Assembly (NCBI GenBank): GCA_001692895.1
Contig: KV748177.1
Span: 1,240,001-1,304,000, forward strand
DNA length: 64,000 nt
Reading direction: 5' to 3'
From: Cenococcum geophilum 1.58
Lineage: Eukaryota; Ascomycota; Dothideomycetes; Gloniales; Gloniaceae
Part shown: positions 1 through 64,000 of the stretch, in pieces
How the letters are laid out: the number at the start of each line of letters is the position of its first letter
Numbering within the stretch: the first letter of the stretch is position 1
Position numbers and translations under genes: made by a program
Notes under the pieces: generated by a model
Databases searched by the model: none
What the model saw: the letters and a program-made list of their open reading frames with translations, nothing else
What the model was told of the DNA's origin: nothing

Positions 1-3000
1 TATAATGCTGTACTGCGAACTTCCATGTGCCTGTGCTAGGTTCGTATGCGATGAATTCGGTGTCAGTAACCCGCTTCAGACGCTCAATGTGCTTATCAAA
101 TCGGAATCCACGCTTCTCATGAACTGGCAAACGTCCAGCACGAGAACGAGGCCAGGAGTTCTCCAGCGTAATGATAGAAGGGACATTCAAGCCTTTGCCT
201 CGTGGTGGCTTTGGAACTGGAGTGTCTGAACCGTATGCTGTGGCGCTACGGACAGTGAGGCTGACAATTCCATCCATGATCCTATCGATGGGAATATTGG
301 AGAGATCGACATCAGGTTGGAACTCAATCTTTCCAACGCCTTCGCGGCCGACTGCGAATCTAGATACTTTCTTAAGTTGTTGAGGAGTCATGTTCCGCAA
401 TTCTTCGAGGGATGGACGCATCCAGTATTCCCCAGGAACCTGGTCGGTCTGAGTTGAACGGGCTTTCTCCCGAGCGGCAGCGGCAGACTGTGCAGCTGTT
501 GATGGACCAGATGGAGAACCATCTTCAGGAACAACAGCAAGTTCTTTGCCTGTAACTTGCTCCATCTCCGGCCGACTAGGAGCGCCATTGGCTTTGGAGC
601 TGTTGGCAGAAGACCTAGAGGACGAGCGTGAAGACCTTTCATCTGGCTGAGGAGAGGACTCCTCAGTCTCGGTACGAACCAAGGCAGTGCTGGTTGAGCC
701 GTTTGCTGTTGTGCCATTAGTGATACCGTTGGTCTCCGTACCACCAGTGGTGCTTGGATCAAAGCTGACGCTCTTCCTCGTCGAGGTTGGGCTAGCAGCC
801 TCGGCGTCATTTCCGAAAAGAGGTGCCCGAGCAGTAATAGAACGATTGACATTAAGACGCTTCAAGTTCCCAGAAGCAGCAAAAGAGCGGCCATTGTTTG
901 AAAAGGCGCCAGGAGCGAGGATGCTGTCTTCAGGTGTCCAGCCTTGCCGTAGGTTGCTGGTAGAGAAACTCTTTCCGAGCGATCGTCCTAGGCTCCCCCC
1001 ACCCAGTAGACTGGATGAGAAGCCACCCGGGCTAGCATTGCTGACAGCGCTGCCAGGGGTTCCATACGTCGAGTAGGAGAATCCATATCCAGGTCGCTTC
1101 TGTGGTGTAATCAGGCGAGAAGAAGCAGCCGGATTGATCTTGTGCTGTGGTAAGATGGCGTTCTTCTTGACCTTCTGGCTACTTGAGAGAGGAGTAGCGA
1201 GCGGACCGGGACTGGGATTTGGCGTACCGAGGTTGGCGAATAATGCGTCGTTGCCGTATGGGTTGTTATTCAATGAAGTTGTAAGTGACGCCGTTGATTG
1301 GGTGGGGGCAAATAGACTATTATTCATCTGTGGCTGCTGGGGTTGCTGTTGTTGCAGTGAGCCGCCGAACAAGGAGCCGCCTTGGGTCGCATTATTCGTA
1401 GTGTTTTGTCCTAGTGAACCGAAAAGCCCGCTTCCAGTGCCGGTGTTGGATGTGGTGGAAGTGCCGAACAGTGGCTTCTGCTGCTGCTGTTGATTCTGCT
1501 GACCAAAGAGGCCAGGTCCTTGGTTCTGTTGCTGATTCTGGTTGGCATTCAGATTGCCGAACAAGCTGCCGCCAGTGTTTGTGCTTTGAGCGGTATTGCC
1601 AAACAGGCTGGTGCCAGCCGTGGCAGGTTTCTGGCCAAAGAGACCACCGCCTTGTTGCTGAGTGTTAGTATTCCCAAATAGTCCAGTAGACTGCTGGGGT
1701 TGGTTGTTTTGCTGACCGAATAAAGAGGACCCTGTGTTAGCAACCCCTGCATTGCCAAACAACGAAGGCTTCTGCTGTTGCTGCTGGTTATTATTGCCAA
1801 ACCCGCCGAAAAGACTTCCCCCCTGAGTCTGATTCTGCGTTTGTTGGTTCTGTCCGAAACTGCCTCCAAACGGATTGGACTGTGTGTTTTGTTGTTGGTT
1901 GTTGCCGAACGTTGAGGTAGTCGATGTGGCGTTGTTTCCGAACAACCCTCCTCCAGTAGAGGTGTTATTCTGTTGTCCAAAGCCTGTGGTCCCTGTAGTA
2001 CCGAAGCCACCAGTTGTGTTAGTGTTTCCAAATCCTCCGAATGCAGGTTTGTTCTGAGTCTGGTTCTGCTGACCGAAGAGACCACCGCCGGTGTTGCTGG
2101 CACCGAATCCGGTAGACCCGGAACCGAACCCAGTATTGCCGGTGGTGCTACCAAAGAGACCGCCACTAGGTTGGCTGGAAGTAGCAGGTGCGCCGAAAAG
2201 ACCACCTGTAGCAGGTTTCTGACCAAACAATCCTGTCGACCCTGTTGAACCACCTCCAAAGCCGGTGTTGGTGTTGCTTGCACCAAATCCGGTGTTGGTA
2301 TTCGAACTACCGAAAAGGCCACTTCCAGTCGTGGTAGTAGTGTTCGACCCGAACCCAGTGTTTGTATTTGGATTGGTATTGGTGGAGCCAAATCCTCCAA
2401 AACCGGTACTCTGCCCAAAGGCCCCTGCTTGGCCATTTTGATTACCATATCGCCTACCTTGGTTGTAGTCGGCCAGCCTCAACTCTTCCAAAGAGTAGTT
2501 CGTGAAAGGTGGTTGGAAGGTGATGGTCTGATAGAGCGATTGCGAGCTTGCATCTTTCTCAGTAAAGGGTTGAAATGGTGTGCTGGCCGTGCCATTATTC
2601 GGCTGTGGCTGGTTGTTAGAGCCAAAGGGAGAGTTTGAAGACCCAAATCCTGGTGCGGTGGTGGTGTTTGAGCCAAACCCAGTCCCAGTACTAGTCCCAG
2701 CACCGCTGCCGAAAAGACCAGTTGTGCCAGTGGCAGAAGCGCCAAATGTTGGCTTGTTCTGTGCTCCGAAAAGTCCCCCTCCAGTGTTGCCGCTTCCAAA
2801 GCCAGTCGGTGTGTTGTTGGCTGTAGTACCGAAGCCTCCGAATCCTGTAGACCCAGCCGTTGATGTACCACTGCCGAAAAGCCCACCACCGGAGGTAGTT
2901 GTTGATCCAAATGGTTTCGCGCCGAAACCAGTGTTTGTATTGGAGCTACCGAAGCCTAGATTTGAGTTAGAGGTTAGCAACGACTCCGAGCATGAAGACG

Positions 3001-3563
3001 ACAGGCGTGAACCAGAATCCAAGGTCGCAAGCACGCGAAGTGTCGAAAGATAACGATGACATAATTAGTGGGCAGAAAAAATCTTCCAAGCTTGGGTCAT
3101 GCTGAAGCGATAGATATCTGGTAAATTGCGCAGATACCCCGATCCACCGCGAAGGCCCAGGAAGAGTCCGACGAAATGGCGAAACAGAAGGATATAGCTG
3201 GTGTCTTGCTCAAAGCATCGACGTACCTCCAGATCCGAAGCCACCGCCTGTATTTCCAAATAAGCCGCCACCTGAGGTGGTGTTCGACGAGCCAAAGCCA
3301 CCTGTGTTTGACCCAAAGCCTGGATGTCACGGAATGTCGAGTTAACGCCGCTGCTCCGAATCGCCCGATGGCGCTCATCGTCCAGAACGGATTGTTGACC
3401 GTGACGCCAGAACAGAATTGTCATATAGAAAGAAATAAGCCGACTTACCTCCAGTATTGGTGTTGCTTGACCCGAATCCGAAACCGGTACCCTGCTGCTG
3501 CTGCTGCTGCGGTGGCTGGTTGTTGTTGGAGCCAAAGCCGCCGAAGCCGCCAAAACCAGACAT
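1..3563 (-). CDS. Nucleoporin Nup98 (SonB / Nup145N type), partial at the 3' end
   Basis: FG nucleoporin of the nuclear pore. I read three exons on the minus strand: 3563-3449, 3319-3227 and 2955-1, with GT-AG introns; the frame stays open to base 1. The protein starts MSGFGGFGGFG and carries dozens of GLFG/FG repeats separated by N, T, S and Q. Around 2440-2570 lies a GLEBS (Gle2/Rae1-binding) motif, YQTITFQPPFTNYSLEELRL, which identifies Nup98 rather than another FG protein. A Ser/Thr-rich linker (about 420-1400) follows. The region about 1-415 encodes the autoproteolytic domain, beginning MRPSLEELRNMTPQQLKKVS and ending TGTWKFAVQHY at base 2, where Nup98 precursors are cleaved (HF|S). Whether a Nup96 half follows lies outside the window. 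The start is the first ATG before the FG repeats. Highly confident. Confidence 0.95.
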
Positions 3564-4684
3564 TTTGGCGACTTGCTATGGCAGGGTGGGTTGGTGAGTA
3601 GGTCTAGAGGAGTTTGTCCGCAGAAGATTGTCGATTAGGAAGTTATGAGAGGTGGGAGGTGGATGGTGGGAAAAAAAAGCGTTTTGAAGATTCGCGACAC
3701 AACGCGCCAAGAGTTGCGCTGGGAATCGAGGAAGAGAAACGCTGTAAGCGCAGCGTCACTAACAATGGCAGAAGTAGAGAAGAATGAGAGCTCGATTCGC
3801 CGATAGAGCGACGGGAACGAGGAATTAAATAGCCGTCATGAAGGAGGGAAAGAGAGACGGAGCTGGGCTGCGAAGGAATAGGATGAGTTGGTAGAGCAGA
3901 GGAGGCGAGCTTTAGATTTGGGGGGTGAATTCACGTCACGTGGATCAGCTGGTCGACCCTTCGTTGTCTAAGCCACGGGATAAACTGCCCTACAAACCAA
4001 TTATTAAGCTTTCTGTCCGTAGGTGCAATCAACGCAGCCAATGCAGCCAGCCAGTTGAAGGGCTCTCAGCTTTATCCCACTGCTGTGCTGGCTGCCTGCC
4101 GGCTGCCTGCCCTACTTTTCTTTCTGCCTGTTGCTGCCTGCCGAAAAACACACGGAAAGAGTCTCTGAGCCTCAACCAGAGTGGTTCGACTGCAACTCAT
4201 GAAACACTTTAACCCTTGGCAGATCTTCTAGGCCTTGTCTACGTTCCAAAAAGCTTCGTCTTTACGCGAAATATGCCAGGCTACCATCAGGCACTCGTCC
4301 CCATCAAGGCTTGTGGCGGATTTTGTGGTCTTTAGTATGAATTTCAGGTGATGAGTCGGACTATAATGAATTACAGCCGTCTAGCTCCGCGTAAAGAGTC
4401 ACGCTGTGCTGAAAGTTGTGCGCACAGTTCGAAGGCGCAGCAAAATCCTGTTCCCCCTCCCTCTGGTAGCAAAAGCTGGGAATATCAATTCCGTCCGCTT
4501 CCGTCCTAGCCGCGAAACGAAACGGCTCTAGACGAGCGCCAAGATTCACGAGAATCGCGATCACCCAGAAACGCGTTCTCACACCAGGCCAGGATTCGGA
4601 AACCAGCGTATCTTGACCACTTTTCCGGCCCTCAACATCTATCCAGCGAGCACCCCCTTCCACAACAGGCGCTCTCCCCACTCA
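3564..4684. other. Divergent promoter region between Nup98 and centrin genes
   Basis: 1.1 kb without a supportable gene. It must hold the 5' regions of the divergent Nup98 (-) and centrin (+) genes. About 4090-4142 contains an imperfect CTGCCTGC/GGCTGCCTGCC repeat, an A-run occurs at 3671-3678, and short open frames here show no family resemblance. Confidence 0.6.
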
Positions 4685-5506
4685 ATGGCCACCTCTTCCA
4701 ATCACCCGACTTTCCCTTCCCGACCCTACACCGGTCTCGGTCGCGCTGGCGCATCCACTTCCGCACAGCAGAACACGTTTAACACGCCCGCCGGCTTCGG
4801 CAGCGCCGCGACAACGACGCAACAGCACCGCGAGGCGCAGCGGATAGAGCGCGAGCGAGCCGACCGCGCTGAGCGGGAACGCACGGAGCGGGCGGGGCAA
4901 AACCAGCTCGCGGAGCTGAGTGAAGAGCAGCGGGAAGAGATCAACGAAGCCGTAAGAGCTCCCTATCCTACTATCCCTCCCGCCAATTTCGCCTGCCCAC
5001 CCGGAAACCTCGACAGCAATCCTAACTAACTCATCCAGTTTGCCCTCTTCGACCTCGACAAAGACGGCCACATCGACTACCACGAGCTCAAAGTCGCCAT
5101 GAAAGCGCTCGGCTTCGATCTCCCAAAGCAAGAAATCCTCTCAATCCTGCAAACCCACGGCGTGCCATCCCCGACCTCCCCCCCGAACAACTCCAAAACG
5201 AAGTCATCTCAACCTCAGTCCGCGTTCCCGACGCCGCCGCGCCTCTTGCTGCCGTTGCAGGCCTTCCAGACGCTCATGGCGAGCCGCATCCTCGCGCGCG
5301 ATCCAACAGAGGAAATTCTGCGGGCATTTGACCTGTTTGATGAGGGCGGGAAGGGCAAGATTTCGCTGCAAGATTTGAGGCGCGTGGCTAGAGAGTTAGG
5401 GGAGGGTTTGCAGGAGGAGGAGCTAGTGGCTATGATTGAAGAGTTTGACATGGATGGGGATGGAGCGATTAGTAAGGAGGAGTTCGTTGCCATCTGTTTG
5501 GGATAA
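4685..5506 (+). CDS. cdc31: Centrin (Cdc31-type EF-hand protein)
   Basis: Calcium-binding centrin, a component of the spindle pole body half-bridge and also linked to mRNA export and DNA repair complexes. Exon 1 is 4685-4951, exon 2 is 5039-5506, with intron GTAAGA...CATCCAG; 244 aa. Residues 1-75 are a low-complexity, Arg/Glu-rich N-terminal extension (probably helical). EF-hand 1 reads [16 protein letters not shown]-hand 2 is replaced by a Ser/Pro/Gln-rich insert, so calcium binding is lost there. Then come the centrin signature [20 protein letters not shown], a degenerate EF-hand 3 ([13 protein letters not shown]) and a canonical EF-hand 4 ([13 protein letters not shown]). It is longer than the usual ~170 aa because of the N-terminal extension and the insert. 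It converges on the complex I gene, stops 357 bp apart. Confidence 0.93.
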
Positions 5507-5863
5507 GCATGCTGCCTTCTATTAGTATGAATTTGGTTATTGCATTTGGAAAGGGGTTTTTGGTGTACCACTTGGCGGCATTTAGGCCTGGAGCTGTTGA
5601 ACGGTTCTCTGGTAATGGCGTTACGGGAAAGGTGGATGCAAGATTGATTTCCACGTTCAAGGTGCATTTGGGCGGAGTCTGGGATGGAGGGCATTTTCGC
5701 AAGCACCTTGATTCCCTAATCACGTATTTCAAAGTACTCATTATTGGCGGATGAGCAATTCCAAAAAGAAGTCTTTTCACTGAGATAACTATGCACAATT
5801 CAGCGACCAGACTTAGAATCACAAAAGAAACACAAGTCATTGTACATTATTCTTGTCCTTCAA

Positions 5864-7493
5864 CTACTGTCCCGGCGCAATTAGTAGTCCCTTCTTAGCC
5901 GCATCATGATCCCAGCCTCCCGCCAATGCCTCACCACCGGTCTTCTGCGCATGGTCCCTCACTCGTGCCTCCAGCTCTGGCCTAAAATGTCTGATCAGAC
6001 CCTGCAAAGGCCAAGCAAAAGCCTCGCCCAGCGCGCAGATAGTATGCCCCTCAACCTGCTTAGTCAACTCCTGTAACATGTCGATCTCACGTTCCCTTGC
6101 CATGCCCTTCTCAAAACGCTGCATGATCTGGTGCGTCCACTTCGAGCCCTCTCGGCAGGGTGTGCACTGACCGCATGATTCGTGGTGGTAGAACTTAGCG
6201 AGGCGGGTAATGGCGCGGACGACGTCGGTTGACTTGTCCATGACGATGACGGCGGCAGTTCCAAGACCAGACTGGGAATCCTTAAGCGCGTCGAAATCCA
6301 TGAGCTGGTCGTTGCAGATGTGAGCAGGCAGGATTGGGGTGGAGCTGCCACCTGGAATGACGGCTTTTAAGTTATCCCAACCGCCGCGCACACCACCACA
6401 GTGCTTGTCGATTAACTCACGGAGAGGAATGCTCATTTCTTCTTCGACAGTGCAGGGGTTGTTGACATGACCTGAAATGCAGAAGAGCTTAGTTCCCGAA
6501 TTGCGCTCGCGACCAAAGGAGCTGAACCAGCTACCACCTCGTCGGCAGATGGTAGGGGCGACAGCGACGGTTTCAACGTTGGCGACTGTCGAGGGGCATC
6601 CAAAGAGACCGACAGCGGCAGGGAACGGGGGCTTAAGGCGTGGTTTGCCCGGCTTGCCTTCCAGAGATTCGATGAGAGAGGTTTCCTCGCCACAGACATA
6701 TGCACCCATACCACGGTGGATGTAGATATCAAAGTCGTATCCCGACCCGCAAGCATTTTTACCGATAAGACCAGCTTGGTATGCTTCCTGGATCGCGCGT
6801 TGAAGGACCGTAGCTTCTTGGTAGAATTCTCCTCGAATATAGATGTATGCAGCGGTACAGTTCATGGCGCGACCGGCGACGAGGCAGCCTTCAACGAGCT
6901 TGTGTGGGTCTTTACGCATGATTTCGCGGTCTTTGCAGGTGCCAGGCTCGCCCTCATCAGCATTGACGACCAGATAGCGGGGTTTGGTATCCTTATCCCA
7001 GTCCTTGAAGTTCATGAATGACTATTATTGTCAGTCTGCATCAAATTGAAGCTTTCTCGGGAATATCTTACCCATTTCAGTCCTGAGGGAAACCCAGCAC
7101 CACCTCTACCTCGGAGGCCGGAAGCTTTGATCTCAGAAATAATCTAAATCGTATTATCAGCAAAATTTCAGTTTCCCGCATCTTTAAAATTTGAAGACGA
7201 ACCCAATCATGGCCCTTCAGTAGAATTTCCTTAGTCTTATACCAATCGCCATACTTCATGGCACTCTTCAAGTCCGCTCCATGGTGTTCGTAAAGGTTCT
7301 GGAATATCCTATCCCGATCCTTCAGCCCTCCATATGTCCTCTTCGGTGCACCCTCTTGGACGGTAGCGAATGTCCTGTTTTGCGGTAATGAGGATGTGGC
7401 GGTAGAGAGACGTGATACTGCAGTGGCGGACGGAAGGACGCGGTGAGAGACAGCGCACAGCGATTGAGGCGAGGGAGCATGCCTTGGGAGCAT
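5864..7493 (-). CDS. nuo51: NADH:ubiquinone oxidoreductase 51 kDa subunit (complex I, NDUFV1)
   Basis: Flavoprotein subunit of mitochondrial complex I: it binds NADH and FMN and passes electrons to cluster N3. Exons are 7493-7203, 7143-7072 and 7021-5864 (506 aa). Intron 1 has a less common donor, GTTCGT; intron 2 has GTAAGA. The N terminus ([19 protein letters not shown]) looks like a mitochondrial presequence. The ATG at 7493 has an ACCATG context and is preferred over upstream in-frame ATGs. Visible motifs are the nucleotide-binding loop [16 protein letters not shown] (spliced across intron 2), the FMN motif [13 protein letters not shown], and [4Fe-4S] ligands in [12 protein letters not shown] (Cys 404, 407, 410) with Cys450 in HTICALGEA. 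Length matches the family. Presence of this subunit excludes Saccharomyces-type yeasts. Confidence 0.96.
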
Positions 7494-8504
7494 GGTGACC
7501 AAGACGCCTCGTGATTCTGTAGGAATTGATGCCTGTCTGGCTTCCTTGCGAGCGTAATCGAGGTTGGTGTGGCGGCTGAACGTCTCGATGGTGTTTCGGG
7601 ATGGCGATGGAAAGAGCTTGGCGGCAAATGTGATTCGCTGGCTATCAACTTCAACCCGAGTCCACTCCATCATTAACACCCAGGATATCAACAGTCAACT
7701 CGAAAATATCCGTAAGAGCATCAAAAACATAGAACATTATTGGCATGACCTGAAGCCTGAGAAACTAATATCAACGTTAATCTATCATGGTAATTGTTCC
7801 AGGCCTGGCTTCACTCCCTCAAATCTACTCTCATCTCGTCACATCAATTCACCAAATTCTTCAACTTGAAAATCTCAGACTTATTTTCTGGCGAATCCGC
7901 TGTTGCAATTTCCAGGGGTATTTTACTTTTGCAACCTCCACCAATTCATTCCCCACACGTTCCCACACATCTACGCTAGCAACGGTGCATCTTCCTTTCA
8001 ATTCTCGCAGTCCTCAACGGAAGCCCTCCATTCATGACCTCATCAAAATCCGAAATTGTCTCTCCTTAAAGCACACTACCTCCTTGCCCCTCCGCTACTA
8101 ACATTTGGATTTCCACGAGCCCTCTGCAATAATCAGAACGGCCCCACCCGCTTTTCCTAACCAGGTCTCATCTTCTCTTCTCATCTGTCCCACTCTCTTT
8201 AGTGGATGCTCGTGCAGCATCCCAGATTCTTCCTATCAAGCATTCCTTAAATCACTTTCTACCTGTATTATCATTGAAATAATTCCGTCGACTTTCCATA
8301 TATTTTCATGTGAGTATTCACACCATTGCTGAAACTTTGGGTTATCCGTTCATGAGCCCTCCTTAGAATCGCTATGGGTCATGTCTATTAAACTGCAGAA
8401 CCTTCAATGAAGAAAGGCCACTGAAGGGGGTTGTCTCTTCAAAAAGCTCGTTTGCGCATGAACGTACCCAACTATCTAAAGTCACTAACAAATCTAACCA
8501 CAAC
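7494..8504. other. Intergenic, divergent promoter region
   Basis: About 1 kb between the complex I gene (-) and the AT-hook gene (+). The 7950-8330 part is pyrimidine-rich on the plus strand, typical of fungal leaders. No open frame with family resemblance was seen. Confidence 0.55.
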
Positions 8505-9680
8505 ATGTGTAGTAATTCTAAGGATTTTAATTTTGCAAGACTTGAGGACAAGATGCCAAAAACCTCCCCGACACCTCGTCCAAAGCCTGCGCTTCTACCT
8601 CCCGTACGCCCAATGATGTGGGACGGCAAGGTTGAGCGTGCCATCTGGCGTCCCGGCGACGGAAACGGAGATCCCAACGTAGAACTTTTCGAAAAATCAC
8701 AGTACCTTGGGAGGGGGCACCCGACCTGGAAGCTATTTGCAGGGGATGTTCCCGAAGACATCACCATTGGCGAAAACGAGCCTCCCCGATATGTCTACCT
8801 TGATGACAAAGCCGCCTACGCAATATTGAATTCCAGCGCATATACCAACCGTGAGAAACAGTTATATTGGGGCATGGACTACAACAATTCGGGGCGCATG
8901 AAGCGAGGAAGGCCGAACCGAGGCCGCCCAGCATACAAGGACGACAATCAAACAACTTTTGCCAGTGCCACTCAACCAGGCAGATTCCCGGACTATGTCT
9001 TCACTGGGGAGACTGCAGAATCGCGAGCACCTACAACACGTAAGAAAAAGACGAAGGCGGAAGCAACGGCAGATCTGATCAAGCAGTACGTCGAAAAGCA
9101 GCAGGCTCTCGGGTTACCAGTCGAACTTCCATCCGGACTTGGAGACGCTCTGGAATCCGAGGGACACGGGTCGCCATCCAACTCCACCGATGACACTGCA
9201 CCGCCGAACACCACCATGGGCGATGTTGGATCCGCCACCCTGCGAGCCAAATTAGTTGTAGTAGACAAGTCAGCAGATTCGCTCTCCGAATCCTCAAAGC
9301 GCCCACAAAGGGATTCTAACACTGCAGAGGCTCATTCGGACCCTCCAAACGATGCTCGAAAGCGTCAAAGGATGAGTCATGTGGTAACATCAGTGCACAG
9401 CCGAATCGAAGCTTTCAAGACAGAGCTTGATTCTCTCTACAAGGAACTGAACGATGCTGAGGGCGACATGGAAAGATTCAATGAAGACATGAGGCTCCGC
9501 CGCAAAGGCTTAGCCGGGAAGCTGAAAGCCCAGGGTAGTATTATCCACAGAGCTAACGACTACCGCATCCAGGTCTGGGAGCGTCAGGCCGAGCTCATGG
9601 CTCGTATATCGGGAAAGGGAAAGATTATTCGCTCACTAGAGCAGTTTAGGGAAGTTATCAACGGAGAAGCAACCGGTTAG
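8505..9680 (+). CDS. Uncharacterised protein with paired AT-hook-like motif and C-terminal coiled coil
   Basis: Intronless frame of 391 codons; I do not recognise the family. The start may be ATG 8505 or the in-frame ATG 8553 (MPKTSPTPRPKPALLPP), which has the more usual context. The N-terminal 100 residues are a compact, Trp/Gly/Pro-rich segment (MMWDGKVERAIWRPGDG...). Around residues 127-140 is MKRGRPNRGRPAYK, two overlapping GRP cores as in AT-hooks, which suggests a nuclear DNA-associated protein (inference). A basic RKKKTK patch and a disordered Ser/Thr/Asp region follow. The last ~100 residues (from SVHSRIEAFKTELDSLYKEL) are strongly helical and likely coiled coil. It could be a chromatin or kinetochore accessory factor; function unknown. 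Confidence 0.7.
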   Translation: MCSNSKDFNFARLEDKMPKTSPTPRPKPALLPPVRPMMWDGKVERAIWRPGDGNGDPNVELFEKSQYLGRGHPTWKLFAGDVPEDITIGENEPPRYVYLDDKAAYAILNSSAYTNREKQLYWGMDYNNSGRMKRGRPNRGRPAYKDDNQTTFASATQPGRFPDYVFTGETAESRAPTTRKKKTKAEATADLIKQYVEKQQALGLPVELPSGLGDALESEGHGSPSNSTDDTAPPNTTMGDVGSATLRAKLVVVDKSADSLSESSKRPQRDSNTAEAHSDPPNDARKRQRMSHVVTSVHSRIEAFKTELDSLYKELNDAEGDMERFNEDMRLRRKGLAGKLKAQGSIIHRANDYRIQVWERQAELMARISGKGKIIRSLEQFREVINGEATG

Positions 9681-11079
9681 TTTGTAAAGCTTTCAATCAA
9701 AAAGCTTGGAAAGGCTCTCGAGGATGTTGGAATCAAAAACACTACACATTCAGCGTGTACAAGCAACTCGTAGATGCCTTTTCTAGTAATAAATATCATT
9801 AGCTAACTACAGGATGTAGGAAAGCAAAATCGAGAGACGAAGCGCTTTGTGCTGAACTTCGATTTCGCGAATCACATACGTAGTCAATCGGAAGACCCAG
9901 CTGAGCAGATGCCGCATGAACCTATGGAGGCTACCTGACGAACCTGCTACTCGGGGCTCAGCTACGTAGGTCCTGACCATCTCCAGCCACTGGAGCTGGC
10001 GCTAATTCAGACTTTGCATACGAATGTCAACGGAGTTTAGATCGTCAGGAAATTTGCATGAAGGGGCGAGGTCTTAAGTTTGAGTTGAAGGAGTGTGTTG
10101 ATCGGAACAACGAAGCTGTGGGAGGAGCAGTAATTGGTGGCTGTTCGAAAGGTTCTGAATGTCTCCAACACCTTATGACTATACCCAACAACAATCCTAT
10201 CCTACAACGACTTGTTCCAGAGCTCCCTTTGTCTTCTATCCCCTCGCGTATATTCCCTTCCTTTCTCACTACAATAATCAACCTGACTACCTCCCCCATT
10301 TCACTACTCTTCTCTTCCTTAATTTCAAGGTGCGGATTGCCCGCGGTTTTGATGAATTCTCTGAACCTCTCAGCTACCCAGGTACTTGCGTAGACAGCCC
10401 AAGAATCACTTTGCATTGCGTGTAGATGGCTCTAGACGTTTGGCTCTCTGGGCTTTACAACTTCACAATTCGATAGATAGGAATTGAATCACATCAACGG
10501 CTTTCCTACTAAGACTTTCTATATGACCATTTCCACTCTGCCGGTGTTTTCACACACTTCACCTTCACTAAATATAGTGAGATGAAAGGGAGCTTCAACA
10601 AGTTCGTAAAAAACAACCCCAATTCCTTTAGAGTTGCTGAAGCTATCTACATACCCCGTAATTTTGGAGTCTTTCCTTAAAATTGGTCTATGAGTACATA
10701 CGGCCTGAGCCTAATCATTTTTCGTGGGTTGGAGATCCTAAAATCCGGAGGCCCCGGAATCAATGGAGATTGTATAATTTCAAAAACTTTGAAATAATAT
10801 ACGCAGAGCCTCACAAACACAAATTTTGAAGCATTGATCTCAGAGCAATCCGGTGGCATATTCCATTATCTACCGTACGTGGCTACCTACACTAAAAGTC
10901 TCCATGAGTCCACATCGTCCAGTTCCAGTTGTGTCCTGTAACCTGCATCCGCTAAAACATTTCCTTTATGCTATGCCAATATTCTCCTCTCCCACCAGAG
11001 TTCAACACACTGCAATCCCCTCCTATCCTCAATTACTCCTCACCAAAGCCCTCGCTCCCCTACAATAAACCAGTCCTAC
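9681..11079. other. Intergenic, nothing recognisable
   Basis: 1.4 kb with only short overlapping open frames on both strands (for example 10045-10416) that lack codon bias or motifs. It holds the 3' end of the AT-hook gene and the 3' side of the minus-strand F-box-like gene. Confidence 0.5.
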
Positions 11080-11884
11080 TCACTCCTCCTCATCCGCCGG
11101 ATTCGAAAGCGTCACAATCCTCACCGTCATCGCTGCATCCGGCGCCTCCTCCCTCAAATACCTCCCGACCGCATAACCAGGATAGTCCTCGGTATTCAGC
11201 ACAAAATCCCTCGCCGCGCCCGGCGCCAAAAACCTCCTCCCCTCAAACCCCAACCAATTCCCCTCTTGTGTTACCACGACGTGAAGAACCGGCAAATTGA
11301 ACGACGCCCGACACGCCGCAACCAGCGTATCCAGCACGGGGCGAAAGTCGAACAGGACAACGTCCCGGTCATAGCGGGTGCAGACGGCGCAGCAGCAGAC
11401 GCAGATGGTAGCGGCGCCGGAGGTCGGCGAGGCCCGGGGGGGGCGGGGGGGGCGTCGAAGCGCTAGTAGGGCGGCCGAAGGAGCCGAGGATGTCGGTCGT
11501 GCCGCGCAGCTGCATGCGCGTCTGCGACGTCAGCCAAGCCAGCTCGAGCCGCTGGCAGGCGGCGGGGATGGCATTGATGCGGAGCGAGGCGCCGTGCGCG
11601 AAGGGCCGGCTGAGGAACTCGGCGTCCCAGGCTCGTGTGATGGGCTGGAGGGAGAGGACGGCGTGGGAGATGGGAATGGGGATTGGGTCTTTTGGTTTGA
11701 GGGAGGCTTGGAACTCTGGGGAGAGGCTGGCGTAGATGAGGAGGTGGTAGATATAGTTTCTGATCTCTCCGGGAGGTCGAAGAAGGTTTTCTTGGGAGGA
11801 TTAGGAAAGCCCGATGTAGGTGGTAATATTTTAGAGTTGAGCTTACCTTTTGGGGAGGCGCGTTCTTCTTCCTCGAGTCTTTGA
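11080..11884 (-). pseudogene. F-box-like (fungal LPxEIRNxIY type) gene, frameshifted in a C-homopolymer
   Basis: Two minus-strand frames read as parts of one protein. The upstream part (exon from 11790 after a likely intron 11846-11791, donor GTAAGC) gives RPPGEIRNYIYHLLIYA, the F-box-like start of many fungal proteins, and continues through QRLELAWLTSQTRMQLRGT. It then enters C8-G-C8 (11452-11436) and runs to a stop at 11371-11369. The downstream part, in another frame, gives DRDVVLFDFRPVLDTL, then LPVLHVVVTQEGNWLGFEGR, ending NPADEEE at 11080. One base fewer in the C-tract would join the two. This is either a real frameshift or a homopolymer sequencing error. The first exon and start codon were not found; 12073-12300 is a possible upstream exon. 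Function is probably a substrate-recognition or 2EXR-like protein, uncertain. Confidence 0.55.
11436..11452. repeat. G8-C-G8 homopolymer pair (C8-G-C8 on the coding strand)
   Basis: On the plus strand 11436-11443 is eight G, 11444 is C and 11445-11452 is eight G. It lies exactly where the minus-strand F-box-like gene changes frame, so it is the likely site of an indel or base-calling error. Confidence 0.9.
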
Positions 11885-14661
11885 CGTGTCGACGATGTCT
11901 AGCTGCTCGAGACTTTACTATTATATCATTACACGATTATGCAGTCTTGGAGCTGTGTCGTGATAACATGGAGGCTTCTTTAGAGGATTTGACCACAGTA
12001 TTAGATTATTGTTAGCACTCTCAGTGTTGAGCGTAAAGGAGAGATTCAGGAGGGAGGAAGTGCTGCGATCAGTCAAGAATAATGTAATAGAGGCATAGGA
12101 CTTAGTAGCCAAGCAAATATTGACGTGGAGCGGCCAGAGCCTGAAGTCTCTACGCTGCAAAACCTAATAAGAAGAGAAATTGAGTGTTGATATGACAAAG
12201 GACAATCCTGTAGATTCTCTGAGGCGAGCAAAGCGCAGCAAGAGTGACGTTGAGAGTCTGCAGTGGCGGCACGTTGATGACGGGATTCCGAGGCGGTCAT
12301 GCTCCAGCCATATTTCTTGTCTAGAAAATGTGAATGGCTAGGGACACTAGGGCAGCAGAGGCGGTGACGTTAAAAGGAGGGAGCGGAATTTGCCAAAAGA
12401 AGAAGCGAAGATATACTGATGTCCAAACGGTCCCCGTTACTTGTACCTGTATCAATATACAACTTCAGATCTGATTAGCACGAAACCATTCCAGACCTCG
12501 CGAGGCCACCAACCTTGCCGTCTCTGAGGACGGTCGACCTACCATCTATCTCTCTGCTTCTTAACGAAGACTTAACACACGTTGCAGTGAGGTTGCAGCG
12601 GCGCGCACGATGTTCTTCCCTCTTTTCCTTCTGCTAGCTTTGCCGGATGGATTCCTGGGTCCCAAGTAAACCGGGACAGATGGGGATTGGAATCAGCAAG
12701 GGCAAGACCATGGTTGCAATTTTTCTGGAGCATGCAAGGATATTACAAGCAATGTTAGTGGAAAGATATCGTTTCAATCGTGCAAGAGTTACCGTAGTGG
12801 CTCAGCCGATACAGTGATAATCGCAGACAGAAAAGCTGGGGGCAATTCAGATGGGTCTTTATGCATGACCGCCTGAGTAGTGTATGAGACTCGAGAAATT
12901 AGTTGAGGTACTCTCATTGTATAGATTAGCTGGTTTCGTCCTCGATGCAGGAGAATTCTGAATGGGAGGTTTGAGGCGATGACCGGAACACGACTATAAG
13001 GATTTAATGTGTAGAGCCACCATCTGAAATAAAGCCCCAGGACCTAGACATTTGGGAGGTAGAGAATATCCTTGGATGGGTGATGATAAATAGCAGACTT
13101 TTGGTGGTGCTGTAGGTGGTACATGTATGTCCGTGATGGACCTTGCGAATGTGTACAACACCAATTGTGGAGAATTTTTTCTTGGCAAGCTCGAAAATCG
13201 CGTGATTATCAGGTCAGGATGAAGAAGGCGTGATTTCGAAAGCCCCTCAAACATGTATAAGAAGACCATGAAGCTGGGCTGCCCCTTGGAGTGTATGCTT
13301 ATGAAAGCCCTCCGTGAATCAGACACGACAGCGCAAGAAGCCATGGTTGAAGATCCAATTGATGCAGACCAGGTTTCGAAGCTATGGAGTTCCTGACCTC
13401 CTCTTCTTTCCATCATTCGATAATGCGAATGGCAGTAAGACCCATCCCGCTGTTATGCGGAAATTTTCGCAGCAGTGACTTCTTGCGCGCAAATAGAATA
13501 CCGGGGATTAGAAAGTTCTCGAGTATAAAAGGACGGCCCAAGTTGTCTTTCTTGACTTTAGATCAAACAATTCATATTTTTGACTTCACCCTCCAATTTT
13601 CTAGCCCTGATCCCTTAGTCCTTGACTTTTCGTAGGACTCTACGCTTGCAACCATGTACCGAACATCATGGTTACCATGTATGATTTCTTATAGGACTGC
13701 GAATGTCCAGCTACTGACATCTCTGCAGTCAGACTACCACAAGACCTGGAAAGCATATTTATTTGGTAGCGATGGTCAGGCATCGGACAGTCGTAAAGCG
13801 CTCTCAAGCCTTCCCAGCCTTCCTGTACCTCCAACGTTATCTAACCCAATCAATCAGCCGGTAAGTCTTTCACTAGCCCCTGCGGTAACATGACGGCTAA
13901 ACGTTTGGACAGGCTCGCTCGCTCAGGGTGCAGTCGATGACTTGAAGGATGCTGCACTCTTGCTTGGTATCAAACTTGACCTTGAAGCTGAGATCCACCT
14001 GACTGCAAGAGTGAGGAGATATTACGATCGGGCTTTACTAAGCTTTTAACGAGTTAGTATTAGCCTCGGAGGCGATCGCGCCGTGTATTAATAGTGAATA
14101 GTCTTATGATTAGGTTTTGGCTTGGAATTAGAAGATCGCACGCTGGTCTTGAAATGGACGTTGGGTTACTCTTGGAATTGGAGATGGTCAATAAACTTGC
14201 ACGGTGTTGATAGCATGAAAAGAATCTTTGTACTAGGAATGGTACTCAATTGCATCTTAGTGCCAGAAGCACTGGTGGAAGAAATAGCTCATTTTAAATT
14301 TGTGAGGTCTTAATCTGATACACCCTGGGTATGCTATTATTTTATATCGCCATTTATAACAGAACAAGTTCTCGAACAATACAAATTTATCTATGCCCAC
14401 TAAAGGGTACGAGGAATTCAGTTGCCTTTTAGAAGCTAGATGGCTAGTTTGACCCTTGAAGGGCATGAATATTCAATGTGTCGTAGGATTCGAGAGAACG
14501 ATGCGCTCATAGACTGCGGGGGGGCTATGCACCATAATTTTTGCACAGATTGCCTGATAGATGGCTTCATTAGCATTCAAAACTGTCAATTGCAGAGTGG
14601 ATAAAATTGGAATAAATACATGGCTCAGAAAAAAACCCGGTCATGGGCAATCTCATCAATG

Positions 14662-14955
14662 CTAACTTGTAGCTATGTCGACCGTCGTGAGATAAAAAAT
14701 ATTCATCATGTAAAAGGGTGCTAAGGATGCAAAGAAGAGGTAACTGAGAAAGTCTGAATACATACCATAGTGCTGGGCGTTCAGAAACTTATACACTTTC
14801 AACCAACCCTGCGCCTGATGCACAACTTTGATTGGCCGTGGCCTATACGCAGCACGGTTAGCCAGGTTATCAAGCCATGGACCAACACTGGGCGCGAAAT
14901 GATGATAAATCAGTCCAGACAGTCTCGTCTTTGCACCCGAAGGTAACTTGGACAT
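14662..14955 (-). CDS. Small hypothetical protein (uncertain)
   Basis: A 97-codon minus-strand frame starting MSKLPSGAKTRLSGLIYHHF. The first ~60 residues are basic and protein-like (YRPRPIKVVHQAQGWLKVYK), resembling small mitochondrial membrane-associated subunits in style, but I cannot assign a family. After AQHY there is a GTATGT donor-like site, and a CCTTAG acceptor further on would give a shorter, in-frame alternative ending FYMMNIFYLTTVDIATS. It stands alone in a gene-poor region. Coding status is unproven. Confidence 0.3.
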   Translation of the reverse strand: MSKLPSGAKTRLSGLIYHHFAPSVGPWLDNLANRAAYRPRPIKVVHQAQGWLKVYKFLNAQHYGMYSDFLSYLFFASLAPFYMMNIFYLTTVDIATS

Positions 14956-15526
14956 ATGCTTGTCAATTTGTATGTCGAATCATCATGTGAGGTAGTGCAC
15001 TAAAGGAGATGTTCTGTGCAATACCTATAGATTTCCAAATCTGTTACTTAAATTGGAGCATGGTGATCATCCACATGACAAGCTTGTTCCATTAGCATAC
15101 CGAGGGTATAACGACAATTGGCAGACCAAGAAAAGCTACGTTACTCATATTAGCAGGTGTATGTGAAGGGACTTAATGCGAGGCAAAAATATGAATATAT
15201 ATCAGGAAATGCATGAATGGTAAAAAAATTTGATGTCTGCATCGGAAACCCGAATAAGACTCGTCATCTAGGAATTCATCATGTTGGAGGCGGGAGGGAA
15301 AGGATAAGGTATGCTCACAGGCTATTTGGTAACAGAAGACATGACTAGGTTCATTTTGTCAAATTTCCTGGTTTCTATCTTGTATTAGTGACCAATTCCT
15401 CTATTAAAGTACCGATAAGTGGGAGATATGGGTATCGAAGTTCAGTAGGCGAGGTTTTCTAGGCCTGCCAAAAGGGCATATCCTTTCATGAAAGTTCGGA
15501 GCCCAGTGCCATTCATCACGTAAATT

Positions 15527-15556
15527 GTGGGGGGGAGGGAGGGGAGGGAGGGGAGT
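15527..15556 (+). repeat. G-rich tract, potential G-quadruplex
   Basis: The plus strand has a run of seven or more G followed by AGGGAGGGGAGGGAGGGGAG, giving at least four G-runs of three or more separated by single A. This fits an intramolecular G-quadruplex pattern. It lies in non-coding DNA. Confidence 0.75.
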
Positions 15557-17020
15557 GTATCGTACCGAAGGAGTTAAGCACGTTTTAGAAGCTATCAAAG
15601 ATCTGGATAAGACATCTAAGCTTGTCAGCAGCTGATCTCTCTATTGAAGCGGAGTATAAGTTATCATGGATAGGAGATCAGAAATAGCCATTTGATTTCG
15701 CCAAAGACCTGGAGGTCTCAGTCGGTAATTTCCAGCGTACAAAGTACGAATGATCATCATTTGCTCTCATGTGTAATGTATAGCTCGAAGAGGCACTTAC
15801 TCACATTCTGTCGATGTGCCATGGATTATCTTGATTTTTTTTGCAGTCGCAGGGTGATTGTGTTTGACAATTGGCCCAGAATTAGTTGCGGCTACTTGTA
15901 CATGTTGTTAGGGACAATAAGACGTATGCAGTGAAGAGATGCGGGACTGATGGCGTTGTTCAGACTGACGTGTACATAAGAGTTTCATTCCTCCTTGGAG
16001 GTCAAAGACTCTAGTTTGCGGTATTTACAAATCATCATTAAGTATGGGTAGGAGACAAGAACAGTAACTTACTTAGGAAGGTAAGGGTGCCAATGGACCC
16101 AAGTGTTGAATGGATGCGGTAGCATCGTGCACTAGACAGCTACAATTCTGGCGAGGGAGGATCGTTAAGATAAGCTTTAGTTAAGGATAGAGTATGGGGA
16201 TGGTTTGCATGAGACTCTCTTCGGAGAGGGGTTTTCATGGTCATGGTGCGTGTGGAACTGAGAAGGTTGAAAGAAAGATCAATGCGAAGTTTTCAGATCT
16301 GGTGTGAAGCTTTGGCATTTCGCTAAGCTAACGTTAGTCATCATTTGCGCTTGGCATTTTCGAGAAGATATCTCTCTCCGGATATGTTCTTTGCATTTGA
16401 GCTCGTCGTAGGAAAAGTCCCGATGGTCGGCAGCTTGGTGATTTTGTCCCTTAACACGTGCGCTGGCTTTGAACCCCGCCCCTGCAAACACGCTATTGGT
16501 AGATCTATTGCCACTGTTCAATGGTCGGACGGCTGCGTGAAGCTGAGGCGTGTTCTGGAGGAAGTTATTACCTTTTTAGGCGTGAGGTAAGTGCCGTTGT
16601 CTGTTGCAGAGTGCCCTCTTATGGTTCATCCGCGGCCTTACATCGAGGGTGTGCGGAAGATGTCGGGGAAAACACAATCTAGAGAGTCGTGCACCCCGCG
16701 TTAGAATGTCGTCTATCGTCATCTTCACGGGCCCAAACAAAGGCATGGAAGGAGAAAACGCCTCCCTCAGCCATGTCCATTGCATGGTCCCAATCGCCTC
16801 TTTCCTTACTCCCAAACCACTACGTTCACTGCTGCTCGTGACCACCGTCACAGCGTTGCCAAGCGAATACCGAAAATTGCTCCACGTGCCCGATAATAGC
16901 CATCTGAAACTAGGCGGTTAGTTCTTAACATCTTCCGGGAGATATTCTTCTATCAACTGCCTTGCAACTTCGACTCCAATTCCAGCCTTGGCTTTTACGC
17001 TTTCCTCGCACTTCACAGAC

Positions 17021-18242
17021 ATGGCAACGAACGACAACAGCAACGGCGAAGCTAGAGCGGTTGGCTCAGAGAAGATCAACACTGATATTATAACGCTTAC
17101 GAGGTTCCTCACAGAAGAGCAGACGAAGCATAAGGAAGCTACGGGCGATTTCACGTAGGTGTGAAAATAGTTGCTAGAGAAGTATGGTTGCTAACCCTTA
17201 CCATTCCAGATTGCTTTGCCACGCCCTCCAATTCGCTTTCAAGAGCATCGCGTATTACATTAGAAGAGCAACATTGATCAATGTGAGTGCTATGAATCTT
17301 GGACAACATGAGAATCTGATGGCTGAAATGACCCATAGCTTACTGGGCTCGCGGGGTCCTCAAACACCACGGGTGATGATCAGAAGAAGCTGGATGTTAT
17401 TGGTAATGATCTATTTATAAGCTCCATGAGGAGCTGTGCCAGGGTTAGAATATTAGTGTCCGAAGAGGAAGAGGAGGCTATCGTGTTCGACGAGCATCCC
17501 AATGCGCGGTATGCCGTTATGTGCGATCCGATAGACGGATCGTCGAATTTGGATGCCGGTGTCTCTGTAGGAACCATCTTTGGCATTATCAAGCTTCCCG
17601 AAGGGGCAAAAGGTACGAAGGAAGACCTGCTTAAGCCAGGAACTGAACTCGTCGCCAGCGGGTTTACCATGTACGGTGCTTCAGCTCAACTAGTCATCAC
17701 CATGAAAGGTGGTTCTGTCAATGGTTTCACCATGGACAATGCCCTTGGCGAGTTCATCCTTACCCATCCCAATATGAAAGTTCCAAGGAAGCGGGCCATT
17801 TATTCGGTCAACGAAGGTAATAGCCTCTACTGGGAGGATCCCATCAAGGAGTACATCAATAGCTTGAAGTATCCACAGGAAGGTGGCAAGCCGTACAGCG
17901 CAAGGTATATCGGGTCCATGGTGGCTGATGCATACCGAACGCTGTTGTATGGAGGTATTTTCGCATATCCGGCAGACAAGAAGAGTCCCAAAGGTAAATT
18001 GCGGATTCTATACGAGTGCGCACCCATGGCTCTAGTTTTTGAAAACGGTATGTTTGTAGTAGGCTTTCGAAGGAGATCATGCACTGACAAGCGTGTTAGC
18101 TGGTGGTCAAGCGGTTGACGGTAAAATGCAGCGCATGCTGGAACTTGTCCCGGAGCACATTCACGACCGGGCGGGCATTTTCATGGGCAGCTATGACGAA
18201 GTTCAGAAAGTCATTGATATTCATAAAAAGTATGCAAAGTAG
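17021..18242 (+). CDS. fbp1: Fructose-1,6-bisphosphatase
   Basis: Gluconeogenic cytosolic enzyme hydrolysing fructose 1,6-bisphosphate to fructose 6-phosphate and phosphate. Four exons: 17021-17154, 17210-17282, 17339-18047 and 18100-18242 (352 aa, the family's normal length). Introns have donors GTAGGT, GTGAGT, and GTATGT and end TTCCAG, CATAG and TTAG. Exon 1 gives a short acidic N terminus and ITLTRFLTEEQTKHKEATGD; exon 2 LLCHALQFAFKSIAYYIRRA; exon 3 the metal-binding signature CDPIDGSSNLDAGVSVGTIF and substrate-binding NEGNSLYW...YIGSMVADAYRTLLYGG; exon 4 AGGQAVDGKMQRMLELVPEH. All active-site motifs are intact. In fungi the gene is glucose-repressed; I did not identify a carbon-source element in the promoter. 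Confidence 0.96.
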
Positions 18243-19459
18243 AAGTAGACGGCAATTCAGTCGGCGATAAATTTCACTTCAATAGGTTCAACGCCGATAG
18301 ATGCGAACGGCGGTCCTTCCTACGTGTACTGCACTTTCTCAGATCAATAAATTGCGCAGGCAAAAAGAAAAAAGCCGTCTTTATCAGAGACAATAGCTTT
18401 GCACTAGGGCAGCCTTGGAGCTCTGTGGGTGTTTTCCAAGCTGATCTGCATGAGGGTGACTAGCTGAAAGCAGGCATTATCGCGCTCATACAGCGGAATA
18501 TTCACCGGCCCTGAGCGAGTGGTGGCATATCCAAATCTAGACATAGCGGTGGTGTTGGTGGTGGCCGCATTTTTTCGACTCATGATGCCTAAGGTTCTGC
18601 GTTTCAGCTATTGGACGCGTTCGTTGTGATTCCAACACGCGCTAGCCCTCACAATCCGTCGCATTCCGCGCGGTCGTTCCAATCGAAACAAGCTTCGTAT
18701 GGCTAGCATCGCGTACTATTTATATACCCAGTTGGGTCTCGCTGGTGGTCCCGAATACGGAAAACTGGCGCCTTTGACAGCTGCCAACTCTCACGCTCAC
18801 CTCTTTTTGAAGGCATCGTGGGAAAACCCGATCATCTTGTCGAACGTTTTTGGGGGGATGTATTGCGAGACATGCTGGAGGCATGTCATAGGCATGGTGC
18901 CTACATGGTGTAGCCGTCGAAATGAGGCTTGCAGCAACCTTAATGACTTTTGCGTGCATGCAGCCGACCAGCCCTGAGTTTCCGTTAAGCGCTGTGTTGA
19001 TGGCTCGCCGGGATGCTGCAGCTGTCTCAACACTTTCTTTTTCATGCATTGCCGTTCCTTGTCTGCGATTCGTAAGCGCAAAGCCGCCAGGGCTCGCTTG
19101 AGCCCCGAATCTTCAAAGCCAGCGCCTTTTCGTCCTAGGCCTGCATCGAGAGACCCGTCCCTCCACCCCCTCCGCCGTCTTGACCCTGAACCACCGTCGA
19201 ATAAGAGTCTGCTGAAAACAGGCCAAGTCTATCACAAAGTGTGCTCGCAGGAAAGCTTTTCTACCCCAGACAACATGTGCCAGGCTGGAAGAGCCCCCAC
19301 CGTTGTGGTCTCGTTTGTGGTCCTTCATGAAAGTGACCAACACTTCTAGTCTGCAGTGTCTTTCTGCCATCACGCATCAGAGGCGGATAGGATTCGTTGC
19401 AGGAGCCGCTGGAGGCTTCGGCGCTCAGACGTTCTCTTACCGTTCACTTACCGTTCACT
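18243..19459. other. Intergenic with one possible small minus-strand ORF
   Basis: 1.2 kb between fbp1 and the proline-rich gene. Apart from the 59-codon minus-strand frame at 18404-18583, nothing is supported. The last 400 bp contain several overlapping plus-strand frames that look like the untranslated leader of the following gene. Confidence 0.5.
18404..18583 (-). CDS. Possible 59-aa small protein
   Basis: Minus-strand ATG at 18583 to TAG at 18404. The product begins MSRKNAATTNTTAMSRFGYA, then TTRSGPVNIPLYERDNACFQ and LVTLMQISLENTH. The composition is protein-like and the central part could be a conserved microprotein or a terminal exon, but I recognise no family and see no further support. 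Confidence 0.28.
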   Translation of the reverse strand: MSRKNAATTNTTAMSRFGYATTRSGPVNIPLYERDNACFQLVTLMQISLENTHRAPRLP

Positions 19460-22400
19460 ATGAGCACGGAATATGGCTATGGTGTTTCCCTTCCCCCTCC
19501 TCCCCCTCCGCCGCCGACCTCGAATCCGCGAGTAGAAGGGCAGTCTTCTCAAAGGCGCATCGCCGTGCCACCTCCCACAATCACGACTGCCCTGGCCCCG
19601 CAGCAAGGAGCGTACCTGCATTCGCAGACACCTGCCTCCGCGACCTCCTTAAGCACTCCCTTCTCGCCGTATGCTGCCTCGACCTTCTCCCCCGCCGGAT
19701 CTCGAGGGTCGTCACCGATGGCTCTCAGGAGCGCTTCCTCGCTGGTAACACCGTACAATCCGCAGCAATGGAGTCGCAATGGTCCCATTGGAGGGGCATA
19801 CATACCGCATTCAAGTCCGCAGCCGGCAACAACAGTGTCAGCGAGGCCTCGGGATGTCACTGGGATGGAGGGTAATTTGAATTTCTGTAGCATCAGGGCA
19901 CCCTTTTCCTATTTGAGATCCTGTCATTTTGGAAGAGAGACCGCATGGCGTTCCTACAAAAAAGCTCTATACACGATATCCTTTACTCTGAAGGCATCCA
20001 AATGCTAATCTAATTCTTCTAGCCAACATGCCCTCACCTCCACCTCCATACTCGCCCGGTCAAGGTCAGAGTGCTTCTCAGGCCGCGGTCTCCTCGCCGC
20101 CTATGCCCGCTAGTGCGTTCCCTTCAAGCCAGACCTCTTCGCCAAACTTAGGTCACCATGATTATACGCCTATCGTACCGCAAGTGACACCGCCTGGTTT
20201 TGAGTACGGCGTGCGGAATCCAAAGAAAATGCCGGCAAGCTTTCCACCACCACCTCCGAAAATTTCGCGAGATCGCTCAGCATCGCGGTCGAAACCTGAC
20301 AAGCCACACTCAATATTTAGTATTTCGGCTTTGACATCGCGGACTCGGGCGTCTGACCATTCTCCATCATCTAGTGCTATAGATGCGCTTCAAATAAACA
20401 CTAGTGATGCTCTGGCACGCGCTCCGGGTCACAATTATGGGCATGGGCCACGGGCGTCACAACCGTAAGGCGTGAAGTTTTCTCTTTACATATAACATTG
20501 TTACTAACGTGCAGTAGCCATGTTCCACATGTTCTTCCCGAGCGCCAATACAGCCTAGAATCTCCTATACGTGCTCCAGCAGCCCGTCGCGCAGCTTCAA
20601 CTGGCGCTATTGGCACGGCCAGTCCAAGCTCTAAGACTCCAATAGAGAATTCTCCAACGCCGGTACATGGTTGGGCACCAGGTATGCCTTTACCGCCCCC
20701 TCCTCCTGGGCCGCCACCAAATGGTTTGAGGTCGCAGAGTATGAGCCGCACACCGGATTCATTATCAAGGGGTGCGAGCCCTGTGATAGCTCCCCCGATA
20801 AGAAGACCTGCGCAACGAGGGAGCACTTTAGGCCCAATACCTCCTACGCCTATAGGCTGGGAAGATGAGGCTCGAAATCGCTCCAGGTCTCCAGCAGCCC
20901 GAGGTTTACATCTTGACACCTCAATCTACGGACTGAAATCGCAGCCTAGGCCGGGTAGTTCAACTGAGCAGTCATCAGGATCGACGTCTTCAGCACCGCT
21001 AGCATCAGCCACGCAATCAACATCTTCCAACAATGGACTTACTCGTACTCCTGCAAAGCGTGATGCTAGTGCCAGAGGCATTCGGGAACGAAGAAGCGAA
21101 AGTCGAGCTGCTCGTGAACGGGTTGGAGAGCCTCCCAGCGCAGTTGAACCAAGCAATAACCCATGGGCACAAGATATGGATGTTTCATCTGCAACACCAA
21201 CCGACCTGGTTCTTACTAGGTCAACTGATAGCTCCATTAGTCACCGGCGTGGGGCAAAGGGGACTTCTCGAAGTGGGAGAATGGTACACTCCCCAAGAGA
21301 GCTGGAAATAAATGCAAATTCGAATATACCCCAAGAGGAATCGCAGGATCCTGGTTCTAACAATTCTACTCCTCGATTTGATGCGTCTAGAAGAATCAGA
21401 TCTCCTGAGATATTCGCCCCAACACCTCCATTCTCGCCAGGGTTTGAAAAATATGAGCATGGTATGCCACCGAAAGGAGGCTCTCCAGCCGTGCCTCCCA
21501 AAACCCTTCCAACACCACCCCCACAGCATCTCGGAGATGACTACAGTTCTGGTTTATCTATTTCACTGTTGGAGCAAGCTCGACCGATTTCCCACATTTT
21601 GCATGCTCCCAACGTCGAGAACAGTGCTATGCCTACACCACTTTCTCCGGCCCGGGCTCCATCTACTGGTCTGCCGACAAGCACTCCGAAACCAAGTGAT
21701 AGAGAGCTATTTGCACAGTCTGCTGTTGAGCGTCATCGCACATTCATAGACAGGGAGATGGCTGCTGAAACCGATCAAGAGCGACTGGAACTTTTTGCAG
21801 AGTTTATTGTGGCCGAATCGAGGCTTCGCCGGGACCACTATTCCTCTGCTTTTGATGCTGTAGCGAGCGATATCCTGGACCTGACAAGAGATATGTGGCG
21901 ATCGCATGGTGGCGGGAGGCGATCAGTTACCCCAAGTGCTGTTAATGCACCAGTAGCGAGTGGTCGAAGGTCACAAGCATCTACAATGGAGGGATCCCCT
22001 GATACTCGAACTACTGCTCCGACAACGGCGGCTAGCCCTGCATCTTCCAAGGCAAATTATACTCCTCATACTGAACCGAATTCACCATCAAGTGTAACAA
22101 GTCAGGGACGCGCTCGGGAAGGTCAACCATGGGGTTCTTACCAGCCGTGTCTTTCTCCAATTCCTAGTATGACCGTTAGCACGGTACATGACGGAGAAGA
22201 CTCGCGTGGGAGACCTGCTAGTCGCTGGTGGGAGGCCAGTTCAGATGGAGCATCTTCTGGCAGATGTGGCAAGAAGCTTGAGAGGAGTAAGAGAGAATCC
22301 AAATACATGGGCCTGCCACCAGAGGCACGAGAGTATCTTCAATGGAATGACGAAGGATCTCCAACCTATAGCGCTGGGCCGAGCAACCAGCAAATGAGCT

Positions 22401-23779
22401 ACGGGTCAAATGAATATCCACCGGAAAAAGTCGGTTTCCATGATCAAGGTCAGCCCTCGTCTTCCAATTCGTTTCCATCACCTGCTGCCCTCGACCCATG
22501 TAAACTGGATGTTTCAAGGCTTGTAACGCTTCCTCCGCCGTACCCACGGCACTACCCTGCTGTGAGTAATCATCATCCTGAACTTGCGTCTATCCGAACA
22601 ATCCTACGATCGCTTTCCGACCTTGAAGATATCGTTCCAAGGAAGGAGCACTTTACTACTAAAACAAATTCTCGGCGCAAAGAAGAACGAGCACAACTAG
22701 CGGAGAGACGCAAGCAGCTTCGATACAATATTCAAGAGAACATAAGTTCGGGAATCATGTCATACGCGGAAGCCGCAAACGCTGAAGCCGACTTTGAAGC
22801 TCGAGAAGCGAACCGAAGCCAAGAGCTTGTCCAAGGTGAATTCGATGCTTTCCAGAAGGAAGTTGCAAGCCCGCTGCATGCGCTATTATCTGAGCGTATC
22901 ACTAAAGCCACTGCGTCAATCGATCACCTTCGGAGTGGTTTATTCAATGATGCGCGAGAATCAAATCCAAATCAGACACAAGAGGAAGGTGATGAGCAGC
23001 CTGAGTTGCTGGAGAAGTTAACATTGCTTAAGTGGCTTTTTGAAACGCGTGAGCAGCTGCACCGGGAAATGTTCGCACTCGAAGATGAGCGAAACGATCG
23101 ATACAAGACCATTATTCTGACGCCATATCTTCAAGCTGGCAATAAAGAAAAGGTGCAGGAAGCTGAGAACTTCTTCCAGCGCGATGCACAGGACCGGAGG
23201 GTAGTATTTGAGAAGGAGACTCTTAAGAGGTTCGAAGATTTCATGAACGTCATCGAGGAGAACGTCACTCGTGGTGTTGAGGTTCAACTCTCAGCTTTCT
23301 GGGACATTGCCCCGGGCCTACTAGCTGTCGTCCAGAAAGTCCCAAGCAGACTGGATGGTTTTCAGATTTTGATCCCACCTAAGGAGTACGAGGAGAATCC
23401 TGTTTATCATGACTTTCCGCTTCAATACCTCTATTCGCTGCTCGCACATGCAGGTAAATCTGCTTACCAGTTCATCGAGTCTCAGATCAACTTGCTCTGT
23501 CTTCTGCACGAGGTAAAGACTGGCGTCATGACGGCAGGTTCACGCTTGTTAGAGACACAACGATCACTAGCCGGCGAAGACGCTACGAGCGTTGACAGGG
23601 AAATGAGAGCGATCAGGCAGGACGAAGAGGTTAGATTGACAGAAGACTTGAAAGAGAAAGTGGCCTTAGTGGAGGGACAATGGGGCGAGGCTCTTGGACA
23701 GGGCCTTGAAGATTGTAAAGACAGAGTCGAGGTATTCCTAGAGGAACAAGGCGGCTGGGACGACAGTTTGAAGGAGTGA
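19460..23779 (+). CDS. Large proline/serine-rich protein with C-terminal helical region, unknown function
   Basis: Three exons, 19460-19871, 20023-20464 and 20515-23779; 1372 aa. Intron 1 has donor GTAATT and acceptor TTCTAG; intron 2 has GTAAGG and GTGCAG. The start MSTEYGYGVSLPPPPPPPPT is the only ATG near the frame's beginning. Residues 1-700 are disordered, with many PPPP and SP/TP motifs, suggesting SH3/WW/profilin ligands and phosphorylation. A helical block follows (ERHRTFIDREMAAETDQERL, ELFAEFIVAESRLRRDHY), then another disordered stretch and, from about residue 1000 to the end, long charged helices probably forming coiled coils (RRKEERAQLAERRKQLRYNI). I know similar long proteins in filamentous ascomycetes only as hypothetical. 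It may be a cortical or cytoskeletal scaffold (inference). Confidence 0.85.
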
Positions 23780-23915
23780 TTGATTGCATCAGATACCCAT
23801 TCTTAGCGAACATTGTCAATTGCTTTTCACCATCCTTTACTTCTCCTTTGTTATTTTAGCTTGGTAAGAGGACTCATTGTTGAAGGACTCTCATTTGTTT
23901 TTGTTCAGCACAGGC

Positions 23916-23935
23916 GCATGCAGCATGCAGCATGC
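23916..23935. repeat. GCATGCA microrepeat
   Basis: Nearly three units of the palindromic 7-mer GCATGCA directly follow one another in the 3' flank of the proline-rich gene. Confidence 0.8.
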
Positions 23936-23945
23936 TAAAAATTTT

Positions 23946-24368
23946 TTATTTGGTTGATCGTCGATCAGACAAGGCGGCGTAAGGACTTGTAATGCATATA
24001 CTTTGGGGTTTTTGGGAAGAAAATGAAGAAATAAGGCTTCGTTGCATGGGAGACGATATACATACTACCATATTTCTCTCTTCAAAATGATGGTAATCTT
24101 TGGATTTCTCATTTGGCTTCGCTTTCATATGTGCACATGCAGATGACCTATTGTGATGCCTCGTCAGCTGCGAGTGGCTCCTGCCAATGCTCTTAGGGGT
24201 CTGATCCTTCCCGCCGCATGCAGATGACCTATTGTGATGCCTCGTCAGCTGCGAGTGGCTCCTGCCAATGCTCTTAGGGGTCTGATCCTTCCCGCCGCTC
24301 CCTAACATTTTCTCACCTTGAGGCTTTGTTGTCTGGAGAGGTCTGGCTTTCTCTAATGGAGAAAGCAT
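23946..24368 (-). CDS. Hypothetical 140-codon frame containing two identical 27-aa repeats (uncertain)
   Basis: Minus-strand frame beginning MLSPLEKARPLQTTKPQGEK. Two identical basic units, GGKDQTPKSIGRSHSQLTRH plus HNRSSAC, result from the 81-bp duplication. The tail is Ser/His-rich. No family resemblance. It sits between the 3' end of one plus-strand gene and the leader of another, so it may be non-coding; the intact frame across the duplication may only reflect the 3n period. Confidence 0.25.
   Translation of the reverse strand: MLSPLEKARPLQTTKPQGEKMLGSGGKDQTPKSIGRSHSQLTRHHNRSSACGGKDQTPKSIGRSHSQLTRHHNRSSACAHMKAKPNEKSKDYHHFEERNMVVCISSPMQRSLISSFSSQKPQSICITSPYAALSDRRSTK
24136..24297. repeat. 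Perfect 81-bp tandem direct duplication
   Basis: Bases 24136-24216 are repeated without change at 24217-24297 (starts CATGCAGATGACC, ends CCCGCCG). The period is 81 bp, a multiple of three. The repeat lies inside a minus-strand open frame (23946-24368) that reads through both copies as two identical 27-residue units. Perfect identity implies a recent event or an assembly artefact. Confidence 0.93.
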
Positions 24369-24571
24369 TTATAGTGTGCGTAGTAGTGGCAACCTAATTG
24401 TGGCAGCGAGCGGTCTGCCTCCGAGTCACGTGCGAACCAGGGCTGATCTGCGACAAAAAAATTCCCTTTGTGGTCATCACAATCTGTCCCTTTAACCAAC
24501 ACCATCATCCAGCCTACATCCGAATAAGAGCGAGCTTCTCTTGGAGTTCTCTCCTTAGCACCCTCCCCTTC

Positions 24572-24618
24572 AAAAAACTTCTAAACGCCGCTAAAAAAAA
24601 GTTGAAAATCCAAAAAAA
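24572..24618 (+). promoter_or_regulatory. A-rich tracts in the presumed PAB1 5' leader
   Basis: Three A-runs of six, eight and seven (24572-24577, 24593-24600, 24612-24618) lie about 310-355 bp upstream of the poly(A)-binding protein ATG. In animals PABP represses its own mRNA by binding an A-rich 5'UTR element; similar feedback here is an inference from position and composition. Confidence 0.4.
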
Positions 24619-24927
24619 GCAGTTGACGTCTATCTCGAAGACTCGAGCAAACCTCAACACGGTCGCTTGCTACGACACGTCCTTCTCGCGACCTCCTCAA
24701 TAGCCCTTTAACTTTCTACCGCAGTGCGACAAGCTCAGAGTGTACTTTTGTCTTTCTGGGGTTCTGATCCGCCTACTTTAACCAAGTGCATCACATCACA
24801 ATCACAACTTTTCGCCTAGATCAACTACTGGTAGGCCATCTTTCACTCCTAAGATTGCTTCCTGAGGGGAGATTATTCATCCCCCCTTGAAGATTTAGCT
24901 GATATATGTAGGAAACAGACTATCAAG

Positions 24928-27302
24928 ATGTCTACTGAAATTGCGAATTCAACCTCCCCGGCCCACGATGCCGCTCCTGATGCTGGTGCCAACGGCACTA
25001 CCTTGAATACCAACGTAGTGTCTGCCCAGCCATCTGGCGATATTTCTACTCCTACATCCGCGGCTCCTTCTGCTGCGCATCAGAATTCTGCTTCACTGTA
25101 TGTTGGCGAACTCGATCCCTCTGTCACCGAGGCTATGCTCTTCGAACTTTTCTCCTCTATCGGCCAGGTCGCCTCCATCCGTGTCTGCCGTGACGCTGTT
25201 ACCCGTCGCTCACTTGGTTATGCCTACGTCAACTACAATAGCTCTGAGGATGGAGAGAAGGCTCTCGAGGAGCTTAACTATACTGTCATCAAGGGCAAGC
25301 CATGCCGCATCATGTGGTCACAGCGCGATCCCGCTCTTCGCAAGACTGGACAAGGCAATGTCTTCATCAAGAACCTGGATATCGCAATCGATAACAAGGC
25401 TCTTCACGATACCTTTGCTGCTTTCGGCAATATCCTGAGTTGCAAGGTTGCCCAGGATGAGATGGGCAACTCCAAGGGATACGGATTTGTACACTACGAG
25501 ACAGCTGAGGCTGCTACCAATGCTATTAAGCACGTTAATGGTATGCTTCTGAACGAGAAGAAGGTGTTCGTTGGGCATCACATACCCAAGAAGGACCGCA
25601 TGAGCAAATTCGAGGAAATGAAGGCCAATTTCACGAATGTGTATGTCAAGAATGTTGAGCAAGAGGTTACCGACGAAGAGTTCCGTGAACTATTTGAGAA
25701 GTACGGTCAGATTACTTCTGCCTCGCTCGCACATGATAACGAGACCGGCAAGAGCCGTGGCTTTGGTTTCGTCAACTACGTCAAGCATGAGGACGCAGCA
25801 ACAGCAGTTGATGCGCTCAATGACACAGAGTTCAAAGGCCAGAAGCTGTACGTTGGGCGGGCGCAGAAGAAGCATGAACGTGAAGAAGAACTTCGCAAGC
25901 AGTACGAGGCAGCGCGGTTAGAGAAGCAGTCCAAGTACCAGGGTGTCAACCTCTATGTCAAGAACCTGGAGGATGAGGTTGACGACGAGAAGCTTCGGGA
26001 GCTTTTTGCGCCCTTCGGTACTATCACCTCGGCAAAAGTCATGCGCGACGCTATTCCTGCCGATCGCTCAGATACTCCTGCCGACGACAAGAAAGATGAG
26101 AAGGATGAAGAAGGGAAGGATGGTGAGAAGGATACCTCTAAAGAAAGCTCTGGGGATGAGGCCAAGGAGAAGGACAAAGTTACAATTAAGGGCGAGAAGA
26201 AAATCCTTGGCAAGAGCAAGGGTTTCGGCTTCGTCTGCTTCAGTAACCCTGACGAGGCGACAAAGGCCGTTACCGACATGAATCAGAAGATGATCAACAA
26301 CAAACCGCTTTACGTCGCCTTGGCTCAGCGGAAGGATGTGCGCAAGAATCAGCTGGAAGCAACCATTCAAGCTCGCAACCAGATCAGGTTACAACAAGCT
26401 ACGGCGATGAACGCTGGTTTACCGAATGCGGGAGCTTTCGTTCCACCTCAGATGTTCTTCCCTGGCCAGCAGCCTGGAATGTTCCCCGGCACCGCTCGTG
26501 GACAAATGCCGTTCCCTCAGGTTCTGCCTGGCGCTCAAGGCGGGCGTGGAGCCGGATTCCCTGGCGGTATTCCTGGGCAGCAAGGTGGTCGTGGTGGCTC
26601 AAATGCCACCCAGCAGATTCCTCCAGCCATGTACGGTCTACCGCCAAACATGCCTCCAGGTACATTCCCGCCCCCCTATGTTAACCCCCAATACCTCCAA
26701 CTGGCTCAAGCGGCTCAGCAAGCTGCTATTGGAGGCCGTGGCAGTGGTGCTCGTGGCCCTATGCCGGCTATACCTGGCATGCCACCACAAATGCCAAACC
26801 CAGCCATACGCGGCGGTCAAGGCTTCCAGCAAGGCACCGGCGGTCGTGGCACTATACCAATGAGGCCTGGACAGGCCCAGGTGCCTGGCTTCCCACAAGG
26901 CCGTGGCGCACCCCAGCAGATAGGAGCAATGCCACAAGGCCCTGTTCCAAGCGGTCTAGACATGACAACCCTCAGCCAGGCTCCTTCCGCACAGCAGAAG
27001 CAGATGTTGGGTGAGGCATTGTACCCAAAGATCCATGAGCAGCAACCAGAACTGGCCGGCAAGATCACTGGTATGCTTTTGGAGATGGACAACGCGGAGC
27101 TGCTCAACCTGTAAGAAACCCACTAGGCTTAGATTTTGAGACGACTTACTAATGTTTATGTAGCACTTCTGATGACGCTGCATTGCGCGCTAAGGTCGAG
27201 GAGGCTATGAGCGTCTACGACGAGTACGTCAAGAATAAAGAAGGTGATGAAACTACTAAAGATGGTGCTCCTAAGGAGGAAGGCAAGGAAGAGAAGGCTT
27301 AA
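24928..27302 (+). CDS. pab1: Polyadenylate-binding protein, cytoplasmic/nuclear
   Basis: Binds mRNA poly(A) tails and links them to eIF4G, release factor and deadenylases. Two exons, 24928-27110 and 27164-27302 (773 aa); the intron (GTAAGA...TGTAG) splits the C-terminal MLLE domain. Four RRMs: RRM1 about 54-130 ([20 protein letters not shown]), RRM2 about 141-218 ([23 protein letters not shown]1 KGYGFVHY), RRM3 about 235-312 (RNP1 RGFGFVNY), RRM4 about 337-470 (RNP1 KGFGFVCF). RRM4 is interrupted by a ~55-residue Asp/Lys/Glu-rich insert. A Pro/Gly/Gln/Met-rich linker with RG dipeptides follows, then MLLE ([20 protein letters not shown]...[11 protein letters not shown]) and an acidic/Lys tail. 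Longer than yeast Pab1 (577 aa) because of the insert and linker. Confidence 0.97.
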
Positions 27303-28848
27303 GTCTTTTTCCTTCCCCGAGCGCTAGACATCCGTTCATGGCATGTTCAAGCGCATTACGGCTCTCTTGTCCCTTTCTGCAACTGGCGAATCGGCGCTTA
27401 GGTCTTGGTCCTTTCTTCCTGGCGTGGTGGATATTCTTGCCATTGCACCCAAAAGTTCTACAATCCCTTTCTTCCCCATCGGGCCTGGTTTCTTCTCTTC
27501 TCTCGGCAACTTCTAGACTTTGAGTGAGTGGAGAGGAAGCATCAGGCTTGTCCACTGGCTGGTCCGCTCTACGTGCCTACCCCACTTTACGGGTACTGGG
27601 CGATTTTTTTTTTCTTCTTATCGAATCCAACCATAGTGACACCTTTTTCTCTCTCTACATGATGGCGGTTTATGTGTGTATTATAGAGCGGTTCTACTTT
27701 GGCAGGGCCTCTGGGAGTACTTTGCGGTTTGATACCTGCCGGCTGTGGCTGTTTTATGCCGGCATCTTACTCTTATGACGATTGGTTGGATCAGCGGTAA
27801 TTTGACGATAAGGAGAAACTGAGAACGGATGGATGGATGGATGGATATGGGGTGGGTGGCGGGCGGGTAGCCGTAGGTTAGATTATCTTAGCTGGAGGCA
27901 AAGATACGAATGGTAGTAGTTAGGATAGAATAGATCTCCCGAACTTTTAAAATTTACTGCTTGCACGGAGTTGTGAAGGAATCGAGATGCCCGCTTTCAG
28001 GCGTCCGAATCATCTATCCACTAATCTGTCATGTCTGCGCAGCAACATGCATCTCATCCTACATTCCCGCCACGACGGTAAGGTAATGATTACCTGCTGG
28101 ACCTCTGCAAGAAGCGTTTCGAGCCTTCGAGTCGACTCGTCACGATCTCGCTTCAGCCCGTGTCCTGCCAAGGTGGCCGCGGAGAAAGCTCAACACCAAG
28201 AAAACCGCACGACATCAACAGGCGTACCGGGAAGGGAATTCTCAGGACACATCGTGTGATGAGGTAGCACTCCACAATCGGTGTGAGGTAACAGCACTGG
28301 AGCTGAGAGGAAGATATCAGCTGTTCTGAAGCACCAGCGATTTTTTTTTCTTATCATGTGTGGCATTCGCGCTCTGCTCTAGCCACATTCCTACCGAGAC
28401 GGTTCAAGAACGTACCTTTGGCAGCTCGAGCCATTTACTTAGTAAGGCCGCACCAGCAGTAGAAGAAGCAAAGCTCCCGGCGCCGTTAGACTAGAGGGAT
28501 GGGTAAGACGGCAGTGCGCTGGCCTGGCTGCGTAAGGGTCGCTCGATGCTGGGATCATGGGAGGGTCGGTTATCAGGTTAGTAAGCGGCATTTTCGCAGC
28601 GCTGCAGATTGTTGGAGATCGTATATCCGCGGGGGGCACAGAGGGATGCGGTATATAATGGAGGGGGGAAGGGGAGGTGGGAGTGATATCATATCAATTC
28701 AAATGATAGCAACACTTCTTCGTCAGTGAACAATTTGTACCTATCTTTTAAGACCCTGTGGCGAGACCCTAAGGTTACTAGTTCAAGACACACTTTGAGA
28801 AAATTTACAACTACTTCAGGGCAAGTTTCTGAGATATAGGAGAGCATT
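27303..28848. other. Intergenic, 3' region of pab1 and promoter of flavohemoglobin
   Basis: 1.5 kb with no supportable gene. It contains five GGAT units (27827-27846) followed by a G-rich stretch, T-runs near 27604 and 28340, and the leader of the flavohemoglobin gene. Short frames on both strands lack motifs. Confidence 0.55.
27827..27846. repeat. (GGAT)5 microsatellite
   Basis: Five consecutive GGAT units downstream of the poly(A)-binding protein gene, followed by GGGGTGGGTGGCGGGCGGG. Confidence 0.9.
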
Positions 28849-30096
28849 ATGGCGCCTATTACCCCAGAGCAAGCCAAGATTATCAAGGCTACTGTGCCAG
28901 TCCTCGCGGTTCATGGCAACACCATCATGAAGCTGTTTTACGTCGACTTACTACAAGCACATCCGGAGCTCAAGAACGTTTTCAACCACACGCACCAGGT
29001 CAGCGGACACCAGGCGCAAGCGCTGGCCGCGGCGCTCTACGCCTATGCGTCCAACATCGATGACTTGGGCGTGCTAAGTCCAGCGGTCGAGCTCATATGT
29101 CAGAAGCATGCCTCACTGTACATCCAGCCAGACCAGTATGAAGCCGTTGGCACTCACCTCCTAAGCACCATGAAAGCCGTGTTGGGCGATGCCCTAACAC
29201 CCGAAATGCACGACGCATGGGATGCGGCGTACTGGCAGCTGGCTAATATTATGATCAACCGCGAGCAGCAGCTCTACGACGAGGCCAAGGGCTGGACCGA
29301 CTGGCGCCAATTCCGCATTGCGCGCAAGGAGCCCGAGTCTGCCGAGATCACATCGTTCTACCTCGAGCCCGTCGACAAGGAGCCGCTGCCGTCCTTCAAG
29401 CCGGGCCAGTACATCTCGATCCGCACGACGGTGCCTGCGCTCGAGTCGCTGCAGGCGCGTCAGTACTCGCTCTCGGACGCGCCGCGGCCCGACTACTACC
29501 GCATCAGCGTGAAACGCGAGCGCGGGCTCAACATGGACGATCCGAAGGCGCCGGCGCACCCCGGGTACATCTCGAATATCCTGCACGCGGACAGGCGGGT
29601 CGGCGACGAGCTCGGCGTGTCGCATCCGTTCGGGGACTTCTTCTTGGACCCGGCGGAGGGCTCAACGGCGCCCGTGGTGTTGATTTCAGCTGGCGTGGGG
29701 CTGACGTGCTTGATGTCGATCCTGTATACGCTCGTTGCGCAGGACGCGCCGCGACAGGTCGCTTGGATCCACTCGGCGAGGAACTCGAGCGTCCGAGCCT
29801 TTTCAGCACATATCTCGGATGTGGTGAGGACCAAGTGGAATGTGCATGCGGTTCTGTTCAATACCTCCCCGGCCCAGGATGTCCATGGGGTTGACTATCA
29901 TCATGAGGGCAGGATGAACCTGGACAAGGTTGACGAAGAGAAGGACCTATTTCTGGGAGACAAGGGGACAGAATACTATATCTGTGGTCCAACGCAGTTC
30001 ATGTTAGACATGGAAGCCAAGTTGAAGGGGTATGGGGTTGGACAGGACAGGATCAAGATGGAGCTATTCGGCACTGGTGGTGTGCCGCGTGTTTGA
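28849..30096 (+). CDS. Flavohemoglobin (nitric oxide dioxygenase)
   Basis: Converts NO and O2 to nitrate using NAD(P)H, FAD and heme; protects against nitrosative stress and nitrite-derived NO. A single exon of 415 aa, the usual length. The globin domain (1-148) has distal-pocket Tyr31 (LFYVDLL) and Gln55 (SGHQAQAL) and proximal His87 (LICQKHASL). The FAD-binding part (about 155-265) carries the RQYSLSDAP motif and FKPGQYISI. The NAD-binding part (about 270-415) has VVLISAGVGLTCLMSIL and ends with YYICGPTQFM...RIKMELFGTGG. No targeting signal was seen, so it is probably cytosolic. GC content at third positions rises sharply in 29280-29700, but the domain order is undisturbed. Fungi often carry two copies; only this one is visible. 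Confidence 0.96.
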   Translation: MAPITPEQAKIIKATVPVLAVHGNTIMKLFYVDLLQAHPELKNVFNHTHQVSGHQAQALAAALYAYASNIDDLGVLSPAVELICQKHASLYIQPDQYEAVGTHLLSTMKAVLGDALTPEMHDAWDAAYWQLANIMINREQQLYDEAKGWTDWRQFRIARKEPESAEITSFYLEPVDKEPLPSFKPGQYISIRTTVPALESLQARQYSLSDAPRPDYYRISVKRERGLNMDDPKAPAHPGYISNILHADRRVGDELGVSHPFGDFFLDPAEGSTAPVVLISAGVGLTCLMSILYTLVAQDAPRQVAWIHSARNSSVRAFSAHISDVVRTKWNVHAVLFNTSPAQDVHGVDYHHEGRMNLDKVDEEKDLFLGDKGTEYYICGPTQFMLDMEAKLKGYGVGQDRIKMELFGTGGVPRV

Positions 30097-33000
30097 GAAT
30101 TTCTAGTTCCTGAATTCTGGGGTGGGCGTTAAGGCAGGAGTATTCGTCAATTCTTTCCCCAAAGATCCCGGTTGCGTTTTTTATTTTATGTTGTACTCTT
30201 TGTTGCGATGCTCCAATTGAGGCTTTTAGAGTGTTGCAGGTCGTGGATAGACCTTGTTGACTTAGCCTGGACGGAATGGTGATGATCCGACAACAAAGGA
30301 GAGCCCCTGCATTTCTTGGAGTTTGCTATTTCTGTACAATAGGAAAAAATGAATGAGCTCAATCAGAGTTACAATAATATCCAACTCAGCCCTCACCGCA
30401 GTTCGCAGTCCGTTTGTCTACTGCATCACCTTATCTCACGAGATCACGACAGATGGTTAAACGGAGAATTGACTGGTTCCTGTGACACGGGCTTACGTTC
30501 AGATCATTTACTTGTCTGACAGCCTGCGTAGATCTTTCATCCCAATACGCCGGAACAATACAAGGGTTGGCCGGCCGGCATGGAACGCATCGAAGTTCCA
30601 AAGCTCGATCATCGTTCCACGGCAGCCCACGCATCAGCCAAAACACCAGCCCCTTCTCGAATGATTTCAAAGCTTATGGCTGTCCCCAAGCATCCGCATG
30701 CCGGAACAGCGTTGATCCCCGTGCAAGTGTCATGCTCCGCTCCGCCTGGCTCACCAATTACGACCACGCTCCGCCATGTAACACGCCCACGGAATACAGA
30801 GGTCGGCTATCTCGGAATTGCGTTTGACCACTACATTACTCGAAGATAGATATTCAGCGGCTGTGCCCGGAAACCTCGGGTATGCGGGGACGTTCCTGGC
30901 TCTGGAGTAGAGGGCGATGGGGGAGAAAAAAGGAGAAATTCTGGAGGATGCAGCATTGTTTCGTGAACGGATCCCGGGAAAATAAATTCGGGGTACCTAC
31001 TCTGCTAACGAGCTCGTCGTGGAGCTCCATGTCAGGTTTGCGGCAGAGCCCGGTTCTCTCGAAACGAACCCATCGACGTTGCGATATGCGGGTGGTGGCA
31101 GAGCGCAATTGCCATGTCGCCCTCAAAGCAAATGCAGGCTGATTGTAGCTAACGGTCTGGGCTCCTTCACACCAAAGGTTAAAGGGGTAGTCTTCCAGAA
31201 ACAGGGGTGAGGACGCACGAGACGCTTTGCGACTGTCGATGTCGCACAGGGTAACCTTCTGGAAATTGGAGCAGTTAAACGAGTGCAGCTAGGGCGAAAG
31301 AGGAAGGCTTCTCGAAATTGGGAGCTTGGATACCTGGAGCCTTATAGGGACGGGCAGGGTTTTGGGAGCATGGGTGTGCATGGGAGTGCGCGAGGATAAT
31401 TTTGTTGCAACAGCTGCCGTCGGGCCTGGGGCCGCCGAACCGATTAATGCACAGTGCAACTTCTGTGAGAGCTCTGACCGCAACTTTGAGTTTGCTCAGC
31501 TTGCAAGAATAAACGACGTGCATGCCTGAAGAGGAGCAGGGAAGCAGCTATCTCAATTGCTAGAGGAAGAAGAGTGAGAGGTTATTCGGGTGCTGAAACG
31601 CCCGTGCGTGCTAGAGGCTGACGCAGCATAAACGGGTATTTTGAGAGGTCAAGGGCATCGTAATGGAAATACAAGCAGTACGTAAGCTATATCGCGAGGT
31701 GCGATTGGTGCTACGATGCTATGCCAGCAGGATATTAGTGGTGGAATAATACTTTGATGTTCAACATGCAAACGCCACAAGGTAGAGTCAGCGAGAATTG
31801 ACTATGATGGATGGTTGATAGCGATCAGCTTCCGAGCGAGCGCATTGAGCAACGCAGCTGGCCCGAGCGAACCGCTTCGCGCATAGGCGTAGAGAAATCG
31901 TGGTAAAGGCGCACAGACGGATCTGATAGATGCCTCAACCCTTTCCAAGCCCGGCGAGGGCAGGGTCGGCGGGAGTTGGCGAGACTTGGGGATTGGGCTG
32001 CAGAGACGCGAGAAGCTTTGCCCCAGCTCACCATGACATGCTGGCGCTCCTGAAATTTCTTCACCGTTTAATTATCCCGGCCTTCAGCAGGCATATGGTA
32101 GGTGGGCAGGCCTGCGGCTCGTCGCTGATTCGTAGGAACATGGCCTCGCGATCAATGATTCACCACAGCTTGCGCGCCTGAACTGACATGCTGATCTCCA
32201 CGTTGCGGCCATGAGGGGGCGCATTGGGGGATGTGTTGGGAGACGGGAGCCAGCTAACTACTGACTCGGTCCTGTCCGTCTGCACCGTCATGTCCCGGTT
32301 CGCCCACAGAGCATTTTGTGTAGTGCTGGGTAGTGCAGGGTAGTTCAGTGTAATGCAGTGTGGTTTAATAGAGCCCAAGAACTAACGCCTGCCGAGCAGA
32401 GGGCGTTCAGCACATGGGCATCAGCGAAGATGCGTATCAATATTCAACGTCGGCTGCAACTCAAGGAGGTTACGGTCCGGAGCCATAACGCAAAAGCGGA
32501 CATGCTCCTGTTGATGTCATGTACGTTAAACTTTCGCTTCTACATGTGGCTGGTGTGCTAGGGCTTACCCGGCCACGAGGTCGACTCAGGCCCGAATTAT
32601 GGCGCATTCCGCCGGATGGAATAAGATGGAACAAGAATCAGGGGTGTCTCATCAATCCGACTTGAGCGGTGGTCGGCTTGGCCCCTCCCTGAACCCGCAT
32701 CGCAGAGGCTGCTTGTCCTCCACGTAACCTCTGAGTTACGTTTCGCAACAGGCTAAAATTGACCTGACTTCTGCCGGAGCATGGCCCTCAACCGATCCCT
32801 GAGCCGGACGGGCAGTTTGAGGTTGTGGGCGACTGCATCGTGACAACATGGCGGCCCTGGCGCTGTCGAAGGCTTCTAGCGGGCTTCCAAACATGGCCCT
32901 TGCCCACCCCTCCCGCCGTCCACTTGGACAATGCGCGTCTTGCCTGAACACCAGATTTACGGCATCCTGTTGTTTTGTGCTTTTGAAAGACCTGCATGTG

Positions 33001-34905
33001 CCGTCTCGTGTTGAGATAGTCAGAAGGCTGTATCCGCCAGAAGAAAATATGCCATCCCACATGTTCGCTCAAGCCTGCAGTGAAAATGCTTGATCCATTG
33101 CCCGTGCATCCACCGAACCTCCCTCCCCAGCGTTAAACGGAGGCCGCAGAAATGCTTCAGCGCTCATCCTGCCCCAGCGGGATTTCCGAGCATTGACTGG
33201 GAAGACTGACCTGCAAGGGTAACCCATCGGCCGCAGAGCTATGGTTGCTTTTGACTCGTAATCTCGAACCTCTCTGTAAACAATCTGTGATCTACATAAT
33301 TACATTTCGCCCCTACTCAGGCTCCGACCTTTTGCAGGCTCACGTTACACGCACCACGTCTATTGCGAGAGCCAGAGTGGTGCCAGATAGTAATCTCGCA
33401 TATCCCGCGTGTTAAACGCCCACGAAAGTCCAGGACCACACTTTAACGCTATCGTTAGCAAGATTTTCGATAGTTTGCAGCCGCTTACACTGGCAGCACC
33501 AGACCAGCAGCACCGCCTACCAGCACGATTCCTGAGACAGAGAGAGAGAGAGAGACCCCCAGAAGTCAAACCCCACAAGCGTCCTTGCAACCAAGCGTGA
33601 GTAGCCCTCCAGCCCCCAAACCGAAGTTCATGCAGCTAATAATACCTGAAGGAGCACATAAGACCTAACAGTTACAGGTACTAACCCACTCTTATGCAAT
33701 ATTTCGAGTTTCCATTTTAGGAGAACGTGGAGGCACAAAGACAGAGCTGACAGATCCGGCGCCTCCAGGTCTTAGACCACCCAATCCGCAGAGAACTATA
33801 CTATATCAACAGCAGCGGAGGATTCAGCTCAAGGCAGACTTTGGTAGACCAAATCCAAGTATCTGGTCCAGCCGTCGTGAGCGTCTGGCCTCGCACGAAT
33901 CCGAGCTTCCGGTTTACGGGCTGTATTCTCACGATTTGGTCTGGGTCGACCACGGGCAAGGCAAGCGGAGGGAAAAGCCAGATCATCCACTGGCGCAGGC
34001 ACCGGGTAACTGCATACATTGGGGTGGGATCTGGAAGACCTACTTTCTCTGGAGCACATCATCAGCCGGGCAGTCAGCGTTCCGTTAGTTGTCCGGATTT
34101 CCCTAGATTACAACCCTTCTCGCGATTACTTCGACAGGCTCAGGAGTGGTTTAACGGGGTTCAGCAGTCCGAAGGTTTCCTGTCCAGCCAGCGGACTATT
34201 ACTATTACCGTGGGAGCGTCGGCCCAGAGTTTGGACGAGGTGAAATCACTTGGGGCAAGAGACTCGGAAGTAGCCGAAGCCTCATCCGGACTAGCGAGAA
34301 ATAACCAACACGCGCAACGAGGAAGAAGTACCTCGTACCCTCACTCTCACAACCTCCTCAACTCTTCTTCACCCTCCCCCGAGCACACTGTGGCCGTGAT
34401 TCATCACAGGTACGTTGTTGACTGTCGCTGCACCGTGTTCCACTGCCCCCTGTCATGCCCTGCACCTGCCCGTCAGCTGGAGCGTCCCCTTTTTCGATTC
34501 ACCTCGCCGTGCTGGCACCGTCCTCTCCTGTCCATCGCCTTCGAGCGCAATACGCTTTGTTCCACTTGCATTTCAACCCTCACACTTGACGCTGACCTGA
34601 TTCACATAATAGTGCTCCCTCAGCATTGACCCTCGCGCGGTCCGACCCTTTCTTGACGCAGTCGGACGGACCACCTGTAACGAAGCTTTGATTCTGCGTG
34701 GTGGTCTTCTGGATACCAACAGTATCAAGAACGACATATCGATCGGACTCTAGGTCTCAGTGAATGCACATACCCCCGCTCGAAGGGTCTCTCGCAGCCA
34801 TCAGCCAGTCCTCCAGTGGTGCGCAAATTTCCTCCCAAGTTTTGGATCCCGCCTTGCCTCCCTTCATACACCTGCTTCCACCAGAGGACACACTCTTCAC
34901 GCTGG
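30097..34905. other. 4.8-kb gene-free region upstream of the C2H2 regulator
   Basis: No coding region can be supported. The longest open frame (plus 33841-34629) begins at GTG, has no domain and overlaps a pyrimidine-rich stretch; I read it as leader DNA. Contains a GA repeat (33539-33555). The 34.3-34.9 kb part is rich in C and T on the plus strand, with donor-like GTACGT at 34412, so a spliced 5'UTR is possible. Long upstream regions of this kind are typical of fungal developmental regulators. Confidence 0.5.
33539..33555. repeat. (GA)n microsatellite
   Basis: About eight consecutive GA dinucleotides in the non-coding region upstream of the zinc-finger gene. Confidence 0.85.
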
Positions 34906-36436
34906 ATGATGGAGCTTGGTAATATACTTAATACTAAAATTCCAGCGCAAGCTATAGCAGGAAGACCGATACGGTACGATATGCAGCACAACATGCAACA
35001 CGACCTCCAACAACAACATTTCGGCCCCACGTCCTATCTCAACGGTAGGATCAAGTCAGAGAACGGCTCTGATCGTGGCGTATCCCCCCATCCCTCCGAA
35101 CACTCGTCTCGTTATTCGTCGCAAGCACCGCAACCTCTTCAATCGTACCCGCCAATGTCGAACAATATGAACGGCATGCGTTATCCCTCGCCTTCGCAGA
35201 TGCAAACCCCAATGCCTCTGCTCAACAACAACAATTATATCCCGAATCCGCCCGACCATACGTATCCACAGCAAGCACCTCCCGATCAGCAGAACCAACA
35301 AACTGGTGGAAGACCAGCATCCGACACGGGCCCACCTAAGGCCTTTGCCTGCTCGACATGTGGTAAGGGCTTTGCGCGACGCAGTGACCTTGCTCGTCAC
35401 GGTAGGGTCTCCAGCCATCCAGAACACACGTCACTTACTGATCGAACTCTAGAACGCATTCACAGTGGTGTCCGCCCTCACGTCTGTGATTATCCAGGAT
35501 GTGGCAAGCAGTTCATCCAACGCTCCGCTTTAACCGTTCACCAACGTGTTCACACCGGAGAAAAGCCTCACATGTGTGAAAGATGCGGAAAGGTATGATA
35601 TATTGTGATAATCTAAGCCTTCATTTAAACTAACCGCCTCAAAGCCTTTCAGCGACTCAAGTTCCCTAGCTAGACACCGTAGGATACATTCGGGAAAACG
35701 CCCGTACAAATGTCCTTATGCCGACTGCCAGAAGACCTTCACGCGGCGTACCACGCTCACCCGGCATCAAAACCACCACACTGGCACCGTTGAGGAAGCC
35801 GCTGCTGCTACTGCCGCTGCTTTAGCTTCGCGTGCATCTGCTCCAAGCAGGTCAACCCGCTCAGATGCGGATGAGTTCTCTGAGACTGCATCTCCACTAG
35901 GAACGCCGTCTCCCAACGAACGGCCTATATCCCTCTCGCCAGCAGCAGGAATGCCTGTTGTTCCTGCCATGCACCGTCAGGCATCAGACTACGCTTACAT
36001 GGGCAATATGAACGTGCCTCCTCATCTTCGCAATGAAATCCAGCAACCAAGTCCTCGCTCTTCTCCATCTTTGACTTCTCAGTCGTACACCTCTGCTGTA
36101 AACAATCAACGACCGTCGCTCACCTCTCACCCAAGTGGTTACGGACCACCGCCTATTCTAGAGCCTCCTGCCTCAGCTAATCATGGTCAACCCGGGAGCG
36201 TCAACGGAAGCCCTCACATGGGAACCATGGGTTGGCAGTCCCCATCTCAACAAGGCTTGCCCTCTCCAGGCCCAGCTGATAGTTATGTCTACCCAGAACC
36301 TCATTATAATTCGTCTGCTACAAATATGTACTATCCAAACTCCAACATTCGACGGCCTCAGAGCACAGAGCCCGACCAATACGATCCGCGTCAGCAGAGG
36401 ATGGCTGGTGACATGTGGGCACCACCCGTTCAGTAG
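34906..36436 (+). CDS. C2H2 zinc-finger transcription factor with four fingers
   Basis: Predicted nuclear DNA-binding regulator. Three exons, 34906-35401, 35453-35592 and 35645-36436 (475 aa). Start chosen at [20 protein letters not shown]; the frame is open further upstream but that part looks like leader. Residues 1-145 are Gln/Asn/Pro/Ser-rich. Fingers: [21 protein letters not shown] (Cys149, 152, His165, 169), [41 protein letters not shown] and [20 protein letters not shown], joined by HTGEKPH/HSGKRPY linkers. The C-terminal half is Ser/Pro/Tyr-rich and disordered. Intron 1 (51 nt) separates the two zinc-ligand histidines of finger 1 and contains no in-frame stop. I do not assign a named orthologue; it is conserved-looking among filamentous fungi. 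Confidence 0.9.
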
Positions 36437-37755
36437 AGTCGAAAATTTCCTTTGTCCTCGTGTACCTATAGCTCAGAGCTTATATATTGGTGTTCCTGGC
36501 AGTGGCTATACCCCTGTTTTACTTCCCGAAAAATTCCCTCCCGTGGCTTTATTGGCATTCGTCTTTTTGGGGTTTCTAAGGCAATCGGCACCATGGCTTC
36601 CCTAGTACATCTTGCTAGTCCTTCCGGAACTTTTGTTCTCAATACAACATCCTATCGCTGGCATTTCCTTTGTTTGTTTCAGATTTTTTGTTAGTTTGCA
36701 CTGGCTGTCCTCATCTCTCAACGCCTCACTGTGGACGGAAGACATCGTAATCTCTGTGGGCTTCCTGTGGTTTTCTTTCGGATGGGCTTTGAATGGCGTC
36801 CTTGAAGAGGATGGAGAGGGCGTCTTTGGCTCATGCAGCTATATTTTTTGGTTTGGCACGACACTTTAACTAGACTGGATTACTTAATGATGGACCACAT
36901 TCACTCGTATAACCATCTTACCAACACATTCCGTGTGATGTGTGTGCTTGAATATTTTGCGATGTACCTAAAAATGATATAGTTGATTTATCATATTTCG
37001 CAGTAGAACGGAAAGATTAGTTCTTGCATGCAGAGATTTGGCCTAGATTTCCGGCGGGTTCCGTCCATTGGTATTGAGAAGGCTACAACAGACTATTTGA
37101 ACTTTCCTCCAGTCACATTGAGTGGAAGGAATAAGGAACATGGACTTAATTGGATGCATAGAGTCGCTGACGGTCCGCTATCGAAAAGAACAGGTCTAAG
37201 CATTTACCAAATAGTTTTGGATGCCCTCGGAAACCCCACCAGAATTCTGATTCCACACCGATACATTGTCAAAAGCCTTCTGTCTGTTTTACCACATTGT
37301 GATTGTATGCAGCAAATACTATTTTAGGAGGTGGGTCATGCTTGCACGCAAGCTTTGGCACAACCAAAAGGTTGAAAAGAAAGCCACAAAACTGACAGCC
37401 GAGCCCAGCCTCATCTTCGCACGGGCTTGGTGACGACTCCGCTCTGCGACCTCAACCTTCTTTCTACCAGGTACTATCCGCCACCTCACTACCTCAAACA
37501 AATCAACTTTCCTTTGACACTCTCTATCCAAAAGAAGCATCGTGGAAGACCGCTCCTTGCACATTTTCTTTTCGGCCAAGTGAGCTCTCAGGAAGGGCTT
37601 GCACTATTGGCGCGACCATCACCCTAAGCACACCTGAAGCCTCTCAGCGGCCTTCGCATCCCTCTCGATCACGCGACGAATATATCACCTGGGCCTCTCT
37701 AAATACTCGTCGCGCCGTGCATTAAGATATATTGAAATCATAACCGCTAGTCATA
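36437..37755. other. Intergenic, 3'UTR of C2H2 gene and promoter of epsin
   Basis: 1.3 kb, with short motif-less open frames only. T-rich on the plus strand near 36660-36860, as for a long 3'UTR. The stretch 37480-37755 is a pyrimidine-rich leader before the epsin ATG. Confidence 0.55.
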
Positions 37756-39635
37756 ATGTCGAAAGTGGTGAGGAGCGTCAAGAACGTCACCAAAGGCTAT
37801 TCTGCGGTGGAAGTAAAGGTTCGAAATGGTATGGCATTCCAAGGCCTCTCTAATGGCATCCACTGACTTATGTAGCCACTAGCAATGACCCGTGGGGTCC
37901 GGTGGGCTCCGACATGGCGGAGATTGCCCAAATCACATTCAACAAGTCAGTATACTGCATTTGCGCTGAGCTTGCACTAACTATGGGCTGTCTAGCTCTA
38001 CCGACTTCTACCAAGTCATGGATATGCTAGACAAACGGCTAAACGACAAAGGAAAGAACTGGCGCCATGTCCTAAAATCGCTAAAGGTTCTTGATTACTG
38101 CCTGCACGAGGGCTCTGAACTTGTCGTTACCTGGGCACGGAAAAACATCTACATCATCAAGACATTGCGAGAATTCCAGTACATTGACGAGGACGGTCGA
38201 GACGTTGGTCAAAATGGTAAATTTGATTACCATCTCAAGACTTTCCAACTAATTTGTCCATACAGTCAGAGTCTCTGCCAAAGAGCTTACTTCCTTAATC
38301 CTGGATGAGGAAAGACTTCGAGCGGAACGGTCGGACCGGAAAACTTGGAAATCTCGCGTTACAGGAATTGAGGAATTTGGTGGACATGGATATGGAAGTG
38401 GCGGAGATGCACCAAGACCCCGTCAGAGGGAACAACGGCAAAAGCGGGAAAATGACGTGGAAGACCTTGAGCTGAAGCTCGCGCTGGAAGCAAGTAAGAA
38501 CGAAGCGGAGGAGGACAGAAAACGACGCGAAAAGAACGCTGGCCACTCTCCCGATGATGACGATCTTGCAAAAGCGATCAAGCTCAGCAAGGAAGAAGAG
38601 GAACTCCGCCGGCGAGAGTTGGAAGAGTCCAACGCATCATCATTATTTGATGATACTCCTACGCAGCCGGCTGCATTTCAACCAACCGGAAATAACCAAG
38701 GGTACCAGCAGCAGGGTGCTGTGGATTGGTTCGGAAATCTGGTCGACCAGCAAAATCCTCAAAACACCGGCTTCCTTAACAATGCCTATTCTCAGCCTAC
38801 TGGCATGCAAGGCCAGCAGACAGGATTTCAGAATGGGTATGGTGGTTACGGTGGCTATCAACAGCAGCCTCAACAAGCAGGTTTCGATCAGGCCTTTGGT
38901 GGTCAAGGATATTTGCAGCCTCAACAGACTGCCTTCAACATGAACAATCCATACGGGCAACAGCTGAATGCCCTGGGTGATGTGAGTCACCAGCAGCAAC
39001 AGCCATTAGAGCAACAGAACACGTTGCAGCCAGGCTCTCACAATCCTTGGGCATCTAACCAACAACCGCATCAAGATTCTCTCCTCCCCCAGCCAACTGG
39101 TTCGAATAATCCGTTTGCCTCATCCTTCAACAGACCACAAAGTGCGCAACCGCAAAGGCCCCCAACACTTAGTACATTGCAAGAGCAAAAGACACAGACT
39201 CAATTTAACAACACCAATTTCAATCCTCCCGTAACTTTCTCACCACAACAGACAGCACAGCCACCAAAAGACACCAATCCGCTCAGTGCACAGCTCAATG
39301 CTCTCCTCATCAGCGGTGAAGGCCAGGACACGTTTGGAAATGTCGGCAATCTTCGTATCCCTGCTCAACACACAGCACCGGGAACTTTTGTCAATTCCGC
39401 TGGTCAAGGTCTGAACAGGCTGAATGCAAACCAAACCGGCAACAACCCCTTCTTAAACTCGCAATTCACTGGCATGCCACAACAGACTGGCTTCGCTCAA
39501 AACCGAATGATGCCAGCACAGACGGGACCCGCAGGGTCATTTGGAGCCAATCCGTATAGTGGCGGCAACCCCTTCGGAGGTGCTCAGCACGGAGGCCAGC
39601 AGCAACCGCAGAATGGGAGTCTGATAGACCTATAG
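37756..39635 (+). CDS. Epsin (ENTH-domain endocytic adaptor, Ent1/Ent2 type)
   Basis: Clathrin adaptor that binds PI(4,5)P2, ubiquitinated cargo, EH-domain proteins and clathrin at endocytic sites. Four exons, 37756-37828, 37876-37945, 37996-38216 and 38266-39635 (577 aa); short introns with donors GTATGG, GTCAGT and GTAAAT. ENTH domain residues 1-140: MSKVVRSVKNVTKGYSAVEV..., NDPWGPVGSDMAEIAQITFN, KNWRHVLKSLKVLDYCLHEG. Two UIM-like helices follow (ELKLALEASKNEAEED; DDDLAKAIKLSKEEEELRRR). The Gln/Asn-rich tail has NPF motifs (NNPFASSF, NNPFLNS, GGNPFGG) and repeated PTG(F/M)Q-like elements. The protein ends in a clathrin-box-like LIDL. All hallmark motifs are present. Confidence 0.95.
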
Positions 39636-40304
39636 CGGTCGTCAGAGATGGTTCCTTTTCTTTTTACTTATTTCAATAGTTAGAGCGTTGCTGTAACGAT
39701 TGTTTACTTTGATCCCTTTCTTTGTACCTTCATTGGCCATTCAACGATAAGTTGACGGGGGCTTTTGATGGCTGCGGTGCTCATGACAGGCAAACGGTGT
39801 TGCAGTTGTATTATGATCGATTCATTTCCGGAGGGTTTTGTCTACGTTTTGCATGACCAGGAATTCGCTGGTCGTGTGTCTTATGGCTTGAATTGCACAT
39901 AAGACGATACCTACTCTTTATCTGCCTGTTAAGTATCTTCTGGACGTCTAGATGGATGGTGTAGCTCTCAGAGCCATGGGTGGTCAAGGCAAAAATGTAA
40001 CGAGTTCACTTCTAGTTGGTCCGAGCGTGATGCAGACGTTATTCCGCCACTCACTCTATCCCCGGCTTAGCGTAGCCGAGCCCTTTCAGCGGGGAGTCTT
40101 ACCATCGGCAAGGCATACGAAGTGAAGCCGTTACTCCGGAGATGCTCTGGCAGTAGCAATAATAGGTACAATAGCGTTCTGTCGCTATATAGTTACCTCC
40201 TTTCCCTTCTCGTCCTTTCTATTTCCAACATCTTCCTCCTCTACCTTCCAACCTCATCATACTTACGCTATATAATTCCCTTTGCCAATACCTTTACCAT
40301 CAGT
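39636..40304. other. Intergenic, epsin 3'UTR and promoter of F-box-like gene
   Basis: 670 bp with no gene. Plus-strand pyrimidine-rich leader from 40180 to 40300. Confidence 0.6.
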
Positions 40305-41257
40305 ATGAGCCGTACCCCAAGCCGCTCACCAAAACCTGCAAAACGAATTCGTACGCCCGATGCAATATTCAACATGATTCCTACTCCCCCGGACTCGCCG
40401 TGCGCTGGTTTCGCCACGACGTCCACCACTTCATCCCCGCAAGCCTCCGATAAACCCTTCCCTTTCATGCTTCTCCCTACCGAGCTGCGTATACACATAT
40501 ACCGCATGGCACTAAGTCGCCCAAAGCCAATTCTTCTCCATATGGCACGGGCCCCCGAACCGGACAGCTCTAGCTACTCCGCCGACAGCGACAGCTCAGA
40601 CCGGGCTTCCCATTCTGAAGTCCGCCGTCGTACCGCGCAGTCTCTCCGCACCCCACAGTGCACCGCCACTCGCTCTACATCCGAAAACATTAACTCCGAA
40701 CCTATTATTCCAGCTTTGTTACGCGTCAGTCAACAAGTATATCGCGAAGCTCGCCCAGTGCTGTATGCGGACAACCGCTTTGTCCTGCAACTAGACTCAG
40801 CGACTCACACGCTAGGCACCTTACATCAACGTTCTCGAAGTTTAATCAAGCACGTGTGCCTCACCATACCTACACATCATGATATTCTCGAGGGTTTCGC
40901 GGACTTGGTGCGGCTGGGGTTGAGATATTGCTGGGGTCTTCGGACATTCACAATCACGCTTCCGTACATGTTCCCGGAGGACAGGACCATCAGCAGTACG
41001 ACGAACGTCTACGCGAACGCGTTTCATATTCTCAGATGGCTGCCGAAGAACTGCGTAGTCAAATTAGAGGGCAGTGTGCACGAGGAGATTAGGAGAGTGG
41101 TCGAGGATAACGGCAGATTGGCTGTGGCGCTAGACGAGGTTCGTTCTCCTAATGCTCATCACGCTTTAGTCTTACGTGAATGTCACCGCTAACCCGTCAC
41201 TGGTTCGTGCAGAAAGCATATCTTCGCCGCCAACATCAAATGCCAGACCGTCCATGA
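40305..41257 (+). CDS. F-box-like / 2EXR-type fungal protein
   Basis: Two exons, 40305-41138 and 41213-41257 (292 aa), intron donor GTTCGT and acceptor GTGCAG; without splicing the frame would end at 41192. Residues 1-50 are basic and Ser/Pro-rich with IRTPDAIFNMIPTPPDSP. Then FPFMLLPTELRIHIYRMAL, the LPxELRxxIY helix typical of fungal F-box-like domains. A Ser/Asp-rich insert follows, then IPALLRVSQQVYREARPVLY and FVLQLDSATHTL, the usual continuation of this fungal family. The short last exon ends KAYLRRQHQMPDRP. Such proteins are numerous in Pezizomycotina and mostly unstudied; a ubiquitin-ligase adaptor role is only presumed. Confidence 0.82.
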
Positions 41258-43466
41258 ACGAGGGCAAGGCATTCATATAGTGAAACACACCACATTAATT
41301 CTTGATGTTAAGTTTTTGGAAGAAAAACAGCGCTTGGATACGAGAGATGATATTGGCCGGTGCGTATATACTTGGTTTAGTGATATTCCAGAAACTTTGT
41401 ATTATCCTGTCGTTTGAACGTTTGGTGTGGTAGCAACTCTAAGCTTGGAGTTCAAATGCCAATGGTTATGGGGCATGATGAACAGTATAGAAGAAAAGAC
41501 AGTCGTTCTTTACGCTCGATTCGGCATCATATGAGATAACTAATCTCCACGAAAATGTCTTGCTGTCCACTTCAATGGAATGGCTATGCAGCATTACTCA
41601 ATACATATATTCAGAGAAAGGTTGACTCTGCCCTTCATCCAAACCAAAATTATCTCTGTGGTTTCATGCTGGTCCCTCAATACTGCACAACTGAAAGAAG
41701 CATTTGAAACTCTGTTCAATTATGCTACCATGAGATTGCACTCATTGTATAGCCCATCGCATCTTTTTCTTTGATTGGTATTTTATTTCTCAAATCGATC
41801 CTTCTCACCGAGACCCTTGCAGGCATCTCGATGCAAAGAAAGAAAATCCTTCAGCACTTCTAGAAGCATATACCGTATCATCAACAGATCGCCCCGTAGG
41901 ATCCTCTGAGAATCTTCTGCGCCCTCACACCCCTGAATGTGAACCAGAAAATCCGATCGAGGCCATGCCCTCCGAATATGTACTTTCCATTCCCCCCAGG
42001 ACACGGAGCCACTATCCCTTAACCCGCCAAAATTGGTCGTACAGTTATCGATAAGGGCTAGCCAATCAAATGAGCGGAATCAAGACCTGTGCTTAGAAAT
42101 AAGAAGCTAATAATATTGCTTAATTATCATGCAAAAGTGATATATAAACCTATTCTTTAAAGTTAAGTCACTTAATATAAAGTAATCAGCAGTCGTCCTT
42201 CTACGGAATGGTATCCGGCACATACCGCAACCAAATAGAGTGCTTGGTGAGCCATGGTAGTCAATATAAAGAGGTTCGAAATGGGGCAGTGGCCAGGGCT
42301 TCGGGATAGTATTTTAGCTGTCTCATTTAGTGGAACGTTACATTGAGACTTCTGGACAAAACCTGCATCAATCCCAGCACAATTGCGAGGCATGGGGGTG
42401 GTTAAATTCATAATTGAATTCTATATTAAGCATGCGTAGATTTGATTCTGGTGTTCGCGCACAGACCACTTTCTGTACGACCCTGACGGGTTAAGGAATA
42501 GAACGGCAGCGGAATATAGTATTTCATGCAGTCATACATTGCACGGCGACCAGGACACCAGAGGCCATTTTATCGTTTGCCATAAATGAGTGACGGCATA
42601 GACGTAGACGTCGACCATTCATCGGCTAGATGAAGTTTCCAGAAGACCCTGCCGCTAACCACGGCGCCGAGCCGCCATCCGACTCACGTAATTTGACATC
42701 TTCTCATCATCTTATTGCTCCATCGCTTCTTGTGAACCGTGAATTCTTCTTCCAATCTGACTAACGTGTATTGCGCTAACAGCATTAGCTCTTCTTTGGT
42801 TTTTGCCGATACGACATTTGTGGCCATGATAATGGTGTCCTTTGACTGAAATGCGAAAGTATCTAATCACTCTCAACCCGTACGACGATTGATTTGAGTG
42901 GCACGCACAATCTTCCCGTAGAAATTGAAATGCGGGGTGAAGTGTCACTAACACGCGTGCTATCCTATGGTTATCGATAAGATCTAGTCCAATAGAACCA
43001 ATCGGGTTAAGTTGGGATGCCCAATTGTTATTTTATCAGTGCACAGTTCACTTAATGGCAGGACGCTAACCGTTGCATTAAATGCGGAAATCTATATGCT
43101 TTACTGAGTAGACAACCAAGCGAATATCGGGAGTCACTAGCACATTTAATAGACCTACAATTTTAAAACCTAAAATCGACGACCCAAAAGAATTCGTAGC
43201 TAAACCCCCATGTTCTCGTCTTGTCGCGAGTTTCTAATGCACCAAGGCAAATATTCGTGTCAACATGGTCCGCGCGTCACTGATAGCGAGCCACACCAAT
43301 GCAGCCTTCTCTTTATTCTCACCGGATACGAACGACATGTAGCAGCCTCTCGCGGCTGGGGAGGACCCCGCCCAACAGCCTTGCCAAATGACTCTTGTTA
43401 ATGTTATACAACATCCAGAGACTCTTGAGGCCTGCTCATGTCGATGTGACCTAGGTAGACCACACC
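41258..43466. other. 2.2-kb AT-rich intergenic region
   Basis: No gene supported. A 73-codon minus-strand frame (41783-42004, MSWGEWKVHIRRAWPRSDFL) is protein-like but isolated. 42050-43200 is AT-rich with many TAATA/TTAAT words compared with the flanking genes, consistent with relic or repeat-derived DNA at the left edge of the accessory segment. Confidence 0.45.
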
Positions 43467-45611
43467 ATGCCGCCTGCCCATCCATGTGGGGATGCGTATA
43501 GAAGGGTATATGTAAAGGTTATCTTCTGGTTAGGTGACTACGATGAGATTACAGAAGAAGTAAGTACCTACACGCTAGCCTCCGCTCATCCCAGCTGACC
43601 CATCAGGCTCAAAAACTTATACAAGCTTTCAAATTATTTGGATATGAGGTCGAGGTAATCGCTCTGCCATATGTGGGCTCTTTAATACCTTTTTTGGAAT
43701 CAATTACACTGGAACCCCGTGGCCTTTGCGCACATGATCTTCAAATGTGGTGCTATGTCGGAGGTACTCGAGTCCTCAACACTAACTATGATGACTTAAC
43801 GTCAGTTCCCAATTGGGAGATGAAAAATGGTGGGCAGCCCAATAATTAGAGTATCCTTGGCAGTAGCGCCTTCTTGGCTGACCCGTTCATTCTTTTATAT
43901 AAGGCATGGACCCTTGCAGACCAACAGCATGCTCACTCAACTGGCTTCCCGACATTGCATTCCAAGCACAAAATTCGGATTCCCTAGTTATCTTCGATTC
44001 GTATCTTGATATGAGCAACGAGGTTCAAGATTTCTTGCAAAATTCAATCAGAGAAGCTCATAGTACAAGTTCCTTTCGTTTTGAGATGCTCTGTCCATGG
44101 TACTCTAAGATCGACACGACACCAGGAACATGCTTCGGACAACTTTCGGGGTTGCTGAGAGATAACGCAAGAGATCATATCCCTGTACGGAGAAAGACGA
44201 ATATCGTTTTCGACTGGTTGAATTTAGTAGAGACCCTGAAAGCTATCCGAAATTATGATCACAGTAGCGGGGGGATCCTACTTCAGCCAAGTACTCAGCC
44301 AGTTTCTCAGCCGCAAGAGCATCGCCACATTACACTACTGAAAATCGGCAGCGTCAAAAAGGCTGTGTATGAAGAAAACGGTCTAAAGGCAAACTTACAA
44401 CAGCAATATTATCAAATATATAAGCATAGCTAATATTGATACAAGATTACTATCGTCGATCCAATTTCGCTCGTGTCGAAAGAGCTCAGGGCAAGTTCGG
44501 CCTAAGTTTGTTGCATATTACCAAAGCTAACTCCAATGCAAGTTTATTATCCAAGAGCTAGTTCAAGAAGACCGCGTAACGAGCGTTTTAAAAGCGAGCC
44601 TATGTGGTCCTAATGTATGTTCGATCACTACCAAAATCTCGGCCCAATGTATTAACATGTTGTATGTCTTAGACTGCCTATGCTCTTAAGGTGCTGAGGC
44701 CCAGAAACATAAGTGAAAGGGCCTGTATCACGCAATGTTTCAACCGAGAACTAGAAACACTGCGAACCGTTTCTTCTCGAAAGCATAAGTGCATTATAGA
44801 ATTTTCGGCCTCCTTCGAGGTCCCCTCTGCACATCCGTTTGGCCACTATGGTCTCATCTTTCCATTCGCAGATGGTGGTAATCTCCATGAATTCCTCAGG
44901 CTTCCAGAAATTCCAGCTTGGCTTGCTCCCCTGGCCAGTAGGAGTAGTTTATGTGAAGTTGTTTACACTCGGGTGACAGGGCTTATGGATGCCCTTGCAT
45001 TTGTCCATTGTAAGTCTCCACCGTCAAAGTATCTCATCCACGGTGATATCAAGCCGTCAAACATTCTCATCCATGGCGGGATATTCAAACTAGCCGATTT
45101 CGGAGTTTCCCGATTGAGAGGAAGTGAGGAAACATCGAAAACATGCTGGGAAGCCGGAACGCTCATGTACGCACCACCTGAACACATGGCTGCAATTAGT
45201 CGTCACGGTCGGGCTCGGGATATATGGGCTCTCGGCTGCGTCATTTTGGAAATTTTAGTCCTCCTCCTTTATGGATTCTCGGACCCACCACAAGTGGAAA
45301 TTTTCGAAGAGGAACGAGAAATTTTCGGTGACGGAGTAAAAGCCTTCTCTAATACTATGGGTTGCGTTGAAAGTTGGATCGCAAAGCTCTGGGAAATGGC
45401 CCACGCTGCAAAGAACATCTACGTCGACGAATCTGATAAGCAGAAGGCACTCCTCAAGCTGTTCAACGTTATGGGAACTATGTTAGTCAAAAACCCGTCC
45501 GATCGAATCACGGCTGCGGGGGCTCGTGACTATTTAGCGTCTTCTGGAGAACCTCGGAATGAGCGCATTCTTATGATCAGCCAGCGAGGGCTAAGTTATA
45601 ATGATACCTAA
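43467..45611 (+). CDS. Degenerate caspase-like domain fused to a protein kinase
   Basis: Six exons by my reading: 43467-43559, 43607-43829, 43904-44380, 44430-44494, 44543-44614 and 44673-45611 (622 aa, frame-consistent). Residues 14-200 follow the fungal caspase-like (C14) pattern: VKVIFWLGDYDEITEEAQKL; DLQMWCYVGGT where catalytic His (usually YAGHG) would be; SDSLVIFDSYLD where the catalytic Cys (usually DCC) would be. Both catalytic residues are missing. From about 285 a protein kinase: a Gly-poor loop, AYALKVLRP (Lys316), HGDIKPSNIL (HGD, not HRD, Asp435), ADFGVS (Asp452), and APPEHMA. Start ATG 43467 has a CACACCATG context. Introns 2 (GTGGGC) and 3 (GTCTAA) have weak donors, so the middle of the model is less certain. 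Likely a self/non-self or stress-signalling protein (inference). Confidence 0.68.
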
Positions 45612-46265
45612 GACCCTAATGAATATTAATGAAGTGTGATGGTAATATTGAAGTATCGTCTTTGGAGTTGCCTTTGGCGTTTTGGCAATACCTTTGCACT
45701 AGCGATCTCTAGGCTAGGTCTAATGTTTTAATGGGCGGATGGATATACTACTTTTTAGCACTGGATTGGATAATGCTCACAATTATTTTTCCACTACATC
45801 TGTGAGTCGAATGTATTTAGTAAATCTATGACCCAGCAAGCTCAGTCTGTAGAATTTTCGCACATAAGCGCCTCTAACGAAGTCTTCGTAAGGTTGAATC
45901 TCTAGGTACTTTGATAGGAGGTTCTATCCAGATAGATACTGCAATACCAGGCTCTTTGGCCTTACCAGGATCTAAATATCCGAATGACATGTTAGCAGTG
46001 CATCTCTAGCGTCAGAGGCTAGACCCGATACAGGATCTCGGAGTGCGGTAGGTATAGAGGAAATGTTAGTTTGGGAATAATTACCATTCCTGGTGGAAGT
46101 GGGGCTACTTTCAGTGCGGGGAAGATTTGACGTCATTGGCTGGAAGGGTTCGAAGGATTCAAAAATGTCTTTAATTGACCGGTTCTCCATTAAGAGACGT
46201 TCAGGGCTTGCGAGTTTGGTATTTTGATCATCTGTTTTTCAAAATTCGCAAGGGCTAGATTCACT
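45612..46265. other. Intergenic
   Basis: 650 bp. A 72-codon minus-strand frame (45972-46190, MENRSIKDIFESFEPFQPMT) divergent from the oxygenase gene looks protein-like but has no recognisable motif; I do not call it. Confidence 0.45.
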
Positions 46266-47453
46266 ATGAACGGGAGTCACATCCTTAGAAGAGTGGCTAT
46301 TCCATCTAGGTGTTACTCTATCGAACAACCACCCTCGCTGGAGGACTTTAATACACTATGCTCCCAAAAAGCTAGCACCGAGGATTACCCTCTCTCATCC
46401 TCTGTCCAGTCAAATATTCCCATTTATACTCTTCCAGACTTCTCTCATCCGTATCCTTCCACCATTTCCGCTCTTCAAGATGAGTGGCACCACATCCTTC
46501 TTTCTGGGCCCGGCGTATTTGTTACCAAAGGGCTGTTCCGAGACCATGAACTGATCGAGAAAGTAAATACTGTCTATAGCTCCATCATCGCATCCGAAAC
46601 GCCTTCCGCGGGGGGCGATCACTTCGCCGGCTCTGGAAAGAACGACCGCATCTGGAACTCCTTCAGCAAGCACGGCATCCTCGACCCCTCCAGCTTCCTA
46701 CAGTACTATTCGAACCCCTGGATCGCGCGTATCTGCGACGCCTGGCTCGGTCCCGCATACCGCGTGACGGCACAAGTCAACGTCGTCAAGCCCGGCGGCG
46801 CAGCGCAGGTTAGCCACCGCGACTACCACCTAGGTTTCCAGACGGCGGATGCGACGGCGCATTTCCCGAAGGCGACGCAGGCTGCATCGCAATTGCTGAC
46901 GCTGCAAGGGGCCGTCGCGCACACGGATATGCCGCTGGATAGCGGGCCGACGCGGTTCCTGCCGTTCAGCCAACTGTTCGCAGAGGGCTTCATGGCGTAC
47001 CGGCTACCGCATTTCAACGAGTATTTCCTGGAGCACTATGTCAGTCTGCCGCTGGAACAGGGTGACGGCATGTTTTTCAACCCAGCGTTATTCCATGCTG
47101 CGGGCGAGAATCGGACGGAGGCGTGTGAGAGAAGCGCAAATTTGCTGCAGATAAGCAGTGCGTTCGGGAAGCCGATGGAAACGGTGGATAGCATGCCACT
47201 CATTGAGAAATGCTGGACGGGGCTTGCGCAAATGTATAGAGAGCGAGGCATGAGTGTTGAAGTGGAAGCCTTCATTGCCGCAGTGGCGGAGGGTTACCCT
47301 TTCCCTACTAACCTTGACCGAAGACCACCTGCTCCGGGTGGGATGGCGCCGGAGAGTGAGCAAGACGTTCTGAGAAGGGGTTTGGAGATGGGAATGAGTG
47401 TGACGGAAGTGATGCAGGAGTTGAAACGATTGAGGGAGGATTCAAGGGCGTAG
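46266..47453 (+). CDS. Phytanoyl-CoA dioxygenase (PhyH)-family Fe(II)/2-oxoglutarate oxygenase
   Basis: Intronless, 395 aa. The start is ATG 46266 (MNGSHILRRVAIPSRCYSIE); this basic N terminus could be a mitochondrial presequence. Fe(II) ligands fit the HxD...H facial triad: QVSHRDYHLGF gives His184 and Asp186, and FFNPALFHAAGENRT gives His277 with the 2-oxoglutarate-binding Arg283. Other PhyH-like features are YRVTAQVNVVKPGGAAQ and HTDMPLDSGPTRFLPFSQL. Members hydroxylate diverse small molecules in lipid or secondary metabolism, so the substrate is unknown. Third-position GC is high from 46600 to 47200. Neighbours are the caspase-like kinase and a membrane protein; no biosynthetic core enzyme is visible nearby. 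Confidence 0.88.
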   Translation: MNGSHILRRVAIPSRCYSIEQPPSLEDFNTLCSQKASTEDYPLSSSVQSNIPIYTLPDFSHPYPSTISALQDEWHHILLSGPGVFVTKGLFRDHELIEKVNTVYSSIIASETPSAGGDHFAGSGKNDRIWNSFSKHGILDPSSFLQYYSNPWIARICDAWLGPAYRVTAQVNVVKPGGAAQVSHRDYHLGFQTADATAHFPKATQAASQLLTLQGAVAHTDMPLDSGPTRFLPFSQLFAEGFMAYRLPHFNEYFLEHYVSLPLEQGDGMFFNPALFHAAGENRTEACERSANLLQISSAFGKPMETVDSMPLIEKCWTGLAQMYRERGMSVEVEAFIAAVAEGYPFPTNLDRRPPAPGGMAPESEQDVLRRGLEMGMSVTEVMQELKRLREDSRA

Positions 47454-48164
47454 AATTACTGGTCTGGGATTGGATATTTACCACTCAATGACTGTGAAAC
47501 ATAAAAACGAACCATCTGGTGTACTCAAGATACAATTAATACCCAATCTAGGTTCCGTTGATCGCAGATCTTCACTAGCAAATCATTGGAGTTCGAACGG
47601 CTTTCACCCTCATTAACAATGTCCTGGCCTAAGCTACCGTACATTTCGGTAATTTAACTGTAAATAGCTGCCTCGTACCTTGTAATATGTGCTTTTCATA
47701 TCGTGTGGCATGCAGTAAAAGGGCGCAGCAAGTCGATGTGTGGTGACGTTCTCTTGGCGTCCTCGCAAGCTTTCCCCAATTCGGTGGTCCACTACCTCAA
47801 CTTCAGACTTCGTTGCCTCGTATTACCAAATATGGCATCAGTCACGGTTTCAAGGGCTTTTCTTTTGTGACTAGGGATGTATGTGTGACGATTGCTCTTT
47901 GCGCGTCCCTCGCATTCATTTTGATATGCGCATTGGAAGGCGTATACAATGGTCTTGGTATTTTTTGAGGATACTCTGGTTCTCAATGTAGTTTTTCTTA
48001 TAAAAGCGTGCTCTTGCTCTGCCAAACTTTGCTCTTCCCTGCACCAATTAGCACTTTGGAAGTTGATTCGGATTAGTTTCCTACCTCAAGTCTACCAGGT
48101 TGCCTCGTTAATCCAACATTCTTACGATTACTCGATCCCTTCTCCTAAATCACCACATTTAGAA
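47454..48164. other. Intergenic
   Basis: 710 bp without a recognisable gene; the 48000-48160 part is a pyrimidine-rich leader for the membrane protein gene. Confidence 0.55.
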
Positions 48165-49388
48165 ATGATGTTTCACGCCCTAGTCACTCCTAAAAGACCA
48201 GCATCTTCCCACGAAGAAGGCGTCGACAAATCCGAGACCGGGGCTCGTCGAGCCTGGCGAAAGGCATATAGGAGTGTTGGATTTAATAAAGGCTACAACC
48301 TCCCTCTCTGTGCGTTCCCACACCTAAAACATCCGAGTAAACCCGTTACAAAGCTACTCTAAAGGCAATTCTCTAACAAGCCTGTAGTTATCATCTTCGC
48401 AGGCGCCATGTTCGGCTTCTGCCTTTCGCGCCTCCAATACCTCGACGTAGCTGGCAACTTCGCTTCCAACACAGCGCCCTCTGAATGGTACTGGTTTCGC
48501 ACCGGCCATTACCGTATCGGACTGACGCTGCACCTGGCCACGGCGCTGCCAGCCGGCCTGCTCATGGTGTGGCAGTTCGTGCCATACATCCGCCACCGCC
48601 ACCTCCTCTTTCACCGGCTAAACGGCTATCTCGTGGTCATGTTGCTGGTGCTTAGCAATGTGGGTGCACTTATGATAGCTCGTCGTGCTTTTGGGGGCGA
48701 CATCTCAACGCAGGCGGCTGTGGGTGTGCTGGCGCTCACCACGTCCGGCGGGCTGGCTATGGCGTTGTATAATGTCAAGAGGCTGCAGATCGATCAGCAT
48801 CGTGTGTGGATGCTGCGGACGATAGTGTGGGCAGGGTCAATAATAACAGTGCGGATCCTGCTCAAGATTGCGCCAGCTGTGACGAGTAGGGTGGGAAGCT
48901 ATTATGCTGTGGCGTCGTGCAGTGAGATTACTTTCGAGTATGGAAGTGTGGAGACGGCGGCGCTATTCTATCCGCAATGTGCAGCTGATGTGGTGCGGAA
49001 TTGGACTGTTAATGGGATGGTAGCGGTTTGGGCGAAGGACACAGGGATGCCGGAGAATATCTCAGCGAGTCTTGGTATCAATTTTGGGATGACGGTATGT
49101 TCGGTTGTTTCTGCTATTTCGAGTTTAACAAGTTTGGAGAATGGTTTATTAGATTAGGGCTGATAATCGCAGGTTTGGATGTCGTTGTTTCTGCACATGG
49201 TGGGCGTGGAAGTTTATCTGGCGTTGACGCCAGCCGAGAGTGAGCGCTTGAAGGTTGTAAGCTATGAGAAACAGCTCGAGGCTGGGCTTGAGAATCCTGG
49301 GAATGCGGGATTGACAGCTGAGCGGTGGGGAGACGCCACTGCGTGGGCCCCGCCGCGGACAGTAGCGGCTGGCGGTCAGCTGTTCTGA
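48165..49388 (+). CDS. DUF2306-type multi-pass membrane protein
   Basis: Three exons, 48165-48309, 48388-49094 and 49173-49388 (355 aa); introns start GTGCGT and GTATGT and end CCTGTAG and ATCGCAG. Exon 1 is a cytosolic-looking, basic N terminus, and its splice to exon 2 makes GYNLPLFIIFAGAMFGFCLS, the first transmembrane helix. Others are LTLHLATALPAGLLMVWQFV, LNGYLVVMLLVLSNVGALMI, ALTTSGGLAMALY and TIVWAGSIITVRILLKIAP. Conserved-looking charged motifs are HYRIGLTLH, FHRLNGY and IDQHRVWMLRT, His-rich positions typical of this heme/quinone-like membrane family. Fungal members are uncharacterised. The soluble tail (TPAESERLKVVSYEKQLEAG) is cytosolic or lumenal. Confidence 0.82.
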
Positions 49389-49738
49389 CCTGTAGACAGA
49401 GCTATGGGCTAGGTAAGAGAACCCTGGCGAGTCTATAGCATTATGTCGGGTGAAGATGCGAGAAGGATTCTGAAACACGCAAATAGCGTCGTAGTGGACC
49501 CACTACTAGGACTTGACAACCGCTGATTTAGCACCGTATTCTCAGCCTCGTCGTAGGACAGCCGTGGTTCTAAATTGCCGAGGAATAGATGTAAGCGCCT
49601 GACTTAGCGATAAAGGAAGGTGTTAAGAATAAATTGGTTACCGTTATGTTACATACCATCACAAATCACAGTAAGAATGAGTTATAAAATCCAACCAGGT
49701 GGTAAGATATGGATAAGCTCTAGTTCGACACATGCCGT
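49389..49738. other. Intergenic between convergent genes
   Basis: 350 bp between the stops of the membrane protein (+) and the NLR (-). No gene seen. Confidence 0.6.
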
Positions 49739-52700
49739 TTATCTCCAGCCAAGCTTTTGAGGAAGCCTACGTTGTTTAGAAACTAGCGTATTCCCTCGTG
49801 TGTTGGAATGCAACATGCCTTGAGAGATAATTGGAGTGCTATAACCCGTGGCGTCTGTTGAAATATTTCTCTCGCTGGCTGAAATATGCAAGGAACTAAG
49901 CCTTTCCCGTATATCTCGACACTTTTGGTGGTCGTCTCCAAAGACATTCTGATAGCCTGCCAGAGCCCTCAAGTACATTGCTCTAGCTCTACCTTTGTCG
50001 CCTTGGCTGGCAAATAGAATGCCTAGACTATAAGCGGTATTAAGCGCCGGTATATAAGATGCAGCGATGTCTGGACCTAGGGCTTTCTCATATCCTTCTA
50101 GTGCTCGCTGGCACATCTTCTCCGCCTCGCCCAGCTCGCCCTGGTCCATGTAGAGAACGCCCAAGTTGTTGACCGTGTCAAGTGTCGATGTGTGGTCCGG
50201 CCCAAGCGCCTTCTCATTTCCTTCTAGCGCTCGCTGGTACATCTTCTCCGCCTCACCCAGCTTGCCCTGGTCCGCGTAGAGAAGGGCCCAATTATTGACC
50301 GTGTCAAGTGTCGATGTGTGGTCCGGCCCAAGCGCCTTCTCCTTTCCTTCTAGCGCTCGCTGGCACATCTTCTCCGCCTTACCCAGCTTGCCCTGGGATC
50401 TGTAGAGGATGCCTAAGTTATTGACCGTGCCAAGTGTTGATATATGGTCCGGCCCAAGCGCCTTCTCCTTTCCCTTCTAGCGCTCGCTGGTACATCTTCT
50501 CCGCCTTACCTAGCTTGCCCTGGTTCACGTAGAGGGTGCCTAAGTTATTGACCGTGCTAAGTGCCGATATACAGTCCGGCCCAAGCGCCTTCTCCTTTCC
50601 TTCTAGCGCTCTCTGGTACATCTTCTCCGCCTCACCCAGCTTGCCCTGGTCCGCGTAGAGAAGGCCCAAGTTATTAACCGTGTTAAGTGTCAATGTGTGG
50701 TCCAACCCAAGCGCCTTCTCAATTCCTTCTAGTGCTCGCTGGTACATCTTCTCCGCCTCACCCAGCTTGCCCTGGGATTTGTAGAGGCTGCCCAAGTTAT
50801 TGACCGTGCTAAGTGTCGCTATATGGTCCGGCCCAAGCGCCTTCTCGCGTCCTTCTAGCGCTCGCTGGTACATCTTCTCCGCCTCGCCCAGCTTGCCCTG
50901 GTCCGCATACAGCATTCCCAGTCCATGAATTGCACCTAGCATTACATAATCCTGCTTAACATCCGCTCTACTTGGGTTAGCTCCTTCCAATCTAGCCCTA
51001 GTGCCTGCTACTCACCCTATAACCCACTGATTGCACCGCTGCGCATGAGCTAGGAGCCGACGTTGTATGCTTGAATACTCCTTCTCTGAAGTCTCCGGCA
51101 CTGCCCACCCGACTACTACTACCGCAAGCCAGGTAAAGACAGCCCGCTGTTTCTCGTCCTGCATATGAAATGCCCATCTATGCACAACCGGGTGAGTCGC
51201 ATAGCCTGCTAGATCCTGCAAGGCCTCGACGAGAGAGTAGCTGCGCAAAAGTTGCATTGTCGCAACAAACTCAACTTCATTGTTCGCGATGTTAGGAAGC
51301 CACTCTGACAAATAATCCGCCACGACTGTAGATTGTATTCCTGCTTCTGCTTTTGCGAGGAGGCCGTACCACAGGTCTTTATTGTCAAGACATGCCCAGA
51401 ACAGAAGCAAGTTAGCTGCGGCCATGCTTTTTGTCCGAATAGCATAGTACGAAATCGTCCACGTCGTCCACACGCTACGGCCGGGATAATCTCGAAGTTG
51501 CATGCCGGCTCGGTCTTGAGATTCCATAAGGCTCTTCCATTGCTGCTTATAAAGCTGGATATATTTCGCAACACTAATTTCGCTCTGTCGCAGGTATGCG
51601 CTAGCCTGCGCAATTGCTAGCGGTAAGCCATCAAGGAGCCTAAACAGCTCCTCTCTCTCAGCTGAATCTGTTCCGGAACGGTTAGCATTGGTATTGTGTG
51701 CATGCAACGCAATTACACCATAGCGTTATCTTACCATAACTACCCCCATACCGGCTCTGAAACATAGCCTCTGTCTGCTCCTTACTAAGCCTCCCTAGCC
51801 TCCATGACCCACCAAGCTGTTCTAAGTTGGCGAGCCGGGTCGTAATCAGAACCGATCCGTGATCTGCACTAGGAAGGTAACGTGTGACATCGTATGTATT
51901 AGGGACGGCATTGTCCCCTCCGCTCTCTCGGTCGACGTTATCGAAGATGATTAGCCAGTCCGTGTTGTCTGGCCGGCCCAGCCAGCTCATTACATCCCTA
52001 ACGGCGGCATCGATATCGCCAGCACTTGTAATGGAATACGCTTTACTAGTCTCTACAATTTGGACTTCTAGGATCCTGCTTGCACAAATCGCAATACTCT
52101 GCTTAAGATTATCTTCAGTTCTGCCATCCAGCCAAAACACTGAGCTGAACTTTCGGTGGTGCCTCCTTGCAAACTCCACGGCAAGTTGTGTCTTGCCTAT
52201 TCCGCCAAGCCCGTGGAGCACAAACACCTTCTGGCGGCCGTTTTGTCTCTGCGGTAGAAGGGCTTGTTCGAGTTTGGTTATATCGGACGGCCGATCCACA
52301 AACTTGTTCACTACAGACACACCTTGCAGACTAAACGGTGTCCGATAGTTTCCTATATCTAGGGAGGAGCCTAGTTAGCTATATAGAGCAAGCTATATCT
52401 TACGGCGAAACAATACACTAACATTCTCTTCCGGACATGTTATCGGCGCAAGCCTTCATCTGCTTAAATACCGCCTGCGACTCAATGTATCGATCTGTGG
52501 CCGCAATAATTGCATTCCTCTGCTTTGAGTCTTCTAACCCAACATCCTCTAGTCCTCTTAACACGTTAAACCGATAGTACCGTCCCGTGTCATCTAGCCG
52601 TGATTTGTCGCGAGAGAATCGCTCTGCTGTTTTTTCCGTCTCTGTGGCAATCGCCAGCAGATTCTGGCCAATACCAATTATATCGTCTTTGAACGGCATA

Positions 52701-53511
52701 AGCGACGGAACGCCCGTCCCAATTGAGACCAAACACTTAATCTTGTCTTCAAGCAAGCCAGATGGCCACATATCTTGAGCCTCATTCCACACTTCATACA
52801 CCGGGTTGTTCGCTCCTGTAGCCCCATCAATAAAGCTCTCCTCAAAGTCACCGATGGAGATGGGATCGAAGAAGGACGAGGCTGCCGATGTCGCTCGGCC
52901 TGCTTCCCATATCTTGGTGGTACGAAGCAGTCGTTCGCGGCCGCGTGGCGAGCGGTAGCTGGTGAGCCGCACCGTATCGCCCGTCTCGCTGCTCATTGCA
53001 CATACGAATCTATATCCAACTCGTTAACGTCATCACAGCCTCGCACACAGGTGGACCTCTACTCACACTTTGCACTTCGCATCCGGGGCGTCCTTTAACA
53101 GCGTATCCTCCGCCAAACTTTGTCTCACAACGATCTCTTTGATCGCGCGCTCTAACTCATCCGAATTAAATCGTCCTTGGACCCGGCCCTTGATCGTCAC
53201 ACGGTGTCTCTGCTTCTGGAAGATCCTGTCTGACAGCAAGACATATGCGTCAATGCACTCATCAACCGTCATCCGAAGCCGACCGAGCATGATCGCTATG
53301 AGCCTGCGCTTCTTGTCAGCCGTAAATTCAGCAAAGCAATCACTACTAACCCGCCAGTGCTGGTGCCTCCGATCATGTCGAAGTAGTCGCAAGGCTTCGG
53401 CGGCGATTCTGGGTCGATGGTGTCCATCAGCTGCTTCAAGATCTGAAGCGTCGACAGGCCGCGAACCCCGCCGCCGTCGAGAGCGAGCAGGCGGAGTTCA
53501 TGCTCGGGCAT
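49739..53511 (-). CDS. Fungal NLR: patatin-like phospholipase, NB-ARC, TPR repeats; 1-bp frameshift in the repeats
   Basis: Six exons: 53511-53351, 53303-53067, 53009-52423, 52358-51735, 51667-51016 and 50970-49739. N-terminal patatin domain: oxyanion loop LALDGGGVRGL, nucleophile Ser51 in GGTSTGG (spliced next to intron 1), and catalytic Asp194 in IDGATGANNP, all intact. NB-ARC: P-loop GLGGIGKTQLA (about 378-388), Walker B DWLIIFDNVD, RNBS-B GSVLITTRL and GLPLAIAQA. A helical region follows, then at least seven 42-residue TPR units (DQGKLGEAEKMYQRALEG). An extra C in 50472-50474 shifts the frame to a premature stop near 50418; without that base the frame continues to 49739 and the lengths give 1163 aa. 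It matches known fungal NLR architecture (heterokaryon incompatibility/immune-like). Introns carry CTAAC branch sites. Confidence 0.88.
50040..50940 (-). repeat. Seven near-identical 126-bp (42-codon) TPR repeat units
   Basis: The anchor CATCTTCTCCGCC recurs at plus positions 50114, 50240, 50366, 50493, 50619, 50745 and 50871. Spacing is 126 bp except one of 127 bp, which marks the inserted base. Units differ at few positions, such as the residue after ALEG and the PDHxxTLxTVNN segment. High internal conservation of this kind is typical of fungal NLR repeats that exchange units. Confidence 0.93.
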
Positions 53512-54383
53512 GGCTGTAAAGGTGAGCAGGATGGCTCAGTGAAGCGAAAAGATTAATGAGAAATATACAGCAGTACTCATAGCTCCACGAGGCTGCAGAG
53601 CCGCTCTTGAGAGTGTCGTGGTCCATCTTCAGCTCGACTAGGCTGAGAATGCAGGTGCTGTCTGCAGTTGCCAAGTCCCAGTCGTCTTCCACACGGCGAG
53701 GAGAAACGTTCAGCCGAAGCGCGGCGCGTCTGGCTGGCTCCTTCAATTCTCGCTAAATATGATACACCGCCGCTTTTGTGTGAGCGATGCACAGCCACTT
53801 ACTAGCACTATGACGCCTTCACCACTTTGAAAAGCTGCGCCTAACCCTAGAAACAGACGACTCTTACTGCATTCCTTTCTAAGCCTTCAGAGAAGCTACA
53901 TCATGGCCTCAGCTCAAGACAGTATTCTAGATTCGAAAGTCGACATTGACAAAACTTTGAAATTTAGTCGAAAAAGTGTGAAAAGGGAACGAGCGTGATG
54001 CAGGAACTACGCACGTATGTAAAGATGACTTTTTTTATTACCTAGCTTCATTAGTTTTTCTGGCGATTGAAATGTGGCATAGTGACTCATAGAAACCTAA
54101 ATTAGTCCAAAAATAAAAGTTTTTCAATCTTCTCCACGAAGCTAGCAATCATGCTTTCGTCCTACTCATACTTCAGATGGCTGATGCAGCCGAACTAGTT
54201 CTAAGACATTGAGAACTTCCAGTCGCTCATAATAATTTGATTTAACTCCATGAAAGCTCGCTTTGCAGATTGAGTATACATTGGCTCTAAACTTTTCTGC
54301 TGTCATTGACAGGTGCCTCGCAACTATCAATGGATCCACGCGGCAGGCCATGATGCACGTACTTCTTCGGGCACACAGACTTT
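53512..54383. other. Intergenic, NLR promoter side
   Basis: 870 bp. Minus-strand frames at 53498-53798 (for example LNVSPRRVEDDWDLATADST) could belong to a leader or an upstream exon of the NLR, but no splice joins them convincingly. 53930-54130 is AT-rich and non-coding. Confidence 0.45.
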
Positions 54384-55752
54384 TCAGTTGTAGCTAAATT
54401 CCTGTCCAACTAGCTTCTCGCTCAGGGCCCAAAGCTTCTTCGCACTCTCTGGATCCAAAGCATGAGGAGCAGTGGTTGGGTCAATTGCTGAATCCGTGAT
54501 GCACGCACCGCTTTGATCTAACTTCTTATTAGCCCTGAGAATTAAAAAATTTCAATGTGGTGCTCTTGCCATCAATAGTCCGATCGAATGCTGCAACAAT
54601 GTAATTTGCGGATCCTTGTTCAACACTTTTGTATGGAATAAGCTCTGTATTTGGATTTCCGTTCTTGTCCCACCAGCCTGATAACCGTCAACCATTGCAC
54701 ATATGAGTATTTCGGAGATTGTCCACAAAGGACAAACGAGCGTACCTCTTTCAATCCTTTCCTCCATAGATATATCTCGGCTAATTCCTGTAGTGGGAAT
54801 GCCTCCCGGGTCAACTCCGAAAGACCTCAGGTTTTTCTTTCCAAGTTTTTGTGTCAACCCTACAGAGAATAAGAGGTTCGCCGATTTTGACTGCGCGTAT
54901 GCCAGAAATTTCTCGTAGTTCTTCCCTTCCTATATTTCCGAAAGATATTAGAAACACCGATCTGACCGGTGAATAAGAAGAAATTCACCTACATTGAAAT
55001 TGATATCCTCGAAATGCACGATGCTTCCTCTATGAGCCGCACTGGAGACGCTAACCACGCAAGCTCCATCTTGTGACTTGAGAAGTGCTGGCATAATAAG
55101 ATTGGTGAACAAGAAGTGTCCGACATGATTGATTGCGAAGTGCCACTCAATCCCCTCGCTGGTAGTCTTGAAATTTGGAACCACTGCTTTCATCAGAAAC
55201 GCATTCTAACACAGTACCTGTCTTGGGAAGCAATTCGCTGGCAAACGGCGGATTGCATCATGGGCTGCACTTACTCATAACACCAGCATTGTTGATTAGT
55301 GCATCCACCACAGCTGTCATACGGAGAAGCTCATCTGCAGCCTTCCTCACCGACGTCAAGTCGGAGAGATCAAGCAACAGGGGCTTGACATTCTCGACTG
55401 ACTTCGAGCCTCGAATCTCGTTGATTACGGCATTAATGTTTTCCAAGCTGCGACTGGCCAAAATCAAGAGCTTAGGATTCTGCTGAAAAATCGCTCGAGC
55501 AGCATCTGCACCTATCCCGGTAGGGCTGACCCCTGTGATAATCACTGCCCCGCCGAGTTCAGTAAAGATTGGCGAGGTTGCTTATTTTGCTGCGAGTGGC
55601 AACCTACCGGTTTTGTCGGTGATGCCACTAGCAAGATCTGCAGCGGCTTGATCCGAAGTGGTATGCACGTTGAATCGACCTCCTGAAACGGGCTTACGAG
55701 TTAACGCAGAGGTTGCAATGTCAGAAGTAGGGTTGAAATTGAATTCAGGCAT
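54384..55752 (-). CDS. Short-chain dehydrogenase/reductase with a GC-AG intron
   Basis: NAD(P)-dependent oxidoreductase, 343 aa in six exons: 55752-55608, 55544-55275, 55183-54993, 54929-54746, 54677-54570 and 54517-54384. Cofactor loop TGVSPTGIG (from about residue 52), INNAG, Ser185/186 (VVSVSSAAH), and catalytic Tyr213-x3-Lys217 in LAYAQSKSANLL. It then reads SFGVDPGGIPTTG, and exons 5-6 give KSVEQGSA...AAFDRTIDDQSGACITDSAID, ending LDPESAKKLWALSEKLV. The last intron (54569-54518) begins with GC (G|GCAAGA) and ends TTAG; only this splice restores the family's C terminus, otherwise the protein would stop shortly after IDGKS. The residues before the cofactor loop are typical of the fungal light-induced alcohol dehydrogenase (Bli-4)-like SDR group. 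Substrate unknown. Confidence 0.88.
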
Positions 55753-56605
55753 GGTGATGGCTGTGGTGTGGTTGTAAGTATATGCTGGAATTTCCCAACT
55801 ACTTTACCGTAGTGAGTTTTTGTTCCGTTCATTCTCTTACCCTTATATACAAGCGCAATTCGGGGTTAGGATGGTCAATAGACATGTTAGAGCAACCCGG
55901 AACACCGTGTTCCAGAGTACAAACGCAAACCAGTACGGAGTTTACTTTGAAGCCATGGACATATGGACATAAGACATAAACAGAGATTTGGGTTGTGGTA
56001 GTCTGTGCTTTCCGGGGCCATACTAACGGACGAAATAGCAAGGCTGTTCCGTAGTTCACTGGCGAGGCAGAGCGCTGGAGGGTTTCGAGGGTTTGCTGGC
56101 GTCAGCATCTGAAATCCGTTGCAAGCGCTCATTGGCTTAGGCGCACGGACAAAGCTGGGGCGCAGAGCTAGGACCCCTTGCCAGTTGGCCATCTGCCAAG
56201 TCTCACTTATTTTAAACCGTCTTAGTAATTTTGCCATTTTGAGCAACCATTTACGTCCAAGAATATGGAATCATTGCATAGTAGGCGAGCCGATCTCCCA
56301 GCAGCTCTCTTCGGGTTTGGATATCAGATTTCCCTGCGCTAAGCCGAGTTGCACGAACAAGCTTTGGAGCAGAATGGCAGCTTGATATCCATCCCTGACC
56401 TCAGTTTCTAAAAATGGGCAGATTATTCAGCCAAAAGCACTCGCAGCCCTATGGTGAAGCGCCCTAGTCTACTTATCTCCGTCACAACCTAACCAGAGTA
56501 CATATACTTCGACGATTGAAGACGTCAGCAAATATCCTTTGTTTTGTTCGCTCCTTATCGCTTCGACAACGCCTTAAGCTAGACTTGCTGCATCTTGCTG
56601 GCGCC
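55753..56605. other. Intergenic between divergent SDR and bZIP loci
   Basis: 850 bp without a supportable gene; promoter regions of both flanking loci. Confidence 0.55.
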
Positions 56606-58327
56606 ATGCCACCAACATCCTCTCCTAAGGGGTCAACGTCCGCAAGTCGCGAGAAACGGACGCGAAATGCATTAGCGTCTTCCGAGAAAACCTCGTCTTT
56701 TCAGAAGCCACACAAGGGAAATAGTGAGGCGCGGAAGCTGCAGAATAGAATCGCATCAAAGAACTACAGTCAGTTTTGCGCAACTAAATTCCCTTAAGAC
56801 TAATGATCTAATGAAAACCTACTCATAGGGGAGAAGAGAAAACGGAAGCTTGAATACTTGCAGCAGCTACTTAAGTCTCGATCATCACATGGCCAATCGC
56901 CAGCAGTCTCTCCATCTGAGAGTATGGATGATTGTTTTGGAAGACCTCACTCACTTTCGGGGGAACAATGCACCCTTGCGCATGAGCCTGACCCAGTGAG
57001 CACACATCCCAGTGAACAAGGACCCCCAACACTTGTTAGCAGCAGTGCCACTTCCGGGCTTGTGGGGGTCGGTAGCGCCTTTGAGCTTGTGTCAGTGTGC
57101 CAAGGATCTTTTGAGGATCTCGGTCCTATGTGGCCTTCTCCACCACTCATTAGTAGTAGTAATCAGGGCAGCGACAGCATTACTGCTTTTGATAGAACGT
57201 GGTTTCCCGAGATTTCGGACTTTACGAACGATGGCGACTTTCAGTTCCAGCCATCCCCACCGTTTCAGCAACCACCAGGCCAGATATCAGAGCTGCCTAT
57301 TCACACTATTGGGATGGCAAGCTCAGATCCACCGTTGCCTACCATTATGGGACAATCGTCGGCATTTACAGCCAGATCCCAAAGTTTTTCGAATGTAGGT
57401 GCAAGCGATCCTAGGGGCAGAGAAGTTCAAGATTCATTCAAAAGGCTTTCGGGATAATACAATGGACTTCCGCTTGAGAAGAAACAGCAGCTGATCAAGA
57501 TAGTGCGTGCCCATGGCTTCAAATTCCTCGAAGCGATACGTTCATTTATAGAGAACGACGGCATATTAGTTCTCGAGGCAAACTCCTCTTCAACCTCTCG
57601 TTTCAGTCCGAACTCCGGTAAACGTCGAGCAAATTTGTCTCGACCAACCTAGCCAAACATGGACCTTACTGTCGAAAGGTACCAAAGATCGCCCGTTACA
57701 CCCAAAGCTGCCGACTTGCACGCTAACAGTTTCCGAATTCATCAGGTTTCTTTTTTCGCTGCCGTATTCGCCAATGCAAGAGCCCTAGGCTTTGAGTTTG
57801 TGGATTATCTAGACGACTCGGCAATAAGTCCCGTCTGCGCACCCGGCTTGTCTGCAGCAGGCCCAAACCAGCTGGCCAGGTCCTATCAATGATTTGCCTT
57901 CGTGAGCAGAGATCCTTGGCCAATAGTATACTAGATTACAAAAGAGCATCGTCCATATCTGGTAAGTCTAGCCTTGCTCACTTGGTGATCTTGTGTCGCA
58001 ACATGGCCCTCCAGTTTCGTTCGCTAATAGCGTAGGACGTTCTGCCATTCCCGAATTTCAGAGACCGCGTCCTCGCTGCGGTATCATCTGACTCTCCACT
58101 TATTGACAAAGATGACTTGTGCCTTGATTTCTGGAATGACAGAATAGTATGCTGGGGATCTACAAGTGGCAATCTGGTTACGCAGGCAGGCGTGTCGTGG
58201 GATATGCGCAGCTGGGAACCTGCAGTGGTTTCTTAAAAAGTACTGGACGCTGGTGGCATATGATGAGAGGAGAGCAGATCGTAACGAAGCAAAGCGCTGG
58301 GGAGAAAGGTTTTATGTGACCGTATAG
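56606..58327 (+). pseudogene. bZIP transcription factor with DUF3425 tail, broken by stops and a frameshift
   Basis: Exon 1 (56606-56768) and exon 2 (from 56829) join to RKLQNRIASKNYREKRKRKL, a good bZIP basic region. The frame stops at TAA 57455-57457, yet the same frame continues with GLPLEKKQQLIKIVRAHGFK, then TAG 57650-57652, then LHANSFRIHQVSFFAAVFAN and ARALGFEFVDYLDD, then TGA 57890-57892 and TAG 57932-57934. A normal-looking intron (57962-58035) joins EHRPYL to DVLPFPNFRDRVL, the family's core motif. After RSWEP near 58222 the frame shifts to FLKKYWTLVAYDERRADRNE and ends at 58327. The order matches bZIP-DUF3425 regulators of secondary metabolism or stress. A 263-aa truncated bZIP could still be made. 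The leucine zipper is short (LEYLQQLL). Confidence 0.8.
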
Positions 58328-58698
58328 TGCTCATCTCTATAAAATGTGAAGAAGATAGTCCCAATAGGGTTCTTACTACTGCCACACTTTATTATATTAG
58401 TGCATCTTGTTCCTGTTATCGTCCCGTTCCCGTGGAAGCGTGCCAAGCGTGCCAAGCAGGTCAAGCCTCAAATCAAGCCTCCGCACAACACCAAGGATCT
58501 TTATGCGCCTTGCGTCAGAGTCACATAAATGTCAACGACTCATCCCCTTCGTATTCCCTATATCAGCCACAATGATGACTAGACTCCATAGCCCCAAAAA
58601 CCTATAAACCTGCCTCTCTTACTCCATTCGGACAGCCCACAATCAAATAAAAGCACATGGAATAAGGAATACATTTGCCACTCAAATAAAATATTACT
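58328..58698. other. Intergenic
   Basis: 370 bp; promoter of the F-box/WD gene. Contains a short GCGTGCCAA/AGCAGGTCAAGCCTCAAATCA-like repetitive stretch around 58438-58480; no gene. Confidence 0.5.
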
Positions 58699-60618
58699 AT
58701 GCTCGAAGACCTCCCCTTTGAGCTACTCTCACACATATACACCAACCTCCCTACTGCCCAATCCGTCTCCCACCTCTCTCTAACCTGCCGCACACTGCAC
58801 TCGTTCACCGCAAAAGAGGGCTGGAAAATCTTCCTCCGGACGCGCTTCCCCTCGCTGCCCGTCCCTGCCGCAGAAACGCACGACCTTCGCGAAGCCGTTC
58901 ATGGTCTGACGACGCTCTCACGCAACTGGGACCGCAAAGCCTTCCTCGCGCGGTATCTTGAGCCCTACGGCTGCATCACCAGCCTCGCGACGCGGGCGCA
59001 GATCCCGCAATGGAACCGTCCGCAGGGCCAGACGATGGGGTACCAGCCTAGCATCGACAGCTACGAGGAGTGGACGGGGGGCGATTGGAGCGCGCGAAAG
59101 CAGGTTCTCGCATGGAGTGCGGGGACGGAGCTGATTCTGCGCGTGAAGAGCATGGGACCTGAAGTTGCGAGGCTATGGGAAGGGGCGGATGCTGCAGATC
59201 GGAGGTTCTACTTTAACGAGTATAAGCATATGACGGCATGGTTTACGTGGAAGATGTCGGGGAGAGTGGAGGGGAGAGATGATATTACGTCGCTGAATGT
59301 GATTAGGCCCTTCCAGAATAATGCAGGGCAGAACGCAGAGGACATAGTACTCGGTACAGCGAGTGGAGAGCTTTTCCGACTCAATATTGGAATGACTGGT
59401 GAGCAGAGCTTGAGTGGGCATAATTATGCCATAAATGGCCGGTCAGTACGCTCGACGGCTGTATCGCCCTCAAGTTCGCCGCTTCTGGCTGCTTGCCTTT
59501 CCGACTCTCTTTTAGCTCTCTACCCTGTTTACGATTCATCATCAGAAATAGGCTCCACGGCTCCCCTCAGTGAGTTTACAGCCATTCCGGAAGGCAAGAA
59601 GGACTGTCGCGTCTGGTCAACTCAATTCCTTTCAGAGGATAAACTAGCTATAGGCCTAGGTCCGTCGACCGAGCCGGTCCACGTTTATGAAGTCACACCA
59701 AGCGGGATGACAAAATATCCCATCCGAAAATTCGGCCTAGACGGGACACACTGGGCGCCTGACGACCGTGTGGACGTTCACCCGCATCTCGAAACAAATC
59801 AGCGGCAGAAGAACTCGTCCATCTATCCCATCGCCCCACTACCGTCCTCGTCACAAGGAGGCCACGCGGCCGGCCAAGTATTCTTGAGCGGCTGCTACGA
59901 CGGCATCATCCGACTCCACGACATGCGGTCCCCCTCGGCCTACGAATCCAGCTACTGGGATCCAACGAACGACTCGGCGATCTACTCTCTGCAGACCCAG
60001 GGCCGCGAGCGGCTCATCGCCGGGACAGCACGACACAGCATGCTGAAAGTGTTCGATCTGCGCGTCGGCGGCGGCCGCGCCTACCACCACCTCGACGTGC
60101 CCGTCACCGCCACCACGAAACCCAACCAGTCTCGCCACTCAAACCCCCATCACGCACCCAACTCTCGCTCGGCAAAGGCCAGCACCCACTACGGCTGGAA
60201 CCTCTTCCTGAACCCCCGCAACGGCGTCCCGCGCCAACAGCGCCGCTCCTCGCACCGCTCCGCCGACTCCCCCATCTACTCGCTTTCGCTCCCGTCCTCC
60301 TCGTCCCCGACCCTCTTCGCCGGCGTCGAGAACAACGTCGTGCAGCTCGACTTCGTCAGCGTGCTCGACGCGCACCCGGACCCGCTCTTCGCTCCGGCGC
60401 TTGAGCGCTTCCACCGCACGGGCCAGATCGACGTCAAGGGCAGCTGGAACCCGCGCCACGACGTCTTGCAACTGGCCATGTACGGGCAGAGCCCCGAGAA
60501 CGGTGGCGCGGCGCAGTTGATGGTGCAGGCGGGAGTTGGAAAGTATAGAGGTGAGATGGGGAGGGGGTTGGATGAGCGGTGGAGGGATCCGGCGGGGTTG
60601 AGAGGTGGGAAGTGGTAG
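58699..60618 (+). CDS. F-box and WD-repeat-like protein
   Basis: Intronless, 639 aa. The N terminus MLEDLPFELLSHIYTNLPTA with VSHLSLTCRTLHSF is a clear F-box (residues 2-40), the Skp1-binding part of an SCF ubiquitin ligase adaptor. The rest is beta-propeller-like: DIVLGTASGELFRLNIG, VWSTQFLSEDKLAIGLG, GQVFLSGCYDGIIRLHDMRS, ERLIAGTARHSMLKVFDLRV and LFAGVENNVVQLDF, irregular WD-type blades. A basic/Ser-rich insert (about 470-520) splits the last blades. The ATG is preceded by a short AT-rich leader. Third-position GC rises towards the 3' end (59840-60480). Similar F-box/WD proteins occur across Pezizomycotina; the target is unknown. Confidence 0.87.
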   Translation: MLEDLPFELLSHIYTNLPTAQSVSHLSLTCRTLHSFTAKEGWKIFLRTRFPSLPVPAAETHDLREAVHGLTTLSRNWDRKAFLARYLEPYGCITSLATRAQIPQWNRPQGQTMGYQPSIDSYEEWTGGDWSARKQVLAWSAGTELILRVKSMGPEVARLWEGADAADRRFYFNEYKHMTAWFTWKMSGRVEGRDDITSLNVIRPFQNNAGQNAEDIVLGTASGELFRLNIGMTGEQSLSGHNYAINGRSVRSTAVSPSSSPLLAACLSDSLLALYPVYDSSSEIGSTAPLSEFTAIPEGKKDCRVWSTQFLSEDKLAIGLGPSTEPVHVYEVTPSGMTKYPIRKFGLDGTHWAPDDRVDVHPHLETNQRQKNSSIYPIAPLPSSSQGGHAAGQVFLSGCYDGIIRLHDMRSPSAYESSYWDPTNDSAIYSLQTQGRERLIAGTARHSMLKVFDLRVGGGRAYHHLDVPVTATTKPNQSRHSNPHHAPNSRSAKASTHYGWNLFLNPRNGVPRQQRRSSHRSADSPIYSLSLPSSSSPTLFAGVENNVVQLDFVSVLDAHPDPLFAPALERFHRTGQIDVKGSWNPRHDVLQLAMYGQSPENGGAAQLMVQAGVGKYRGEMGRGLDERWRDPAGLRGGKW

Positions 60619-61420
60619 GGCTGGTGAAGCGGTTCATAGAAATGCGGGTTGGGTGCTGGGTTTTTGGGTTGATATGAATTTAGTGGTAAGAGAGGCCAAA
60701 AGCTACATGTGATTGGTGGTCATTTATTCATTTATTCATTTATTAATTTATTGTTATTATTTATTTAATAGAATATGTAGCTGGTGATGTCTAGGAGTCC
60801 TGCAAAGCAACAGATGTTTTAGCTTTTGATGGTAGCTAGAGCACGTTGAGTTTCTCTAATGTTTGACACTGAAGTTTTATTCGACCCTATTGTATATGAT
60901 TTAAGGTGATTTTGAATTAAAGTTGATTTCTCGAAGGAGGGGCCTAATATTAAGTTTTCTATAACATGACAGGGTAGAACACTTCATACCTAGGCGTGTG
61001 GGAATCGTGGGTGATATATGATGATCGTGGTAAATGAGCTTGTGCATCTTCCAAAAAAAGGCAACAGTCCGCGAGATATGGAGAGTGTCTCTACTAGAAG
61101 CTCAAATGAAACCTCATACTGTTATTCGTGTACGGAAGCCTGACCGCTCCCTCAAGGAAAAGATCTATGCTCCTTCCGTCGAACAGAATCACATGTCTGT
61201 GTTCACACCTATTTACCTGTGCGAACTATGTCCCTATTCACCACCTAATTCAACCACAGCAGGTGGGCAGCTCTTTCAGCCCGAGGGACTGATGGAAAGG
61301 GCTCCGGTTGAAAAATTTGATGCTGATAATCACTCTGGACGCGGGCGTGGTGAGGGTAGTGGGGGTGAAGGAGGACTGCAGCGGAATGTAGGTAGGAATG
61401 GATCCTGTAGGCAAGGTGGT
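60619..61420. other. Intergenic, 3' flank with ATTTATTC repeats
   Basis: 800 bp; the first part is the F-box/WD 3' end with an AT-rich repeat at 60721-60770. Short plus-strand frames at 61034-61474 are antisense to the FxQPS-repeat remnant and have no motif. Confidence 0.5.
60721..60770. repeat. (CATTTATT)n AT-rich repeat with ATTTA motifs
   Basis: Three CATTTATT units followed by degenerate ATTTA-rich sequence about 105 bp after the F-box/WD stop codon. If transcribed it would give several AUUUA pentamers in the 3'UTR. Confidence 0.8.
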
Positions 61421-62110
61421 TTAGGAGAACTGGAACCGTATAGGAGGCTGGCTAAACGAAGGATGACCGAATGAAGGTTGACCGAAAAAGGGTTGATAGT
61501 ACGTGGGTTGGCTGAATGAAGGCTGGCCAAATGTGTTTTGAACGTACTGAAAGACTTCGTTTCTGACCGTGAAACTCTGCTGTGGGTATGAGGTAGTAGG
61601 TGGGTAAGTAAAATGTTGAGCCTGCCCTCCGCTCGTCGCGGGTAAGCTGATACCGGCTACGGTACTCGTACGGCTGTGCCCCGGCTTATCATTCGTAGTT
61701 GGTTTCGGCGAGTAGACTGCTCCCGGTCTGAATTTCAGTGAGCCCCTAGTGCGTGAAGGGCTAGCGTCGCTGCAAGACCTCGTAGGCAGCGGTCGAGGTA
61801 TTGGTATTTAGCGTACGTTTCCGTTGTGAAGGTCGATTGCTGTGAATCGTTTCTGCTCCTTTGGCTACTCTATGATTTAATTAGTGCGGGCTTTGTAACC
61901 TCGGCATCGCTCAATCACTCAATCCAATTCACTTGTCTAGCAAGAAACCCTTCGTGCATATCTAATGTCCTCTCTAAAGCCGATCCTTTCTTGTTCAAGG
62001 GTTTTAGCACCTTCCCTTCCTGTTTGCGCTTTGTTTGCAATTCCCCGACTTGCTCGAGTTCAGCAAACTGCTGTGACGCCTGGGCTGTGCTCAGACAGAT
62101 CCGTTAGCTC
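61421..62110 (-). pseudogene. Cryptic minus-strand coding remnant: coiled-coil segment plus FxQPS pentapeptide repeats
   Basis: Two open stretches without usable ATG look like protein. 62103-61915 reads QASQQFAELEQVGELQTKRK and KGSALERTLDMHEGFLARQV, a Gln/Glu/Lys-rich helix. 61807-61421 (128 codons) reads FRPGAVYSPKPTTNDKPGHS, YPPTTSYPQQSFTVRNEVFQ and then six pentapeptides of form [FY]-x-[QH]-P-x (FGQPS FSQPT YYQPF FGQPS), ending at TAA 61423-61421. Between them 61840-61750 reads STFTTETYAKYQYLDRC in another frame. They may be exons of one spliced gene or a decayed gene; I could not join all frames with standard splice sites, and no start was found upstream to 62470. Product unknown. Confidence 0.4.
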
Positions 62111-62773
62111 CGCAGTGGCAGTCAGCTTTGCTCTTGTTGCTTGTCCAACTCGGCGTTGGTGCTTGCTCAGTTCACCTCTTGCCATTCGGTTGGCCTGTGT
62201 GAGTTTAATGGAGTTTCGGTAGCAGGAAAGAGAGAGAACGAAGCGGTGGAGGAAAGGGAACGACATCATCACTGCTCATTTCGGAGTGACGCCACATGTT
62301 CTGCCGATCTACGTCAGGCAGCTGCATTTGATGAGCAGAAGCAGAAAACATAAGCACTATGATCAAAGAAGGAATTTTAGGGAACAGGATATTTGATAAA
62401 CCTAGAATGCGATTTTTTGCTACATTAGCGTGGCCCAATGCATATGAACGGAGCGACGCCGCTGCTCCCAAATGCTCTCAACATCAATGACTCACATGAC
62501 ACAACATAGGATACAGACACAAGGAAAGGTGATTTCGACCGTTATTCAGTCAGTCATCCTCATCATTTGAGGAGGAGAGATGGGTATGAAGTAGGAGAAA
62601 GACCAAACTTCCCTACCTCACCTGGCTAGCAATACGCTAGAAAACGCCATATAAAGCGCAATTGGCTTGCTATGCAAGTACAGCTTAAACCGAAACCGTT
62701 CGCCTTCTCTCTCCAAAATCCTATATATCCCTACATTCCAATTTGGTGGTGGACTGGCTAAGATGTGCCCAAC
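62111..62773. other. Intergenic / possible 5' part of the cryptic minus-strand locus
   Basis: 660 bp. The minus-strand frame 62060-62272 (NRMARGELSKHQRRVGQATR) is protein-like and may be an exon of the neighbouring remnant. The rest is the 3' flank of the i-AAA protease gene. Confidence 0.4.
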
Positions 62774-64000
62774 TCAACCACTCGCAGAATATGCTCCCGG
62801 CCCTTCTTGTCCAGGCACGCCTGCGCCAGGATCTCCTTCCTCACCTCCTGGAGGTTTAATAGCCCCAGGTAGTACCATTTCTGGTAACTTTATGGGAACA
62901 CCAGGCATGGAATGTAAGCGATCCGGAAGCTTTTCTCCTTTCACAACCTTTTCCATTTCTTCCTTTCCTAGACTTTCATACTCTACCAATGCTTTCGCTA
63001 GTAAATCTAGCTCATGCCTTTTAGATATTAGCAGTGCTCTAGCCCTCTGTCGGCCGTCCTCGATGATCCGGCGGACCTCTATCTCGATAAGCTGTTTGGT
63101 CTCAGAGGATAACCGAGCATAATCTGAATGGAGGTCGACATTTCCGAGTATATCTGACATCCCCATCTGCGTAACCATCGAATATGCTATGGCAGTTGCG
63201 GTTTGGATATCGGATGACGCGCCGCCAGTAGTATCATCTGGACCATAGACTAGTTCTTCAGCCACTTTGCCACCCATGCACACATCGATCCTTGCTAGAT
63301 ACTCCTTTTTGGCAACGCTGACTTTATCCATTTCGGGTAACTGGAAGGTGATTCCGAGCGCGTGGCCTCTAGGCATAATTGTCGCCTTGTACAGTGGGTC
63401 GGAGCCTTGGGTGTACATGGCTACTAACGCGTGGCCGCCCTCGTGGTACGCAGTCATAATCTTGTCCTTTTCCTGGATGACTGCACTTCGTCTTTCAGCC
63501 CCCATTAAGACTTTATCCTTAGCCCATTCGAAATCATGCATAGTGACTTTCTTTGCTTTGTTCTTTGAAGCGTGTACGGCGGCTTGATTGACGATATTTT
63601 CTAATTCTGCCCCAGAGAAACCTGGTGTACCCCGTGCGATTAGAGCTGCATCAACATCAGTACCAAGTTGAATATTTCTCATATGATGCTTGAGAATGGC
63701 GACACGCCCTCTAACGTCAGGAAGAGGGACCACGATGTTGCGATCAAATCGACCCGGTCTCGTTAGAGCCTTGTCTAGAAGTTGAGGGAAATTAGTTGCG
63801 GCAAGAAATATGACACCAGAGTTCTGATCGAAACCGTCTAGGTCGGTGAGGAGCTGATTCAAAGTTTGCTTGACATAGGCAGCATCCCGTTCATTACGCT
63901 TTCCACCTATCGCATCAAGCTCGTCAATGAATACGATCGCAGGCGCTTTGGCTCGAGCAGCATTGAAGAGTTCACGAACACGCTTGGCTCCAACACCGAC
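62774..64000 (-). CDS. Mitochondrial i-AAA protease (Yme1/IAP-1, FtsH family), 5' part outside the window
   Basis: ATP-dependent zinc metalloprotease of the inner mitochondrial membrane that degrades misfolded and regulatory proteins on the intermembrane-space side. The frame is open from base 64000 (codon in phase) to the stop at 62774, giving the C-terminal 408 aa; no intron in this part. AAA module: Walker B IVFIDELDAIGGKRNERD and second region of homology ATNFPQLLDKALTRPGRFDR. Then AELENIVNQAAVHA. Protease: zinc motif TAYHEGGHALVAM (HExGH) and the third ligand Asp in TGGASSDIQTAT. Inserts between the modules are i-AAA-like rather than m-AAA-like. The C terminus is Gly/Pro-rich (KPPGGEEGDPGAGVPGQEGP). 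Walker A and the transmembrane part lie beyond the window. Confidence 0.95.
   Translation of the reverse strand, partial: VGVGAKRVRELFNAARAKAPAIVFIDELDAIGGKRNERDAAYVKQTLNQLLTDLDGFDQNSGVIFLAATNFPQLLDKALTRPGRFDRNIVVPLPDVRGRVAILKHHMRNIQLGTDVDAALIARGTPGFSGAELENIVNQAAVHASKNKAKKVTMHDFEWAKDKVLMGAERRSAVIQEKDKIMTAYHEGGHALVAMYTQGSDPLYKATIMPRGHALGITFQLPEMDKVSVAKKEYLARIDVCMGGKVAEELVYGPDDTTGGASSDIQTATAIAYSMVTQMGMSDILGNVDLHSDYARLSSETKQLIEIEVRRIIEDGRQRARALLISKRHELDLLAKALVEYESLGKEEMEKVVKGEKLPDRLHSMPGVPIKLPEMVLPGAIKPPGGEEGDPGAGVPGQEGPGAYSASG

Follow-up and report, generated by a model that had tools for sequence, protein, structure and literature searches.

A predicted gene of Cenococcum geophilum that probably joins a caspase-like domain without its catalytic dyad to a protein kinase

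Gene model and neighborhood of the locus

The window, which is the whole 64,000-nucleotide stretch of DNA analyzed here (Cenococcum geophilum 1.58, contig KV748177.1, positions 1,240,001 to 1,304,000), carries on its plus strand a predicted gene at positions 43467 to 45611, which starts with an ATG at 43467 and has its stop codon ending at 45611. Six putative exons, bounded by GT-AG introns with boundaries inferred from the DNA sequence alone, form a chain that stays open over 607 codons, and the six spliced exons in one frame proposed in the initial annotation are borne out to this extent by the reading frames. The exons and the neighboring genes, in window coordinates, are as follows.

43467..43559, plus strand: exon 1, carrying the start codon and the first strand of the predicted caspase-like domain (VKVIFWLGDYDEITEE); ATG, open frame, and GTAAGT donor
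43607..43800, plus strand: exon 2, predicted caspase-like domain with YVGGT replacing the His motif; open frame and GTCAGT donor at 43801, phase 2
43920..44380, plus strand: exon 3, second half of the predicted caspase-like domain, with FDSY replacing the DCC motif and last strand HRHITLL; alignment to relatives
44430..44494, plus strand: exon 4, short linker exon, uncertain; one among several open splice chains
44543..44614, plus strand: exon 5, kinase subdomain I, lacking the glycine-rich loop (ELVQEDRVTSVLKAS); GTATGT donor at 44615 and alignment to other kinases from this genome
44673..45611, plus strand: exon 6, remaining kinase domain with YALK, RELE, HGDIKPSN, DFG, PPE, DIW, and DR; PF00069 and the kinase profile built from the same genome
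46.2 to 47.5 kb, plus strand: PhyH gene (E value of 4.1e-21), downstream of the kinase gene
48.4 to 49.2 kb, plus strand: DUF2306 membrane protein gene (E value of 3.2e-14)
49739..53023, minus strand: NLR gene with patatin-like and NB-ARC/AAA regions and with TPRs recognized by eye

Exon 3 sits within an open frame extending from 43903 to 44433. Intron 2 has two workable readings, one with the phase-2 donor at 43801 and the other with exon 2 ending at 43829, and the linker between exon 3 and the kinase can be crossed by three one-intron and eight two-intron chains that remain open. The gene is present as a single copy, with no second match by DNA or by N-terminal protein sequence in searches that covered the 177-Mb assembly (162 contigs). 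The in-frame codon usage scores of the six exons range from -0.287 to -0.001, inside the intergenic background (95% point, 0.026), and the frame used scores best of the three in exons 1, 3, and 6. Neither RIP indices nor codon usage gave a clear signal.

The uncertain linker exon leaves room for a reading with two neighboring genes, in which a caspase-like gene would end near the stop at 44430 and a kinase gene would start from an ATG at 44369 or 44255. These two ATGs, both outside the exon 3 frame, each reach the kinase by five open chains, and the simplest chain, from 44369 with one intron at 44381 to 44542, gives MKKTFIIQELV. However, a separate kinase gene is judged quite unlikely, because it would have to start within the caspase-like exon, whose frame is open on the same strand, leaving no room for a promoter of its own. 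The initial annotation had instead carried the frame straight through a catalytically dead caspase-like half into the kinase, and the open spliced frame supports this as the predicted arrangement.

The NLR had been pointed out as lying 4 kb from the gene, and the distance, 4.1 kb, stands; however, the NLR is on the opposite strand with the PhyH and DUF2306 genes in between, and for these reasons it was rejected as a functional partner. The NLR is a separate gene, and the 607-amino-acid protein contains no NB-ARC, NACHT, or repeats. The TPR array of the NLR is split across two overlapping frames near 50,420 to 50,480 and may be frameshifted or misassembled. A screen of the genome for NB-ARC domains found at least 34 places and missed this NLR.

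A divergent caspase-like domain at the N terminus

Exons 1 to 3 encode a domain of about 250 residues that is not recognized by direct searches. No Pfam match was listed for it at E values up to 10, its best match among PDB sequences has an E value of only 0.41, and translated and BLAST searches of its own genome revealed no relative. A PF00656 search of the genome gave six places, and the gene at 43467 to 45611 was not among them. Of the two domains that an HMM search of the spliced protein had been expected to find, the kinase was matched, but Peptidase_C14 was not matched directly.

Caspase-like relatives were sought in the same genome with a fungal caspase-like query sequence, which found 18 pieces assigned to 11 genes (within L041 to L058); ten of these were built into a profile, and the near-identical eleventh was omitted. 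PF00656 is matched by eight of the ten relatives at E values up to 0.1 (the best being 3.1e-7), and the caspase-like Raptor_N domain is matched by two. Searched with this profile by hmmsearch, the N-terminal domain ranked first of 1000 sequences with 7.9 bits, and the best of the 999 shuffles reached 2.5 bits. With hhalign, the domain scored 41.7, or 44.8 with a better splice model, compared with 30.1 for the best of 500 shuffles, 11.5 for the reversed query, and 20.8 for the highest-scoring of 73 open-frame stretches taken from the window and from the kinase loci. When each relative was left out in turn, the score of the domain stayed between 35.6 and 47.2, and the ten relatives scored 159 to 308 in the same test, which places the N-terminal domain as a far outlier. 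The significant match spans residues 13 to 140 (hhalign E value of 9e-6), and the second half, when tested by itself, scored 15.6, which is at the control level.

The intron positions of the gene and of its relatives, which are themselves inferred from sequence, point in the same direction. Intron 1 is in phase 0 and falls at an equivalent residue in six of the ten relatives in an alignment read by eye, with the context EITEE/AQKL in the query and E/VxxL or E/IAKL in the relatives (the slash marking the intron). A phase-2 GT ends the second exon in all nine relatives having that intron, as at 43801 in the query, although some relatives also carry nearby GTs in other phases at intron 2.

Structure prediction gave no such indication. 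The exon 3 half was modeled by AlphaFold2 with a mean pLDDT of 54.1 (11 rows), and the near-complete relative L046 was modeled with 54.2 (17 rows). Foldseek searches against the PDB found no match at an E value of 0.001 or below for the exon 3 half, and likewise none for L046, which has an intact His and Cys. No caspase is present among the best 50 of 141 matches of the exon 3 half or the best 50 of 124 matches of L046, and one apoptosome entry among the Foldseek matches listed is a 1139-residue chain with an E value of 4.2. Because L046 failed as well despite its intact dyad, the outcome for the exon 3 half says little. The ten-relative profile also had no good match among solved structures, with Metacaspase-4 at an E value of 0.83 ranking below two unrelated matches.

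The lack of Pfam and PDB matches, the nonsignificant second half, and the missing caspases among the Foldseek matches listed are all in keeping with another alpha/beta domain that is unrelated to caspases. We regard this origin as very unlikely, as the profile match exceeds all controls and the intron positions and phases are shared with the caspase-like family. The results support the N-terminal domain as a divergent, distant relative of fungal caspase-like proteins, with a similarity beyond chance that lies mainly in residues 13 to 140. The caspase-like order originally read from the sequence across this region is supported, as a matter of sequence similarity and shared intron positions, for the first half but not for the second half.

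Loss of the catalytic dyad

In the query, YVGGT stands where the relatives have a His motif of the GGHG, AGHG, or TGHG type, and FDSY stands where they have a Cys motif such as DCC, DSC, or DTC. The catalytic His and Cys are both kept in all ten relatives, and the query has neither. The two replacements named in the initial annotation are thus both present, with both catalytic residues gone, and the combination of a catalytic HG histidine and a DxC cysteine expected of an active protease is missing from the N-terminal domain. Ten columns are invariant across the ten relatives, and the query retains W, L, G, D, and D and is unmatched at the other five in the alignment used. The catalytic His column corresponds to T or G in the query, depending on a one-residue gap, with no His present, and the catalytic Cys column corresponds to Y. 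The remaining three unmatched columns (L, I, and Y) precede the His, in a stretch where the alignment seems to be one residue off register. The query and the relatives therefore share motif order, the W, L, G, D, and D residues, and intron positions and phases, but the relatives keep the His and Cys that the far more divergent query has lost.

In phylogenetic trees, the caspase-like half lies on a branch of 8.0 (median, 1.64), a rough value for which the query carries a long-branch warning. The kinase half lies on a branch of 1.17 (median, 1.31), and the contrast between the two is biased, since similarity to the kinase studied here determined which kinase relatives were used, whereas no such selection was applied to the caspase-like relatives. 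Such uneven branch lengths would fit a gene in which the protease half alone was released and the kinase was constrained.

The kinase half

The spliced protein matches PF00069 with an E value of 1.3e-25 and 90.7 bits (cutoff, 31.7), and exon 6 matches a kinase profile built from the same genome with an E value of 4.6e-53. In an alignment with 12 kinases of this genome, the domain retains the Lys (YALK), the alphaC Glu (RELE), the HxD Asp and the following Asn (HGDIKPSN), the DFG motif, and an APE-like PPE, which we take to be the catalytic motifs of the kinase, as well as the F-helix Asp and the late Arg. The glycine-rich loop GxGxxG, however, is replaced by QEDRVTSV, and the glycines are present in all seven relatives that reach that region. 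The description of this half as an intact kinase thus holds for the Lys, DFG, and APE-like motifs but not for the loop, and kinase activity is probable but not certain. HGD in place of HRD had also been singled out as a peculiarity; it was rejected as a special feature, as the Arg is likewise replaced in 11 of the 12 aligned kinases (L014 keeps it) and its loss is usual in this kinase family.

The replaced loop, set against the glycines of the seven relatives, would also suit a protein that is noncatalytic as a whole, with a pseudo-caspase and a pseudokinase serving as a scaffold or decoy. The other catalytic residues of the kinase are kept, and this possibility appears improbable. A gene in early decay, in which both halves of a caspase-kinase fusion are losing their function but stops have yet to accumulate, would account for the loss of both protease residues together with the glycine loop, for exon codon usage within the intergenic background (even though the chosen frame outscores the other two in exons 1, 3, and 6), and for the single copy with no other match in the genome. 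We consider decay unlikely, since 607 codons without a stop and usable splice sites remain and the kinase half retains its Lys, Glu, Asp, Asn, DFG, and PPE. The gene model is real and divergent, and it probably encodes a pseudo-caspase kinase.

Other caspase-like genes of the genome

The same genome carries a second predicted gene with this domain order. In L041 (G000:C17:1253487), the caspase-like domain retains HG and DCC, and behind it lies a kinase-like domain that matches the kinase profile (hhalign E value of 1.5e-5) but has lost the HxD Asp and DFG. The catalytic losses of the two genes are therefore opposite, L041 having kept the protease dyad and lost the kinase residues. The kinase match of L041 starts about 330 residues past the caspase-like domain, whereas the linker in the present gene is about 35 residues long. 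Because the linker of L041 is far longer and its kinase-like domain lies on a very long branch, the two genes are probably independent fusions. The two domains lie at 1360 to 3552 of L041 and continue in L059 (G000:C17:1253346 onward).

Among 1530 ORFs from 29 of the 89 other kinase loci, no convincing caspase-like domain was found (best E value, 0.26), in a scan that would miss divergence like that of the query, whose own exon 2 ORF scored 2.9 bits and ranked sixth among the window ORFs.

Several other caspase-like genes differ in what surrounds the domain. In L053 (1402 to 3212; G000:C35), a subtilase-like domain (PF00082 E value of 1.5e-4, just under the cutoff) comes after the caspase-like domain, giving two protease-like domains in a row. 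Two further caspase-like genes, L050/L051 (C14:1007097) and L049/L052 (C48:1171957), are almost identical although they lie on different contigs; they seem to stem from a recent duplication, and their sequences part ways after the domain. L055 and L048 (G000:C27:68030-69934) are tandem caspase-like genes, and L048, in which the reading frame changes past the DSC motif, may be a broken gene.

Comparison with known systems

In filamentous fungi, gasdermins are controlled by fusions of an S8 or CHAT protease with a kinase-like domain (PMC12881547). As in the present gene, a protease is joined to a kinase-like domain in these fusions; however, their proteases are described as being of the S8 or CHAT type and are presumed to be active (PMC12881547), whereas the domain in C. 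geophilum is caspase-like and without its dyad. With such protease and kinase-like fusions published and L041 being one of this kind, the architecture is not new in itself, contrary to what had been suggested at the outset. What is new is the swap of the dead and live halves; the type of fusion is already known in fungi.

Caspase homologs without the dyad are also known, and pseudo-orthocaspases, TbMC4, and cFLIP often have both residues replaced (PMC6426788). TbMC4 and cFLIP act as partners of active forms (PMC6426788). The authors of that study believed that, cases such as TbMC4 aside, pseudo-forms of caspase homologs occur only among prokaryotic orthocaspases (PMC6426788). The commonest substitution in pseudo-orthocaspases is Tyr-Ser, compared with Thr or Gly and Tyr here, and in the portion of that study used here, none of these proteins is described with a fused kinase such as that of the present gene (PMC6426788). 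Kinases and peptidases are among the effector domains of fungal NLRs (PMC10197012).

Among the matches listed by word searches of the open-access literature, there was no fungal pseudo-caspase-kinase fusion, which is weak evidence of absence. To our knowledge, RIPK1/RIPK3 and MLKL have no caspase-like domain. They join a kinase or pseudokinase to a death-signaling module (PMC12881547) and are comparable to the present gene in this respect.

A possible docking switch

As a tentative explanation, in which we place somewhat less than even confidence, a single gene would code for a pseudo-caspase with a protein kinase attached, the dead half acting as a docking or dimerization switch. Our confidence is lowered because candidate separate kinase starts exist and because the trees carry a selection bias. 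Under this explanation, a single transcript would cross both halves and the protein would be made and active. The caspase-like half would have lost proteolysis and would probably serve as a docking or dimerization module. The partners of the dead domain could be the fungus's own active caspase-like proteins, in the manner of cFLIP and caspase-8, or alternatively oligomeric death complexes. Binding to caspase-like partners would then regulate the kinase, with proximity turning on the attached domain, which may phosphorylate a downstream signaling or death protein.

A broader and more doubtful reading is that caspase-kinase fusions in fungi have swapped roles, with the kinase killed in L041 and the protease killed in the present gene, so that the dead caspase would act as a receptor within the protein itself, sensing the state of active caspase-like death proteins and converting it into phosphorylation.

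Should the protein indeed be produced, it would represent a eukaryotic pseudo-caspase coupled directly to a kinase, and it would make it simple to study the connection between caspase-like domains and signaling in fungi, about which little is known. L041 and the present gene, a mirror pair in one genome with the same domain order and opposite catalytic losses, provide a natural comparison.
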